From Bacteroidales bacterium (GTDB lineage Bacteria; Bacteroidota; Bacteroidia; Bacteroidales; JAAUTT01), in the NCBI GenBank assembly GCA_025361285.1, contig JANYAP010000195.1, positions 1-51,139 on the forward strand: a stretch of DNA of 51,139 nucleotides, read 5' to 3'. The notes under the pieces are model-generated. The model worked only from the letters and a program-made list of their open reading frames with translations, made no database searches and was not told the origin of the DNA. The translations under genes were made by a program, and so were the position numbers. Shown piece by piece: positions 1 through 51,139 of this stretch (positions within the stretch are counted from its first letter, which is position 1; each line of letters begins with the position of its first letter).

Positions 1-529
1 CTCCAACCCAGTCGCAACAAGGTACACCGCCATCAACTTTAGCAGCAATGGCTTGGAATATAGGTTTTACACTTGGCCAAGCAGCAAGTGAGCCTCCTGG
101 CATAATAGATGGACCAAGTAGGGCACCCTCTTCGCCACCCGAAACACCTGTGCCGATATACAGTAAGCCTTTACTTTCCAAATATGCTGTACGGCGGTTA
201 GTATCAGGAAAATGTGTGTTTCCACCATCAATAATAATGTCGCCTTTGGAAAGATGTGGAATGAGCAAATCGATAAACTCATCGACAGGCTTACCAGCTT
301 TTACCATTAACATTACTTTGCGAGGTAGCTGTAAAGATGCAACTAACTCTTCAATAGTTTTAGTGCCAATCACTTTTTTTCCTTTTCCACGTCCAGCAAC
401 GAAGTTTTCTACTTTATCAACCGAGCGGTTAAAAACACTAACCTGAAAACCTTTGCTTTCCATGTTAAGCACTAAGTTTTCGCCCATTACGGCAAGTCCA
501 ACTAATCCAATATCCGAAAGTTTGTTCAT
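1..529 (-). CDS. gnd: 6-phosphogluconate dehydrogenase, decarboxylating (3' part outside window)
   Basis: Oxidises and decarboxylates 6-phosphogluconate to ribulose 5-phosphate with NADP+ in the cytosolic pentose phosphate pathway. Only the first 176 codons are present; the gene runs off the left edge (family length is about 470-490 residues). The Rossmann motif GLVGLAVMGENLVLN lies at residues 8-22, NRS follows near residue 35 where the NADP phosphate is bound, and DGGNTHF and the substrate-binding GTGVSGGEEGALLGPS/MPGG region are recognisable further on. The ATG at 527-529 is the first in frame and gives a standard N-terminus. It is transcribed away from pdxB's 3' end, in the same direction as pdxB. 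Identification is firm although the gene is partial. Confidence 0.95.
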   Translation of the reverse strand, partial: MNKLSDIGLVGLAVMGENLVLNMESKGFQVSVFNRSVDKVENFVAGRGKGKKVIGTKTIEELVASLQLPRKVMLMVKAGKPVDEFIDLLIPHLSKGDIIIDGGNTHFPDTNRRTAYLESKGLLYIGTGVSGGEEGALLGPSIMPGGSLAAWPSVKPIFQAIAAKVDGGVPCCDWVG

Positions 530-613
530 AAAATTTAATAAATTAAGTTTCCGTGTGCGCAAACGGTTTACGTGTGTGCAAATTTATAGTTTTACAATTA
601 AGTATTTATCTTT

Positions 614-1741
614 TTACGAAATTATTTTAAAGCCTAGCCCCGACAGTGCTTTTTTAGCATCTATACTGCTGTTTATTAGCGAAATACTATATGAATCAAA
701 TTCGCGTCGAAGTGGATAATTACCGCGTTGCTTTTCGAATGTGGTTGGCGATGTTCGCAAACGGATATCGTCGTCAATAACATTAAATGTTTCTGTAATA
801 GCTTCAATTATAATTTGTTGAGTTGTTTTATTACTACAATTAATTATGAGGTTACTATTTTGAGGTATTGGAATATCTTCGGCAAACCAACGGTTTAAAG
901 GCAGTTTAAAGTGTTTCGACAATGCTTGCACACTCATAGTTGTGCCCTTTGCTTTACCGTCGGCAGAATAACCTGCAATATGTGGAGTAGCAATATCGAG
1001 CAGTTCCATCAATTCAGTATCGATATCAGGTTCGTTTTCCCAAACATCTAATACGGCACCGGCTATTTTCTTTTCATTTAAAAACGATTTAAGTGCCAAA
1101 TTATCAACTACTTCTCCACGCGAACTATTTATTAATAAAGTGTTTGGGAGAAGTTTTTGAAGCAAGTTTTCGTTGAACAAATGAAATGTTTTATCAGCTC
1201 CAGTGATGTTTAATGGTACATGGCAGGTAATAATATCGCATTCGCGAACTATACCTTCGAGAGATACAAAGCCGCATTGCCCAGTTTCTCTTACACGTGG
1301 AGGATCGCAAAGCAACACCCTCATACCTAGCCATTCGCCAAGTTTAACAATTTTTTTACCTACATTTCCAACGCCAACAACCCCTAACGATCTGTCGGGA
1401 AAATTGAAGTTGTGTTTTTGTGCTAAATTAACCAAAACCGATGCAATATACTGATATACAGAACCTGAGTTGCATCCTAGTGCATTAGTCCAAAAAATGT
1501 TGTTTTTCTTACAATAATCAGTATCGATATGGTCGAAACCAATAGTTGCCGTAGCTATAAACTTCACGGAAGTACCTTCGAGTAATTGCTTATTGCATTT
1601 AGTACGGGTTCGGGTAATAAGTGCATCGGCATCAGTAAGATGCTGCTTATTAATATCTTCGCCAGGAAGATAAACAACATCGGCAAATGGTTCTAACACT
1701 CCCTTTAAATATGGAATTTTATTATCGGTAACAACTTTCAT
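614..1741 (-). CDS. pdxB: erythronate-4-phosphate dehydrogenase
   Basis: Catalyses the second step of the DXP-dependent pyridoxal phosphate pathway, oxidising 4-phosphoerythronate. At 375 residues it has the length of PdxB, longer than ordinary D-2-hydroxyacid dehydrogenases because of the C-terminal dimerisation domain (about residues 285-375). The NAD-binding GVGNVG is at 123-128 and the catalytic Arg-Glu-His triad of the family is visible as R208 (SSRGE), E237 (DVWENEP) and H254 (ATPHIAG). Other genes of the same route, pdxJ and dxs, lie elsewhere in this window but not in one operon. The ATG at 1739-1741 fits the usual N-terminus. Function is well supported. Confidence 0.94.
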   Translation of the reverse strand: MKVVTDNKIPYLKGVLEPFADVVYLPGEDINKQHLTDADALITRTRTKCNKQLLEGTSVKFIATATIGFDHIDTDYCKKNNIFWTNALGCNSGSVYQYIASVLVNLAQKHNFNFPDRSLGVVGVGNVGKKIVKLGEWLGMRVLLCDPPRVRETGQCGFVSLEGIVRECDIITCHVPLNITGADKTFHLFNENLLQKLLPNTLLINSSRGEVVDNLALKSFLNEKKIAGAVLDVWENEPDIDTELMELLDIATPHIAGYSADGKAKGTTMSVQALSKHFKLPLNRWFAEDIPIPQNSNLIINCSNKTTQQIIIEAITETFNVIDDDIRLRTSPTTFEKQRGNYPLRREFDSYSISLINSSIDAKKALSGLGFKIIS

Positions 1742-1788
1742 TGGCGTTTATATTTTGATAATGCATGAGTTACGTATATGTATAGAAA

Positions 1789-1839
1789 AACCTTATTACC
1801 TTATTGGGTTAATAACCAAATAAATAAGGTAGTAAGGTT
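1789..1839 (-). terminator. 17-bp hairpin between the LRR gene and pdxB
   Basis: The arms AACCTTATTACCTTATT and AATAAGGTAGTAAGGTT are complementary apart from one position that allows a G-U pair. They enclose a small second hairpin (GGTT-AATA-ACC). The structure sits 28 bp beyond the stop of the LRR gene and before pdxB, so it probably ends LRR transcription. There is no clear T-run, so the mechanism is uncertain. Confidence 0.5.
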
Positions 1840-1866
1840 GTGTATTACTATTGTATTCGCCGCCAC

Positions 1867-2862
1867 TTAGAAAATATCGTCATCCTCTTCAACTGGTGCT
1901 TTTGCTTCTCCAGGAACAATTTTGAGGCTTTTTATATAATTATCAATTTTTTCGGGATATTTAATAGTTAAAAAGGTTTCGAACTTGCCTGTTTTACGAA
2001 TTTCCTCATCGCCATTTTTCGTCGACACGTATTTAATTATTTCGCGTTTTAGGTTTGGGTCGGCACCATTTTTCAATAGTAAATCTATCATTTCTATACT
2101 TTTAACCTCGAAAAGTGGTGTAGTAAATAACTGCGACCGAAACGATTTTAGTATAAAGTTAACATTGGACCCCTGAAAAATAAGCCTTTCCGATAATTGC
2201 ACATTATTAGAGAAAACGGCCATTATCAATGCCTTATTAAGTTTTTCGGTATCGAACGAATTGTACATATCCTTTATTTTAGGCAGCTTCGACACTACCT
2301 TGGGGATAAGTTCAAATTTGTTTAGCCACAGTTCGAGTTCCAAAATATTAACTAAATTCTCGAACTCGTCGGGTAATTTCGCTAACTTATTAAGAGCCAT
2401 ATTTAAACGCTTAATGTTGAGAAGGTTACAAACTTCGCGAGGCATTATTTCAATTTGATTCGCAAATAGATTTAAGTCGGTAAGGTTGGTAAGATTACCA
2501 ATTGCCGAAGGAATACTTTTAATCATATTCGCCTCCAAATTAAGTATTTCTAACTTACGAATTTGAAAAATAGGCTCGGGGATAGCAGTAAATAAATTAT
2601 AGCCAAGGTTTAGCAATTCCAGATTAACAATTTTTGTTAAGGCTTTTGGCAGCTTTGTTAAATTATTATTCGATAGATTAATTTCTTTCAGGTTTACAAG
2701 GCAACCTATTTCTTCGGGAAGTTGGGTTATTCCTCTGAAGCTTAAGTCGAGCTTGGTAATATTTAAAGCTTCGCTTGGATCCAAGGGTACGTTAATTCTA
2801 AGACCTCTTAACCAATATATTATCACTTTCAGCTTTTGCTCTGGAGATTTTGAAAAAAGCAT
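1867..2862 (-). CDS. cytoplasmic leucine-rich repeat plus ankyrin-like protein
   Basis: A 331-residue protein without signal peptide or membrane segment. Residues about 30-200 form seven 23-residue leucine-rich repeats of the bacterial type (LxxLNLxxNxLxxLPxxIxxLxNL). Residues about 205-275 switch to ankyrin-like helices, ending in TTPLFEVKSIEMIDLLLKNG followed by ADPN, which is a textbook ankyrin turn. A short acidic tail (EEDDDIF) closes the protein. Both repeat types are protein-binding scaffolds, so a partner-binding role is likely, but no partner is visible. It lies between pdxB and the Fic gene in the same orientation, separated from each by over 120 bp. Exact function unknown; combining the two repeat types in one small protein is uncommon. 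Confidence 0.8.
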   Translation of the reverse strand: MLFSKSPEQKLKVIIYWLRGLRINVPLDPSEALNITKLDLSFRGITQLPEEIGCLVNLKEINLSNNNLTKLPKALTKIVNLELLNLGYNLFTAIPEPIFQIRKLEILNLEANMIKSIPSAIGNLTNLTDLNLFANQIEIMPREVCNLLNIKRLNMALNKLAKLPDEFENLVNILELELWLNKFELIPKVVSKLPKIKDMYNSFDTEKLNKALIMAVFSNNVQLSERLIFQGSNVNFILKSFRSQLFTTPLFEVKSIEMIDLLLKNGADPNLKREIIKYVSTKNGDEEIRKTGKFETFLTIKYPEKIDNYIKSLKIVPGEAKAPVEEDDDIF

Positions 2863-3075
2863 ATTATTTGTGTTTCGTTAATTAATACTAGCTATTAAAT
2901 CTATTGGTTTTCAAAAATTAATTAAATATACTAAATTTTTGAGAATTAATAAAACTTTTTTTGCAATTATCGCGTTTCTTAGCTTACACTGCATATATTC
3001 AACAACTTACATTGATGCTGAGGCAAATGCGGTTGCCATATTTACAAATTGGTGATGTGATAGGCGCACTGGTAG

Positions 3076-4173
3076 CTATATAGTAAGTTCGTAATTTGTA
3101 CTTCGACCTCCTTGCAAACTTTTCACCACAATTCCCTTTTCAATCAAGTCTTGAATGTCGCGCAAAGCAGTATCTTGTGAGCATTTTCCAATCTTTGCCC
3201 ATTTTGAAGTGTTTAGAGCTCCTTCAAAATCGTCCATTAGCATATTCAGAATTTTTCTTTGTCTGTCGTTTATGTTAACTCTTGAGTGTTTTATCCAAAA
3301 TGAGTGCTTATAAATTACTTTCTCAAGAAGCTTTTCAGAATTATCGATAGCGTGCATTAAACAATTCAAAAACCATTCGAGCCAGCACGTAATATCCAAA
3401 CCGCTTCTTTGAATCTTTTCCAATATGTCATAATAGGAATTTCTTTCTTTACGAATTTGAGTCGACATGCTATAAAATCTATACGATTGTTCGTCAGAAC
3501 GAGCTAGTAACATATCACTTAGTGCTCTTGATATTCTTCCGTTTCCATCTTCAAAGGGGTGGATTGTAACAAACCATAAATGTGCAATAGCCGCTTTAAT
3601 AACCAAGTCGGTATTTTGTTCCAAATTAAACCAATCTAAGAAAATTCGCATTTCATTTTCAATTTGAGCCGCTGGGGGTGCTTGGTAATGAACTTTTTCT
3701 TTTCCCAACGCTCCTGAAACAACCTGCATCGGTCCTGTTGAATCGTTACGCCAGTTTCCTGCAATTATTTTATACATTCCACTTTGTGCCGTTTGGAATA
3801 GTGAAATATGCCAAGAAAATAGTCGTTCTTTATTCAGTTCTTTGTCATAGTTCTTGGTTGCGTCAAGCATCAAATCGACAATTCCGTCAACATTACGTTC
3901 AGAATACACTAATCCTGATATTTCAAGCCCTAATCGTCGCGCAATTGACGACCTAACTTGTTCTCTGTCTAAAAATTCACCCTCTATTTCAGTTGATTTT
4001 ATAATCTCCTGTGTTAAAATTTCGAGATTAGCTTCATTGCGAAGTTCAAACCCCAATGCTACCATTTTACCTATTAACTTGCCTTGTTTGTTTCTTACAT
4101 AGGAAAGCAATGGCATAAGCTGTTCGCTATTCCATTTAAAGATTGGCCAGTTTTGATTGTTGTATAAATACAT
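3076..4173 (-). CDS. Fic family protein (probable AMP transferase) with DUF4172-type N-terminus
   Basis: Fic enzymes usually transfer AMP from ATP to a hydroxyl side chain of a target protein. The complete active-site motif HPFEDGNGRISR is at residues 205-216, with the catalytic His first. The class II inhibitory motif (S/T)xxxE(G/N) is present as STEIEG at 60-65, so the enzyme should be held off by its own Glu64 until relieved. Residues 1-85 match the DUF4172-like N-terminal domain, and residues about 300-365 look like a winged helix-turn-helix. The size (365) fits family members such as SoFic. No toxin-antitoxin partner gene is adjacent, which fits an intramolecular inhibitor. The target is unknown. 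Confidence 0.92.
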   Translation of the reverse strand: MYLYNNQNWPIFKWNSEQLMPLLSYVRNKQGKLIGKMVALGFELRNEANLEILTQEIIKSTEIEGEFLDREQVRSSIARRLGLEISGLVYSERNVDGIVDLMLDATKNYDKELNKERLFSWHISLFQTAQSGMYKIIAGNWRNDSTGPMQVVSGALGKEKVHYQAPPAAQIENEMRIFLDWFNLEQNTDLVIKAAIAHLWFVTIHPFEDGNGRISRALSDMLLARSDEQSYRFYSMSTQIRKERNSYYDILEKIQRSGLDITCWLEWFLNCLMHAIDNSEKLLEKVIYKHSFWIKHSRVNINDRQRKILNMLMDDFEGALNTSKWAKIGKCSQDTALRDIQDLIEKGIVVKSLQGGRSTNYELTI

Positions 4174-4177
4174 ATCT

Positions 4178-4274
4178 TTTCTCCGCTAATTATGCGGCTA
4201 AAATAGGGTTTATTCTCCGCATGACAAAATTATATCCGCACAAAATGCGTATAAAACTGTGTTTATTCTCCACA
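4178..4274 (-). promoter_or_regulatory. repeat-rich promoter region of the Fic gene
   Basis: On the coding strand two near-identical words, TGTGGAGAATAAAC and TGCGGAGAATAAAC, are 53 bp apart, and a shorter third one (AGCGGAGAA) lies at the start codon. ATGCGG and CCGCAT form an inverted pair (4192-4197 with 4217-4222). A TAATTTTG element (4225-4232) matches the Bacteroidetes -7 box and sits between the repeats. This layout suggests an operator, possibly bound by the winged-helix part of the Fic protein itself; that link is inference. Confidence 0.5.
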
Positions 4275-4289
4275 TCTTCGTTTTTTGCC

Positions 4290-5009
4290 CTAAAGTTTTA
4301 TTGGCTTTCCCCAGATAAACGCACTATCGATTGTTACCGTTGGGTTGTTTTTGTAGTATATATTGCTGTTACTCTCGTACTTAATGCTCAATTTATCCGA
4401 TACGTTCACATACACATCGCCCCAGCCACGCTGCCGCACAAAGCAGTTGACAGCCAGCAAACTGTCGGCAAATATTTTACTACTCCCACCAGCCCAAATT
4501 TCGCAATAATTGCACTTACCAACTACTTTATAGAAACCGAAACTATCGGCACCCATAAATATGCCACAATAATCGGATTCTACCGCAGCATCTACCTCAC
4601 AGAATTTGCCCCAATCGACAAACTGAAAATAATTTGCCTTGAAAACGCCCTTGGTGGTGAAATGTAAAGGTTGGTATGCGTAAATTATTAAGTCCTGATT
4701 TATATGTAGTTCGAGTTGAATTTTTTCGTATCGGCGCGACCATTCATATTTTGCATTATGGCTAATATATACAACACCATCACGTTCTTCGATAGTTACT
4801 GCTTTTTGCAGATTTTCGCCACAAGTAACAAGTACCTTATTAATAGTATCGTTAACCGCTGTTACTTGGAATATGCTGTTTGTTTCGATTCGCGAAAACG
4901 CTTGTTTTATAACAACCTCGTTAGTAGTTGTTTCCCCACCATTGAATAGGCCGTTTTTTTCGCAGGAAACTAAAAAAAACAATAATATAATGAATCGAAA
5001 AATAATCAT
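4290..5009 (-). CDS. lipoprotein with DUF2807 (GIN)-like beta-helix
   Basis: A 239-residue exported protein. The chosen ATG (5007-5009) gives a clean lipoprotein signal, MIIFRFIILLFFLVSC, with the lipobox Cys at 16; an upstream in-frame ATG would add 16 polar residues and overlap the preceding gene. The body alternates short strands and turns with repeated segments (FSRIETNSIFQVTA, VTIEERDGVVYIS, CNYCEIWAGGSSKIFADSL) typical of the DUF2807 head domain, a surface beta-helix of unknown role. It follows the PagL-like gene by 17 bp and is probably co-transcribed with it, which points to an envelope role. Confidence 0.75.
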   Translation of the reverse strand: MIIFRFIILLFFLVSCEKNGLFNGGETTTNEVVIKQAFSRIETNSIFQVTAVNDTINKVLVTCGENLQKAVTIEERDGVVYISHNAKYEWSRRYEKIQLELHINQDLIIYAYQPLHFTTKGVFKANYFQFVDWGKFCEVDAAVESDYCGIFMGADSFGFYKVVGKCNYCEIWAGGSSKIFADSLLAVNCFVRQRGWGDVYVNVSDKLSIKYESNSNIYYKNNPTVTIDSAFIWGKPIKL

Positions 5010-5026
5010 GTGTAAGTGCTTAATAA

Positions 5027-6157
5027 TTAATACTTCCAACGGTAGCCTATTCCCCACTCAATAAAATCGGCCATAGCAGCCCAATGTGCTTTTATGGTTA
5101 CGGCGGCAAGCAAACAAGGCGATATTTGATATCGTATGCCTATTCTATTGCTCATAACACCCGAGTTAGAATAGCTATTTTTTAAATATATTCCTGGCTG
5201 TATTACGTATGACAATTTTCCCATTCGTAGCTCGTACGACAAATTGGCTGCAACCCTAACTAAATCGGTACGCGAGGCGGTATCGTTAAGTAACTCTATT
5301 TTCTTTTGTAACGATGGATCGTAGTAAATATTTATTGAACTTCCTAACATGCTTGTTTGGGATATTTCGCGACTATATTCCACTGATAATGCGAGCGGTG
5401 TGTACTTTTGCTTATATTGCTGCGAAAACTGTTTTCGACCTAAACCTCCCATTAACAACCAATAATTTCGTTTGCGCTCTTTGGAAATATCGGTTTTAAT
5501 AAATTCGCTTGTATTAGGCTTATTTATAATATATTGAACACCCCCCGAAACTGTGAATAAGTTTAATCCTTTGTTAGGTTCCTGATAATTTCCGTTTGAT
5601 GCATGAATAACGCCTAACCCAATTTTGAAGTATGTTTTGTCGTTTATTCGCGCTAATCCATTCAAGCTATAATGTATATAAACATTTAATTTTGAACCTA
5701 TTGCCATATCGAAGTAGTTATTATCATTATCATAACGCTTTGTTATATAACTAATTCCAAACGAAATACTATTTCCAAAATTAAACCGTGGATTTCCCTT
5801 AATAAAATATCTATCAACATATCCGTAAAGTGCGTTCATTTTGCCGTAAACCAAGTTGTTACCAAGCCCCGAACGATAAAACCCTACCCCAATTTTCGGA
5901 TAATTATAATACCGATGCCATTGTTTTTCTCCTTTCGTAACAACGCCAACATTTAATTGATAACCAGTTACATGATCGTTAATAAAGTACGATATGTATT
6001 CCTTATGAGGCGTAACAAACCCATAATGAAGCGTTCCATCAACATAAAGCCTACTTGTAAAATTGGCGCTTTGCGCAAAGCCAACCGACGCAATTAGCTG
6101 CATAAGAACGCAAAAGGCTTTAACACGTTTTGCTACAATATTTACGTTATTACCCAT
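5027..6157 (-). CDS. PagL-like / acyloxyacyl hydrolase family outer-membrane protein
   Basis: A 376-residue protein with a signal peptide (cut after GFAQS, about residue 30) and many amphipathic strands ending in an aromatic residue, GIGYRWKY, as in outer-membrane barrels. The segment VIHASNGNYQEPNKGLN at 184-200 contains the His-x-Ser-Asn and PNxGLN pattern of PagL, which removes a 3-O-acyl chain from lipid A; H185 and S187 would be the catalytic pair. At the position where PagL has its catalytic Glu (12 after the Ser) there is Asn199, so activity is not certain. It is longer than PagL itself (about 170 residues) but fits the Bacteroidetes branch. First gene of a two-gene operon, divergent from pgeF. 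Confidence 0.7.
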   Translation of the reverse strand: MGNNVNIVAKRVKAFCVLMQLIASVGFAQSANFTSRLYVDGTLHYGFVTPHKEYISYFINDHVTGYQLNVGVVTKGEKQWHRYYNYPKIGVGFYRSGLGNNLVYGKMNALYGYVDRYFIKGNPRFNFGNSISFGISYITKRYDNDNNYFDMAIGSKLNVYIHYSLNGLARINDKTYFKIGLGVIHASNGNYQEPNKGLNLFTVSGGVQYIINKPNTSEFIKTDISKERKRNYWLLMGGLGRKQFSQQYKQKYTPLALSVEYSREISQTSMLGSSINIYYDPSLQKKIELLNDTASRTDLVRVAANLSYELRMGKLSYVIQPGIYLKNSYSNSGVMSNRIGIRYQISPCLLAAVTIKAHWAAMADFIEWGIGYRWKY

Positions 6158-6172
6158 TGCGCAAAAATAGTT

Positions 6173-6180
6173 TATATTTG
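6173..6180 (+). promoter_or_regulatory. -7 element of the pgeF promoter
   Basis: TATATTTG matches the Bacteroidetes TAnnTTTG box 36 bp before the pgeF ATG. No clear TTTG is found 19-20 bp upstream, so the assignment is moderate. Confidence 0.45.
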
Positions 6181-6216
6181 TAATTCAGATGTTAAATAAT
6201 CTCATATAAAACGCTA

Positions 6217-7038
6217 ATGCAGCTAATTAAAAATGACAAATCGCCATATTTTATTTTCGATTGTTTGTCGGATTTTACCGAAATAAAACAATTTGTAACT
6301 ACAAGGCATGGAGGTGTAAGCAATGGAGCATACTCGTCATTAAATTTGGGCTTTGGCACCGACGACGATAAATTATTAGTACTGCAAAACCGACATATTT
6401 TGGCACAATCGGTTAATATTCCTCTCGAAAATTTTGTGATATCCAATCAGGTACACGGCACCAATGTTGCCGTTGTTACCAGCGAAATGATAGGTAATGG
6501 AGCGTTTACCCGCGATACGGCAATTAGTGAAACCGACGCCATGGTTACAAATGCGCCAAACGTTTGTCTGTTTGTGATGTCGGCCGATTGCGTACCACTT
6601 CTGTTCTACGACCCAGTAAAAAAAGCTATTGGCGCATGCCATGCTGGCTGGAAAGGAACTATCGACAAAGCACCATCAGCCACAATTAAAACTATGTGCA
6701 ATGCCTTTGGTAGTAGGCCAAGCGATATATTTGCGGCTATAGGACCATCAATTGGACTATGTTGCTATAATATTGGTAGCGAAGTAATTGACTCGGCACT
6801 TCGATCGTTTGGGAGTACCGACGACATAATAAAGTTTGATATTTTCAATCGGCAGCCTTATTTCGATTTGTGGACAACAAATAAAAATGTTCTTATAGAA
6901 GCAGGTATAACCAAAAGCCATATTGAACTTGCAGGCTTATGCACACATTGCAATAATACCGATTTTTTTTCGTCGCGATACGACAAAGGAATAACAGGGC
7001 GGTTTGGCGCAGGAATAATGATTGTCGTAAGACAGTAG
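6217..7038 (+). CDS. pgeF: peptidoglycan editing factor / YfiH-type purine nucleoside phosphorylase
   Basis: Member of the YfiH (former multicopper laccase) family. Characterised members act on purine nucleosides and help keep wrong amino acids out of cell-wall precursors. At 273 residues the length is normal. The metal and catalytic residues stand out: H80 in NQVHGTNV, C125 in SADCVPLL and H142 in GACHAGWKG. The next-to-last Cys/His cluster GLCTHCNNTDFFSSR is also typical. The ATG at 6217 follows a plausible -7 box. It stands alone, divergent from the PagL-like operon and convergent with the radical SAM locus; its stop is followed directly by a heptamer-repeat element. Confidence 0.92.
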   Translation: MQLIKNDKSPYFIFDCLSDFTEIKQFVTTRHGGVSNGAYSSLNLGFGTDDDKLLVLQNRHILAQSVNIPLENFVISNQVHGTNVAVVTSEMIGNGAFTRDTAISETDAMVTNAPNVCLFVMSADCVPLLFYDPVKKAIGACHAGWKGTIDKAPSATIKTMCNAFGSRPSDIFAAIGPSIGLCCYNIGSEVIDSALRSFGSTDDIIKFDIFNRQPYFDLWTTNKNVLIEAGITKSHIELAGLCTHCNNTDFFSSRYDKGITGRFGAGIMIVVRQ

Positions 7039-7042
7039 TCCT

Positions 7043-7176
7043 AAGTCGTAAGTTGATAAAAGAAAGGAGAAAGAAGAAAGAAGAAATAAAGAAAATTTAG
7101 TAGTTTAAACCTTGTGTATTAAGACTTAAGACTTGTGTCTTGTGTATTGTATCTTGTATCTTGTGACTTACGACTT
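7043..7176 (+). repeat. heptamer-repeat element with inverted arms (ACTTACG / CTTGTGT words)
   Basis: The left arm AAGTCGTAAGTTG and the right arm ACTTACGACTT are reverse complements. The right half is a run of 7-bp units (CTTGTGT, ATTAAGA, CTTAAGA, CTTGTGT, CTTGTGT, ATTGTAT, CTTGTAT, CTTGTGA, CTTACGA), and the interior is a purine-rich GAAAGAA tract. It fills the space between two convergent genes and reaches into the stop codon of the radical SAM gene. Confidence 0.75.
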
Positions 7177-8485
7177 ACTCCTCTCCTCCCCCATACAACG
7201 AAATACCCATTTCCAACAACTCCTTTACAGGACGGCAATCGGGTTTTAAAATGCTGCCGAACTGGTTTTTAGCTACCGAACCACAGCCACCGCCACATGC
7301 TAGCTGCGAGGAACAATTTGCACATTCGGCAATACTTAGCACATCGCGCTCCTCCCATTGGCATACCAAATTGTTGTTTAAACTAACCGATGGGTAAAAA
7401 GTACCAAGTTTTTCGTTGCTTTTCCCAACCGTAGCGGTGCACGAGTATATGCTTCCCGAATAATCGAAAGCCCATTCGGTTTTGCAAGCAGGACACGAAT
7501 CGAACAATGGATCGGGCAGTTTACCGTTCTCAAACAGAAATTTAGATATTGAAAAAGCTGGTTTGTGAAATTCCAGTATTTCGGGATGCAGGCATATTTG
7601 ATTGTATAGATAGCTGTAAAGTTCTATCCTACTAAACAATTTTGCGTTAGTCGCCTGACAATGATGCAGTTCGTAATTGCGCCCTAACTGCGTTTTAAAG
7701 ATAGGCGAGCTTGTCCATCCCATAGAAATTGCATAATTGGCGAGCTGCCACAAATTGCCAATATTCTCACGGTCGACCACCATTCGAAGATTAACTGGTA
7801 TATGGCTTGCAAGCAATAAGTCGATACCATTAGAAATGCGCTCGAAAGTAGGCGATTTGTCGCGCATATACCTTCTTCCGTTATGGTATTCAGCTGTGCC
7901 ATCGAGTGTTACCTGTACTTCACGCATACTTCCTTTTTTCAAAATGTCGATATATTCGCTAATGTTATAGCCATTGGTAACAACAGCTACGTCGAAATTT
8001 CGCGCCGAAGCACTTTCTATAATGTATTCAATCAGTGTTTTATGATAATTACCTGATAATAAAGGCTCGCCACCAAAAATTGTAATGTATTTCTTTCTGT
8101 CGGCAAAATTTATATCGATATAGGAAAAGAAGGCGTCGATAATTTCGGTTGAGAGTTTTATTGTAGGCGACTGGTATTCATCTTGGTAACAGTAACTACA
8201 AGCGAAATTGCAGGCATACCAAGGCACAAAAAATATTTGTATTTCGTCGATTTCGCGGTTATCGATAAAAGTTAGGTACTTATCCTTAAATAGCTTTTTT
8301 TCTTCCCGTTCGTCAACCAAATAGCCTTTAGCGGCAATCTCTTCACAATCAGTAAAATTGCCCGTAATAAACTCGTTAAACAAAGCTTCATCAATTATAT
8401 CGGCATTTCCACTTAAAGAATTGACAATAAAATAATTACTCGAATTTTTTACTTTGGAAATTATATTGTGGTTAGAGGGGGTCAT
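7175..8485 (-). CDS. radical SAM/SPASM peptide maturase
   Basis: A 436-residue radical SAM enzyme. The cluster motif CNFACSYC gives C92, C96 and C99, followed by the glycine-rich FGGEPLL. The C-terminal third (about 325-425) carries the many cysteines of a SPASM domain (SCPACK, YSCTATVGKS, CANCSSQLACGGGC, PDC), which holds extra iron-sulfur clusters in enzymes that modify peptides. The first about 70 residues (NYFIVNSLSGNADIIDEALF) resemble the leader-binding N-terminus of peptide maturases. The earlier in-frame TTG at 8506 would lie inside a hairpin, so the ATG at 8483-8485 is preferred. It follows the small Cys peptide gene at 8547-8645, its likely substrate, in an ArsR-controlled operon. 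The modification made is unknown. Confidence 0.88.
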   Translation of the reverse strand: MTPSNHNIISKVKNSSNYFIVNSLSGNADIIDEALFNEFITGNFTDCEEIAAKGYLVDEREEKKLFKDKYLTFIDNREIDEIQIFFVPWYACNFACSYCYQDEYQSPTIKLSTEIIDAFFSYIDINFADRKKYITIFGGEPLLSGNYHKTLIEYIIESASARNFDVAVVTNGYNISEYIDILKKGSMREVQVTLDGTAEYHNGRRYMRDKSPTFERISNGIDLLLASHIPVNLRMVVDRENIGNLWQLANYAISMGWTSSPIFKTQLGRNYELHHCQATNAKLFSRIELYSYLYNQICLHPEILEFHKPAFSISKFLFENGKLPDPLFDSCPACKTEWAFDYSGSIYSCTATVGKSNEKLGTFYPSVSLNNNLVCQWEERDVLSIAECANCSSQLACGGGCGSVAKNQFGSILKPDCRPVKELLEMGISLYGGGEE

Positions 8486-8504
8486 TTTGTAATATAAGGA
8501 TGAC

Positions 8505-8543
8505 AATTGAGAAGTGAGTCAATAATCAGCTCACTTCTCAATT
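8505..8543 (-). terminator. 14-bp perfect hairpin between peptide gene and maturase (attenuator)
   Basis: AATTGAGAAGTGAG pairs perfectly with CTCACTTCTCAATT around an 11-nt loop. It starts 3 bp after the stop codon of the 32-residue peptide and ends about 20 bp before the maturase ATG. It lacks a long T-run. In RiPP operons such a structure keeps the peptide mRNA abundant while letting some transcription reach the enzyme; that role is inferred from position. Confidence 0.7.
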
Positions 8544-8546
8544 AAA

Positions 8547-8645
8547 TTAATCGTGGCAACCGGCAACATTTTTCGACGTTTTTGCACAACACTGTGCTTG
8601 GTTGTTACTTTTTTTCGACTGATTTTTTTTTATTAGCGACTTCAT
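8547..8645 (-). CDS. 32-residue Cys-containing peptide, candidate radical SAM substrate (RiPP precursor)
   Basis: An ATG at 8643-8645 opens a 32-codon frame ending in TAA. The N-terminal half is lysine- and asparagine-rich and hydrophilic (MKSLIKKNQSKKSNN), like a leader. The C-terminal half, QAQCCAKTSKNVAGCHD, holds three Cys (C19, C20, C30), an AG before the last Cys, and a terminal His-Asp. There is no signal peptide. It lies between the thioredoxin gene and the radical SAM/SPASM gene, with a hairpin just after its stop, which is the usual place and size for a precursor peptide. It resembles no family I can name. It may instead be a bare metal-binding peptide. Existence as a gene is likely from context, not proven. 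Confidence 0.65.
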   Translation of the reverse strand: MKSLIKKNQSKKSNNQAQCCAKTSKNVAGCHD

Positions 8646-8713
8646 ATTCAATATAATTAATTAATAATTAGAAAAATACATTTATTTTCTTTAATTCAAC
8701 TAGCTAAGTCTCG

Positions 8714-9172
8714 CTACAAGCTTACCTTCAAAATTTCTTTTATTTTTTTATCAAACTCGCCTCTATTTATAAGCCCTACCGATATTTCGGGCTTTGCCGA
8801 CGATGGACAGAAAAGTAGTGTAGGCATACTAGTAATACCGAAAACACTGGCAAGCTCCTGTTGAGCATCAACGTCAACCTTGTAAACATTAATCTTGCCT
8901 TTGTATTCCTTGGCAATTTGATTAATGGTTGGCGCCATAGCTTTACACGGACCGCACCAAGTGGCGTAAAAATCAATAATACAAGGCTTATCGCCTACAA
9001 ATTTCCACTCCTTGCTTTTCGAATAGTCGTAGATTTTTTGCTTAAACGTTGCTGGTGTAAGATGCTCAATGTTAGATTTTACTTCGTAATTTGATTTATA
9101 TGGCTGACCTTGACAACCCGCCAAAGGAACAAACATTAACGATGCAACAATCAAATAATTAGATACTTTCAT
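8714..9172 (-). CDS. thioredoxin-like lipoprotein (CGPC)
   Basis: A 152-residue exported thioredoxin. The signal peptide ends in the lipobox LAGC (Cys20), so it should be anchored in the envelope. The fold is complete: FYATWCGPCKAMAP with active Cys73 and Cys76, the VDVDAQQELA strand-helix, and the cis-proline loop TSMPTLLF. CGPC is the reducing-type sequence. It lies between the ArsM-like gene and the Cys peptide gene in one transcription unit. ArsM enzymes need thiol reductants and Cys peptides need their thiols kept reduced or paired, so either could be its task; but its lipoprotein signal places it outside the cytosol, which favours work on an exported product. Confidence 0.88.
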   Translation of the reverse strand: MKVSNYLIVASLMFVPLAGCQGQPYKSNYEVKSNIEHLTPATFKQKIYDYSKSKEWKFVGDKPCIIDFYATWCGPCKAMAPTINQIAKEYKGKINVYKVDVDAQQELASVFGITSMPTLLFCPSSAKPEISVGLINRGEFDKKIKEILKVSL

Positions 9173-9238
9173 GATATTTATTTTTAAATTTATATTTAAA
9201 TTTATATTTAACTTATTAACTATATTAACTTTTCTATC

Positions 9239-9892
9239 TCAAAAACATCCGCATCCACATTTTGTTTGTGGGCGAATTCCTAAAATTGTAAAACTGGCAA
9301 CTTTAATTTTGCCCTTATCGTAGGGCGCGCTTTCCTCGTTAATAGAAACAAAGGCCAAACCAGCATCCTCAATAGTTTGAAGGTATTCCCTTTTAGTAAC
9401 CGCACCTGCCCAGCATTCCGAAACAGCAACTGGGTCGGTTCGATATTCCTCAGGAACAGGATCTAGCGAATAAATATCGCTTATTGCGAACCGTCCGCCA
9501 GGCTTTAACATACGGTAAATTTCGACCCAAACCGCTGGCTTATTATGCGCATGATTGATAGTGCAATTCGAAATAATTACATCGATCGACTTCGAAGGAA
9601 TATCAATCTTTTCTAATTCCGAAAGAACAAAGCTAACGTTTTTAACTTCAAGCTTATGAGCATTTCGGTTAGCTTTTTCTATCATGCCTTCCGAAATATC
9701 AACTCCGAACACAAAACCTTTATCACCAACCTGTTCGGCTAGCCGAAGCACATCGGTTCCACGTCCGCTGCCTAAATCAACACAAACCTCGCCCAACTTA
9801 GCATTCGAATAATTTATAGCTCCACCGCACGACAAGCAACAATTGCTGTCGGCCAACTCGGAGTATCGCTTGTTAATTTCGGGTAAATTCAT
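9239..9892 (-). CDS. arsM: ArsM-type arsenite S-adenosylmethionine methyltransferase
   Basis: A 217-residue SAM-dependent methyltransferase: motif DLGSGRGTD at 39-47, acidic VDISEGM, and SDIYSLDPVP. Its cysteines match the arsenite methyltransferase pattern: an N-terminal Cys group (CCLSC, 18-22), SNCTIN (C110) and ECWAGA (C160), the last two being sites that bind As(III) in ArsM proteins. It also ends in KCGCGCF, a three-Cys tail that looks metal-binding and is not part of the core fold. The TTG at 9901 is replaced by the ATG at 9890-9892. It lies 65 bp after the ArsR gene. The product of arsenite methylation would be mono- to trimethyl arsenicals; another thiophilic substrate cannot be excluded. 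Confidence 0.82.
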   Translation of the reverse strand: MNLPEINKRYSELADSNCCLSCGGAINYSNAKLGEVCVDLGSGRGTDVLRLAEQVGDKGFVFGVDISEGMIEKANRNAHKLEVKNVSFVLSELEKIDIPSKSIDVIISNCTINHAHNKPAVWVEIYRMLKPGGRFAISDIYSLDPVPEEYRTDPVAVSECWAGAVTKREYLQTIEDAGLAFVSINEESAPYDKGKIKVASFTILGIRPQTKCGCGCF

Positions 9893-9957
9893 GTTGAACA
9901 AATTTATCTATCTTTTTTGGTAATTTATCGTGATATTTAAAATCTATCTTAAAAAAA

Positions 9958-10236
9958 TTAACTAACACAATTACAGCTTTTTACACAGTTAATAATTTGA
10001 ATAAGATTAGGCTCTTTTAGTGAATAATGCACACTATTGCCTGATTTAGTAGCATTTAGCAATCCTTTAGTTTTCATATTTATAAGATGATGAGAAACAA
10101 CCGATTGCTCTAGCTTTAGCATTGTACAGATTTCATTTACAGGTAATTGCTTATGTTCGAAAAGTATGTTTATTATTGCAAGCCTTGTTGTATGTGCAAT
10201 ACACTTTAATATAAATGCAACTTTATCGAGATTCAT
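9958..10236 (-). CDS. ArsR/SmtB-type metalloid-responsive repressor
   Basis: A 92-residue winged-helix regulator starting at the ATG at 10234-10236; earlier in-frame ATGs would place the promoter inside the gene. The recognition region VNEICTMLKLEQSVVSHHL fits ArsR. In place of the classic ELCVCDL sensor it has a single Cys37 (NEICTML), but the C-terminus adds CVKSCNC (C84, C88, C90). That layout recalls ArsR variants that bind As(III) through C-terminal cysteines. It is first in the operon leading to arsM, thioredoxin, Cys peptide and radical SAM genes, and likely represses it until metalloid binds. The inducer itself is not shown by sequence. Confidence 0.86.
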   Translation of the reverse strand: MNLDKVAFILKCIAHTTRLAIINILFEHKQLPVNEICTMLKLEQSVVSHHLINMKTKGLLNATKSGNSVHYSLKEPNLIQIINCVKSCNCVS

Positions 10237-10256
10237 TGGGCTGTTACCTTTTTTAA

Positions 10257-10297
10257 ATGTCGATACAAACATATATAAATATGTCGATATATACAAA
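10257..10297 (-). promoter_or_regulatory. promoter and putative ArsR operator
   Basis: On the coding strand TTTG (10294-10297) is followed after 20 bp by TATGTTTG (10266-10273), a good Bacteroidetes promoter. The 9-bp word TATCGACAT occurs twice, at 10281-10289 between the two boxes and at 10257-10265 just after the -7 box, 24 bp apart. A repressor bound there would block RNA polymerase. The repeats are seen; ArsR binding is inferred. Confidence 0.65.
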
Positions 10298-10408
10298 TGT
10301 TTTTTACGATTTTGAAGTTTCTTTGATTCTATATTAATTTTTGTTTTCTCAAACCAATGATATTTTTCAAAAAACGCTAACTTGCATCACTTAAATAATA
10401 TACGAGCT

Positions 10409-10717
10409 ATGAAAAAACTATTATCGATTAAATGGATTTATGCAGTGAGCATGCTTATTGCAATATTGGTGCTGTATTCCTGTTCGAATAAGGAAGTTGT
10501 TACAGACTGTTTACATGGGCACACTTATGGTTTTTTAGGCGGCTTATGGCACGGTTTTATAGCTCCATTCGATTTATTTGGTATGCTTTTTTGGGACGAT
10601 ATTACTGTATTCGCCCAAAACAATAATGGAGCTTGGTACGCATTTGGTTTTCTTCTGGGTAGTGGCGGCTGGGGCTTCTTTGGCGGAAAAGGCGCCTCGC
10701 GACGAAAAAATGCGTAG
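10409..10717 (+). CDS. small lipoprotein rich in Gly and aromatic residues, divergent from arsR
   Basis: A 102-residue protein that I do not recognise by name. An in-frame TTG at 10382 is less likely than the ATG at 10409, which gives a normal start. The N-terminal hydrophobic stretch (IYAVSMLIAILVLYSC) ends in a lipobox-like Cys25. The rest contains Cys34 and a His pair (CLHGH), then WHGFIAPFDLFGMLFW and a glycine-rich FGFLLGSGGWGFFGG, so the middle and end are hydrophobic enough for membrane contact. It ends in a basic tail. It starts 110 bp from the ArsR operator on the other strand, but lacks a clear promoter match, so shared regulation is only possible. Confidence 0.65.
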   Translation: MKKLLSIKWIYAVSMLIAILVLYSCSNKEVVTDCLHGHTYGFLGGLWHGFIAPFDLFGMLFWDDITVFAQNNNGAWYAFGFLLGSGGWGFFGGKGASRRKNA

Positions 10718-10854
10718 CTACCCTTAAAATACAATCGTGTTATATACATAAAATTGAATATCAATTTGTTAGCAGCTAAACCAAAGAAATTCGAATAATA
10801 TTACATCACTATACAAAATTTTATTATTTTTACTGGACACAAAAAACCCACATT

Positions 10855-11316
10855 ATGGTAAACAAAGTAACTTTAGTTGGACGTGTAGGAAAAGATCCTG
10901 AACTTAAACATTTGGACGAAAACAGATCGGTAGCCCGTTTTTCGCTTGCAACAAACGAAACGTACAAAAACAAAAGCGGCGAAAGAGTAACTAACACCGA
11001 GTGGCATAATATAGTAGTTTGGCGTGCACAGGCCGAATTTGCTGCCAAGTACATTAAAAAAGGAGCTCTAATTTATGTTGAAGGTAAAATTCGAAACCGC
11101 TCATGGGACGATAAGGACGGCATAAAACGTTATACCACCGAAATTGAGGTTGACACCATTCAGTTTTTAAGCTCGAAAAGCGATGATGCTAGCCATTCGG
11201 CTGGAGGCGATGCAAGTCAAGTTGCAGTAGCTACTGAAGGTAGTTTCGTGCCAGAAGGCGATTTTACCTCAGGTACAACTAACAGCGCACCTTCAACCGA
11301 CGATTTACCATTTTAA
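10855..11316 (+). CDS. ssb: single-stranded DNA-binding protein
   Basis: Binds and protects single-stranded DNA during replication, repair and recombination. The OB fold covers about residues 1-105 (MVNKVTLVGRVGKDPELK, TEWHNIVVWR, GALIYVEGKIRNRSW), then a flexible Ser/Thr/Gly-rich linker and the acidic tip DDLPF that recruits partner proteins. Length 153 is normal. It is followed after 21 bp by gldE, a Bacteroidetes arrangement in which mutY and ssb precede the gld genes. Confidence 0.96.
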   Translation: MVNKVTLVGRVGKDPELKHLDENRSVARFSLATNETYKNKSGERVTNTEWHNIVVWRAQAEFAAKYIKKGALIYVEGKIRNRSWDDKDGIKRYTTEIEVDTIQFLSSKSDDASHSAGGDASQVAVATEGSFVPEGDFTSGTTNSAPSTDDLPF

Positions 11317-11337
11317 GCCTAACCCAGATATATTATT

Positions 11338-12675
11338 TTGGAAACAGAAACGAGCGTAACAGATACAATTGCTACGTTAGATATTAATTTACACCTATTT
11401 ACACCAGGAATCGCGGCAGGATTAACTGTAGCGATTCTGTTTTTATTGTGCGCAGCAGTTATCTCGGGTGCCGAAATGGTTATTGCCTCATTTAGCACAT
11501 CCGACAAATCGAAAATCGACAAAAACAAACCGTCCAATAAACTCATAATAATCAAATACTTATCGCAGCCAGAGAAGTTTTTTGCCTCGCTGCAAATTGC
11601 TTCACTATTTTTTAAAACTGCATTCATTGTTAGTACAACTTTTATAGCATTTGCGCTAGCTAACAACTTAATGCACTCCATATTAGGTATGTTTTCATTT
11701 CTGTTTTTGCAAGTTTGCGTACTCATACTTCTATCGGAAATTCTACCAAAAACCCTAGCCACCATTCTTCCCGAAATATATCTATCAGTTACATTTCCAA
11801 TTATTCGATTAATTGCATTTTGCTTTAGTCTGGCAGGTAAAACGTTTGCATCAATAACAGTTGGTTTTAATAAAGCGTTTATTATCAATAGCTCAGCTAT
11901 TTCGGTAAATAATATTACCAACGCTATAGAACTGGCTAAGGACAATCATTCGGAGGATGAAGAAATTTTGAAAGGAATAATAAAATTTGGTAGCATTGAT
12001 GTACGAGAGATATTAAAACCACGTATAGACGTTGTTGCTGTGGATGTTAGCATGTCAATGAACCAGGTTTTAGCCATAGTTGTTGAATCGGGATACTCTC
12101 GCATACCTATTTACGCAGGCAATTTCGACAATGTAAAAGGCATATTGTACGTTAAGGATATGCTTCCTTTTATAAACGAAAAGGACAGCTTCCGCTGGCA
12201 AACACTTATGCGGCCGCCCTATTTTATTCCCGACACCAAAAAAGTTAAAGAACTACTTACCGAGTTTCAAACAAGCAAAAACCACATGGCAGTTATTGTC
12301 GACGAATATGGTGGAACCATCGGCATTGTTACCCTTGAGGATATTCTCGAGGAAATAGTTGGCGAAATATCCGACGAATCGGACGAGGACGAAAAACGAT
12401 ACACGCAAGTGAACAAAAACACCTATATTTTCGACGGAAAAACGCTACTTAACGATTTTCATAAAATACTTCAAATTGAAAGTGATATATTTGACGACGT
12501 AAAAGGCGATGCCGAAACTTTGGCAGGGCTTATCCTAGAATTGAAAGGTGAGATTCCTGCCAAAAACGAACAACTTAAAATTCAACAGTTTACATTTAAA
12601 ATAGAAGCCGCCGACTCGCGCCGGATTAAGCAAATTCGAGTAATAATCGACGACCTTGAAAAACAAAAACAATGA
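11338..12675 (+). CDS. gldE: gliding motility-associated protein GldE (CNNM/CBS/CorC family)
   Basis: A 445-residue inner-membrane protein. Residues about 20-170 carry the hydrophobic segments of a CNNM/DUF21 domain, about 200-330 a CBS pair (LKPRIDVVAVDVSMSM, VIVDEYGGTIGIVTLEDILEE), and the end a CorC/HlyC transporter-associated domain. GldE is linked to assembly of the gliding and type IX secretion machinery and works with GldD. The only start that keeps the first membrane helix is TTG at 11338. The stop overlaps the ATG of gldD in ATGA, so the two are translated as a pair. Relation to magnesium export proteins comes from the family; transport is not shown. Confidence 0.9.
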   Translation: METETSVTDTIATLDINLHLFTPGIAAGLTVAILFLLCAAVISGAEMVIASFSTSDKSKIDKNKPSNKLIIIKYLSQPEKFFASLQIASLFFKTAFIVSTTFIAFALANNLMHSILGMFSFLFLQVCVLILLSEILPKTLATILPEIYLSVTFPIIRLIAFCFSLAGKTFASITVGFNKAFIINSSAISVNNITNAIELAKDNHSEDEEILKGIIKFGSIDVREILKPRIDVVAVDVSMSMNQVLAIVVESGYSRIPIYAGNFDNVKGILYVKDMLPFINEKDSFRWQTLMRPPYFIPDTKKVKELLTEFQTSKNHMAVIVDEYGGTIGIVTLEDILEEIVGEISDESDEDEKRYTQVNKNTYIFDGKTLLNDFHKILQIESDIFDDVKGDAETLAGLILELKGEIPAKNEQLKIQQFTFKIEAADSRRIKQIRVIIDDLEKQKQ

Positions 12676-13253
12676 TAACTCGCTATTTAGTATCAATATA
12701 CGTAATTATATTAGTTGCTGGATGCAGCAATAATTATACTCCAAAGCCTTATGGATACTACCGTATCGACTTTCCTGCCAAAGAATACAAACTTTTCGAC
12801 AGTATTGCATTTCCATATTCGTTTGAATACCCAGTATATGGAAAAATAGTTAGCGACCCCGATAAAAACGCCGAGCCATACTGGGTAAACGTTGAGTTTG
12901 CAAAATATAACTGCAAAATACACCTTAGCTATAAACCCGTAACAAAAGATGCTTCTGGCTTTATAGAAGATGCTCATACACTGGCATATAAACACGCTGT
13001 TAAGGCCGATGCAATAGACGAAAAGCTTGTTATGGACGATAACCGTAAGGTTTACGGCTTAATATACGATATTCAAGGCAATGCCGCTTCGTCGTTTCAG
13101 TTTTATGCAACCGATAGTACAAAAAATTTTATACGTGGGTCGCTTTATTTTGCAGCTCAACCCAATAAAGACTCGCTTGCAACAGCAATAAAGTTTTTTC
13201 AAAAAGATGTGCTGCATTTAATTGAAACCTTGAAATGGAAAAGTGGAAAATAG
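12672..13253 (+). CDS. gldD: gliding motility lipoprotein GldD
   Basis: A 193-residue lipoprotein: the short signal ends in VAGC (Cys18). Conserved features of GldD follow at once, PYGYYRIDFPAKEYK, then AEPYWVNVEFAKYNCKIHLSYK and the C-terminal FQKDVLHLIETLKW. In gliding Bacteroidetes GldD is needed for motility and protein secretion; in non-gliding relatives it is kept with GldE. Start overlaps the gldE stop by 4 bp. The stop codon is followed within 1 bp by a heptamer array (ACCAAGT), which may have reshaped the very end of the gene. Confidence 0.92.
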   Translation: MITRYLVSIYVIILVAGCSNNYTPKPYGYYRIDFPAKEYKLFDSIAFPYSFEYPVYGKIVSDPDKNAEPYWVNVEFAKYNCKIHLSYKPVTKDASGFIEDAHTLAYKHAVKADAIDEKLVMDDNRKVYGLIYDIQGNAASSFQFYATDSTKNFIRGSLYFAAQPNKDSLATAIKFFQKDVLHLIETLKWKSGK

Positions 13254-13254
13254 A

Positions 13255-13570
13255 ACCAAGTACCAAATACCAAGTACCAAGTACCAAGTACCAAGTACCA
13301 AGGCGTTGTAATGTAATAAGTCGTACATTTACATGAACGGAAAAATTCTCTACATTGGCGATCCTTAAAAGTATGCTGTCATTCCGACGTAGGTCGGAAT
13401 CCATAAAAATAAAAAATAATTAGGGATTGCCTTTGGCGAGCTCGTAAACTCGGTTCCAACCTGCGTCAAAATGACAGCAAATCGTATGACTTATTTTATT
13501 ACAAAGCCTAAGAACCAAGAACTAATTACTAAGTACTTGGTACTTGGTACTAATTACTAATTACTAATTT
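13255..13570 (+). repeat. heptamer-repeat element (ACCAAGT ... ACTTGGT) enclosing a dispersed repeat
   Basis: The left arm (13255-13302) is a nearly perfect tandem of ACCAAGT, six to seven units. The right arm (13521-13570) reads in the opposite sense: ACTTGGT twice and ACTAATT three times. The two arms can pair across about 220 bp. A GTCATTCC-type dispersed repeat lies between them. The stretch has no gene; an apparent 91-codon frame on the minus strand is made of these repeats and of gldD antisense. Confidence 0.75.
13375..13478. repeat. GTCATTCC dispersed inverted repeat, copy 1
   Basis: About 104 bp bounded by GCTGTCATTCCGACGTAGGT and a matching inverted end ACCTGCGTCAAAATGACAGC. The interior AGGGATTGCC and GGCGAGCTCGTAAACTCGG is shared with the copy at 19290-19410. 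No coding capacity; it looks like a non-autonomous repeat similar in style to the GTCATTCC repeats of other bacteria. Confidence 0.75.
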
Positions 13571-13571
13571 T

Positions 13572-14204
13572 ATGGCAATTGTAGTTAACGAATTGATTGA
13601 TAGCGATTGCTTGATGGGCATCTGGGAAATTGAAGAAGATTTCGATACATTATTTTCGCGCGTTAATCTCGACGACGACGATAAAAATACGCTTTTGGGA
13701 TTTAAAAACCCCGAACGACAGCTAGAGTGGCTTAGTGTTCGGGTACTTTTAAACGAGCTAACCCAACAGGAGTCGAAAATTGTTTACAACGAGGAACGCA
13801 AACCCTTTCTAGCCGATAACTCTCACAATATAAGTATTTCGCATTCTAAAAAACTAACCTCGGTATTGCTAAGTAAAACCAAACGGGTTGGTATCGATTT
13901 GGAGTATATGTCGCACCGAATCAATAATATAGCTCATAAATTTATTAATTCGAACGAGTATATAACTTCAAACATAGCATTCGTAAAATTGCACATGTAT
14001 GTGCATTGGTGCGCAAAGGAAGCGCTTTACAAAATATGCGATAAGAAAAATATCAATTTTAAAGATAACCTAACAATTAAACCTTTCGAGGTTGAACACG
14101 AAGGCTATATTACTGGAACTCATCACGATAATTTAATAAATGAAGAGTTTAAGCTAAAATATATGCTTCGCGACAATTATGTGATAGTATTATGTTGCAA
14201 ATAA
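13572..14204 (+). CDS. 4'-phosphopantetheinyl transferase superfamily protein
   Basis: Transfers the phosphopantetheine arm of coenzyme A onto an acyl or peptidyl carrier protein. At 210 residues it is of the Sfp/AcpT size. The three family signatures are present: ISISHSKK, the magnesium-binding GIDLEYM, and WCAKEALYK (the W-x-x-KExxxK motif). No carrier protein or synthase gene lies nearby, so whether it serves fatty acid or secondary metabolism is open. The ATG at 13572 lies just after the heptamer-repeat element. Confidence 0.9.
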   Translation: MAIVVNELIDSDCLMGIWEIEEDFDTLFSRVNLDDDDKNTLLGFKNPERQLEWLSVRVLLNELTQQESKIVYNEERKPFLADNSHNISISHSKKLTSVLLSKTKRVGIDLEYMSHRINNIAHKFINSNEYITSNIAFVKLHMYVHWCAKEALYKICDKKNINFKDNLTIKPFEVEHEGYITGTHHDNLINEEFKLKYMLRDNYVIVLCCK

Positions 14205-14438
14205 TACTCGAGGACAATCGTAGCAAAATAATACACGGTTATTAGACAAAAACAGTGAAAATGAAATTGTAAACATTGTAAGAAATTGATAAACAAATAA
14301 ATAAGATATATAGGTAATATGGTAGGTTTAGCGCATTGTTGTTTCTACTAAGGTTTTAAAGACCTTGTTTTAAACAGTTTAACCTTAATAGAAATATGTA
14401 AATTTCATTTTGTACACCTTATAACCTAATAAACTGAT

Positions 14439-14714
14439 ATGATAAAAGTTATTACAACTACTTTCCTTTTAGGACTTAGCCTGATTTGTAATGCACAGGT
14501 TACAGCAACATAAGCAAATCCAGCAGAAACTAAACGAGGATTTGGATTCGGACTGGATGTTTCATTTTGTGAAGAGCCAAAAATTGATAATTATATTTCT
14601 CCCCCATTTACAATTGATAGACCATTACATTTTGATTAATTACCTAATTTGTTCTATAATTTTTACAATGGTTCTGCTCTTGGATTATTGGTTGGCTTTT
14701 ATAAACTGAAATAA
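14439..14714 (+). pseudogene. small exported protein gene with two in-frame TAA codons
   Basis: One reading frame of 91 codons starts with a clear signal peptide (MIKVITTTFLLGLSLICNAQ), stops at TAA 14511-14513, continues without frameshift as ANPAETKRGFGFGLDVSF to a second TAA at 14637-14639, and then runs LPNLFYNFYNGSALGLLVGF to a third TAA. The protein-like composition across both stops suggests a recently inactivated outer-membrane or secreted protein. About 230 bp upstream hold no gene. Confidence 0.6.
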
Positions 14715-14865
14715 AAAACGCATGCTTACACATAAGTTCTAAAACATTAGAGTATTTAAGGCTATTCAAAGCTTCAGGTACACAGTAAGTTATGTATAAC
14801 AAACAGGAAACTTGCCAGCAATTCCCAATGATTTTATACTTCTAACCATTGCAAATAACTATTCA

Positions 14866-15588
14866 ATGCTTTACGATATTATTAAAATAAAACAAAATAA
14901 AGAAAAGCAGGTAGTTTTGCTTATCGACCCAGACAAGCACAACGAATTATCGCTCGTAACCATTCTCCAACAAGCTGTTTTAGGCAATATAAGTTTTATC
15001 CTTATCGGTGGAAGTATTACTTCAAAATCGATAAACGAATGCATTTCGCTCATAAAAAAACGTTGCTCCATTCCTGTATTTCTCTTTCCAGGATCGTTAA
15101 TGCAGCTTTGCGACCAAGCCGATGGAATATTGTTACTCTCTTTATTATCAGGCAGAAACGCCGATTTCCTTATCGGCAACCATGTGCATGCTGCTCCATT
15201 TATTAAAAGAAGTGGAATGGAAGTTATTCCAACTGGCTATATACTAATCGATTGCGGAAAACGTACTTCGGTTGAGTACATAAGCAACACATTTCCAATT
15301 CCTTCCAATAAACCCGATATAGCAGTGGCTACTGCAATGGCAGGCGAAATGCTTGGTCAAAAAATTATTTATCTCGAAGGTGGAAGCGGTGCCATCACCA
15401 ATATTAACACATCGCTAATTGCCGAAGTTAAAGCCAACATTACCATTCCGCTAATTGTTGGAGGTGGAATACGTACTTATAATCAGGCCAAAGACGTGTT
15501 TAATGCTGGTGCCGATATTATTGTTATTGGTACTGCCGCCGAAATTAATCCAGCTTCAATTATCGACATTGCTGCTACGGCAAGATAA
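14866..15588 (+). CDS. geranylgeranylglyceryl phosphate synthase-like prenyltransferase (PcrB/GGGPS family)
   Basis: A 240-residue TIM-barrel enzyme that joins a polyprenyl diphosphate to sn-glycerol 1-phosphate; Bacteroidetes commonly encode such archaeal-type homologues. Visible signatures are LLIDPDKHN near the start, ILIGGSI, FPGS, IYLEGGSGA and the phosphate-binding IPLIVGGGIRT and DIIVIGTAAE. The TTG at 14812 in frame is less likely than the ATG at 14866, which gives the standard N-terminus. It stands alone after the pseudogene. The lipid made, and its chain length, cannot be told from sequence. Confidence 0.88.
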   Translation: MLYDIIKIKQNKEKQVVLLIDPDKHNELSLVTILQQAVLGNISFILIGGSITSKSINECISLIKKRCSIPVFLFPGSLMQLCDQADGILLLSLLSGRNADFLIGNHVHAAPFIKRSGMEVIPTGYILIDCGKRTSVEYISNTFPIPSNKPDIAVATAMAGEMLGQKIIYLEGGSGAITNINTSLIAEVKANITIPLIVGGGIRTYNQAKDVFNAGADIIVIGTAAEINPASIIDIAATAR

Positions 15589-15609
15589 TTCTATTAGTAC
15601 GCCTAATAA

Positions 15610-15700
15610 CAATAGTTCGGTAAATATTTCACAAATCAATCATGTTTAAGATTTTTGAAATACATAGTAATATTTCTTTATTTCTATGTTTTTCAGCCTA
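15610..15700 (+). repeat. degenerate copy of the CAATAGTTCGGTA MITE-like element
   Basis: Begins with the terminal sequence CAATAGTTCGGTAAA also seen at 38167 and 44428 and contains the GAAATACATAG...CTATGTTTTTC inner arms, but the far end is not recognisable. It fills the gap between two convergent genes. Confidence 0.5.
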
Positions 15701-15742
15701 TTACTAACAGCCTTAGTTCCCTAAGCCGCCGATAAATAAAAA

Positions 15743-16465
15743 CTAATACACACTTAACTCCAGGCCGATACTGGTTTTAGGGGGTTGCGCAAAACCAAAC
15801 GAAGGCTTTAACCAATTACTTAAACGCTGGCGCAAAACAAATGCAAAATGATTATAACCAACCCTTAACACAACGCCGTAGGTAAATGGCTCAATATATT
15901 TCAATCCCCTCACGGCTAGCATTTGTGTGTTTCCGAAAAAATTTATATTAGTGCTTTCATCATACATTTTATGCTTCGAACAAACTGCTAATGAGCCGAA
16001 TGCTCCAAAATCGACAAATAAACCCATTTGATTGTATTCCTTTTTAATTATAACCCTGTTATAAAAATCGGCAGAAAAATTATTTGTCAATACACGCTCA
16101 TATTTATGGAGTGTTGTAGTGGGAAATGTTTTACCAACCAATTGATTAATAGTATAACTATCATTTAAAAACAGCGCTCCTCCTACAAGCGAATAAATAT
16201 CGGTAACGCGGCAAACGCGCCTATAGCCAACCGAAAAGTTCCGACTTTTAAAAGTCTCAATATTCAAATTTGAAGTCGATTTATAAGTGTAAACAGTATA
16301 ATTACCAAACAAATAACCATAATGTTTACGATTTACTCCAGTCTTTTTCGAAATAGCACTTTGCCTGGTATCTTTCTCAAGCATAACTTCTTGAGATTTA
16401 ACACTATTAATGCAGCAAATAAGAAATACCGCTAAAATAACTCCGAATTGTTTTTTATCGCACAT
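15743..16465 (-). CDS. outer-membrane beta-barrel protein of unknown function
   Basis: A 240-residue protein with a signal peptide (MCDKKQFGVILAVFLICCIN, cut near residue 24) and alternating strands through to the end (YTYKSTSNLN, FSADFYNRVII, YGVVLRVGYNHFAFVL), ending in an aromatic (GLELSVY), as expected for a small outer-membrane barrel. Its start overlaps the end of the subtilase gene by 11 bp, so the two are translated together and may act as a pair at the cell surface. I do not recognise a named family. Confidence 0.7.
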   Translation of the reverse strand: MCDKKQFGVILAVFLICCINSVKSQEVMLEKDTRQSAISKKTGVNRKHYGYLFGNYTVYTYKSTSNLNIETFKSRNFSVGYRRVCRVTDIYSLVGGALFLNDSYTINQLVGKTFPTTTLHKYERVLTNNFSADFYNRVIIKKEYNQMGLFVDFGAFGSLAVCSKHKMYDESTNINFFGNTQMLAVRGLKYIEPFTYGVVLRVGYNHFAFVLRQRLSNWLKPSFGFAQPPKTSIGLELSVY

Positions 16466-18035
16466 ACTGTTTAATGCATTTTTTGTAATAAAACTGAGCC
16501 TTATCGCCTATTTCCAAGCTACTTATAGGTAACTGTAAAACTTCGGGCTTACTAATTTTTATCACGGCGTAATGCTTCAAAAAACCTTTGGCATCCGCTA
16601 TATTATAATATAAATAGTTTGTAGTATTTGCAATTTGAGCATATAAGTTACTCACAGTTATATGTATAGAATCGTTAACTAACGAAACATCAAACGACGA
16701 AGGAATTTCAGGTATTTTATCAGTAAAAAAATACGAAGCTTGCGGAATTCCATACCCATGCGCGTAATCGAAATACGGGTACAGGTGTCCCGATTTTTCA
16801 ATCAAATCGAATATCTCCATATTGTTACGCGTTTTATGCATTTGCCAAACGCAGGCTGCAAACCCCGAAATAAGTGGCGTAGAAAATGATGTTCCGTACG
16901 ATTTTACTACATCGTTACCATCGGTAGTAATTACAATGCCGCTACCACAAACATTAGGTTTACGGCGCTTATCGAAAGTTGGGCCAAACGACGAAAAACT
17001 AATATGAAATCCGGTAAACGGATTTACCCCACCAACCGACAGAACGCTATCAACATCAGCTGGAGTGCCCATTATCTCCCACAAACCATTACCTTCGTTA
17101 CCCATCGAATTAACTACCAATATACCCTTTGAAGCAGCTATTCGCGCAGCTTTTGCAACAATGCTGGTTTTTCCATCCATACTTTCTATGGGGTAAAGCT
17201 TGTTGGTATATCCAATAGAGCTACTTATAATATCGGCGCCGTTTTTATCGGCCCATTCCATGGCTTCAAGCCAATATTGCTCTTCAATATGTCGCTCTGA
17301 TCTAATTTCGGTGCGTGCTAGCAAGTATTCCGCACCTGTGGCTAGCCCTAGCGGCTTGTTTTTATAAATACCTGCCAGGCACGACATTACCTTCGTGCCG
17401 TGAGTCAAATATCCAAACACAAAATCGCTATTCTTTACAAAATCGTAAGTTTTTATAATACGCCCATTATCAAACAGATGCTTAAATATTGGACTTTCAT
17501 CCATACCCGAAAATCCACCATCGAAAACAGCTATACGAATGCCATCGCCGTTAATACCATGGTTTGCAAACTCCTGCCCCTGCATCATCGAAAGTTGCTT
17601 TTCCAACAAAAACTGTTCATCGCTATCCAACGAATCGCGAAAATTATATGATGCAGCTTCTACAGCATACGATCCAACAGTTTCAATACGTTTTACAAAT
17701 GAATAGCGCTTTATAATATCAAGTTGATTATTAGTAGCTTCAACAACAACAGCATTCAACCAACTGCTTTGAAAGCCAATTGAAATAGCATTCGAGCGTA
17801 AAATAGATATATATGCTTTATTTACAGGGATATCGGAAAAGCTATATATTGCTATCTGCTTCTCAATCCTTCGCTTAATAGTTTTCGAATCGAAGTAGTC
17901 TAAGGGGTTGTAACCAACAGTATCTTTGTCAGTTAAATAAACCCAATACTTATTCTGGGCTTGAGATTCGAACCCTAACAACAGAAATAATACAAAAACA
18001 ATAACTATCTTTATTCGAATTTCAAGCTTAATCAC
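16455..18035 (-). CDS. exported S8 family serine peptidase (subtilase)
   Basis: A 526-residue secreted protease. Signal peptide at the start (IVIVFVLFLLLGFESQAQ). The subtilisin triad is complete: Asp in IRIAVFDGGFSG, His in THGTKVMSCLAG and Ser in GTSFSTPLISG; the oxyanion Asn region VVNSMGNEGNG is also present. After the protease domain there is a roughly 100-residue beta-rich tail. The start is GTG at 18035: the codon before it is a stop and no ATG exists until deep inside, so this start is certain. No clear type IX secretion tail is seen. Translationally coupled to the downstream barrel protein. Confidence 0.92.
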   Translation of the reverse strand: MIKLEIRIKIVIVFVLFLLLGFESQAQNKYWVYLTDKDTVGYNPLDYFDSKTIKRRIEKQIAIYSFSDIPVNKAYISILRSNAISIGFQSSWLNAVVVEATNNQLDIIKRYSFVKRIETVGSYAVEAASYNFRDSLDSDEQFLLEKQLSMMQGQEFANHGINGDGIRIAVFDGGFSGMDESPIFKHLFDNGRIIKTYDFVKNSDFVFGYLTHGTKVMSCLAGIYKNKPLGLATGAEYLLARTEIRSERHIEEQYWLEAMEWADKNGADIISSSIGYTNKLYPIESMDGKTSIVAKAARIAASKGILVVNSMGNEGNGLWEIMGTPADVDSVLSVGGVNPFTGFHISFSSFGPTFDKRRKPNVCGSGIVITTDGNDVVKSYGTSFSTPLISGFAACVWQMHKTRNNMEIFDLIEKSGHLYPYFDYAHGYGIPQASYFFTDKIPEIPSSFDVSLVNDSIHITVSNLYAQIANTTNYLYYNIADAKGFLKHYAVIKISKPEVLQLPISSLEIGDKAQFYYKKCIKQYVR

Positions 18036-18232
18036 TTATAATAATTTAGATAAGTACTTCACTATTAAACATTAACACCAACCTATAATATAAAGGTTTT
18101 GCGAAGATGAAAAAAGAAACAAGGTGGTGAAAAAAACTTGTTATATTTGGGTTGTAATAAAAAATCAAAGTTATTTAGATAATGGAATTAACTGCCGATA
18201 AACTGCAGTAATTGGTTATAATCAAATAAAGA

Positions 18233-19210
18233 ATGAAAAGCAGCATTTCGATTGTTATTCCCAATTTTAATGGCAAGTTGCTATTAGAAGCCAATATACC
18301 ATTGGTATATAACGCATTAACCTCATCGGGAGTACTCGATTTCGAAATAATTATCCCCGACGATGCATCAACCGACGATTCAACTGATTTTATTAAAACA
18401 AATTATCCTGATATTATACTCATTGAAAACACTGTAAATAGGGGTTTTGCAGGCAATATGAATACTGGCATTTTCAAATCGTTGAAAGATTTGGTGTTCG
18501 TTCTGAATTCCGATGTGGTATTAAACGATCAATATTTCAAGCACTTACTACCTTATTTTAACTACCCCGACACTTTTGGCGTAATGAGCCGAATAATAGC
18601 TATCGATTCAAGCAAAATACAGGATGGCGCTAAATACCCTAACTATTCGTACGGAAATATTGCATCGTGCACAAACTACATAAGCGAAAACTCGCAATCG
18701 CTTTACAGTCTGTTTCTTAGCGGCGCAAATGCCCTTGTAGACAGAGAAAAGCTAATAGAATTAGGGGGGTTTAGCGAAATTTTTAATCCTTTTTATTCGG
18801 AGGATGTTGATTTAGGATTGCGAGCGTGGAGATTAGGCTACAAATGTTATTACGAACACAATGCAATATGCAAACACCCCAATTCCGAAACAATTAAAAA
18901 ACTACCAAGTAATAAGGTAAAAATTGTAGCGAAACGCAATAAAATGATTCTGCATTTTATTCATCTTCAGAACTTTGAGTTAATATTTTTTCTATTTATA
19001 CTAACAATAAAAACAATACTTCGAACTATAATACTCGAAATTAACTATTTAAAATCGTTCAGCGCTTTTATTTGTTCAATTAAAGAGGGTTTACTATGCA
19101 AGGCAAAATTTAGAGCTTTGCAAAAACAGAAAAACATATATTTATCTGTGAATGATGTAATTGGATTGATACACGAGAAAATTGGGCACTCGAAAATTGA
19201 AAGATTTTGA
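18233..19210 (+). CDS. family 2 glycosyltransferase
   Basis: A 325-residue GT-A enzyme: SIVIPNFNG at the start, the DDASTDDS loop, NRGFAGNMNTGI, the nucleotide-sugar/metal site LNSDVVLN, and FYSEDVDLGLRAWRLGY where the catalytic acidic ED sits. The C-terminal 70 residues include a hydrophobic helix (LIFFLFILTIKTILRTIIL) that may attach it to the inner membrane. It resembles rhamnosyl- and similar transferases of cell-surface glycans, but the sugar cannot be assigned. No other glycan genes are adjacent. Confidence 0.9.
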   Translation: MKSSISIVIPNFNGKLLLEANIPLVYNALTSSGVLDFEIIIPDDASTDDSTDFIKTNYPDIILIENTVNRGFAGNMNTGIFKSLKDLVFVLNSDVVLNDQYFKHLLPYFNYPDTFGVMSRIIAIDSSKIQDGAKYPNYSYGNIASCTNYISENSQSLYSLFLSGANALVDREKLIELGGFSEIFNPFYSEDVDLGLRAWRLGYKCYYEHNAICKHPNSETIKKLPSNKVKIVAKRNKMILHFIHLQNFELIFFLFILTIKTILRTIILEINYLKSFSAFICSIKEGLLCKAKFRALQKQKNIYLSVNDVIGLIHEKIGHSKIERF

Positions 19211-19289
19211 GGGTATTGTTTGTAGCATCTTACCTATCGCCCAAACCTATATTTTGAGCCTACTCCGAAAAGTACTTTTGAATAGAGGT

Positions 19290-19410
19290 GTCATTCCGAC
19301 GTAGGTCGGAACGGCAAAGCCCTCAACGAAAGCAATCCATAAAACAAAAAAATAGGGATTGCCTTCGGCGAGCTCGTAAACTCGGTTCCGACCTGCATCG
19401 GAATGACAGC
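19290..19410. repeat. GTCATTCC dispersed inverted repeat, copy 2
   Basis: The ends TCATTCCGACGTAGGTCGGA (19291-19310) and TCCGACCTGCATCGGAATGA (19387-19406) are inverted repeats with two differences. The interior shares AGGGATTGCC and GGCGAGCTCGTAAACTCGG with copy 1, but has an extra segment of about 20 bp. It lies between convergent genes. Confidence 0.8.
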
Positions 19411-19431
19411 AAACTGGCTTTTCAGAGTTGA

Positions 19432-20253
19432 TTAAATTTTAATACTTTCCGAAACTACATCCGAGCCATAGAAAATTGAAGCGTTGCCATTAAACATCTC
19501 AGCCTTATCGGTAGTATAAAACCGAACTGTCGATGTTTTACTGCACTTTTCATCTATTTCGGTATGTCGGCCTAAATAATCCTTCAAACTAGCAGCAACA
19601 ATAGCTCCCTGCGAAATAATATTAATGGCAGGTGGCAGAAAAAAGCGGATCTTTTCAATAAGTAAGGGGTAATGAGTGCATCCCAAAATAACTGTGTCGA
19701 TATCAGCATTTTGCGAAAGCAGTTCGTCGGTATATTTCTGAACAAAGTAATTAGCTCCAGGCGAAAGATGTTCGTTGTTTTCAATTAACGGAACCCACAT
19801 TGGGCAAGCTTGCTGATACACTTTTAGTTGAGGAAAAAACTTAGCAATTTCCAATTTATACGAATCGGAGTTAATTGTTCCCTGCGTACCCAAAACGCCA
19901 ATTCGCCCAGTTGTAGAATAATTGCCTACCACCTCGGCCGTTGGGCGTATTACACCAAGCACTCTCCTGTTTGGGTCGATAAGTGGTAAATCATTTTGTT
20001 GAATGGTTCGTAGCGCTTTTGCCGATGCGGTATTGCAGGCTAGTATTACTAACTGGCAGCCCATCGAAAAAAGTTTATTTACGCTTTCGAGTGTAAACTG
20101 ATATACGGCGCTGAAGGAACGTGTGCCATAGGGGTTGCGAGCATTATCTCCCAGATAAATATAATCGTATTCGGGCATAACACGCTTTATCTCCTTCAAA
20201 ACGGTTAAACCGCCGTAACCCGAATCGAAAATACCTATGGGTGCAGTTGGCAT
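19432..20253 (-). CDS. murI: glutamate racemase
   Basis: Interconverts L- and D-glutamate for peptidoglycan. The 273-residue protein shows the family pattern: IGIFDSGYGGLTVL at the start, the first catalytic Cys in LVILACNTASAKA, and the second in ILGCTHYPLL. Start is the ATG at 20251-20253. It is the last gene of the block bamA-ompH-ompH-murI, a common Bacteroidetes neighbourhood, though a heptamer element of about 120 bp separates it from ompH. Confidence 0.95.
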   Translation of the reverse strand: MPTAPIGIFDSGYGGLTVLKEIKRVMPEYDYIYLGDNARNPYGTRSFSAVYQFTLESVNKLFSMGCQLVILACNTASAKALRTIQQNDLPLIDPNRRVLGVIRPTAEVVGNYSTTGRIGVLGTQGTINSDSYKLEIAKFFPQLKVYQQACPMWVPLIENNEHLSPGANYFVQKYTDELLSQNADIDTVILGCTHYPLLIEKIRFFLPPAINIISQGAIVAASLKDYLGRHTEIDEKCSKTSTVRFYTTDKAEMFNGNASIFYGSDVVSESIKI

Positions 20254-20316
20254 GGCTTAAAATGTTTCACGCAACGATATCTAAGTTATTTGCCAATATC
20301 ATAAAGAATAATATAA

Positions 20317-20437
20317 GGCTGCAGGCTTGAGGCTGTAGACTGTAGACTGTAGGAGCTTCATTGCAACCTGGAAAATCGGCTTTCTCCTAATGCCTACTGT
20401 CTACAGCCTACAGCCAAAAGCCTACAGCCTAAAAAGC
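20317..20437 (+). repeat. heptamer-repeat element with core, copy 1 (GGCTGTA words)
   Basis: The left arm is built of 7-bp units GGCTGCA, GGCTTGA, GGCTGTA, GACTGTA, GACTGTA. The right arm is TAATGCC, TACTGTC, TACAGCC, TACAGCC, AAAAGCC, TACAGCC, the reverse complement theme. Between them a 36-bp core (20352-20387) matches, in reverse, the core of the element at 37041-37160 (about 29 of 36 positions). No gene lies here. Confidence 0.8.
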
Positions 20438-20443
20438 TATCAA

Positions 20444-20968
20444 TTACTTCTTAATTGCTAATTTTGCTTTTACCAACGATGTAATATCAATGCTTTCAGG
20501 TGAATTGTACAAAATACTCGATCCTGGAGCCATTTCGAAAACGTAGATAAAGCCATTTTCTTTTCCTACATCGCCAATAGCCTTTTTAACCTTCTCGGTG
20601 ATAGGCTGCATCAATTCGGCTTGTTTCTTTTGAATTTCCTGCTGAGCATTTTCGCCGAATAGTTTCAAACGATCCTGATACGATTGAATTTCTTCCTGAC
20701 GCGTTTTTTTAACTAAATCGGTTAAGGTTTTCTCCTCCTGAAGGAATTTCTGATATTTGGTATTTAACTCAACATTAATACCTTCGTAAGTATCCTGCAA
20801 TTCCTTACCAAATTTTTGCATCTGTATTTCAGCGCTATCGCGCTCTGGCATAGCTTGCAAAATGTCTTGCGAGTTAACATGACCGAATTTAACCGATTTT
20901 TGAGCAAAACTTAACGATGGTAATGCTATAATCGAGGCAACAATAAGTACTTTAAAACAATTTTTCAT
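20444..20968 (-). CDS. OmpH/Skp-like periplasmic chaperone (second copy)
   Basis: Holds unfolded outer-membrane proteins in the periplasm for the Bam complex. A 174-residue protein with signal peptide (VLIVASIIALPSLSFAQ) and a long coiled-coil middle (DTYEGINVELNTKYQKFLQE, QEEIQSYQDRLKLFGENAQQ) typical of Skp tentacles, and FGHVNSQDILQAMPE for the head. The in-frame TTG at 20995 is rejected in favour of the ATG at 20966-20968. It follows its paralogue and bamA. Confidence 0.92.
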   Translation of the reverse strand: MKNCFKVLIVASIIALPSLSFAQKSVKFGHVNSQDILQAMPERDSAEIQMQKFGKELQDTYEGINVELNTKYQKFLQEEKTLTDLVKKTRQEEIQSYQDRLKLFGENAQQEIQKKQAELMQPITEKVKKAIGDVGKENGFIYVFEMAPGSSILYNSPESIDITSLVKAKLAIKK

Positions 20969-21064
20969 ATTTATAGTTATTTTTATTTTTTGCAAACCTA
21001 CAAGTTTTTTTCTAAAAACCTAATCATTTTGTAATCTTCTTTCGCCTATCTACTCTTCAAATTC

Positions 21065-21580
21065 TTAATTCTTATATCCCATTTTTTGAAGCACCTCGTC
21101 GCTCTTATCGTTTTTAGGGTTCGAGTACATTATGCTAGGGTTCGAGGCAGTGTCGAAAATAACCGCAAAACCCTGTTCTACCGACAATTCCTTAATGGCA
21201 GTACCTACCTGATCTTGAATAGGTTTTACCAATTCCTGACGCTTTTTAAACAGTAAACCTTCGCGACCGAAGTATTTCTTTTGCAAGTCTTTAACTTCCT
21301 GTTCTTTCTTAACAATTTCTTCCTCGCGTTTGGTTTTCATTTCGTCGGTAAGTAGTACCTTTTCGCTTTGGAAAGCCTTGTACATCTTATCGATATCGGC
21401 ATATTTGGCTTCCACTTCTTTCTGCCATTCGGCCGATAATTTATCGAGCTGTTCCTGTGCCGATTTGTACGAAGGAATATTGCTTAATATATACTCCGAA
21501 TCGACAAATCCAAATTTCTGAGCAAACGAAAAAGTAAATGATAATGACGCAATTACAACTAATAAGAGTATTTTTTTCAT
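21065..21580 (-). CDS. OmpH/Skp-like periplasmic chaperone (first copy)
   Basis: A 171-residue Skp-family protein: signal peptide MKKILLLVVIASLSFTFSFA, head segment FGFVDSEYILSNIPSY, charged coiled-coil arms from about residue 50 to 115, then QDQVGTAIKELSVEQGFAVI. It is paired with the copy at 20444-20968 and lies downstream of bamA, its functional partner in outer-membrane protein assembly. The two copies are clearly related but diverged, so the duplication is old. Confidence 0.92.
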   Translation of the reverse strand: MKKILLLVVIASLSFTFSFAQKFGFVDSEYILSNIPSYKSAQEQLDKLSAEWQKEVEAKYADIDKMYKAFQSEKVLLTDEMKTKREEEIVKKEQEVKDLQKKYFGREGLLFKKRQELVKPIQDQVGTAIKELSVEQGFAVIFDTASNPSIMYSNPKNDKSDEVLQKMGYKN

Positions 21581-21626
21581 GGTTTTATTTGTAAAGTTTA
21601 TATTGTGTAACCTATTTGTATATATA

Positions 21627-21670
21627 GAGCCAAGAATTAAGAATTAAGAGCCAAGAGCCAAGAATCAAGA
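21627..21670 (+). repeat. short heptamer array (GAGCCAA / GAATTAA)
   Basis: Six consecutive 7-bp units GAGCCAA, GAATTAA, GAATTAA, GAGCCAA, GAGCCAA, GAATCAA in the gap between bamA and ompH. No inverted partner is visible nearby. Confidence 0.7.
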
Positions 21671-21781
21671 CATGATAAACTGTAAATGTGTTAGTTAAAA
21701 ATCAATATGTCTGTTTAGTAAATTCGTTGTATATTATTAATGTACAAAAGTTGTACCAACTTTTAAGCATTACTTCTTCTA

Positions 21782-24394
21782 TTAAAATTGTTGCCCCATT
21801 GTAAAGTGAAACTGCCCTTTGTTGGCGCTTGGCTGATTCGGAATAGCATCGAAACCATAACCCCAATCGACACCAAGCATACCAAACATTGGAAGAAAAG
21901 CCCGTAAGCCCACTCCAGCGGAACGCTTAAGCGAAAAAGGGTTAAAGTCCTTTGTTTCGTACCACGAATTACCTCCTTCGAGAAATACCAATCCGTATAT
22001 GGTTGCTGAAGGCTGAAGTGTTATAGGATAGCGCAATTCGGCAGTAACTTTACTGTAACAATTTGCTATCGAAATTCCGTATTGATTTGCAGTATATTTC
22101 CTTTGTTTTTCGGTTGAAGGTATAAATGGAGTAACCGACCCATCGGTATAACCACGCAAACCCACTATTTCGGTTCCCATCATGCTATTCCACGACATTC
22201 CACTACCGCCAAGAACAAAACCTTCAAATGGCGAATAGCCAAGGTTCTTACTAAAATTACCCATATATCCAATTTGGGTATTAAGGCTAACAACAAAATT
22301 TTTAAATAATTCGTTAACCCACCATCCTTTATAGCTCCACTTATGATATTCAATAAATCGATATTTTCTCGATGTTTCTTCGGTATATATGTCTTTATTA
22401 GCATTTTCGCCAGTATATAAGGCTTTCTCATCGTTATTGAGCAGCCAAAAATCCTTTTTTTGGAATGCTGAAAAGGGAGGCGTTATTTGCAAACCAATGC
22501 TAAACATCGATCCACGACGAGGGTATATTTGTTGGTCGATTGAACTTCTATTAAAGGTTGTTTTTAACGAAATAGTGTTGGAATTTCCGGTAGAAAAAGG
22601 AAACTGACCATAATTAAAATCGCGTAGATAATAATTTTGGTAACCAACTTCGTTTTGTAACCCAAAATAATCGTCGGGCCATTTCAAACGACGACCTAAC
22701 CCTAAAGAAAACCCTGTCAACTTCATTTTACCACCGTAGCTTCCTCCAGCCTGAGGTGTAGTATTATATAACGTTTCGAGTTGCTTAGTATAATCATAAA
22801 CCTGATGAAATACCGAAAAACTAAACGAATTTGGTTTTTTTCCTCCAAACCATGGTTCGGTAAAACTCAAATTTATCGATCTCATCCACGAGCCATTCGA
22901 CTGAACGCCAAGCGAAAGACTTTGCCCATCGCCAGTAGGTACTGGTCGCCACGCTTTTGGCTCTAAAATACGGCGAGCCGAAAAATTACTAAATTTCAAC
23001 CTAACAGTTCCTATTATAGATTTATAACCATAACCGCCCGATAGTTCTAATTGATCGTTGGCTTTTTCTGATAATTTGTACTCAATATCCACCGTTCCGT
23101 CGGACTGATTTGGGGTAGGCACTGGCTCAATTTTTTCGGCATCGAAATGCCCTAACTGTGCTAGAAAGCGTACACTTTTAACAATATCCGATTTCGAGAA
23201 CAAATCGCCAGGTCGGGTAAATAATTCGCGACGCACCACGTGCTCGTTAGTTTTGGTATTGCCCGATATAATAACCTTATTAATAGTGGCTTGTCGACCT
23301 TCGGCAATAATAAAATCGATATCGATGGAGTCGTTATCAATTTTTGCTTCTATTGGCGTAATCGACGAAAAAAGGTAACCGTAATCTAAATATAACGAGT
23401 GTACGGCATCTTCGTCGGTTTCCAAACGCTTTTCGAGAGCTAATTGGTCATAAACATCGCCCTTATTCATTTTCAACACCTTATCTAAAATATCGGAAGG
23501 GTATTTTGTGTTGCCAATCCATGTTATTTTACGAAAGTGGTATTGGTTACCTTCGTTAATATTAATGTAAAGGGCTATTTTGTTGTCGGGCAGAACAGCA
23601 AACGAATCGCCAAGTATTTTAAAGTCGCGATAACCATTTTTTGCGTAAAAATCTTCAACCTTTTTCTTGTCCTCCTTAAATTTCGTTTCAATGAATTTTG
23701 CAGGCGAAAACGGGTTGTAATCAATTTGCTTTGTCTTTTTCATTAGCCTACGTAATCGTTTATTGGTAAACTTAACATTACCAGTAAATTGCACGCTCTT
23801 TATTTTAACTTTGCCATTTTTATGAATATTGGCAGTTAAGTAAACCAAATTTTTTCGGATTGTATCGGGTTTCTGAATAAGATCGACTTGTGTGTTTAAA
23901 TAGCCTTTTTCCTTATAAAACTTTTTAATGATGCTTTCAATTGTATTTAACACATTATCAGTAACCTGACTTCCTGGCTTAAGCTTAATTTTTTCGATAA
24001 GGTCGTCGTTATCCGACTTACCAATGCCTTTAATCTCGAAGCGGGTTAAGCGAGGACGTTCTTTCAAATGTAGTTCGAGCCAAATGCTATCTCCTTCAAT
24101 CTTAGAAGCCAGTACTTTAACGTCGGCAAAAAGTCCTTGACTCCAAAACTTTTCCACTATTTTGGTAATGTCGTCGCCGGGTACAGTAATTTTGCGCCCA
24201 ACAACCAGCCCCGTCATAGAAACAAGCACTTTTGTATCAAGAAACTGAACGCCTACAATTTTTATGTCCTTCACGGTGTATTCCTTTGGCTCGGAATAAT
24301 CGATTACAGCATTTTGAGAAAAGTTATTGTTTTGACTATAAGCAGATAAGGATAAAACGAGGTAAACTATTGCCGTTAAGAGTTTTTTTAACAT
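21782..24394 (-). CDS. bamA: outer membrane protein assembly factor BamA
   Basis: Central component of the machine that folds barrel proteins into the outer membrane. An 870-residue precursor with signal peptide (MLKKLLTAIVYLVLSLSAYS). Five POTRA domains follow to about residue 440 (repeated patterns such as YTVKDIKIVGVQFLDTKVL, VKIKSVQFTGNVKFTNKRLR, ATINKVIISGNTKTNEHVVR). The C-terminal barrel includes VLGGSGMSWNS, GLRGYTDGS (the RGY lid-lock motif region) and ends in FHFTMGQQF with a terminal Phe. Start ATG 24392-24394. It sits between uppS and the ompH pair, the usual order. Confidence 0.95.
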   Translation of the reverse strand: MLKKLLTAIVYLVLSLSAYSQNNNFSQNAVIDYSEPKEYTVKDIKIVGVQFLDTKVLVSMTGLVVGRKITVPGDDITKIVEKFWSQGLFADVKVLASKIEGDSIWLELHLKERPRLTRFEIKGIGKSDNDDLIEKIKLKPGSQVTDNVLNTIESIIKKFYKEKGYLNTQVDLIQKPDTIRKNLVYLTANIHKNGKVKIKSVQFTGNVKFTNKRLRRLMKKTKQIDYNPFSPAKFIETKFKEDKKKVEDFYAKNGYRDFKILGDSFAVLPDNKIALYININEGNQYHFRKITWIGNTKYPSDILDKVLKMNKGDVYDQLALEKRLETDEDAVHSLYLDYGYLFSSITPIEAKIDNDSIDIDFIIAEGRQATINKVIISGNTKTNEHVVRRELFTRPGDLFSKSDIVKSVRFLAQLGHFDAEKIEPVPTPNQSDGTVDIEYKLSEKANDQLELSGGYGYKSIIGTVRLKFSNFSARRILEPKAWRPVPTGDGQSLSLGVQSNGSWMRSINLSFTEPWFGGKKPNSFSFSVFHQVYDYTKQLETLYNTTPQAGGSYGGKMKLTGFSLGLGRRLKWPDDYFGLQNEVGYQNYYLRDFNYGQFPFSTGNSNTISLKTTFNRSSIDQQIYPRRGSMFSIGLQITPPFSAFQKKDFWLLNNDEKALYTGENANKDIYTEETSRKYRFIEYHKWSYKGWWVNELFKNFVVSLNTQIGYMGNFSKNLGYSPFEGFVLGGSGMSWNSMMGTEIVGLRGYTDGSVTPFIPSTEKQRKYTANQYGISIANCYSKVTAELRYPITLQPSATIYGLVFLEGGNSWYETKDFNPFSLKRSAGVGLRAFLPMFGMLGVDWGYGFDAIPNQPSANKGQFHFTMGQQF

Positions 24395-24409
24395 CTGAAA
24401 AATTAAAAT

Positions 24410-25159
24410 TTAGTTTTTATTTATTACTTGTTCGCTGGTTTTCCCAAACCTACGTTCGCGTTTTTGAAAATCGATAATTGCCTTGTACAAGTCGTCGCGT
24501 CTAAAATCGGGCCAAAGTGTATTTGTAAAATGGAGCTCGGCATAGGCTATTTGCCAAAGCAGAAAGTTGCTTATGCGATATTCGCCACTTGTACGTATAA
24601 GTAATTCCGGATCGGGCATGTTTGCCGTAGTAAGATGCTTGCTTACAGTGTCGTACGTAATATCGCCCGAATGTAACTTACCGTCTTCAATTTCCTTTGC
24701 TATTTGCGATATTGCTTCGAGAATTTCCCAGCGCGAACTATAGCTCAAAGCCAGTGTTAGTGTGGTTCCAGTATTGGTAGAAGTGTTAGCGATAGATGCT
24801 TTTAATTGTTTTTCCACATCGGGTGGAAGGTTTGATAGATTGCCAATAGCGTTAAGTTGCACATTGTTTTTCATTAAGGTCGATGTCTCTTTATGAATTG
24901 TACTCACTAGCAATGTCATAAGCGCATCAACTTCCATTTTGGGGCGGCTCCAATTTTCGGTTGAAAAGGCATATAGCGTCAGGTACTTAATACCAAGCTC
25001 TGCGGCAGCTTCTACGGTATCGCGCACTGCAGCAACGCCATTTTTATGACCGAATATTCGTTGATTACCACGTTGTTTTGCCCACCGTCCGTTCCCGTCC
25101 ATTATAATAGCTATGTGCAGTGGAAGGTTGTCGGCTTTTATTTCGTCCTTATACGACAT
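24410..25159 (-). CDS. uppS: isoprenyl (undecaprenyl) diphosphate synthase
   Basis: Adds isopentenyl units in cis to make the C55 carrier lipid for cell wall and glycans. The 249-residue protein has the signature [17 protein letters not shown], with the catalytic Asp, then [21 protein letters not shown] and near the end [20 protein letters not shown]-like residues (here [20 protein letters not shown]). The TTG at 25192 is discarded in favour of the ATG at 25157-25159. bamA starts 15 bp downstream, so they are probably one transcript. Confidence 0.95.
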   Translation of the reverse strand: [249 protein letters not shown]

Positions 25160-25173
25160 AAAACATAAACTTT

Positions 25174-25839
25174 TTACTGATAAACAGGGCAATCGCCTGT
25201 CCTGTCAAAAATGCGGAAAGTTATAAAAAATCCGGCAAAAGAATACCAATCCTTATTATTTATTAACGATTGTACGCCTGGGTTTTCAACTCCATCAATT
25301 GCGTCTGCGTCGCGAAATGTTTTGCGAAGACTCCACTCAAGTCCCATAGTTATTTTCTTATTAGGATTGTACTTTATGCCAGTTCCGAAAGGAACGGAAA
25401 AATGGTGGCCTGTATTGTATGTTGACAAAAGAATTATTTCGTAACCAATGCCTACAAAGGTATATGGGCTTAAATTTACTTGAAATGGCTTAAATGTTGC
25501 CGGAAAGAAGTTGAATTCGAAAGCTACGCTAGCATCGACCATTGAAGCAGAAAACTTAGCTGCTTTGGATTGCAAATATAAATTACTAAAATCCATTGCA
25601 TTAGCCTTTACGCTTCCATAAATTACGCTTGCGCGAAACGCCTGCCGTGGGTTTATTGTAAGCCTATATAACCCGCCAACAGCTAGCGAAGGCTTATAAA
25701 ACTGCCGCGCTGGGTTTATATCGCCCATATAATACGATGTTCCGACAAAAAAACCCAAATTGGATTTTACTTGTGCGAAAGAAGGTATTGAAACGAAAAG
25801 AAAAATGAAAACTGAAAATCGATGAATATATATACTCAT
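25174..25839 (-). CDS. DUF6089-like outer-membrane protein
   Basis: A 221-residue protein with signal peptide (FSVFIFLFVSIPSFAQ) and the conserved start of this Bacteroidetes family, LGFFVGTSYYMGDINPARQF, followed by barrel-like strands (YRLTINPRQAFRASVIYGSV, FVGIGYEIIL, MGLEWSLRKTFRDADAIDG). The DGV/NPGV segment near the end and the C-terminal Cys are common in the family. It ends 14 bp before the uppS start codon and is likely in the same operon. Function is unknown; location next to bamA suggests outer-membrane assembly. Confidence 0.8.
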   Translation of the reverse strand: MSIYIHRFSVFIFLFVSIPSFAQVKSNLGFFVGTSYYMGDINPARQFYKPSLAVGGLYRLTINPRQAFRASVIYGSVKANAMDFSNLYLQSKAAKFSASMVDASVAFEFNFFPATFKPFQVNLSPYTFVGIGYEIILLSTYNTGHHFSVPFGTGIKYNPNKKITMGLEWSLRKTFRDADAIDGVENPGVQSLINNKDWYSFAGFFITFRIFDRTGDCPVYQ

Positions 25840-25871
25840 TAAAATTATTTCTATATACTTAATTATAAGCG

Positions 25872-26693
25872 CTATAGTTGCTTAAACCCTAATCTTCGTA
25901 AAAATGCAGGTACTCCCTTCCTATCGGTTTTTAGCTTGTAAATGGCATGAATTACACCAAAGTAATATGTGTCATTTGATTGAGAGTAAGCAGGTGCGTT
26001 AAATCCATCAAGAAAATCGGAAAAAGAAAAACGCCGACCAAATTCGATACCTATCGACCAATATTTATCGACACTATACTTAAAACCAACCCCTACAGGT
26101 ATAACAACCGAAAAATGACTATAACCGCTGGTTATCTCATTTGGGTACTGTTGCTTAGCGGCTTCTATTTCTATATCTGTCCCTATTGGTGTTCCTTGTA
26201 TATACTTTGGATAAAATAATACGCCACCTAAACCTGCAAACACATATAACCCCTTGTTGGTAAAGTTATTTAACATTCCCGAGCGGTTATATAAATTGCT
26301 TGGGCGGTTTCGGCGATCCTCTGCTATAAAATAATACTCATATTGAACCGAAGGTTCAAAAATAGTTGTTGTATAACTATGATTGCGTATTGCATTTTTA
26401 GAACCAACGTCAGATCCAGTGCCGAATCCTAAAATTAAATTAAGCTTAATTGATTGATTGTTTTTTAGTTTAAAACGCGTTCCACCATAAAACGATGGTC
26501 GAGTTTCCTTAATTCGAATATCTTTTATACCCCACCAATTATTTTTATCTATCGAACCACCAATATCGCTATACACATTGGTTGTACCAATGCCAAAATG
26601 AAGTTCGTAGCGAGTAAGCTTCCATTTTTGGGAATATGCCGACGACATTAAACAAAAAGCTAGCAATAACATCAGAATAACATGCTTATTCAT
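25872..26693 (-). CDS. second DUF6089-related outer-membrane protein
   Basis: A 273-residue exported protein. An in-frame ATG at 26786 would add 31 polar residues before the signal, so the ATG at 26691-26693 (MNKHVILMLLLAFCLMSSAY) is preferred. The mature part has YELHFGIGTTNVYSDIGGS at its start and FGRRFSFSDFLDGFNAP near its end, paralleling the SYYMGDIN and FRDADAIDG elements of the neighbouring protein, so the two are probably diverged paralogues. Strand-rich throughout. It lies 32 bp upstream of its relative. Role unknown. Confidence 0.72.
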   Translation of the reverse strand: MNKHVILMLLLAFCLMSSAYSQKWKLTRYELHFGIGTTNVYSDIGGSIDKNNWWGIKDIRIKETRPSFYGGTRFKLKNNQSIKLNLILGFGTGSDVGSKNAIRNHSYTTTIFEPSVQYEYYFIAEDRRNRPSNLYNRSGMLNNFTNKGLYVFAGLGGVLFYPKYIQGTPIGTDIEIEAAKQQYPNEITSGYSHFSVVIPVGVGFKYSVDKYWSIGIEFGRRFSFSDFLDGFNAPAYSQSNDTYYFGVIHAIYKLKTDRKGVPAFLRRLGFKQL

Positions 26694-26893
26694 TAGAATA
26701 CACAATTTAATAATACGTGGTATGCACCATGCATGTTGGTGTTTATCATGCGTTTTGGTGAAATGAAAACAACATGTTCGGTTCATAGCTTAAACAAATT
26801 TGTTTACAAAAGTACAAAAATTAAATACTTGTTAGCCTGTCGGTTTTGATAAAAACACGATTTGTGTTAAAATTACATAAAAAAAATTAATTT

Positions 26894-27772
26894 TCAATTT
26901 CTTTTATCAACACCCCACATTAATTTATTTCGTAATGTAGTATAAAAATCAATTTGTGGTAGTTTAATCATTCGAACTGGAAAACTGCTTCGGGATATAG
27001 TAATTTGGGTGTTCAAATCGCTAATAACGGAGCGGGAATCTAAAGTTACCAAAAATGAATTCGACCTGCCTTCCACCTCGAATGTAAGGCGGGAACTGTC
27101 GGGAATTATTAGCGGACGAACATTTAAATTGTGTGGTGCTATTGGTGTAATAATAAAAGTGTGCGATTGGGGCGTTACAATTGGCCCGCCTACACTCAAC
27201 GAGTAAGCTGTTGACCCTGTGGGTGTTGAAATAATTAATCCATCGGTCCAATACGAATTAAGAAATACGCCATCGATAAAAACTTTTATGGTGATAAGTG
27301 ACGACCCAATTTTTTGTATAGTGCACTCATTCAGCGCATAAGGGAAATCGGGAAAAAGTGGCTCGGTTGAAGTTAATTTAAGTATGCAACGGTTGTCGAG
27401 GGTGTAATTTTTCGTTAGCAGTTCGTCTAACGACTTATCGACCTCGCTACCAGCAATATTGGCCAGAAAACCTAAACGACCCGAGTTGATACCAACAATT
27501 GGTATTTCCGCATCGCGTATGTAAGTAATTGCCTCTAAGAATGTTCCGTCGCCACCAATACAAATTAAAAAATCGATATTTGCAGGTATGTTTTCGTAAC
27601 TATCGTAAAAACCCTGAAATTGATAATTTATATTCTTTTGATTTACAAGATATTCGAAAAAACTACGATGTACATATAATTCCACGCCCTTTTCAATTAG
27701 CTTCGATATAAGGCTACGCACAATTTCATTAAAATTATCGTTATACTGCTTGCCAAAAATTGCTATTTTCAT
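26894..27772 (-). CDS. nadK: NAD kinase
   Basis: Phosphorylates NAD+ to NADP+. The 292-residue protein has the diagnostic CIGGDGTFLEA, INSGRLGFLAN, the ALNECTI strand and TPTGSTAYSLSVGGPIV, followed by ITPIAPHNLNVRPL. The start ATG is at 27770-27772. It stands downstream of a CBS-domain gene in the same direction, with a repeat-filled gap of about 210 bp between. Confidence 0.95.
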   Translation of the reverse strand: MKIAIFGKQYNDNFNEIVRSLISKLIEKGVELYVHRSFFEYLVNQKNINYQFQGFYDSYENIPANIDFLICIGGDGTFLEAITYIRDAEIPIVGINSGRLGFLANIAGSEVDKSLDELLTKNYTLDNRCILKLTSTEPLFPDFPYALNECTIQKIGSSLITIKVFIDGVFLNSYWTDGLIISTPTGSTAYSLSVGGPIVTPQSHTFIITPIAPHNLNVRPLIIPDSSRLTFEVEGRSNSFLVTLDSRSVISDLNTQITISRSSFPVRMIKLPQIDFYTTLRNKLMWGVDKRN

Positions 27773-27810
27773 TGCTAATATGTTGTCGGATATTATTTTG
27801 CATTTTTTTT

Positions 27811-27920
27811 ATACTTAGAAATACATAGAAATACATGGATACTTAGAAATAATTAGAAATACATTGAAATACATTGAAATACATTGAAATGTTTCTATGT
27901 TTTTCTATGTTTTTCAAACA
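27811..27920. repeat. decamer-type array (GAAATACATT...) with inverted end
   Basis: Several imperfect 10-bp units of the form GAAATACATW on the left and TTTCTATGTT units on the right, which are roughly inverted. It matches the inner part of the CAATAGTTCGGTA elements without their terminal repeats. It lies between nadK and the CBS gene; no gene is contained. Confidence 0.65.
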
Positions 27921-27983
27921 TTAAAAGTTACAGAATTAGAAAAGATATCGAACTATAGAAATACATCTTTAAAGTTAAGTTTT

Positions 27984-28649
27984 TTAAATATTCAAAAAGT
28001 GCATAAAGTGTTCAAAACGATTTGAGTATATGCTATCCATTTCCTGATCTTCCATAAACGAGGCTTTTATTGTATAATCGAACCTAACAAACGTTTGAAT
28101 GATAGATGAAAGGTCGATTCGGTTAATTTTAAGTGTTAATTCGAGCTTTAGTGAGTCGGGCGGCGAAGTTATGTACATACTCAAAATTTTAGCATCGTTA
28201 CCTTCAACTATCTGAGCTATTTGCGTTAACGAATAATCGTTGGCATTAAGGTCGAGAAGGATAATTCCGCCAGGGTTATTTATGGCGTGAAGGTCGCCCA
28301 TATATTGCATTAATCGTTGTGAGGTAATTACGCCCAAATAATTTTTGGTTTGGTCGATTACTGGAATAACAGATAACTGTAGTTTTGATACTAATTCAAT
28401 AGCTTCGTAAATATGCTGATTTTCTTCTACATACGGACTAAAAAGCGATAAATCGTGATTTCCGATAGGTTCGTCGGGCGAATTCATATTGTAAATATCG
28501 GTATCGGAAATTAAGCCCAAAAACTCGGTATTGTTAACTATTGGTAGATGCGATATGCGGAAAATATCCATCCAATACAGAGCTTTAACACCCGTATCGG
28601 AGGTTTTTAAGGCAGGTATTACATCCGAAATCAATTCTTTTGCGAGCAT
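27984..28649 (-). CDS. CBS-domain protein with C-terminal ACT-like region
   Basis: A 221-residue cytoplasmic protein. Two CBS motifs fill residues 1-135 (VKALYWMDIFRISHLPIV with FLGLISDTDI, and IYEAIELVSKLQLSVIPVID with YLGVITSQRLM); such pairs bind adenine nucleotides. The remainder (GGIILLDLNANDYSLTQIAQ to FVRFDYTIKA) looks like an ACT-type ligand-binding fold. It is near nadK and divergent from pdxJ, a common Bacteroidetes arrangement. A nucleotide-sensing role is likely; the target is unknown. Confidence 0.8.
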   Translation of the reverse strand: MLAKELISDVIPALKTSDTGVKALYWMDIFRISHLPIVNNTEFLGLISDTDIYNMNSPDEPIGNHDLSLFSPYVEENQHIYEAIELVSKLQLSVIPVIDQTKNYLGVITSQRLMQYMGDLHAINNPGGIILLDLNANDYSLTQIAQIVEGNDAKILSMYITSPPDSLKLELTLKINRIDLSSIIQTFVRFDYTIKASFMEDQEMDSIYSNRFEHFMHFLNI

Positions 28650-28735
28650 GGTTTAAATATCTGATAATTTACTGTTAGCTTTGCACTTTAAAATTAACAC
28701 AATTTTAGGTAATATATTGTTAACAATTCATAAAA

Positions 28736-29452
28736 ATGATTCGCCTAAGCGTAAACATTAATAAAATTGCCACCATTAGGAACTCCCGCGGAGGAAATAT
28801 GCCCAATGTTCTGGACGCAGCATTGAACTGCGAAAGGTTTGGCGCACAAGGTATTACAGTACATCCAAGGCCCGATGAACGGCACATACGTTACAGCGAC
28901 GTACACGAAATACGACCAAAAATAACTACCGAATTTAATATTGAAGGTAACCCAAATAAGTTATTTATCGACTTAGTTTTGGCTGTTAAACCCGAACAAG
29001 TTACTTTGGTACCCGACGCTCATAATGCGATAACGTCTAACCATGGTTGGAATACTATAAATAACGTTTTGTTTCTTAGCGAGATGGTTAAGGAATTTCA
29101 ACTAAATGGCATTAGAACATCTATTTTTGTTGATGCTGATTTACAAATGGTTGAATACGCCGCCAAAACAGGAACCAATAGAATTGAGCTTTATACCGAA
29201 CCTTTTGCTACCAATTTTCCGATACACAAAGAAAAAGCCGTTGAAGCGTTCGTTAAAGCAGCTACTTTAGGCAAATCGATGGGTTTAGATATAAATGCAG
29301 GACACGATTTGAATCTTCAAAATTTGAAATATTTTGCCCAACAAATACCGTTTCTCGCGGAAGTTTCAATTGGGCATGCGCTTATATCCGATGCGCTATA
29401 CATGGGCTTGGAGAAAACTATCAACTTGTATTTGGAGCAATTGAAGCCGTAG
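28736..29452 (+). CDS. pdxJ: pyridoxine 5'-phosphate synthase
   Basis: Condenses 1-deoxyxylulose 5-phosphate with 3-amino-1-hydroxyacetone phosphate to form pyridoxine phosphate. A 238-residue TIM barrel with the family pattern: [30 protein letters not shown], the catalytic Glu in FNIEGNP, VTLVPD and AGHDLNLQN. Start ATG 28736. With pdxB and dxs also in the window it confirms the DXP-dependent vitamin B6 route. Confidence 0.96.
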
Positions 29453-29464
29453 ATTTTGGTTACA

Positions 29465-29557
29465 AGAAATAAATAGAAATAAAAATAAAATACATAGAAA
29501 TAGAAATACATAGAAATACATAGAAATAGAAATATTACTTTATTTCTATGTATTTCA
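29465..29557. repeat. GAAATA/CATAGAAATACATAG array with inverted end
   Basis: About 90 bp of GAAATACATA-like 10-bp units followed by TATTTCTATGTATTTCA, so it can fold back. The same words occur at 27811-27920 and inside the MITE-like copies. It lies just after pdxJ. Confidence 0.65.
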
Positions 29558-29630
29558 TCATATTACAAATTGAAAACTAACTAGCTATTGATGATAAAAT
29601 AGCCAAGTAATAATTCCACCGTACCCCCCA

Positions 29631-30449
29631 ATGCAACTTTTTTTTCAGAAAATAGGTGAAGGACCTGTACTCATTATTCTGCATGGGTTGTATGGTTGCT
29701 CCGATAATTGGATAAGCATAGCTCGCAAACTAAGCGGCACTTTTACGATTTATATGGTTGATCAGCGAAACCATGGGCGATCGCCGCACCACGCCGAGCA
29801 TACGTATAACGCTATGGCTGAGGACTTAAACGAACTGTTTATTACCGAAAATATTACTAAAGCAAGTATTATCGGTCATTCGATGGGTGGAAAAACGGCA
29901 ATGCTTTTTGCTGCCTTGTTTCCTGCAAAAGTAGAAAAACTAATTGTTGTTGACATTGGTCCAGGAGGTTATGCAAATATCGACAATCATTCGCTACAAA
30001 TATTGGCTCACTTAAATATAGCGCAATCGATGTTAAGTATTAATTTTGAGGCATTTACAAGCCGGGTGCAAATTGACAAGGAGTTAGCTAAAACCGTTAC
30101 CGACGTTAACATTCGTCAATTTCTGATGAAAAACGTACACCGCAACCACGACAATTCGTTTTGCTGGAAGCTGAATATCGATGCAATAAGTAAATCGATG
30201 CCTGCCATTATGGGGTCGATTTCGCTGAAAGATATTGTAAATGAAAGTGTTACAGAAACATATCCATCATTATTTATAAAAGGCGAAAAATCGGATTACA
30301 TTAACAGCGACCAGAAATTATTGATTAACAAATACTTTCCACGAGCAAAAATTGAAACTATCAATGGTGCAGGGCATTGGGTACATGCCGAACAGCCCGA
30401 AGAATTTATTGAAACTGTATATTCTTTTTTAACAGGTTTTTATAATTAA
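29631..30449 (+). CDS. alpha/beta-hydrolase (YbfF-type esterase)
   Basis: A 272-residue hydrolase. The fold is marked by LIILHGLYGCSDNW (oxyanion loop), VDQRNHGRS, the nucleophile elbow IIGHSMGGKTA and the C-terminal His in INGAGHWVHAEQPEEF. These match small acyl esterases such as YbfF more closely than dehalogenases or lipases. No signal peptide, so it is cytosolic. It is alone, downstream of pdxJ by about 180 bp that contain repeats. Substrate unknown. Confidence 0.88.
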   Translation: MQLFFQKIGEGPVLIILHGLYGCSDNWISIARKLSGTFTIYMVDQRNHGRSPHHAEHTYNAMAEDLNELFITENITKASIIGHSMGGKTAMLFAALFPAKVEKLIVVDIGPGGYANIDNHSLQILAHLNIAQSMLSINFEAFTSRVQIDKELAKTVTDVNIRQFLMKNVHRNHDNSFCWKLNIDAISKSMPAIMGSISLKDIVNESVTETYPSLFIKGEKSDYINSDQKLLINKYFPRAKIETINGAGHWVHAEQPEEFIETVYSFLTGFYN

Positions 30450-30469
30450 AGAGTTCGCAAACCATTCAT

Positions 30470-30497
30470 ATTCGTATATTTTATAAAATATGCGAAT
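30470..30497. other. 28-bp near-perfect palindrome
   Basis: ATTCGTATATTTTA followed by TAAAATATGCGAAT: the halves are complementary except for one pair. It starts 20 bp after the hydrolase stop and could be a terminator or a protein-binding site; it has no T-run. The rest of 30450-30689 shows no gene or clear signal. Confidence 0.45.
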
Positions 30498-30689
30498 TAA
30501 GAGTTGAAAACATACTGGCTGTTATGGCTGTAAACAGTTTATTTACAATTATTTAATAATAAACATATCCTTTTGGTAGGCGCAAGAATAACGGATGTTC
30601 TTTACATATCAGCTAGAAAATTTGTTTTTGAGACTAAACTTTTGTATGTATAGATTTGTTTTTATATTTGAAGAATAAAATGTAAGATA

Positions 30690-30827
30690 GTGTTAGACAA
30701 AGAATTTCAATATTATTTAGCCAATAAAGACGAGTTAATAAAAAAATATCTCGGCAAATATCTTATTGTCAAGGATGAAGCTGTTGTTGGCGTTTATGAT
30801 ACTGAGTTAGACGCGTATACAATTTGA
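30690..30827 (+). pseudogene. remnant of a short DUF5678-like protein gene
   Basis: A GTG-started frame reads VLDKEFQYYLANKDELIKK, then YLGKYLIVKDEAVVGVYDTE and ends after LDAYTI at TGA. This resembles the first half of small proteins with the pattern KYxGKYLVIKD-x-VIGVYDTELEAY, which continue beyond this point. The expected continuation is missing, so the gene looks truncated or frameshifted. Weak start codon. The family assignment is from memory of the pattern. Confidence 0.5.
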
Positions 30828-30832
30828 TCGGT

Positions 30833-31024
30833 ATGGACATCATTGGTATTGGTGATTTTGCTGTTACAAATTCGAATAATCAAACGGTTATGTCATTTCG
30901 TATACCATCTATTTAAAAGATTGATTTTACAAATCCTGCAATCCATAGTCATCCTGAACTGCAATTGACTCGTGAAGAAAGACGAGTTATCGAAAGATTT
31001 AGGGCTAAACACAATCGTAAATAA
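30833..31024 (+). pseudogene. fragments of a second decayed gene
   Basis: Right after the first remnant, a frame reads MDIIGIGDFAVTNSNNQTVM to a TAA at 30914-30916, then continues without shift as KIDFTNPAIHSHPELQLTRE to another TAA. The internal stop splits a protein-like sequence. It is probably the companion gene of the module before it, now dead. Confidence 0.4.
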
Positions 31025-31098
31025 TTCCAGCGCCTAACACCATATTTAAAAAATTGGGGTTTAGATTAATTTTCAACCCATAATTCGCATTACTAATT

Positions 31099-32463
31099 TC
31101 AATCTCTTACAATTCGAATATTAGGATGATTGCGCAGGTAACTTTTAATTATTTGTTGCACCTCGCGGTTATCGGGGTACGTTTTTATAAAGTCGCCTAA
31201 GTAATCGGTGTTCGTAATTGGCTCACTAGTACTTACATAGCCATAGCCTAAATATTTGCCGTTTTTAACGCGTACAATCGATGCTTCATCAGCATTACGT
31301 CCCCTATCAATAATCCAAAAATTTTCCGTATTATATTTAAATAAATCGACAACTTGCTGTGCTCTAATATTGTACGAATCGGAATTTTCCTTACCTAGGC
31401 AAGCACCGTTACATTCGTTAATCTGATAATGAAAGCAGCCATCCGAACTGGTATATAAGCCACATAATTTCTGGCATAGCTTATACTTTTCGACAAGTAA
31501 TGTTAAGTAGTTTTTGGCTTCGTCGAAATTATTAAACGAAACAATAGGCAGATCGCTGTTGGTAGTGTTTGCACCTACCTGAAAACGCATATATCCGTTT
31601 CCGTCGAAATAAGTATAAATACCAAAATGATGCATTGTTCGACGTTGGGCTCTATTGTAAAGCGGTGTATGCTTTTTTATTTCGTATGATTCCTTCAGAA
31701 GCGCAATAAGCTCACTTCCTGTTACTTCGAAACCAATATCGGTAACTTGGGTTTTCATTTCCAACGCCTTTTTTGTTGATGTGTTGTTGAAATGAGAAAT
31801 TACGCGGTCGCGAATATCGTTGCTTTTGCCTATATAAATAATATCGCACTTTTCGTTAATAAACTGATATACACCAGTATCGTGTGGTAGTTTATTTATA
31901 ATAGACGTATCGAAATTGCTGTTTAAGTTTTTTTTCTCTAATGCCGTTGACGATTCTTTAAGATTACCGCCATTGATGGTGTTGAGCATCTCGAATAGTT
32001 TAACAGTTGCCAAAGCATCGGAAGCAGCGCGATGCCTATCGTTCATAACAATGCCTAAACTATCGCAAAGGTTACCCAAACTATATGAGTTTTTTCCGGG
32101 AATAAGCTTTCGACTTGTTTTTACTGTGCAAATTGTATCGCGCTGAAAATCATATCCTAGCCTCGAGAATTCTTCGCGAACAAAAAGATAGTCGAAATTT
32201 GCGTTATGGGCAACAAAAATGCATTTTTCGGTTATCTGAACAATATGCTTTGCAACTTCGAAAAAACGAGGTGCGTTGGCAACCATTTCGTTAGTTATAC
32301 CAGTGAGGTTGGTAATAAAATATGGAATATTTCGCTCGGGATTTATTAAAGTAACAAACTCATTCACAACCTTTCTGCCATCGTGGATGTATATAGCAAT
32401 TTCGGTAATTTTCTCGTGTTTACAACTTCCGCCCGTTGTTTCAATGTCGATAATGGCATACAT
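31099..32463 (-). CDS. DnaQ-like 3'-5' exonuclease fused to a UvrC/Cho-type GIY-YIG nuclease
   Basis: A 454-residue two-domain nuclease. Residues 1-165 are a DEDDh exonuclease as in DNA polymerase III epsilon (AIIDIETTGG, FVAHNANFDYLFVREEF, RHRAASDALATVKLFE). From about 190 a GIY-YIG domain follows (LPHDTGVYQFINEKCDIIYI then GKSNDIRDRV), and near 340 a Cys-rich stretch CQKLCGLYTSSDGCFHYQIN with ECNGAC that matches the Fe-S type Cys cluster of UvrC. This architecture is known in bacteria and is thought to act in DNA repair like Cho. The TTG at 32490 is rejected; ATG at 32461-32463 gives the normal exonuclease start. Confidence 0.9.
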   Translation of the reverse strand: MYAIIDIETTGGSCKHEKITEIAIYIHDGRKVVNEFVTLINPERNIPYFITNLTGITNEMVANAPRFFEVAKHIVQITEKCIFVAHNANFDYLFVREEFSRLGYDFQRDTICTVKTSRKLIPGKNSYSLGNLCDSLGIVMNDRHRAASDALATVKLFEMLNTINGGNLKESSTALEKKNLNSNFDTSIINKLPHDTGVYQFINEKCDIIYIGKSNDIRDRVISHFNNTSTKKALEMKTQVTDIGFEVTGSELIALLKESYEIKKHTPLYNRAQRRTMHHFGIYTYFDGNGYMRFQVGANTTNSDLPIVSFNNFDEAKNYLTLLVEKYKLCQKLCGLYTSSDGCFHYQINECNGACLGKENSDSYNIRAQQVVDLFKYNTENFWIIDRGRNADEASIVRVKNGKYLGYGYVSTSEPITNTDYLGDFIKTYPDNREVQQIIKSYLRNHPNIRIVRD

Positions 32464-32486
32464 GAGTGCAAAATTATTGAAAATTT

Positions 32487-33116
32487 TCAATAGCTTTTCG
32501 TAAAAGCAAGTTTAACTCCCAACAATATTAATAGTCCACCAAACGATTTATTTATAACACTTTCGAAGCGCAAAAAAGCTAATTGAATTTTTTGCTGAGT
32601 AAAAAACAATGCTACTAAAGTAAACCAAACAATTGCTGTAGAAACAATTATGAGTGAAATTATAAGCACCACATACAAAGGCGTTTCGCCATTTATCATT
32701 AGCGAGTATATGCCTAAAAAAAACAGCGCAGCCTTCGGATTTAAAACATTAGTAAGAAACCCAATTTTAATAGCTTGAAAACTAGTAATATCGACAGCTT
32801 TCTTTTCGTTGCTAATGTGGATAATAGATTTTTTAGCGATAATTGAACCTACACCCATATATATAAGGTAAGCAGCGCCAGCATATTTAATTACCGTAAA
32901 TACTGCTGCCGACGTTGCAATAATATATCCTATTCCGGCTGCACAGTATGCTAAATGTATGCAAAGTCCTAAACCAATGCCAATTGCAGTAAATATTCCG
33001 GTTTTACGCGAGTAGTTTAGCGAATTTTTTACCGACATAACAAAATCGGGACCAGGGCTTAACACAGCTAGTAAATTAAGTAACGAAACAGTTCCTATAA
33101 GTGTAATATTATCCAT
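32487..33116 (-). CDS. LysE/RhtB family amino-acid exporter
   Basis: A 209-residue inner-membrane protein with six hydrophobic segments and the family start LLNLLAVLSPGPDFVMSVKNSL, followed by GIFTAIGIGLGLCIHLAYCA and FLTNVLNPKAALFFLG. Members export amino acids or derivatives; the substrate cannot be set from sequence. It is 23 bp upstream of the nuclease gene and in the same direction, but the functions are unrelated. Confidence 0.9.
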   Translation of the reverse strand: MDNITLIGTVSLLNLLAVLSPGPDFVMSVKNSLNYSRKTGIFTAIGIGLGLCIHLAYCAAGIGYIIATSAAVFTVIKYAGAAYLIYMGVGSIIAKKSIIHISNEKKAVDITSFQAIKIGFLTNVLNPKAALFFLGIYSLMINGETPLYVVLIISLIIVSTAIVWFTLVALFFTQQKIQLAFLRFESVINKSFGGLLILLGVKLAFTKSY

Positions 33117-33149
33117 AATTATAATAAGATAAGTACGTTATAACAGTGA

Positions 33150-33878
33150 TTATTCTTCAAAAACACTTTGTAAAACCGTATGAGATTTTACAACACCTAA
33201 TCCATCGAGGTGAAACCTGTAAAACTCAATTAACAAGCTTAATAAGTCGTTCCGGGTTTGGTGGTTCATCGATAACGATGCTATGCCTTCGAACGATGAC
33301 GCTAACAAACGATGCATCCAAGCACTTGTTAATCTGTCGTTTTCCGACTTGTTGGAGTTAAGATACGGAATAAATCTTCCGTTTAGCGAATCGAAAAGGC
33401 AATTAGTATCAGAATAGTTGTTTATTGGGTAAAAGCCCAGAAATCGCGATAGGTTTATTAAAAAAACAAGGTGAAAATTTGCCGACCCTTCGGTATTCAT
33501 ATCCAAAAATTGAATTGCATGATATAGATATTCAAATAATTGACTATTAGCCTCTTCCTCGCGAAGCGTTTTGTAAAGAATTTCCGAAAGAAATAACGCT
33601 ATGGCACTTTTTGTTGTGTCGAAAGGCAAATACTGAAACGGATTATCGACCGCTATTTCCCTAATACGCTGCAACTCGCGCCTTGGCTGAAGGTATATTT
33701 CCAAATTGAGCAGCGTAAGTGGTTGAAAAAGTGATGGATGAAAACGCGACTTTCGTTTGTAAACCCCTTGAACCAAAAATGTTTTTCGCCCAAAAGTTGA
33801 TGTATAAATAGTACTTATAAGACTGGTATCGCCGTATTTAATGTGGTTTAGAACAATTCCCTGAGTTTTATGAAGCAT
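33150..33878 (-). CDS. recO: DNA repair protein RecO
   Basis: Works with RecR (and RecF) to load RecA onto SSB-coated DNA. A 242-residue protein with an N-terminal OB fold (KTQGIVLNHIKYGDTSLIST, GRKTFLVQGVYKRKSRFHPS) and a helical C-terminal part (FLSEILYKTLREEEANSQLF, FLINLSRFLGFYPI). The zinc-finger cysteines of some RecO proteins are absent, as is common in Bacteroidetes. Start ATG 33876-33878; dxs lies upstream with a heptamer element in between. Confidence 0.92.
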   Translation of the reverse strand: MLHKTQGIVLNHIKYGDTSLISTIYTSTFGRKTFLVQGVYKRKSRFHPSLFQPLTLLNLEIYLQPRRELQRIREIAVDNPFQYLPFDTTKSAIALFLSEILYKTLREEEANSQLFEYLYHAIQFLDMNTEGSANFHLVFLINLSRFLGFYPINNYSDTNCLFDSLNGRFIPYLNSNKSENDRLTSAWMHRLLASSFEGIASLSMNHQTRNDLLSLLIEFYRFHLDGLGVVKSHTVLQSVFEE

Positions 33879-33894
33879 GGTTTAGATAGAAAAA

Positions 33895-33971
33895 AGATGC
33901 GAGTCGTAGGACACAAGACACAAGACTTACGACTTGCAACTTACGACTTGCTTACTTACAACTTACGACTC
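33895..33971 (-). repeat. heptamer-repeat element (ACTTACG / ACACAAG words) overlapping the dxs stop
   Basis: Seven-bp units on the plus strand: ACACAAG, ACACAAG, ACTTACG, ACTTGCA, ACTTACG, then ACTTACG again after a short spacer, with AGTCGTA at the left as inverted partner. The same words appear at 7043-7176. The last codons of dxs (Ser-Arg-Lys-Leu-stop) are made of this repeat. Confidence 0.75.
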
Positions 33972-35857
33972 ATAACCGCCTCAATAATTCCTTGCACATC
34001 GTATCCGCATTCGCGATAAAGCTGCGCTTGCAATCCGTGCTCTACAAAACTATCGGGAATGCCAAGTCGTTTTACGTGAACGTTATAGCCATTGTCCGAC
34101 ATAAATTCGAGAACTGCGCTACCAAACCCGCCAACTATAGTTCCGTCTTCAACAGTTATAATAGATTTGAACTTTTTGCCTATTTTATGAAGAAGTTCCT
34201 TGTCGATAGGTTTCAAAAAGCGCATATCGTAGTGTTCAACTTCAATTCTTTCCAACGAAAGTAATTTGCACGCCTCGGTTACAAAATTACCAACGGTTCC
34301 GAGCGAAAGAATAGCTATATCGTTACCTTCTCGCAGTATTCGGCCTTTCCCGACAGGTAATTTTTTAAATGGCGAATGCCAATTAACCATTACGCCATGC
34401 CCTTTAGGATAGCGAATTACAAACGGACCGAAGTTCTCGTCCTGAGCTGTAAACATAAGGTTTCGAAGTTCTTCCTCGTTCATTGGCGCCGACACAATAA
34501 GATTGGGTATGCAACGCATATACGCCATATCGTAGGCTCCATGGTGCGTAGCGCCATCTTCGCCAACAAAGCCAGCTCTATCTAAGCACATTATAACCTG
34601 TAATTTTTGTATGGCAACATCGTGAATTACCTGATCGAATGCACGTTGCATAAACGACGAGTAAATGTTGCATATTGGTATCATTCCCTGAGCCGCCAAA
34701 CCTGCCGAAAACGTAACTGCGTGTTGCTCGGCAATGCCTACATCGAACGACCTGTCGGGGTATTTATCGAACATAGCTTTCATCGACGAGCCACTTACCA
34801 TTGCAGGAGTAATGCCAACAATTTTGGGGTTTGCATCGGCAAGCTCAACTAATGTTTTTCCAAAAACATCCTGATATTTAGGAGGTTGAGGCGTGTCGGA
34901 AACTACCTTAAAAATTTCGCCAGTATGCTTATTAAATAGTCCAGGCGCATGGAATGTTGTTTGGTCTGCCTCGGCAAACCTATAGCCCTTGCCCTTTGTT
35001 GTAACTACGTGTAGCAGTTTTGGTCCGGGAATATTTTTTAGATCGGCCAAAATTTTCGACAGATGCACAACATCGTGACCATCCACAGGGCCAAAATATC
35101 GAAATTGCAAAGCTTCAAAAAGATTGGAATGTTTCAACAATGCCGATTTTACGGCTACTTCCATCTTCTTAACCACATTACGTGGGTTAGGCCTAAGTTT
35201 TCTGAAAATGCCTAGCATATTCCAAACATCGGTTTTAAGCTTGTTGTAGGCTTTCGATGTTGTAATATCGAGAAGGTAATCCTGAAGCGCACCAACGTTT
35301 CGGTCGATAGCCATATTATTGTCGTTAACAATAACTAGCAAATTGGCATTCGAAAAGCCAGCATTATTTAAACCTTCGAATGCAAGCCCGCCAGTAAGCG
35401 ACCCATCGCCAATAATAGCAACCACATGCCTATCGTCGGCACCCCTTAACTTGGAGCCAATGGCAATTCCTAAAGCAGCCGAAATTGATGTTGACGCATG
35501 TCCAACCCCAAACGCATCGTACTCGCTTTCGCTCCTTTTAGGAAAACCACTCAAACCATTGTATTTGCGGTTGGTATGAAAGGCGTCCTTTCGGCCAGTA
35601 AGTATTTTATGGCCATACGCCTGATGACCAACATCCCACACAATTTGGTCGTAAGGGGTGTTATATATATAATGGAGCGCAACAGTAAGTTCTACAACAC
35701 CCAAGCTGGCACCTAAATGGCCTTGATTTTTGCTTACAGTGTGTATAATAAATTCACGCAACTCGTTACTAAGTTTAATCAATTCTTCGGGACGAAGTTT
35801 TTTTAAGTCCGAAGGAAATATAATCTGATCTAACAATTCTGTTTTTGGTTTATCCAT
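33956..35857 (-). CDS. dxs: 1-deoxy-D-xylulose-5-phosphate synthase
   Basis: Makes DXP from pyruvate and glyceraldehyde 3-phosphate with thiamine diphosphate; DXP feeds isoprenoids (substrate for UppS), thiamine and, through PdxJ, vitamin B6. The 633-residue protein has the N-terminal DVGHQAYGHKILTGR, the cofactor site GDGSLTGGLAFEGLNNAG with NDNNMAID, FRYFGPVDGHD, and the second-domain DRAGFVGEDGATHHGAYD. Length is normal. The final SRKL residues are encoded by a heptamer repeat, so the C-terminus may differ from relatives. Start ATG 35855-35857. Confidence 0.96.
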   Translation of the reverse strand: MDKPKTELLDQIIFPSDLKKLRPEELIKLSNELREFIIHTVSKNQGHLGASLGVVELTVALHYIYNTPYDQIVWDVGHQAYGHKILTGRKDAFHTNRKYNGLSGFPKRSESEYDAFGVGHASTSISAALGIAIGSKLRGADDRHVVAIIGDGSLTGGLAFEGLNNAGFSNANLLVIVNDNNMAIDRNVGALQDYLLDITTSKAYNKLKTDVWNMLGIFRKLRPNPRNVVKKMEVAVKSALLKHSNLFEALQFRYFGPVDGHDVVHLSKILADLKNIPGPKLLHVVTTKGKGYRFAEADQTTFHAPGLFNKHTGEIFKVVSDTPQPPKYQDVFGKTLVELADANPKIVGITPAMVSGSSMKAMFDKYPDRSFDVGIAEQHAVTFSAGLAAQGMIPICNIYSSFMQRAFDQVIHDVAIQKLQVIMCLDRAGFVGEDGATHHGAYDMAYMRCIPNLIVSAPMNEEELRNLMFTAQDENFGPFVIRYPKGHGVMVNWHSPFKKLPVGKGRILREGNDIAILSLGTVGNFVTEACKLLSLERIEVEHYDMRFLKPIDKELLHKIGKKFKSIITVEDGTIVGGFGSAVLEFMSDNGYNVHVKRLGIPDSFVEHGLQAQLYRECGYDVQGIIEAVMSRKL

Positions 35858-35949
35858 CAGATAACGAATAAGTTTGCTAATTTTAATATAAGATGTAAAG
35901 GTATTAATTTATTTCAAAACCTTCATTGGCTTTTGAAAGGCGAATTTAA

Positions 35950-35957
35950 TATCTTTG
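35950..35957 (+). promoter_or_regulatory. -7 element for the OmpA lipoprotein gene
   Basis: TATCTTTG fits TAnnTTTG; a TTGG lies 20 bp upstream. The start codon follows 82 bp later, so the mRNA would have a leader of about 75 nt. Confidence 0.45.
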
Positions 35958-36039
35958 TCGGTAGTATATACTATAAATATTCGGGTAGCATTGATGTTTA
36001 CCATAAATTGTTGTTTAAATTGTATTTATTTTTAATCCT

Positions 36040-37023
36040 ATGAATTCATTAAGAGCTTGTTACATTTTTATAATTATTACGTTTTTCGTGTCGTGTGTAC
36101 CTATTTCGAAATTCAACGAAGTAAAAAAGAAGGCCGATGCCTGCACGGAAGAAAATGCTAGAACCCGAGCCGAAAACGAAAAACTTTTAGTCGATAGCAA
36201 AGAGCAAAAATCTCATCTTGAGCGTATTAGAAAAGATTATGAGCAATTAATTAACGATTCGCTTTCGAGAATACAGTTAATAAAGCAATTGCAAACCGAT
36301 TACAATAAGCTCGACCGAGCATATACCGACCTTAAGCTTGCGCAGGAGAACCTTTCCAAGGGCAGTTCACGCGAAACAACCAAGCTATTATCGCAACTTC
36401 AAACAACTCAGGACGATCTTCAAAAACGCGAAGATATGCTGCGAAAGCTCGAATGGACGCTCGATGAAAAGAAACATGAGCTCGAAAAGCGCGATATTCG
36501 TGTGCGCGAACTCCAATCGATACTTCAACGAAAAGATTCGGCTGTTAATGCTCTCAAAGCCAAAGTTTCGGCGGCATTATTAGGTTTCGAGGACAATGGG
36601 CTTACTATTCGAATTAGGAACGGAAAAGTTTATGTTTCGTTGGAAGATAAATTACTTTTCAAATCGGGCAGTGCCGATGTTAACCAATCGGGCACAAATG
36701 CACTGAAAAAGCTATCGAAAGTGCTTGAGCAAAACAACGATATAAACATAATGATAGAAGGGCATACCGACGATGTACCTTACCGTACTGATGCTTCGGC
36801 AAAAGATAATTGGGATTTAAGCGCGAAGCGTGCAACGGCAGTAGTTCGTATTTTATTAGACGGCACAAATATTGATGCAAAACGGCTTACAGCATCGGGC
36901 AGAGGCGAGTTTGCTCCAATAGAAAAAGCAAAAACAGCCGAAGCGCGCCAAAAAAACCGACGAACCGATATTATTCTTACTCCCAAACTCGACGAACTAT
37001 TTAAACTTCTCGAAAACAATTAG
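36040..37023 (+). CDS. OmpA family lipoprotein with coiled-coil stalk
   Basis: A 327-residue envelope protein. The N-terminus ends in a lipobox (IITFFVSC, Cys19). Residues about 25-175 are highly charged heptads forming a long coiled coil. Residues about 185-320 are an OmpA C-terminal domain (EDKLLFKSGSADVNQSGTNA, IMIEGHTDDVPYRT, NWDLSAKRATAVVRILL), with the Asp and Arg that hold peptidoglycan. It would link the outer membrane to the wall at some distance. A heptamer element follows its stop. Confidence 0.9.
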   Translation: MNSLRACYIFIIITFFVSCVPISKFNEVKKKADACTEENARTRAENEKLLVDSKEQKSHLERIRKDYEQLINDSLSRIQLIKQLQTDYNKLDRAYTDLKLAQENLSKGSSRETTKLLSQLQTTQDDLQKREDMLRKLEWTLDEKKHELEKRDIRVRELQSILQRKDSAVNALKAKVSAALLGFEDNGLTIRIRNGKVYVSLEDKLLFKSGSADVNQSGTNALKKLSKVLEQNNDINIMIEGHTDDVPYRTDASAKDNWDLSAKRATAVVRILLDGTNIDAKRLTASGRGEFAPIEKAKTAEARQKNRRTDIILTPKLDELFKLLENN

Positions 37024-37040
37024 TTTGATGGAACTATATA

Positions 37041-37160
37041 GGCTGGAGGCTGGAGGCTGGAGACTGGAGACTGTAGGAGAAAGTCGATATTGCAGGTTTC
37101 ATTGAAGTTCTACAGCCTACAGCCTCCAGCCTAATGCCTACAGTCTAAAGCCTATAACCA
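37041..37160 (-). repeat. heptamer-repeat element with core, copy 2 (GGCTGGA / TACAGCC words)
   Basis: Left units GGCTGGA, GGCTGGA, GGCTGGA, GACTGGA, GACTGTA; right units TACAGCC, TACAGCC, TCCAGCC, TAATGCC, TACAGTC, TAAAGCC. The core at 37076-37110 is, when reversed, about 29/36 identical to that of copy 1 at 20352-20387. So this is the same element in the other orientation. It reaches to within 2 bp of the next start codon. Confidence 0.8.
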
Positions 37161-37161
37161 A

Positions 37162-38160
37162 TTGAACTCTCACACTATCAACTTTATATCAACGCTAACT
37201 TTCCGAAAAATATTAAATATTCTGAAGGTTAAAGTAGGATATTTACTATCTATAATAGTTAAGCGTCCCGTCGTTTGGGGCTTGCCGTATTCGTATGCCG
37301 TCGAACCCACTAGCCATTGCAATTTACGATGCCATCAATGTCCCACTGGGCTTGGAACTATTAAAAGGAGTAAAGGCGAGTTTTCGATTGATGTATATAG
37401 GAAATTTATTGATCAAATTGCAAGCGAAGCCACGTACCTGATGTTATACCTTCAGGGTGAACCGTTTATAAACCCAAAACTATTCGATATGATAAAATAT
37501 GCAAGTGTAAATGGCATATACACTTGCACATCTACAAACGGGCATTTTTTGAGCAAAAAAAACGCTATACAAACGGTTTTGTCGGGCTTAGATCGAATTA
37601 TTATTTCGATAGATGGCACAACACAGGAAGTTTACGAACAATACCGCAAAGGTGGTGATATACAAATGGTTATTACGAGTATTACAAACTTAGTTGAAGC
37701 AAAGCGAAAATTAAAATCGCGTACCCCTTATATTATACTTCAATTTATTGTTTTTAAGCATAACGAGCATCAAATTAGCGATTTCGAAAAACTTGGAAAG
37801 AAACTTCACGTCAACAAAACAGAAGTTAAATCGGCACAAATTTATAATGTTGATAATGAAAGCAATATGATTACCGATATTGCTAAATATTCGCGTTACC
37901 AAAAGCACAAAGAAGGTTATCGGTTGAAACGAAAACTTAGGAATAGCTGTAGGCGAATATTTACCACCGCAGCAATAACGCACGATGGTAACTTATTACC
38001 TTGTTGTTACGATAAAGATGGCGATTTTTCATTGGGAAACATTAACACACAACCGCTGGCTAAAATATGGAATAGTCAATCGTTTAATACTTTTAGGCAA
38101 AAAGTTCTTGTAAATCGACAAGCAATTGAAATATGCCGTAATTGCAATGAATATGCTTAG
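37162..38160 (+). CDS. radical SAM/SPASM protein, function unknown
   Basis: A 332-residue enzyme. The cluster motif is CNLRCHQC (C53, C57, C60), followed by YLQGEPFINP and IISIDGTTQEVYEQYRKGG. The C-terminal region has CRRIFTTAAITHDGNLLPCC and CRNCNEYA, a short SPASM-like domain for a second cluster. There is no precursor peptide or carrier nearby, so the substrate is open; relatives occur in glycan and peptide clusters. The start is TTG at 37162, because no in-frame ATG precedes the iron-sulfur motif. The first 45 residues are basic and hydrophobic and may touch the membrane. A MITE-like copy starts 7 bp after its stop. Confidence 0.82.
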   Translation: MNSHTINFISTLTFRKILNILKVKVGYLLSIIVKRPVVWGLPYSYAVEPTSHCNLRCHQCPTGLGTIKRSKGEFSIDVYRKFIDQIASEATYLMLYLQGEPFINPKLFDMIKYASVNGIYTCTSTNGHFLSKKNAIQTVLSGLDRIIISIDGTTQEVYEQYRKGGDIQMVITSITNLVEAKRKLKSRTPYIILQFIVFKHNEHQISDFEKLGKKLHVNKTEVKSAQIYNVDNESNMITDIAKYSRYQKHKEGYRLKRKLRNSCRRIFTTAAITHDGNLLPCCYDKDGDFSLGNINTQPLAKIWNSQSFNTFRQKVLVNRQAIEICRNCNEYA

Positions 38161-38166
38161 TAAACA

Positions 38167-38310
38167 CAATAGTTCGGTAAATTTCTAATTATTCAATCTC
38201 CACGTATTTATAATACGTTGAAATACAAAGAAATATAAATATTTCAACTTGTTTCTATGTCGTTCAACTTGTTAATTATTAACAAGTTACGAAAATGCAC
38301 CTAAGTATTG
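38167..38310 (+). mobile_element. MITE-like element, copy A (CAATAGTTCGGTA termini)
   Basis: 144 bp with inverted ends CAATAGTTCGGTAA and GCACCTAAGTATTG, flanked by the 5-bp direct repeat AAACA (38162-38166 and 38311-38315). The interior has GAAATACAAAG...TTTCAACTTGTTTCTATG arms. No coding capacity, so it would need a transposase from elsewhere. Confidence 0.75.
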
Positions 38311-38406
38311 AAACAACTACATAATTTCTGGTAAACAAACTTATGAACCTAATTTGCGCAACTTTATAAAAAAAATTAATAAGTTGCCTATTCTAATTAA
38401 AAAAAA

Positions 38407-38414
38407 TATATTTG
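38407..38414 (+). promoter_or_regulatory. -7 element for the ROK regulator operon
   Basis: TATATTTG, a perfect TAnnTTTG match, lies 34 bp before the ATG, with a TTGC about 20 bp further up. Confidence 0.5.
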
Positions 38415-38448
38415 TTGCGTTAATTAATTACAAAGTTTACCTGCAAAA

Positions 38449-39681
38449 ATGGGTTCCGACGACGAAAAAGTAATTAGTGTAAGGGAAAGTAAAAAAACTG
38501 CTATACGCAATAACTTACTAACCGTTTTTTATCGGGAAGGCTCTAAAACCATTCCCGATTTAAGCGATTTGCTACAATTGAGTATTCCCACAGTTACTCG
38601 TTTCCTCGACGAGTTGGATAAAGCTGGCTATATAGCAAAAGAAGGCGAAGGCAATTCGAGTGGTGGACGACGACCCGTATTATTTGGTTTAAACCCTAAC
38701 GCCAAATATGTAGTAAGCGTTGATATTGGTCGTTTTATAGTTCGAATAGCACTGGTTAATCTTCGTAATGAGTTTGTTGCGCCTATTAGGGTAATAAATG
38801 AAGGACTTTCAACTCAAGCCGATTTGTTTCAATTAATAAAACAGGAATCGTTAGATTTAATTGAACAATCGTTACTTCCTATTGAAAGCATACTTGGCGC
38901 TGGTATAGCCATTCCTGGCTTAATTGACAGCAAAACTGGTGTAAGTTATAGCTACTTTACAAGTTTGGGAAAACCACTCAACGACCTTTTTAAGGAAATT
39001 TTTTCGTGCCCAGTTTTTGTAGAGCACGATACAAACTCGATAGCATTGGCCGAGTTGTCGTTCGGATTAGCCAAAGGCAAGCAAAACGTACTTTGTTTAG
39101 TTGTGGGCGCAGGCGTGGGTTTGAGCATTATTATCGAAGGGAAATTATACAAAGGCAACTCAGGTTTTGCTGGAGAATTTGGACATATTTCGGTGGCCGA
39201 CAGCGGTCAGTTATGTTATTGCGGGAAAGTTGCATGCCTCGAAACAGTTGCGTCGGGCGCTACTCTGGTGCAAAACGCCCGAAATGGAATTGCTGCAGGA
39301 GCATCATCGACCATTACAGAAATATCGGGCAATAATCCCGAAAATATATCACTCGATACCATCGTTAAAGCAGCGTCGTTAGGCGATCAGTACGCTATTG
39401 CTTTACTTTCGCGCACAGGCGAAAGTCTGGGGAAAGGCATGGCTACTTTGCTACATCTTTTTAACCCCGAAATGATAATAATTGGAGGAGAATTGTCGAA
39501 GGCTGGTAATCAGATTATTAAACCTATTAAGCAAATGCTTAATCAATATTCCATTGCTCGTATTTTGCACGACACCGAAATTGTTACCACCGAACTTGGC
39601 GAAAACGCTACATTAATGGGGAATGTAGCATTGGTAATAAGTAAGTTTTTTACCAAAGGAGCTGACTTCCCTAAACTATAG
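38449..39681 (+). CDS. ROK family transcriptional regulator (NagC/Mlc type)
   Basis: A 410-residue sugar-responsive repressor. Residues about 10-80 form a winged helix-turn-helix (IPDLSDLLQLSIPTVTRFLD), then the ROK domain with VVSVDIGRFIVRIALVNL, the hexose site AGEFGHISV and the zinc motif LCYCGKVACLE. Two-domain ROK proteins with HTH regulate uptake and use of glucose or N-acetylglucosamine. It heads a five-gene plus-strand run with kinase, CBM9-like protein, MFS permease and pseudokinase and is the obvious local regulator. Confidence 0.9.
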   Translation: MGSDDEKVISVRESKKTAIRNNLLTVFYREGSKTIPDLSDLLQLSIPTVTRFLDELDKAGYIAKEGEGNSSGGRRPVLFGLNPNAKYVVSVDIGRFIVRIALVNLRNEFVAPIRVINEGLSTQADLFQLIKQESLDLIEQSLLPIESILGAGIAIPGLIDSKTGVSYSYFTSLGKPLNDLFKEIFSCPVFVEHDTNSIALAELSFGLAKGKQNVLCLVVGAGVGLSIIIEGKLYKGNSGFAGEFGHISVADSGQLCYCGKVACLETVASGATLVQNARNGIAAGASSTITEISGNNPENISLDTIVKAASLGDQYAIALLSRTGESLGKGMATLLHLFNPEMIIIGGELSKAGNQIIKPIKQMLNQYSIARILHDTEIVTTELGENATLMGNVALVISKFFTKGADFPKL

Positions 39682-39754
39682 AAAAAATATTTATTAAATT
39701 GAAATTCAGTACATAAACAAATAAAAAGTAATAAACTATTAAACAAAATTTAAA

Positions 39755-40873
39755 ATGAGCAATAATATTGAACTACTTGTTAACCAATTTGCTATCGATG
39801 GCACTTTTAAGTTACACGAACCTATTGTTACAGGCCATATTAACGATACGTATCTGATTTCAACGGCTGAAGCAGATAAGCCTGATTATATTCTACAAAG
39901 GGTAAACCATAATATTTTCAAGAACGTTCCGAAATTGCAGGAAAATATTGTTAGGGTTGTAGATCATATACGTGTAAAACTGAGCAACATACCTGCAAGC
40001 GATGTCGCACGAAACGTTGTTACACTAATTCCCGCTAAGGATGGTAAATGGTTTCATCAAGATAATGAAGGTAATTTCTGGAGAATATTGGTGTTTATCC
40101 CAGAAAGCCATAGTTACGATCAGCTTTCGTCGGAAATACTAGCCTATAAGGCTGGAAAGGCATTTGGTGAATTTGGAGCTTTATTGGTTGACCTTCCTGG
40201 AGAGCCTTTATATGAGACCATTAAAGATTTTCACAATATGGAATGGCGCTTACAGCAATTTCGTGATGCCGTTAAAGACAATCTGGCTAACAGATTAGAG
40301 TCGGTGAAAGAAGAAATTGGTTTTGTAGAGGAACGCGCCGAGGAAATGTGCATAGTTCAAAAACTTGGTCGCGAAGGCAAACTTCCCAAACGAATAGTGC
40401 ATTGCGACACAAAGATAAACAACGTACTTTTCGACGAAAACGACGATACATTATGCGTAATCGACCTCGACACGGTAATGTCGGGATATATTACATCCGA
40501 TTTTGGCGATGCCATTCGCACCGGAGCCAACACTGGCGAGGAAGACGATGCCGATTTAAATAAAGTGTCGTTAAATCTCGGTTTGTTTAAAGGTTATGCC
40601 GAAGGCTTCATTACTGGTGGAGCATCGTTCCTTACAAAAGAGGAAATTGGAGTGCTGGCCTTTAGCGGAAAGCTTTTTGCCTTTATGCAGGCTGTCAGGT
40701 TCCTAACCGATTATATAAATGGCGACACGTACTACAAAATTCATCACCCAATGCACAATCTTCAACGCACTAAAGCACAATTCAAGCTATTATTCAGCAT
40801 GGAAGCTCAATATATCGAAATGTGCAAAATAGTTGAAAAGGCTGCAAAAGAAAACTGCAAAAACTATGCTTAA
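39755..40873 (+). CDS. NahK-like sugar kinase (aminoglycoside phosphotransferase fold)
   Basis: A 372-residue APH-fold kinase related to N-acetylhexosamine 1-kinase. The catalytic loop is HCDTKINNVLFD with the base D218 and the metal-binding N223, and the second metal residue is D237 in VIDLDTVMSG. The segment TGHINDTYL near residue 27 is the nucleotide loop. It would phosphorylate an amino sugar or hexose delivered by the MFS permease. Gene 74 bp after the ROK gene; it overlaps the next gene by 8 bp. It has a paralogue at 42919-43974 that has lost these catalytic residues. Confidence 0.85.
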   Translation: MSNNIELLVNQFAIDGTFKLHEPIVTGHINDTYLISTAEADKPDYILQRVNHNIFKNVPKLQENIVRVVDHIRVKLSNIPASDVARNVVTLIPAKDGKWFHQDNEGNFWRILVFIPESHSYDQLSSEILAYKAGKAFGEFGALLVDLPGEPLYETIKDFHNMEWRLQQFRDAVKDNLANRLESVKEEIGFVEERAEEMCIVQKLGREGKLPKRIVHCDTKINNVLFDENDDTLCVIDLDTVMSGYITSDFGDAIRTGANTGEEDDADLNKVSLNLGLFKGYAEGFITGGASFLTKEEIGVLAFSGKLFAFMQAVRFLTDYINGDTYYKIHHPMHNLQRTKAQFKLLFSMEAQYIEMCKIVEKAAKENCKNYA

Positions 40874-41513
40874 AGTTAACAAGCTAATATTCAAATCATT
40901 AAGCCCATCGCTCAATGAAATAGCCAAAAGTATGGAGGTAAACTGCGAACTCCATAAAATAGAGATCTTAAACTGGGTCGAATTTCCTTATAAGCCCGAA
41001 GTTGGCTTTAGAATTGGGCATACTGGCACCTCTATATGCCTTCAATACATTGTAAACGAACAATATATACGAGCCAAATATTTGCTCGATAACGAAAGTG
41101 TTTGGACCGACTCGTGTGTCGAATTCTTTATCGCACCAGTAAACGACGGCACTTACTACAATTTCGAGTTTAATTGCATAGGAACCACCCTATTGGGTTT
41201 TGGAAATGGAGGCAACGACAGAGAAATGGCTAACAGCAACATTATCAGTAAAATTAAAAGAAATTCGTCGCTTGGTAACAAAGCCATCGAAAATAGCGAG
41301 GGAAATTATTTCTGGTCAATTACCATTGAAATACCTATTGAATCGTTTCATAAACACTCCATAAAAACCTTGGCGGGACAAAGCGCTAAGGCAAACTTTT
41401 ATAAGTGTGGCGACGAACTTAAGGAGCCGCATTTTTTGTCGTGGAATACAATAGGCACGCCAACGCCTAATTTTCATGTGCCCGAATATTTTGGAGAGTT
41501 ACATTTCGAATAA
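40866..41513 (+). CDS. CBM9-like carbohydrate-binding protein without signal peptide
   Basis: A 215-residue protein with a family 9-type carbohydrate-binding fold: WVEFPYKPEVGFRIGHTGTS, VWTDSCVEFFIAPVNDGTYY and NFEFNCIGTTLLGFG are the usual conserved strands, with GELHFE at the end. Most such domains in Bacteroidetes are in exported proteins; here there is no signal, so it may act in the cytosol, or be exported as part of another complex. The preferred ATG at 40866 overlaps the kinase stop; an earlier TTG at 40833 is less likely. Coupled translation with the kinase suggests a linked function. Confidence 0.78.
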   Translation: MLKVNKLIFKSLSPSLNEIAKSMEVNCELHKIEILNWVEFPYKPEVGFRIGHTGTSICLQYIVNEQYIRAKYLLDNESVWTDSCVEFFIAPVNDGTYYNFEFNCIGTTLLGFGNGGNDREMANSNIISKIKRNSSLGNKAIENSEGNYFWSITIEIPIESFHKHSIKTLAGQSAKANFYKCGDELKEPHFLSWNTIGTPTPNFHVPEYFGELHFE

Positions 41514-41586
41514 TCAAGGTTTTATATTTTACCATTAATTATTATTGATAAATTATATATTATAAACTACAATTTTTAAATAAACT

Positions 41587-42840
41587 ATGAAAAATAACAC
41601 AGGTAAGGTTTCGCAACAGAATTATGTTGTACCCATTGCAATTGTTGGGGTTTTGTTTTTTGTAATAGGTTTCGGAGTAGGTATAAGCGGATTGTTGATT
41701 CCGTTCCTGCAAAACGCCTTTGCCTTAACTACAACGCAGTCATATCTGGTAACTGGTGCCATTTTTTCGGCATTTGTTATTTTTGGTGCACCTGCAGGTT
41801 TACTTATAAAGAAAGTGGGATACAAAAAAACCATGCTTATCGCCTTTTTTGTTATGGCATTAGGTATGGTGTTGTTTGTGCCATCGGCAGCGTTTAAAAG
41901 CTTCCCATTCTTTTTGTTAGCTCTATTTATTGGTGGTATTGGAAATACATTTCTTCAGGCCGCTGTAAACCCTTATGTTACAATAATTGGACCTAAGGAA
42001 AGCGCTGCAATGCGTATGTGTTTAATGGGTATTATGAACAAAGCAGCATGGTGGCTTGGTCCACTTTTTCTAGGCATATTTCTCGACATTAGCAACGCCA
42101 AGCTCGAAGACGTTACGTTGCCCTTTTACATTGTAACAGGCATACTAGTAAGTTTGGGAATATTTATGTATTATGCACCACTACCCGAAGTGCAAGCTGC
42201 TGGCGAAGATGAAGCCGACAATGTGGAATCGGCTATTACAGGCAACAAAACAAGCATAATGCAATTCCCTCACCTACTGCTTGGTGTATTAGCGTTATTT
42301 TTATATATCGGTGTTGAAACACTTCCAATGGCATCGATTGTCGATTTCGTAAAATCGGTATCTCCGGGCGAAACCGACTTATCGGGATATTCCAAATTCG
42401 TACCAATTGGCTTAGTGATAGGTTACATTTTTGGTGTATTGATGATACCGAAATTTCTTTCGCAAACTAAAGCACTAGTTATATTTGCTAGCATTGGAAT
42501 AGTTGGGTCGCTTGGCTTAATTTTCGGACCTGGCTCAATAGGCGTATATATGCTTGCAGTACTTGGTTTTGCCAATTCGCTAATTTGGCCATCAATTTGG
42601 CCGCTTGCAATTGCCGATTTAGGAAAATTCACCAAAACAGGAGCATCAATGTTAGTGATGGCAATTGTTGGTGGGGCTATTATTCCGTTCATATTCGGCG
42701 TTTTGGTCGATCATTTCAAAGGCGCTGAAGCAGTCGCAACTACCGCAAATTTTCAAAGTGCTTATTGGATATTTGTTCCAGCATATTTGGTAATTTTATA
42801 TTATGCACTTTCGGGTCATAAAATACGTACTAAGAGCTAA
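41587..42840 (+). CDS. MFS sugar permease (FHS/NagP-like)
   Basis: A 417-residue inner-membrane symporter with 12 predicted segments. The conserved FHS family features are FVIGFGVGISGLLIPFLQNA in helix 1, AGLLIKKVGYKKTM in the loop after helix 2, and GGIGNTFLQAAVNPYVTIIG. This subgroup carries glucose, galactose, fucose or N-acetylglucosamine. The NahK-like kinase and ROK regulator favour an amino sugar, but sequence alone does not decide. It lies between the active kinase and the pseudokinase. Confidence 0.88.
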   Translation: MKNNTGKVSQQNYVVPIAIVGVLFFVIGFGVGISGLLIPFLQNAFALTTTQSYLVTGAIFSAFVIFGAPAGLLIKKVGYKKTMLIAFFVMALGMVLFVPSAAFKSFPFFLLALFIGGIGNTFLQAAVNPYVTIIGPKESAAMRMCLMGIMNKAAWWLGPLFLGIFLDISNAKLEDVTLPFYIVTGILVSLGIFMYYAPLPEVQAAGEDEADNVESAITGNKTSIMQFPHLLLGVLALFLYIGVETLPMASIVDFVKSVSPGETDLSGYSKFVPIGLVIGYIFGVLMIPKFLSQTKALVIFASIGIVGSLGLIFGPGSIGVYMLAVLGFANSLIWPSIWPLAIADLGKFTKTGASMLVMAIVGGAIIPFIFGVLVDHFKGAEAVATTANFQSAYWIFVPAYLVILYYALSGHKIRTKS

Positions 42841-42918
42841 TTAGTGTCCTATTTTTTTTCAGAAACAACAATTTCAATAGAGCAGATTTTGCAGTAAATT
42901 GATAAATAAACAATTACA

Positions 42919-43974
42919 ATGAAAGATACTTTTCTAAAGCAGATAAACCAATTTAATGAAATTGGCACGGTAAACACTGTTACTCCGTTAATAACTAGCC
43001 ATATAAACGATTCGTATATTGTAGAGGCCTCGTTGGGTAAGTTTGTGTTACAACGCATAAATAATTTAGTTTTTAAGAATGTGACGCTACTGACTGACAA
43101 TATCTTGCTAGTTGCAAAACATATCAATAGTAAAAAAACAAGTTTTGTAGTTCCCGAACTTATTAAATCTATTTCGGGAACCTATTTTTGTAACGACGAA
43201 AACGGAAATTACTGGCGAATGTATCGGTTTATTGAAGGTGAAACATTCGCTTCTGTAATTGATCCTGCAATTGCAGATGAAAGTGCTAGCATAGTAGGTT
43301 TATTTCACACCTTGCTTTCCGATTTAGACGTAACAAAACTCAATAATACTATCCCTCGTTTTCACGACATGGATTTCAGGATGGATAATTTTTACGCATC
43401 AATTGAGACCGACAGGTTGAAACGAAGCATGAAATGCCATAACGAGATAAGTAAACTAGTTAATATAGCTGCCGATGTTAAACCTCTGCACGATCAAGCT
43501 AAACAAGGAGCTTTCCCACTGCGGATAACGCATAACAATACAAAGATTAGTAAAATATTATTTAACAATAATAGAAAAGCAATTGGGCTAATAAGCCTTG
43601 ATACCGTAATGCTTGGCTACATCATTTACGATTTTGGCGATGCTATAAGAACCGCCAATACATCGGTGGAAGACGAAACCGACCATAGCACAGTAAACAT
43701 AAACATGGATATATATAAAGCCTATGCTCACGGATATATAAAAAGTGTTGAAGGAATAATTACCACTTCCGAACGAAACGCATTAGCATTATCGGCTAAA
43801 TATATGACATTTATTATGGCTCTCAGGTTTATTACCGATTACATTGATGGCGATATTTACTACAAAACAAATCACGAACATCATAACTTGCAACGCGCCC
43901 GTGCTCAAATTAAACTTATCGAAAGCATGAACAACAACTTCGCTCAGATGCAAGAAATAATAGCAAAATACTAA
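42919..43974 (+). CDS. NahK-like pseudokinase (paralogue with lost catalytic residues)
   Basis: A 351-residue paralogue of the kinase at 39755-40873, sharing TSHINDSYIV, SLDTVMLGYIIYDFGDAIRT and the tail RFITDYIDGDIYYK with HHNLQRARAQ. The three key positions are changed: the catalytic HCD is HNN (D to N207), the metal-binding Asn is K212 (NN to SK), and IDLDT is ISLDT (D to S226). It should therefore not phosphorylate sugar. The frame is intact over its full length, so it is kept by selection or very recent. It could sense the sugar or modulate the real kinase. It ends the operon. Confidence 0.85.
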   Translation: MKDTFLKQINQFNEIGTVNTVTPLITSHINDSYIVEASLGKFVLQRINNLVFKNVTLLTDNILLVAKHINSKKTSFVVPELIKSISGTYFCNDENGNYWRMYRFIEGETFASVIDPAIADESASIVGLFHTLLSDLDVTKLNNTIPRFHDMDFRMDNFYASIETDRLKRSMKCHNEISKLVNIAADVKPLHDQAKQGAFPLRITHNNTKISKILFNNNRKAIGLISLDTVMLGYIIYDFGDAIRTANTSVEDETDHSTVNINMDIYKAYAHGYIKSVEGIITTSERNALALSAKYMTFIMALRFITDYIDGDIYYKTNHEHHNLQRARAQIKLIESMNNNFAQMQEIIAKY

Positions 43975-43988
43975 TATTAAAGTATTTA

Positions 43989-44206
43989 GTGCCTCTAAGA
44001 AAACTCTTCTTTATTCACATCATATTATTTTTAAGGTGTTCATGAAATCGCTATCGCTAAGTTGTTACTTTTTTAGAAAACTTAGCCGAAGGCGGTTTCA
44101 TGAGCGAAAGCGAATAAAAAAGTAACAAGAAAAATATTTGGAACTCATTATAAGTATTGACATACAACTATGTTTTTGACATTTTAACGAGTTTTCTTAG
44201 TAGCAC
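43989..44206. mobile_element. 218-bp MITE-like element with TATTTA target duplication
   Basis: The ends GTGCCTCTAAGAAAACTC (43989-44006) and GAGTTTTCTTAGTAGCAC (44189-44206) are inverted repeats with 16 of 18 matching. Both flanks carry TATTTA (43983-43988 and 44207-44212). Inside is a further inverted pair GTTACTTTTTT / AAAAAAGTAAC. No open frame of note. It looks like a non-autonomous transposon inserted between the operon and tRNA-His. Confidence 0.78.
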
Positions 44207-44220
44207 TATTTAGGCTTAAT

Positions 44221-44269
44221 AAAACGAAAAGACCTTCAAAACATAATGTTTTGAAGGTCTTTTCGTTTT
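44221..44269. terminator. strong bidirectional terminator downstream of tRNA-His
   Basis: A perfect 23-bp inverted repeat with a 3-nt loop; arms begin AAAACGAAAAGACCTTC and end GAAGGTCTTTTCGTTTT, so each direction has an A/T-rich tail. It ends tRNA-His transcription from the right and could also stop read-through from the left. Confidence 0.85.
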
Positions 44270-44270
44270 G

Positions 44271-44345
44271 GGTGGAAGATGGGATTCGAACCCACGACCA
44301 ATGGCACCACAAACCACTACTCTAACCGACTGAGCTACATCCACC
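44271..44345 (-). tRNA. tRNA-His (anticodon GTG)
   Basis: The minus strand folds into a cloverleaf: D arm GCTC...GAGT, anticodon stem GTGGT/GCCAT around the loop TTGTGGT with anticodon GTG, and T arm GTGGGTTCGAATCCCAT. The acceptor GTGGATG pairs with CTTCCAC except one position. An extra 5' G opposite the discriminator C73 is encoded, the identity mark of tRNA-His. CCA is not encoded. Confidence 0.95.
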
Positions 44346-44359
44346 ATTTTTATGGAGTG

Positions 44360-44390
44360 CAAATATAGATATTTATTTATACTCTACAAA
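44360..44390 (-). promoter_or_regulatory. promoter of tRNA-His
   Basis: On the minus strand TTTG (44387-44390) is followed after exactly 19 bp by TATATTTG (44360-44367), the Bacteroidetes consensus. The tRNA 5' end is 15 bp further down. Confidence 0.75.
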
Positions 44391-44427
44391 TGTCGCGTGC
44401 AAAAATAAATGCATATTTTTGTATTAA

Positions 44428-44572
44428 CAATAGTTCGGTAAACTTATATTTTTGCAATTATAAAGCTTCTGTAATACGTTGAAATACAAATAAATATAAA
44501 ATATTTCAACTTGTTTCTATGTATTTCAACTTGTTTATTATAAGTAAGTTGCAAAAATGTACCGAAGTGTTG
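44428..44572 (+). mobile_element. MITE-like element, copy B (CAATAGTTCGGTA termini)
   Basis: 145 bp with ends CAATAGTTCGGTAA and GTACCGAAGTGTTG (inverted, a few differences) and a 6-bp direct flank TATTAA on both sides (44422-44427 and 44573-44578). The interior closely matches copy A, including the GTTGAAATACAAA and TTTCAACTTGTTTCTATG arms. Confidence 0.82.
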
Positions 44573-44618
44573 TATTAAGGAACGCGTACTAAATATCACC
44601 AAAAATCAATTTTTAGCC

Positions 44619-45977
44619 TTGAACAAACTTAAAGGAAAAGTAAATATAATATTTAGCCTACAATTCTCTCAAATAGCGCGCTTTATAACTTTTCTAATTA
44701 TAAGCTCCGTATTTACCAAGCAAAACCTTACACATCTTACCAAAAACGAAATTGGCGATTTCGAGCTAATGATGCTGCTTTCGGCTGCCTTGAGCTATTT
44801 CTGGGTAACTGGCATTATCCAAACGTTTCTGCCACTTTACAATAACAATAACATATTCGCAAAACGAACGCACTTTCGCGAAAAATCGCCCGAAATATTT
44901 AACACCTTCCTACTGCTTGCCTTTTTTAGCATAGGCTTTGCCCTACTTATTTTTATTTTTCGTAATAACATATATGTTTATAAGGATTTACGGGCCGTTC
45001 CTTACGTTATCCCTCTAGTTATTTATTTCATTCTTAGCAATACCACCCCGCTAATCGAGTATATTTATTACGTTCGAAACAGGCCGTATCAAATTATTAA
45101 TTATGTACTTTGGACTACCACAGCCCAACTTGCAATGGTTTGCGGAGCAGTAATTCTTAAACTAGGTATCGAAACAGCAATTTGGGCGCTTATAGCGGTT
45201 TCGGTTGTACGTTTTATATGGCTATTGGTACTTTTGGAACGTTACGCCGAATTTCGATTCTCTTTTAATTACATAAAAACACATTTGCGATTTGGTATGC
45301 CGTTAATAATGAGTAGCCTACTTAGCGGATCGTCTCAATACATCGATGGATTTGTTGCTTCGTGGACATTAACCGCCGATAGATTTGCCACATTTCGGTA
45401 CGGAGCCAAAGAACTGCCATTTTCAAAAGATTTGTCGAACGGCCTCAACAACGCTATGTTACGAGAATTTTCGACCCCCGAAAAAATGCGAAGAGCCATG
45501 TACGATCTCAAAAAAAAATCGTTAAAGCTTATGCATTACCTGTTTCCACTATCGATAATAGTGATGCTTTGCAGTAAATTAATTTTCATAAACTTATTCA
45601 GCAGCGACTTTTCGCGAAGTGCCGATATCTTTATGGTTTACCTATTAATGGTAATAAGCCGCTTAGTTTTCCCACAAACCATACTTATAGGATTACAAAA
45701 AACCAGAATAGTATTTTTGGCATCGGTTTTCGAAATTGTGCTCAACATAACCGCAAGCCTTTGGTTTATTTACTATACCGATAGAGGATTGGTTGGAATA
45801 GCGTTAGGAACAGCATTGGTACACGCCCTTGAGAAAATATTTCTGATAGCCTACAACTATTATAAACTTAAAATACCTCCTAAAGCATACATTCCTATAT
45901 GGTGGTTTTTATTCTACAGCCTTTTAATAACAACCGTTTTCGTACTTATCGACCGCAACATTATAACTATTTACTAA
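44619..45977 (+). CDS. polysaccharide flippase (Wzx/MATE-type membrane protein)
   Basis: A 452-residue integral membrane protein with about 12-14 hydrophobic segments, of the oligosaccharide flippase group that moves lipid-linked glycans across the inner membrane. Typical features are FSLQFSQIARFITFLIISSV at the start, FGMPLIMSSLLSGSSQYIDG in the middle and LVGIALGTALVHALEKIFLI near the end. The start is TTG at 44619, since the first ATG would remove the first helix. No glycan operon surrounds it. A MITE-like element ends 46 bp before it. Confidence 0.82.
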   Translation: MNKLKGKVNIIFSLQFSQIARFITFLIISSVFTKQNLTHLTKNEIGDFELMMLLSAALSYFWVTGIIQTFLPLYNNNNIFAKRTHFREKSPEIFNTFLLLAFFSIGFALLIFIFRNNIYVYKDLRAVPYVIPLVIYFILSNTTPLIEYIYYVRNRPYQIINYVLWTTTAQLAMVCGAVILKLGIETAIWALIAVSVVRFIWLLVLLERYAEFRFSFNYIKTHLRFGMPLIMSSLLSGSSQYIDGFVASWTLTADRFATFRYGAKELPFSKDLSNGLNNAMLREFSTPEKMRRAMYDLKKKSLKLMHYLFPLSIIVMLCSKLIFINLFSSDFSRSADIFMVYLLMVISRLVFPQTILIGLQKTRIVFLASVFEIVLNITASLWFIYYTDRGLVGIALGTALVHALEKIFLIAYNYYKLKIPPKAYIPIWWFLFYSLLITTVFVLIDRNIITIY

Positions 45978-46003
45978 ACATAGTGCATTTTGTTTAAAAA
46001 ACC

Positions 46004-46034
46004 TTTGCAATTTTAAATTGAATATTTACCTTTG
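46004..46034 (+). promoter_or_regulatory. promoter of the L31 gene
   Basis: TTTG (46004-46007), 19 bp, then TACCTTTG (46027-46034): an exact fit to the Bacteroidetes consensus, 36 bp before the start codon. Confidence 0.8.
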
Positions 46035-46069
46035 CAACCCATTGATAAAAATATTATAGATTAAAAATC

Positions 46070-46330
46070 ATGAAGAAGGACATACATCCAAAGAATTATA
46101 GAATGGTGGCATTTAAAGATATGTCGAACGATGATACTTTTATCACTAAATCGTCGGCAGTATCAAAGGAAACCATTACAATTGAAGGAGTTGAGTATCC
46201 GTTATTGAAGCTCGAAATTTCAAACACCTCGCACCCTTACTACACAGGCAAGATGAAGCTTCTTGATACTGCTGGACGTGTTGATAAGTTTATGAACCGA
46301 TACAAGGACCATCTGACCAAGAAAAAATAA
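46070..46330 (+). CDS. rpmE2: 50S ribosomal protein L31, type B
   Basis: An 86-residue ribosomal protein of the zinc-free type B class: it begins MKKDIHPKNYRMVAFKDMS, has SHPYYTGKMKLLDTAGRVDK, and lacks the Cys quartet of the type A form. It has its own strong promoter and a terminator directly after, so it is a single-gene unit. The GlmU-like gene that follows is its usual neighbour in Bacteroidetes. Confidence 0.96.
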   Translation: MKKDIHPKNYRMVAFKDMSNDDTFITKSSAVSKETITIEGVEYPLLKLEISNTSHPYYTGKMKLLDTAGRVDKFMNRYKDHLTKKK

Positions 46331-46387
46331 CAATTCGTTAAACGAATTGAAGCTCCTGATTATTAATTAGTCAAGGAGCTTTTTTTA
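46331..46387 (+). terminator. terminator of the L31 gene
   Basis: First a 9-bp hairpin (CAATTCGTT/AACGAATTG), then AGCTCCT pairing with AGGAGCT (46351-46357 and 46374-46380) followed by seven T residues: a rho-independent terminator. Confidence 0.85.
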
Positions 46388-46452
46388 TTTGTACGTGTAT
46401 GCGAATTAATATTTATTATTTTTGAATATTAAATTGATGTTGATTCATTATT

Positions 46453-46612
46453 CAACACTTAGGTGCATTTTTATCAACTTACTTATAATTAACAAGTTGA
46501 TATATATATAGAAATACATAGATATATTTTATACTTCTTATGTATTTCTATATATTTCAACCTATTACAAATACATCAAAGTTGAAAAAATAATAAGTTT
46601 ACCAAACCATCG
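46453..46612 (-). mobile_element. MITE-like element, copy C, reverse orientation
   Basis: About 160 bp. Read on the minus strand it begins CGATGGTTTGGTAAACT, a worn form of the CAATAGTTCGGTAAACT end, and finishes GCACCTAAGTGTTG, matching copies A and B. The interior has the same ATAGAAATACATA and TTTCAACC arms. No target duplication can be seen, so it is older. Confidence 0.65.
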
Positions 46613-46645
46613 CTCAACATTGAACGTTAACATAAATGTTTAATT

Positions 46646-47833
46646 ATGAACTATATACTTTTCGACGACGAAAGCTGGATTAACCTCCTTCCATTAACTT
46701 TCACCCGCCCCGCTTGCGAAATGCGCGTAGGCATATTAAAGATTTCCGAAAAGTGGGAGAAGCATCTTTCCGAAAAAATTTCGTTTATCACAACCGACTA
46801 TCTATCAGAAAAATACAGTAAGTCAGTTTCGAATTTAAACTGCCTAATAAACGGCTCAATTCTTCCTAACAAATTAATAATTAACGAAATACTATCGTTA
46901 AAACCTAACGAGGTATTAACTTCGGGAAATGTAGTAATTGCTGCACTTTTGGATGCCAACAAAACCGAAAACTTTAATATAAACGAAATTGACAAATATA
47001 AAATTATAGTTAAGCCGTTATTATTCAGTAAAATAAATTACCCATGGGATATTTTTAGCAATAACGATACCGCAATAATTAACGATTTTGAGCTTCTTAC
47101 TAAAGGGCGAATATCAAACCCTATAAGCAGCACAAATCAAATTTCTCACGCCGAGCGAATATTTATTGAAGATGGCGCCACGGTTGAGTTCGCAATATTG
47201 AATGCACAAAGCGGACCTATTTACATTGGAAAAGATGCCGAAATTATGGAGGGATGCATGGTTCGAGGGCCACTAGCTCTTTGCGAACATGCCGTTTTAA
47301 AGATGGGCACAAAAATTTATGGAGCCACAACCATTGGCCCACATTGTAAAGTTGGTGGCGAAATTAACAACTCGGTACTATTTGCCTTCTCAAACAAAGC
47401 CCACGATGGCTTTCTGGGAAATGCAGTAATTGGCGAGTGGTGCAATTTGGGTGCCGACACAAACAACTCTAACCTAAAAAACAACTACGTACAAGTTAAA
47501 GTATGGAATTACGGTAAAGAACGTTTTATCGATAGCGGACTGCAATTTTGCGGTTTAATTATGGGCGATCACTCGAAAACCGCCATTGGCACTATGTTTA
47601 ATACTGGCACAGTTGTAGGTGTTAATGCCAATATATTTGGCGCTGGCTTTCCACGCAATTTTATACCCTCGTTTTCGTGGGGTGGCCCCAGTGGCATAAT
47701 TACTTACGGTATAGAAAAAGCATTTGAAGTAGCACGTATTGTTATGCAACGTCGCAAACTACAGCTTTCTGAAACCGACGAACGAATTCTTAAGAATATT
47801 TTTGAAATTACTGGAAAATACAGGCGCTTATAA
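46646..47833 (+). CDS. GlmU-like putative sugar nucleotidyltransferase
   Basis: A 395-residue protein of the Bacteroidetes GlmU-like family. It begins NYILFDDESWINLLPLTFTR, characteristic of the group, and contains TRPACEMRVGILKISEKW. The C-terminal 200 residues show left-handed beta-helix hexapeptides (YIGKDAEIMEGCMVRGPLAL, IYGATTIGPHCKVGGEINNS) and ANIFGAGFPRNFIPSFSWGG. Probable role: making UDP-N-acetylglucosamine or a similar nucleotide sugar for the cell wall. It is weakly related to classical GlmU, and the substrate is not proven. Confidence 0.85.
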   Translation: MNYILFDDESWINLLPLTFTRPACEMRVGILKISEKWEKHLSEKISFITTDYLSEKYSKSVSNLNCLINGSILPNKLIINEILSLKPNEVLTSGNVVIAALLDANKTENFNINEIDKYKIIVKPLLFSKINYPWDIFSNNDTAIINDFELLTKGRISNPISSTNQISHAERIFIEDGATVEFAILNAQSGPIYIGKDAEIMEGCMVRGPLALCEHAVLKMGTKIYGATTIGPHCKVGGEINNSVLFAFSNKAHDGFLGNAVIGEWCNLGADTNNSNLKNNYVQVKVWNYGKERFIDSGLQFCGLIMGDHSKTAIGTMFNTGTVVGVNANIFGAGFPRNFIPSFSWGGPSGIITYGIEKAFEVARIVMQRRKLQLSETDERILKNIFEITGKYRRL

Positions 47834-47943
47834 CTTTTTAATGTAAATAGTGTTTACCCTTTTGGTTTACATGGCACAAATATTGATAATAATAAGCCCT
47901 AAAATTTTATATATACAATAATCGCCCAAAGTGCCAAATTGGC

Positions 47944-50415
47944 ATGAAATATACTTATATGAGCAGAAAAAACAACATTGTGATACCCGATCTTTTCATG
48001 AACGATAGCGTAGACGACGAAAATGAATTCATACCTTTCATTACCGACGAAGATGACGATTCGGGCGAAGTGCTTAAAATACCCGATATACTGCCAATAC
48101 TACCATTACGCAATACTGTTCTGTTTCCAGGAATCGTTATCCCAATAACAGTTGGCCGCGACAAATCGATTAAGCTTATACGCGATGCTTATAAAAAAGG
48201 CAAAATTATTGGCACTATTGCACAGCTAAACCCCAATGTTAACGAACCAACAGCAAAAGACGTATATCAGGTAGGTACTATAGCTCAGGTACTTAAAATT
48301 TTGGAGATGCCCGACAATTCCACATCCGTTATCATTCAAGGCAAAAAGCGTTTCGAAATTAAGTCGATTGTTAAGGAAGAACCTTATTTACAGGCTCGTG
48401 TGGAAATTATCCCCGACATTAAACCAGCAAAAATAAATCGCGAATTCGAGGCTATAATAAGTTCGCTTAAAGATATTTCGCTACGTATAATTCAGTTAAA
48501 CAGCAGTATACCTCCAGAGGCCGCATTTGCCATTCGTAATATCGAAAGCCCTTCGTTTCTTATAAATTTTGCGTCGTCAAATAGCGACATAAAGGCAGAG
48601 GAAAAACAAAAACTTCTCGAAACTAGCGATATTAAAAAACGCGGTGTGCTCCTACTCGAATATTTAACCCGCGAATTGCAACTTTCGGAATTAAAACGCG
48701 ATATTCAATCGAAGGTTAAAACCGACCTCGACCAGCAACAGCGCGAGTTTCTGCTTCATCAGCAGATGAAAACCATACAGGACGAACTCGGAGGAAACCC
48801 AGTTGACCAAGAGGTGCAGGAACTTCTTAAAAAAGCTAAGGCGAAAAAATGGTCGAAAGATGTTTCGGCAACTTTCGATAAGGAACTAGCTAAATTTAAG
48901 CGACTTAACCCAAACTCTGGCGAATATTCCATTCAACTAAATTACCTTCATATATTGCTCGAATTGCCGTGGCTCGATTATACAAAGGATAATTTCGATA
49001 TGAATAGAGCCAAGAATGTGCTTGATAAAGAGCATTTTGGGCTCGATAAAGTTAAAGATCGTATTCTCGAATATATTGCAGTTCTGAAACTTAAGGGCGA
49101 CATGAAATCGCCTATCATTTGTCTCGTTGGCCCTCCAGGTGTAGGAAAAACATCGCTCGGTAAATCGGTAGCTAAAGCACTCGATCGCAAGTTCTGCCGC
49201 ATTTCACTTGGCGGTTTGCACGACGAAGCCGAAATACGTGGACACCGCAAAACCTACATTGGAGCTATGCCCGGGCGCATTCTACAAAATCTAAAAAAAG
49301 TAAAATCCTCAAACCCAGTATTTATTCTCGACGAGATAGACAAAGTTGGGCAAGATCATCGTGGCGACCCAGCTTCGGCATTGCTTGAAGTTTTGGATCC
49401 GGCACAAAACGACACATTCAACGATAATTTTTTGGAACTCGATTACGATTTATCGAAAGTAATGTTTATTGCTACCGCTAACACACTCAGCACTATACAC
49501 CCAGCTTTACGCGACCGTATGGAAATTATTGATGTGAACGGCTACACCGTTGAAGAAAAAATAGAAATTGCTAACCGACATTTATTGCCTAAGCAATTGA
49601 AAGATCACGGAATTAAAAAAACACAACTTGCTATTAATAAGGATGTTTTAGAATACATTATCGAAAATTATACGCACGAATCGGGAGTTCGACAATTAGA
49701 TAAAACATTAGCTTCGCTGGTACGAAACATAGCTAAACGATTGGCTTTTGGCGAGGATTATAGCAAAAAATTACAAATACCCGATATTCATAAAATACTT
49801 GGGTTGGCTAAATATAGTAAGGATAAGTACCAAGGAAACAATTACGCAGGAGTGGTTACTGGCTTAGCCTGGACTGCATCTGGAGGCGACATTCTTTTTG
49901 TAGAAACTAGCCTAAGCAAAGGCAAAGGTGTACTTACGCTTACTGGTAATTTGGGCGATGTTATGAAGGAATCGGCCGTAATTGCGTTGGAATATTTAAA
50001 ATCGCATGCCGATTTGCTTGGTATTTCAACCGACGTTTTCGAAAAGTGGAATGTGCACATTCACGTTCCCGAAGGCGCAATTCCAAAGGACGGCCCCTCA
50101 GCAGGCGTTACCATGATATCGTCGATAAGCTCAGCTTTTTCGCAACGAAAAGTGCGTAACAAACTTGCTATGACTGGCGAAATAACACTTCGAGGCAAAG
50201 TGCTGCCTGTTGGAGGCATTAAAGAGAAAATTCTGGCCGCCAAACGTGCTGGAATAACCGATATAATAATTTGTAACGAAAACAAAAAAGATATCGACGA
50301 AATTCCTGCACATTACCTAACAGGCTTATCTTTTCACTATGTAATTAATATTGAAGATGTTCTGAAATTTGCTTTACTGCCCGAAAAAGTTGACAAAGCT
50401 CTGGAAATCGTTTAA
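47944..50415 (+). CDS. lon: ATP-dependent protease Lon
   Basis: Degrades misfolded and regulatory proteins in the cytosol. An 823-residue protein: Lon N-terminal domain to about 260 ([20 protein letters not shown]), coiled-coil linker, AAA+ module with Walker A GPPGVGKT near 395-402 and Walker [11 protein letters not shown], and the protease domain with catalytic Ser719 ([11 protein letters not shown]) and Lys760 ([14 protein letters not shown]). Two starts 15 bp apart (47944, 47959) are possible; the first is used here. Standalone gene. Confidence 0.97.
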
Positions 50416-50469
50416 CTTGCAGTTTTCTTTTATTACTTTGAACATATTAAGCCTTATCAATTTAAAAGC

Positions 50470-51003
50470 ATGAAAATGAGTGGTTTATTTTGGGGTATTA
50501 TCCTTATAATCATTGGAATAAGTTTGATAGTAAAAGTTGTATTTAAAATAGACTTTCCTATAATGAAGGTGCTTGTTGCCTTTTTCTTTATATATCTGGG
50601 AATAAAGATACTTGCAGGAAATATAGGTTTCGCAAAATTCAAATCGGGTCCAAGCGACGTTATTTTTGGCGAATCGAGCTTTGTACACGAACAATACGTT
50701 CCTGCCGAGCAAAATGTAGTTTTCGGAAAGTGCACATTCGATTTCCGAAACTTGCACGAAAGCTCACTACCCGCTGATATTAAAATAAATACAGTGTTTG
50801 GCAATAGCAAAATTCTTATTAGCAAAAACATGCCAGTAACCATAAGAGTAGATGCCGCCTTTGCAGGTGCAACATTGCCGAACAACAATTCCACCGTATT
50901 GGGGTCAACTAACTATCAATCGGCTAATTACGACGAACTTAAACCACACCTTACAATTCATGCCAACGCAGTTTTCTCGACTGTAAAAATTATGGATTAT
51001 TGA
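50470..51003 (+). CDS. LiaF-like membrane protein
   Basis: A 177-residue protein. Two N-terminal hydrophobic segments (LFWGIILIIIGISLIVKVVF and MKVLVAFFFIYLGIKILAG) are followed by the LiaF/YvqF C-terminal beta domain with its repeated FG motifs (VIFGESSFV, VVFGKCTFDFRNL, INTVFGNSKILI, VNAVFS-like end). LiaF proteins in Firmicutes hold back the cell-wall stress sensor LiaS; in Bacteroidetes the role is not known and no LiaRS pair is nearby. Lon lies just upstream. Confidence 0.82.
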   Translation: MKMSGLFWGIILIIIGISLIVKVVFKIDFPIMKVLVAFFFIYLGIKILAGNIGFAKFKSGPSDVIFGESSFVHEQYVPAEQNVVFGKCTFDFRNLHESSLPADIKINTVFGNSKILISKNMPVTIRVDAAFAGATLPNNNSTVLGSTNYQSANYDELKPHLTIHANAVFSTVKIMDY

Positions 51004-51020
51004 GGGAAGGGTGTATGGGG

Positions 51021-51124
51021 TTATAGAGGTTATAGAGGTTATAGAGGTTATAGAGGTTATAGAGGTTATAGAGGTTATAGAGGTTATAGAGGTTATAGAG
51101 GTTATAGAGGTTATAGAGGTTATA
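51021..51124 (+). repeat. 9-bp tandem array (TTATAGAGG)n
   Basis: Eleven perfect copies of TTATAGAGG followed by a partial unit. The array starts 17 bp after the LiaF-like stop and ends in TACTAAGTGCTTAGTAC at the window edge, which resembles the heptamer words near 13521. Perfect identity of the units implies recent expansion. Confidence 0.95.
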
Positions 51125-51139
51125 CTAAGTGCTTAGTAC

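Follow-up and report, generated by a model that had tools for sequence, protein, structure and literature searches.

The window, by which we mean the whole 51,139-nucleotide stretch of Bacteroidales DNA that was analysed, carries on its minus strand five consecutive genes separated by intergenic gaps of 61–68 nt. All five lie where the preliminary description had placed them and their families were confirmed by profile models, so that the genes it reported can be regarded as real. In order of transcription they encode an ArsR/SmtB-family repressor of 92 aa (9958..10236; NF033788 70.7 bits, cutoff 55) whose tail reads CVKSCNCVS, with CVKSCNC as the C-terminal motif; an ArsM-like SAM methyltransferase of 217 aa (9239..9892; PRK11873 190.4 bits, below the cutoff of 263); a thioredoxin lipoprotein, probably exported, with the lipobox LAGC and a CGPC active site (8714..9172; TIGR01068 101.8 bits, above cutoff); a precursor-like peptide of 32 aa with three cysteines, MKSLIKKNQSKKSNNQAQCCAKTSKNVAGCHD (8547..8645); and a radical SAM/SPASM maturase of 436 aa (7175..8485; PF04055).

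A probable promoter of the operon is predicted from the sequence upstream of arsR (10266..10297, minus strand), with a -33 element TTTG (10294-10297) and a -7 element TATGTTTG (10266-10273) separated by a 20-nt spacer; the promoter consensus of Bacteroidota is TTTG-N19-21-TAnnTTTG. The spacer is AT-rich and holds the inverted repeat ACATAT TTAT ATATGT, a candidate operator that ArsR could bind. A scan for sigma-70 promoters and terminators, whose models do not include the promoters of Bacteroidota, gave scores no higher than those of shuffled sequence, and an Rfam search for structured RNA was without match.

A peptide, a radical SAM/SPASM enzyme and a methyltransferase

The conserved unit consists of three of these genes, those for the ArsM-like methyltransferase, the peptide and the RRE-containing radical SAM/SPASM enzyme, and the five-gene "arsenic operon" is one local form taken by this more general module. 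The window peptide has the leader MKSLIKK... and the core AQCCAKTSKNVAGCHD. Across loci the peptide measures 31–39 aa, with a conserved MKSL(I/V)KK leader and a near-invariant 16-residue core, AQCCAKxSxxxxGCHD, in which the residues A, C, C, A, K, S, G, C, H and D are invariant and Q is present in 76 of 77. It was found upstream of the maturase in 77 of 80 homologous maturase loci, mostly at a distance of 250 nt or less, and all synonymous codons are used at most of the invariant core residues. A chance ORF is therefore ruled out, and the sequences argue for selection at the protein level. No matching family was found in Pfam or NCBIfam. A selenocysteine peptide was also rejected, as every match to a pattern permitting TGA at all three cysteine codons had TGC or TGT, and so was carriage by phages or plasmids, the peptide pattern having no match in the viral contigs searched and the maturase none on plasmids at E 1e-30.

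The earlier proposal that peptide and SPASM enzyme belong together is borne out by these 77 loci, in most of which the peptide is the gene nearest to the maturase. Maturase homologues lacking a nearby Cys peptide had been named as evidence that would speak against it, and three such loci were found; the genomes concerned (G414, G432 and G443) carry the methyltransferase–peptide pair elsewhere, in trans, and the lone maturase loci are therefore no refutation. Four genomes whose maturase locus was missing the peptide or was cut off all encode the peptide, beside the methyltransferase. Among sampled Bacteroidota the maturase occurred in 5/5 peptide-positive and 0/75 peptide-negative genomes, and a search with the peptide pattern alone yielded six genomes, all with adjoining methyltransferase and maturase genes. 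The co-occurrence is obligate for the methyltransferase subfamily as well, which in the genomes tested never appeared without the peptide and the maturase; its absence from 80 sampled non-carrier Bacteroidota genomes upholds its inclusion in the module.

The maturase carries CxxxCxxC at Cys92/96/99, a full SPASM cysteine set (331, 334, 349, 388, 391, 397, 401 and 417, of which Cys334 is present in 63 of 81 maturases) and a further invariant Cys276 in NYELHHC. The motifs of ranthipeptide and sactipeptide maturases (CxxxCxxC, Cx2Cx5Cx3C and flanking cysteines) are thus all present, and the enzyme has a linked precursor like RiPP maturases of the radical SAM/SPASM class. An AlphaFold2 model (pLDDT 87.8) matches CteB (5wgg) over its full length (Z 26, residues 4-435), and its N-terminal part (about 1-77), with three strands and three helices, aligns with that of CteB as an RRE-like domain, so that the leader-binding domain of the RiPP class is present by the predicted model alone. 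CteB, the thioether-forming SCIFF ranthipeptide maturase, likewise combines RRE, radical SAM and SPASM parts with an upstream Cys precursor; it differs in sequence (17–19% identity; TIGR03974 74.5, cutoff 425), its six-Cys SCIFF peptide CteA is unrelated to the precursor here, and we know of no ArsM-like partner of the CteA/CteB pair. The closest NCBIfam model is that of CefB (NF038107, 127.6 bits, cutoff 600), whose precursor has a cysteine at every fifth residue whereas that of the window has CC...C. The C-rich RiPP maturases of TIGR04463 (122.7 bits, cutoff 525) and PapB (NF047865, 114.1, cutoff 340) are likewise SPASM maturases of Cys-rich peptides, and the window enzyme is far below the curated cutoffs of all four models.

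The best structural matches of the methyltransferase model are ArsM proteins (Z 23.6 with 4fr0). It shares with canonical ArsM/AS3MT (4fr0, 5evj, 8xt7; PRK11873) the fold and the three metalloid-binding cysteines, which align with Cys22, Cys110 and Cys160 and are all kept. It differs in being short, without the N- and C-terminal extensions, in an extra CCxxC and a CxC tail (CGCGCF in the window; the family-conserved cysteines are 18, 19, 22, 37, 110 and 160, plus the Cys-rich tail) and in its place in the tree, a sister branch of ArsM apart from four canonical members. By the three cysteines and the modelled fold it resembles an arsenite methyltransferase, though not by the curated PRK11873 score. 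It was also noted, as a point counting against one single pathway, that methyltransferase and maturase may have different substrates.

Regulation and genomic context

The Trx lipoprotein stands immediately before the peptide in 11/65 testable loci, and a thioredoxin–thioredoxin reductase fusion lies directly downstream in 69/75. ArsR control, under which the operon had been described, is not supported in general: the module has an ArsR neighbour in just three of 81 loci (the ArsR count covers 81 loci, the peptide count 80), namely the window, L003 and L036. The inverted repeats of the window and L003 differ, and no common ArsR site can therefore be defined. Many other loci have a different operator, a direct repeat, and the GTGATAnTnnnGCGATTTA element is a candidate site for a 145-aa IS1595-type Zn-ribbon protein. 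In G414, G432 and G443 the methyltransferase–peptide unit and the separate maturase unit bear the same operator type. Near the module lie genes for SQR-like, YeeE/TsuA-like, TauE, YgaP-like TM, Met gamma-lyase and cytochrome bd proteins, and at many other loci the neighbours are sulfide/thiosulfate and thioredoxin genes. These sulfur neighbours are partly genus-level associations.

A system specific to arsenic, in which the modified Cys peptide would bind As(III) by three thiols and deliver it to the methyltransferase with thioredoxin as reductant, so that a ribosomal product would take the place of glutathione when arsenic is methylated, is rather unlikely. Pointing to arsenic are the metalloid-binding cysteines kept by an enzyme that is sister to ArsM, the ArsR gene next to the methyltransferase in the window and at the two other loci, the CxxxCxC tail of ArsR (common to the window and L003, not L036, in an alignment of five ArsR hits) and the enrichment of Acr3, found in 44/49 carriers against 43/80 non-carriers, a comparison across unmatched lineages in which the carriers are larger environmental genomes. 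Against it, 78 of 81 loci are without adjoining ArsR, and neighbours and regulon members are sulfur and thiol genes. The window copy shares ArsR and an ArsM relative with arsR-arsC-arsM-acr3 operons, but the module lacks arsC and an efflux pump and so falls outside ars operons in the sense of ArsR clustered with arsC and/or Acr3/ArsB. No arsC or acr3 was found near it in the window genome, where arsR-arsC-acr3 genes lie on another contig (C99). In the one carrier examined in this respect, G414, a canonical arsR-arsC-arsM-acr3 operon (ArsM 35% identity) is separate from the module, and the direct-repeat operator of the module was not found there. Of the modified thiol peptide for arsenic that had been proposed, the modified thiol peptide stands as the likely product, and a specific arsenic function is not supported in general.

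Proposed role of the peptide

We hold with moderate confidence that the product of the module is a RiPP-like thiol peptide with which the cell deals with reactive sulfur or soft metalloids. The maturase would modify it, the methyltransferase would use or methylate it, and thioredoxin would keep it reduced. The peptide would be the substrate of the adjoining radical SAM/SPASM enzyme, its leader MKSLIKK being held by the N-terminal RRE while the core is modified, most likely by a ranthipeptide-type thioether (carbon-sulfur) link that involves at least one of its three cysteines. The dedicated methyltransferase would act on the same peptide, methylating either the peptide or a soft atom on its thiolates, and the peptide would be kept reduced by the Trx-TrxR fusion in most relatives and by the Trx lipoprotein here. 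In most Bacteroidota the module would belong to a sulfur/thiol redox regulon, whereas this host would have placed it under ArsR, as would its closest relative.

It is improbable that the peptide is instead an unmodified metallochaperone and that the radical SAM enzyme acts on another substrate, such as the methyltransferase or thioredoxin: three cysteines and a terminal His-Asp could bind metal unaided, but the leader is conserved, an RRE-like domain is part of the maturase and the two genes are mostly nearest neighbours. Even less probable is a secreted antimicrobial or signal tailored by the methyltransferase, for although RRE, radical SAM/SPASM enzyme and methyltransferase form a usual RiPP gene set, antimicrobials vary, while the core is near-constant in records of Bacteroidota, Ignavibacteriota, Spirochaetota, Elusimicrobiota and Neomarinimicrobiota; no conserved protease, peptidase or exporter was found among the 80 loci, where redox genes are conserved instead. 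The near-constant core and the lack of a conserved protease or exporter therefore make the peptide look cofactor-like rather than bacteriocin-like. A leader peptide or attenuator without functional product, suggested by a short ORF directly upstream of the maturase, is ruled out for practical purposes by the in-trans copies kept beside the methyltransferase in three genomes, and at L023 the ORF lies 1.1 kb from the maturase.

On the favoured reading of a modified thiol peptide, the mature product would serve inside the cell as a conserved thiol cofactor or carrier and not as a variable natural product. More tentatively, it may be a cofactor encoded as a protein, the ribosomal equivalent of small thiols or of PQQ/mycofactocin, and may bring sulfane sulfur or a metalloid to an ArsM-type methyltransferase that has been neofunctionalised; an IS1595 transposase, through its Zn-ribbon end, may have given rise to a regulator that controls the regulon.

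To our knowledge no earlier tie exists between an ArsM-type methyltransferase and a ribosomal peptide. No curated family model covering the system and no paper joining its parts were found, and a survey of Bacteroidales RiPPs (PMC10352776) makes no mention of ArsM, ArsR or thioredoxin; the pathway looks like an undescribed peptide-modifying one for reactive sulfur or metalloids. The carriers comprise numerous anaerobic Bacteroidota together with a few distant bacteria, and since the set includes cultured ones, Carboxylicivirga linearis FB218 (L014) and Marinilabiliaceae bacterium A049 (L011), the chemistry is open to direct testing. If our reading is correct, the few known peptide-derived cofactors would be joined by an obligate peptide-maturation module that spans phyla, and the module would offer a testable way to learn how anaerobes without the common small thiols might handle reactive sulfur or metalloids.

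The operon and its relatives

The preliminary description had proposed a five-gene, ArsR-controlled arsenic operon on the minus strand of the window; the genes were borne out at their positions, and their family labels agree with family scans. With start codons picked by conservation and ATG, arsR starts at 10236, the ArsM-like methyltransferase (MT) gene at 9892, and those for a thioredoxin lipoprotein, a 32-residue peptide and an RRE-radical SAM-SPASM maturase at 9172, 8645 and 8485, with 61–68 nt between successive genes. A Bacteroidota-type promoter is predicted before arsR on the same strand (TTTG 10294–10297, 20 nt, TATGTTTG 10266–10273). Divergent from arsR lies a small membrane-protein-like ORF (10382–10717) with no Pfam or NCBIfam match, and short repetitive intergenic stretches with GACTTAAGACTTGTG-like and GTACCAAGTACC-like repeats occupy 7050–7170 and 13200–13340. 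In the family scans the peptide had no match, the maturase fell below the cutoff of every NCBIfam equivalog (CefB came nearest, with 127.6 of 600 bits) and the MT, at 190 bits, scored under the 263 bits set for ArsM.

With the maturase as query against genome contigs, the best 80 of 239 relatives were taken; these show 56–69% identity and derive mostly from Bacteroidales metagenome genomes, some records being labelled Ignavibacteria, Spirochaetia, Elusimicrobia or Neomarinimicrobiota. Searched by translated motif, 77 of these 80 loci proved to contain the peptide. Residues A17, C19, C20, A21, K22, S24, G29, C30, H31 and D32 are invariant in the 77 relatives and the window, the search motif itself having fixed part of them (CC, A, S/T, G/A-C). 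Q18 is kept in 76 of 77, and the leader MKSL(I/V)KK is likewise conserved. At the C-terminal end the motif permitted H/N/Q and D/E/N, yet alternatives to H and D were never met. Synonymous codons are used freely at the invariant residues, except for serine, always TCN, and selection therefore acts on the protein.

Among 395 Bacteroidota genomes, six (the window's being one) matched the pattern CCAK-x6-GCHD-stop with TGA allowed for Cys, and none matched its reverse. In all six, MT and maturase lie beside the peptide. A maturase of at least 58% identity is encoded by each of the five others and by none of 75 pattern-negative genomes, one of which holds a 31% paralogue. The MT subfamily was absent from 80 sampled genomes without the module (non-carriers), where the closest relatives were canonical ArsM (42–45%), one adjoining acr3. 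Three maturase loci lack a local peptide (L031, L060, L071) and another (L057) is cut by a contig end; peptide and MT are encoded in each of these four genomes, in three of them (G414, G432, G443) as a separate MT-peptide pair with no maturase nearby. In most loci the MT gene stands immediately before that of the peptide; 11 of 65 share the window's arrangement, with a thioredoxin lipoprotein between the two. Downstream of the maturase comes a Trx-TrxR fusion in 69 of 75 loci, but not locally in the window. The peptide, the RRE-radical SAM-SPASM enzyme, an ArsM-branch MT and usually Trx-TrxR are a dedicated, co-inherited set. The operon first described stands as an observation; the system is more general, with the arsenic reading as one of its local forms. 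Neither a family model nor a paper describing the system was found, and because literature coverage is incomplete its novelty is likely rather than proven.

Maturase, methyltransferase and proposed chemistry

The predicted maturase model (pLDDT 87.8) begins with three strands and three helices, consistent with an RRE topology, and CteB, its nearest solved relative, matches residues 4–435 (Z 26). The enzyme has the full set of radical SAM and SPASM cysteines, and an extra invariant Cys276 lies within NYELHHC. Given the families involved, the peptide is very probably the substrate that the maturase modifies. Thioether-type chemistry is somewhat favoured by analogy with CteB, the likeliest sites being C19, C20 or C30. 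That the core barely varies, with neither exporter nor protease conserved, suggests a cofactor or carrier as the product.

Foldseek matches to the MT model were best for ArsM/AS3MT throughout; in structural comparison ArsM came first at Z 23.6, with other methyltransferases within about 2. C22, C110 and C160 align with the metalloid site of ArsM, to which the MT adds CCxxC at 18–22 and a Cys-rich tail (at least two Cys in the last eight residues in 63 of 71). When four canonical ArsM were included in a tree, a fully supported branch separated them from the peptide-linked MTs. One locus, L009, has peptide and maturase intact beside a divergent, long-branched, more canonical-looking MT (4368–5012; 48% identity) without the CCxxC pair, possibly a replacement by a more canonical ArsM. 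The MT probably acts together with the peptide, and would methylate either the peptide itself or something that the peptide binds.

Arsenic, sulfur and the operator elements

Arsenic or another metalloid is a possible main role, held somewhat less likely than reactive sulfur. ArsR adjoins the module only in the window, L003 and L036, that of L036 being of a different type. In the window's genome arsR-arsC-acr3 lie on a different contig, and a second ArsM was not found; G414 keeps a canonical ArsM within an ars operon, apart from the module. Acr3 above cutoff occurs in 44 of 49 carriers vs 43 of 80 non-carriers (Fisher p 1.5e-5), which is suggestive only since the samples are unmatched for lineage, genome size and habitat.

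A main role in reactive sulfur is put forward tentatively. Module neighbours include an SQR-III-like oxidoreductase, a YeeE/TsuA-like transporter, TauE, methionine gamma-lyase and cytochrome bd, and regulation and neighbour genes together point to sulfur and thiol redox. Twenty-six loci have the direct-repeat element GTGATAnTnnnGCGATTTA or a close variant of it upstream. Of 22 selected carrier genomes, 11 contain exact sites (22 in total, against none for the reversed pattern), and no site was found in 50 non-carriers. A different element, the perfect palindrome ATATATGT-N8-ACATATAT beside the -7 element, lies upstream of the module in L003, where it precedes arsR, and in L059 and L073, which have no adjacent ArsR.

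Divergently transcribed at the direct-repeat element in many loci is a protein of 144–150 aa with an IS1595 Zn-ribbon (PF12760) alone and no visible transposase domain (L136, 6706–7146; L025, L027, L039, L042, L061, L081, L082). It also occurs at the element in the separate MT-peptide unit of G414 and, in the window's own genome, next to DUF6132 (L141, G000:C151, around 26980); nine of 12 loci with this protein have the element. It is the candidate regulator, possibly a transposase-derived one that controls a thiol/sulfur regulon. The element precedes the module, DUF6132, DUF302 and DUF1847 genes, YgaP-like membrane proteins and thioredoxins (L103–L124 included), and a common operator would join several families of unknown function (DUF302, DUF1847, DUF6132) in one regulon.
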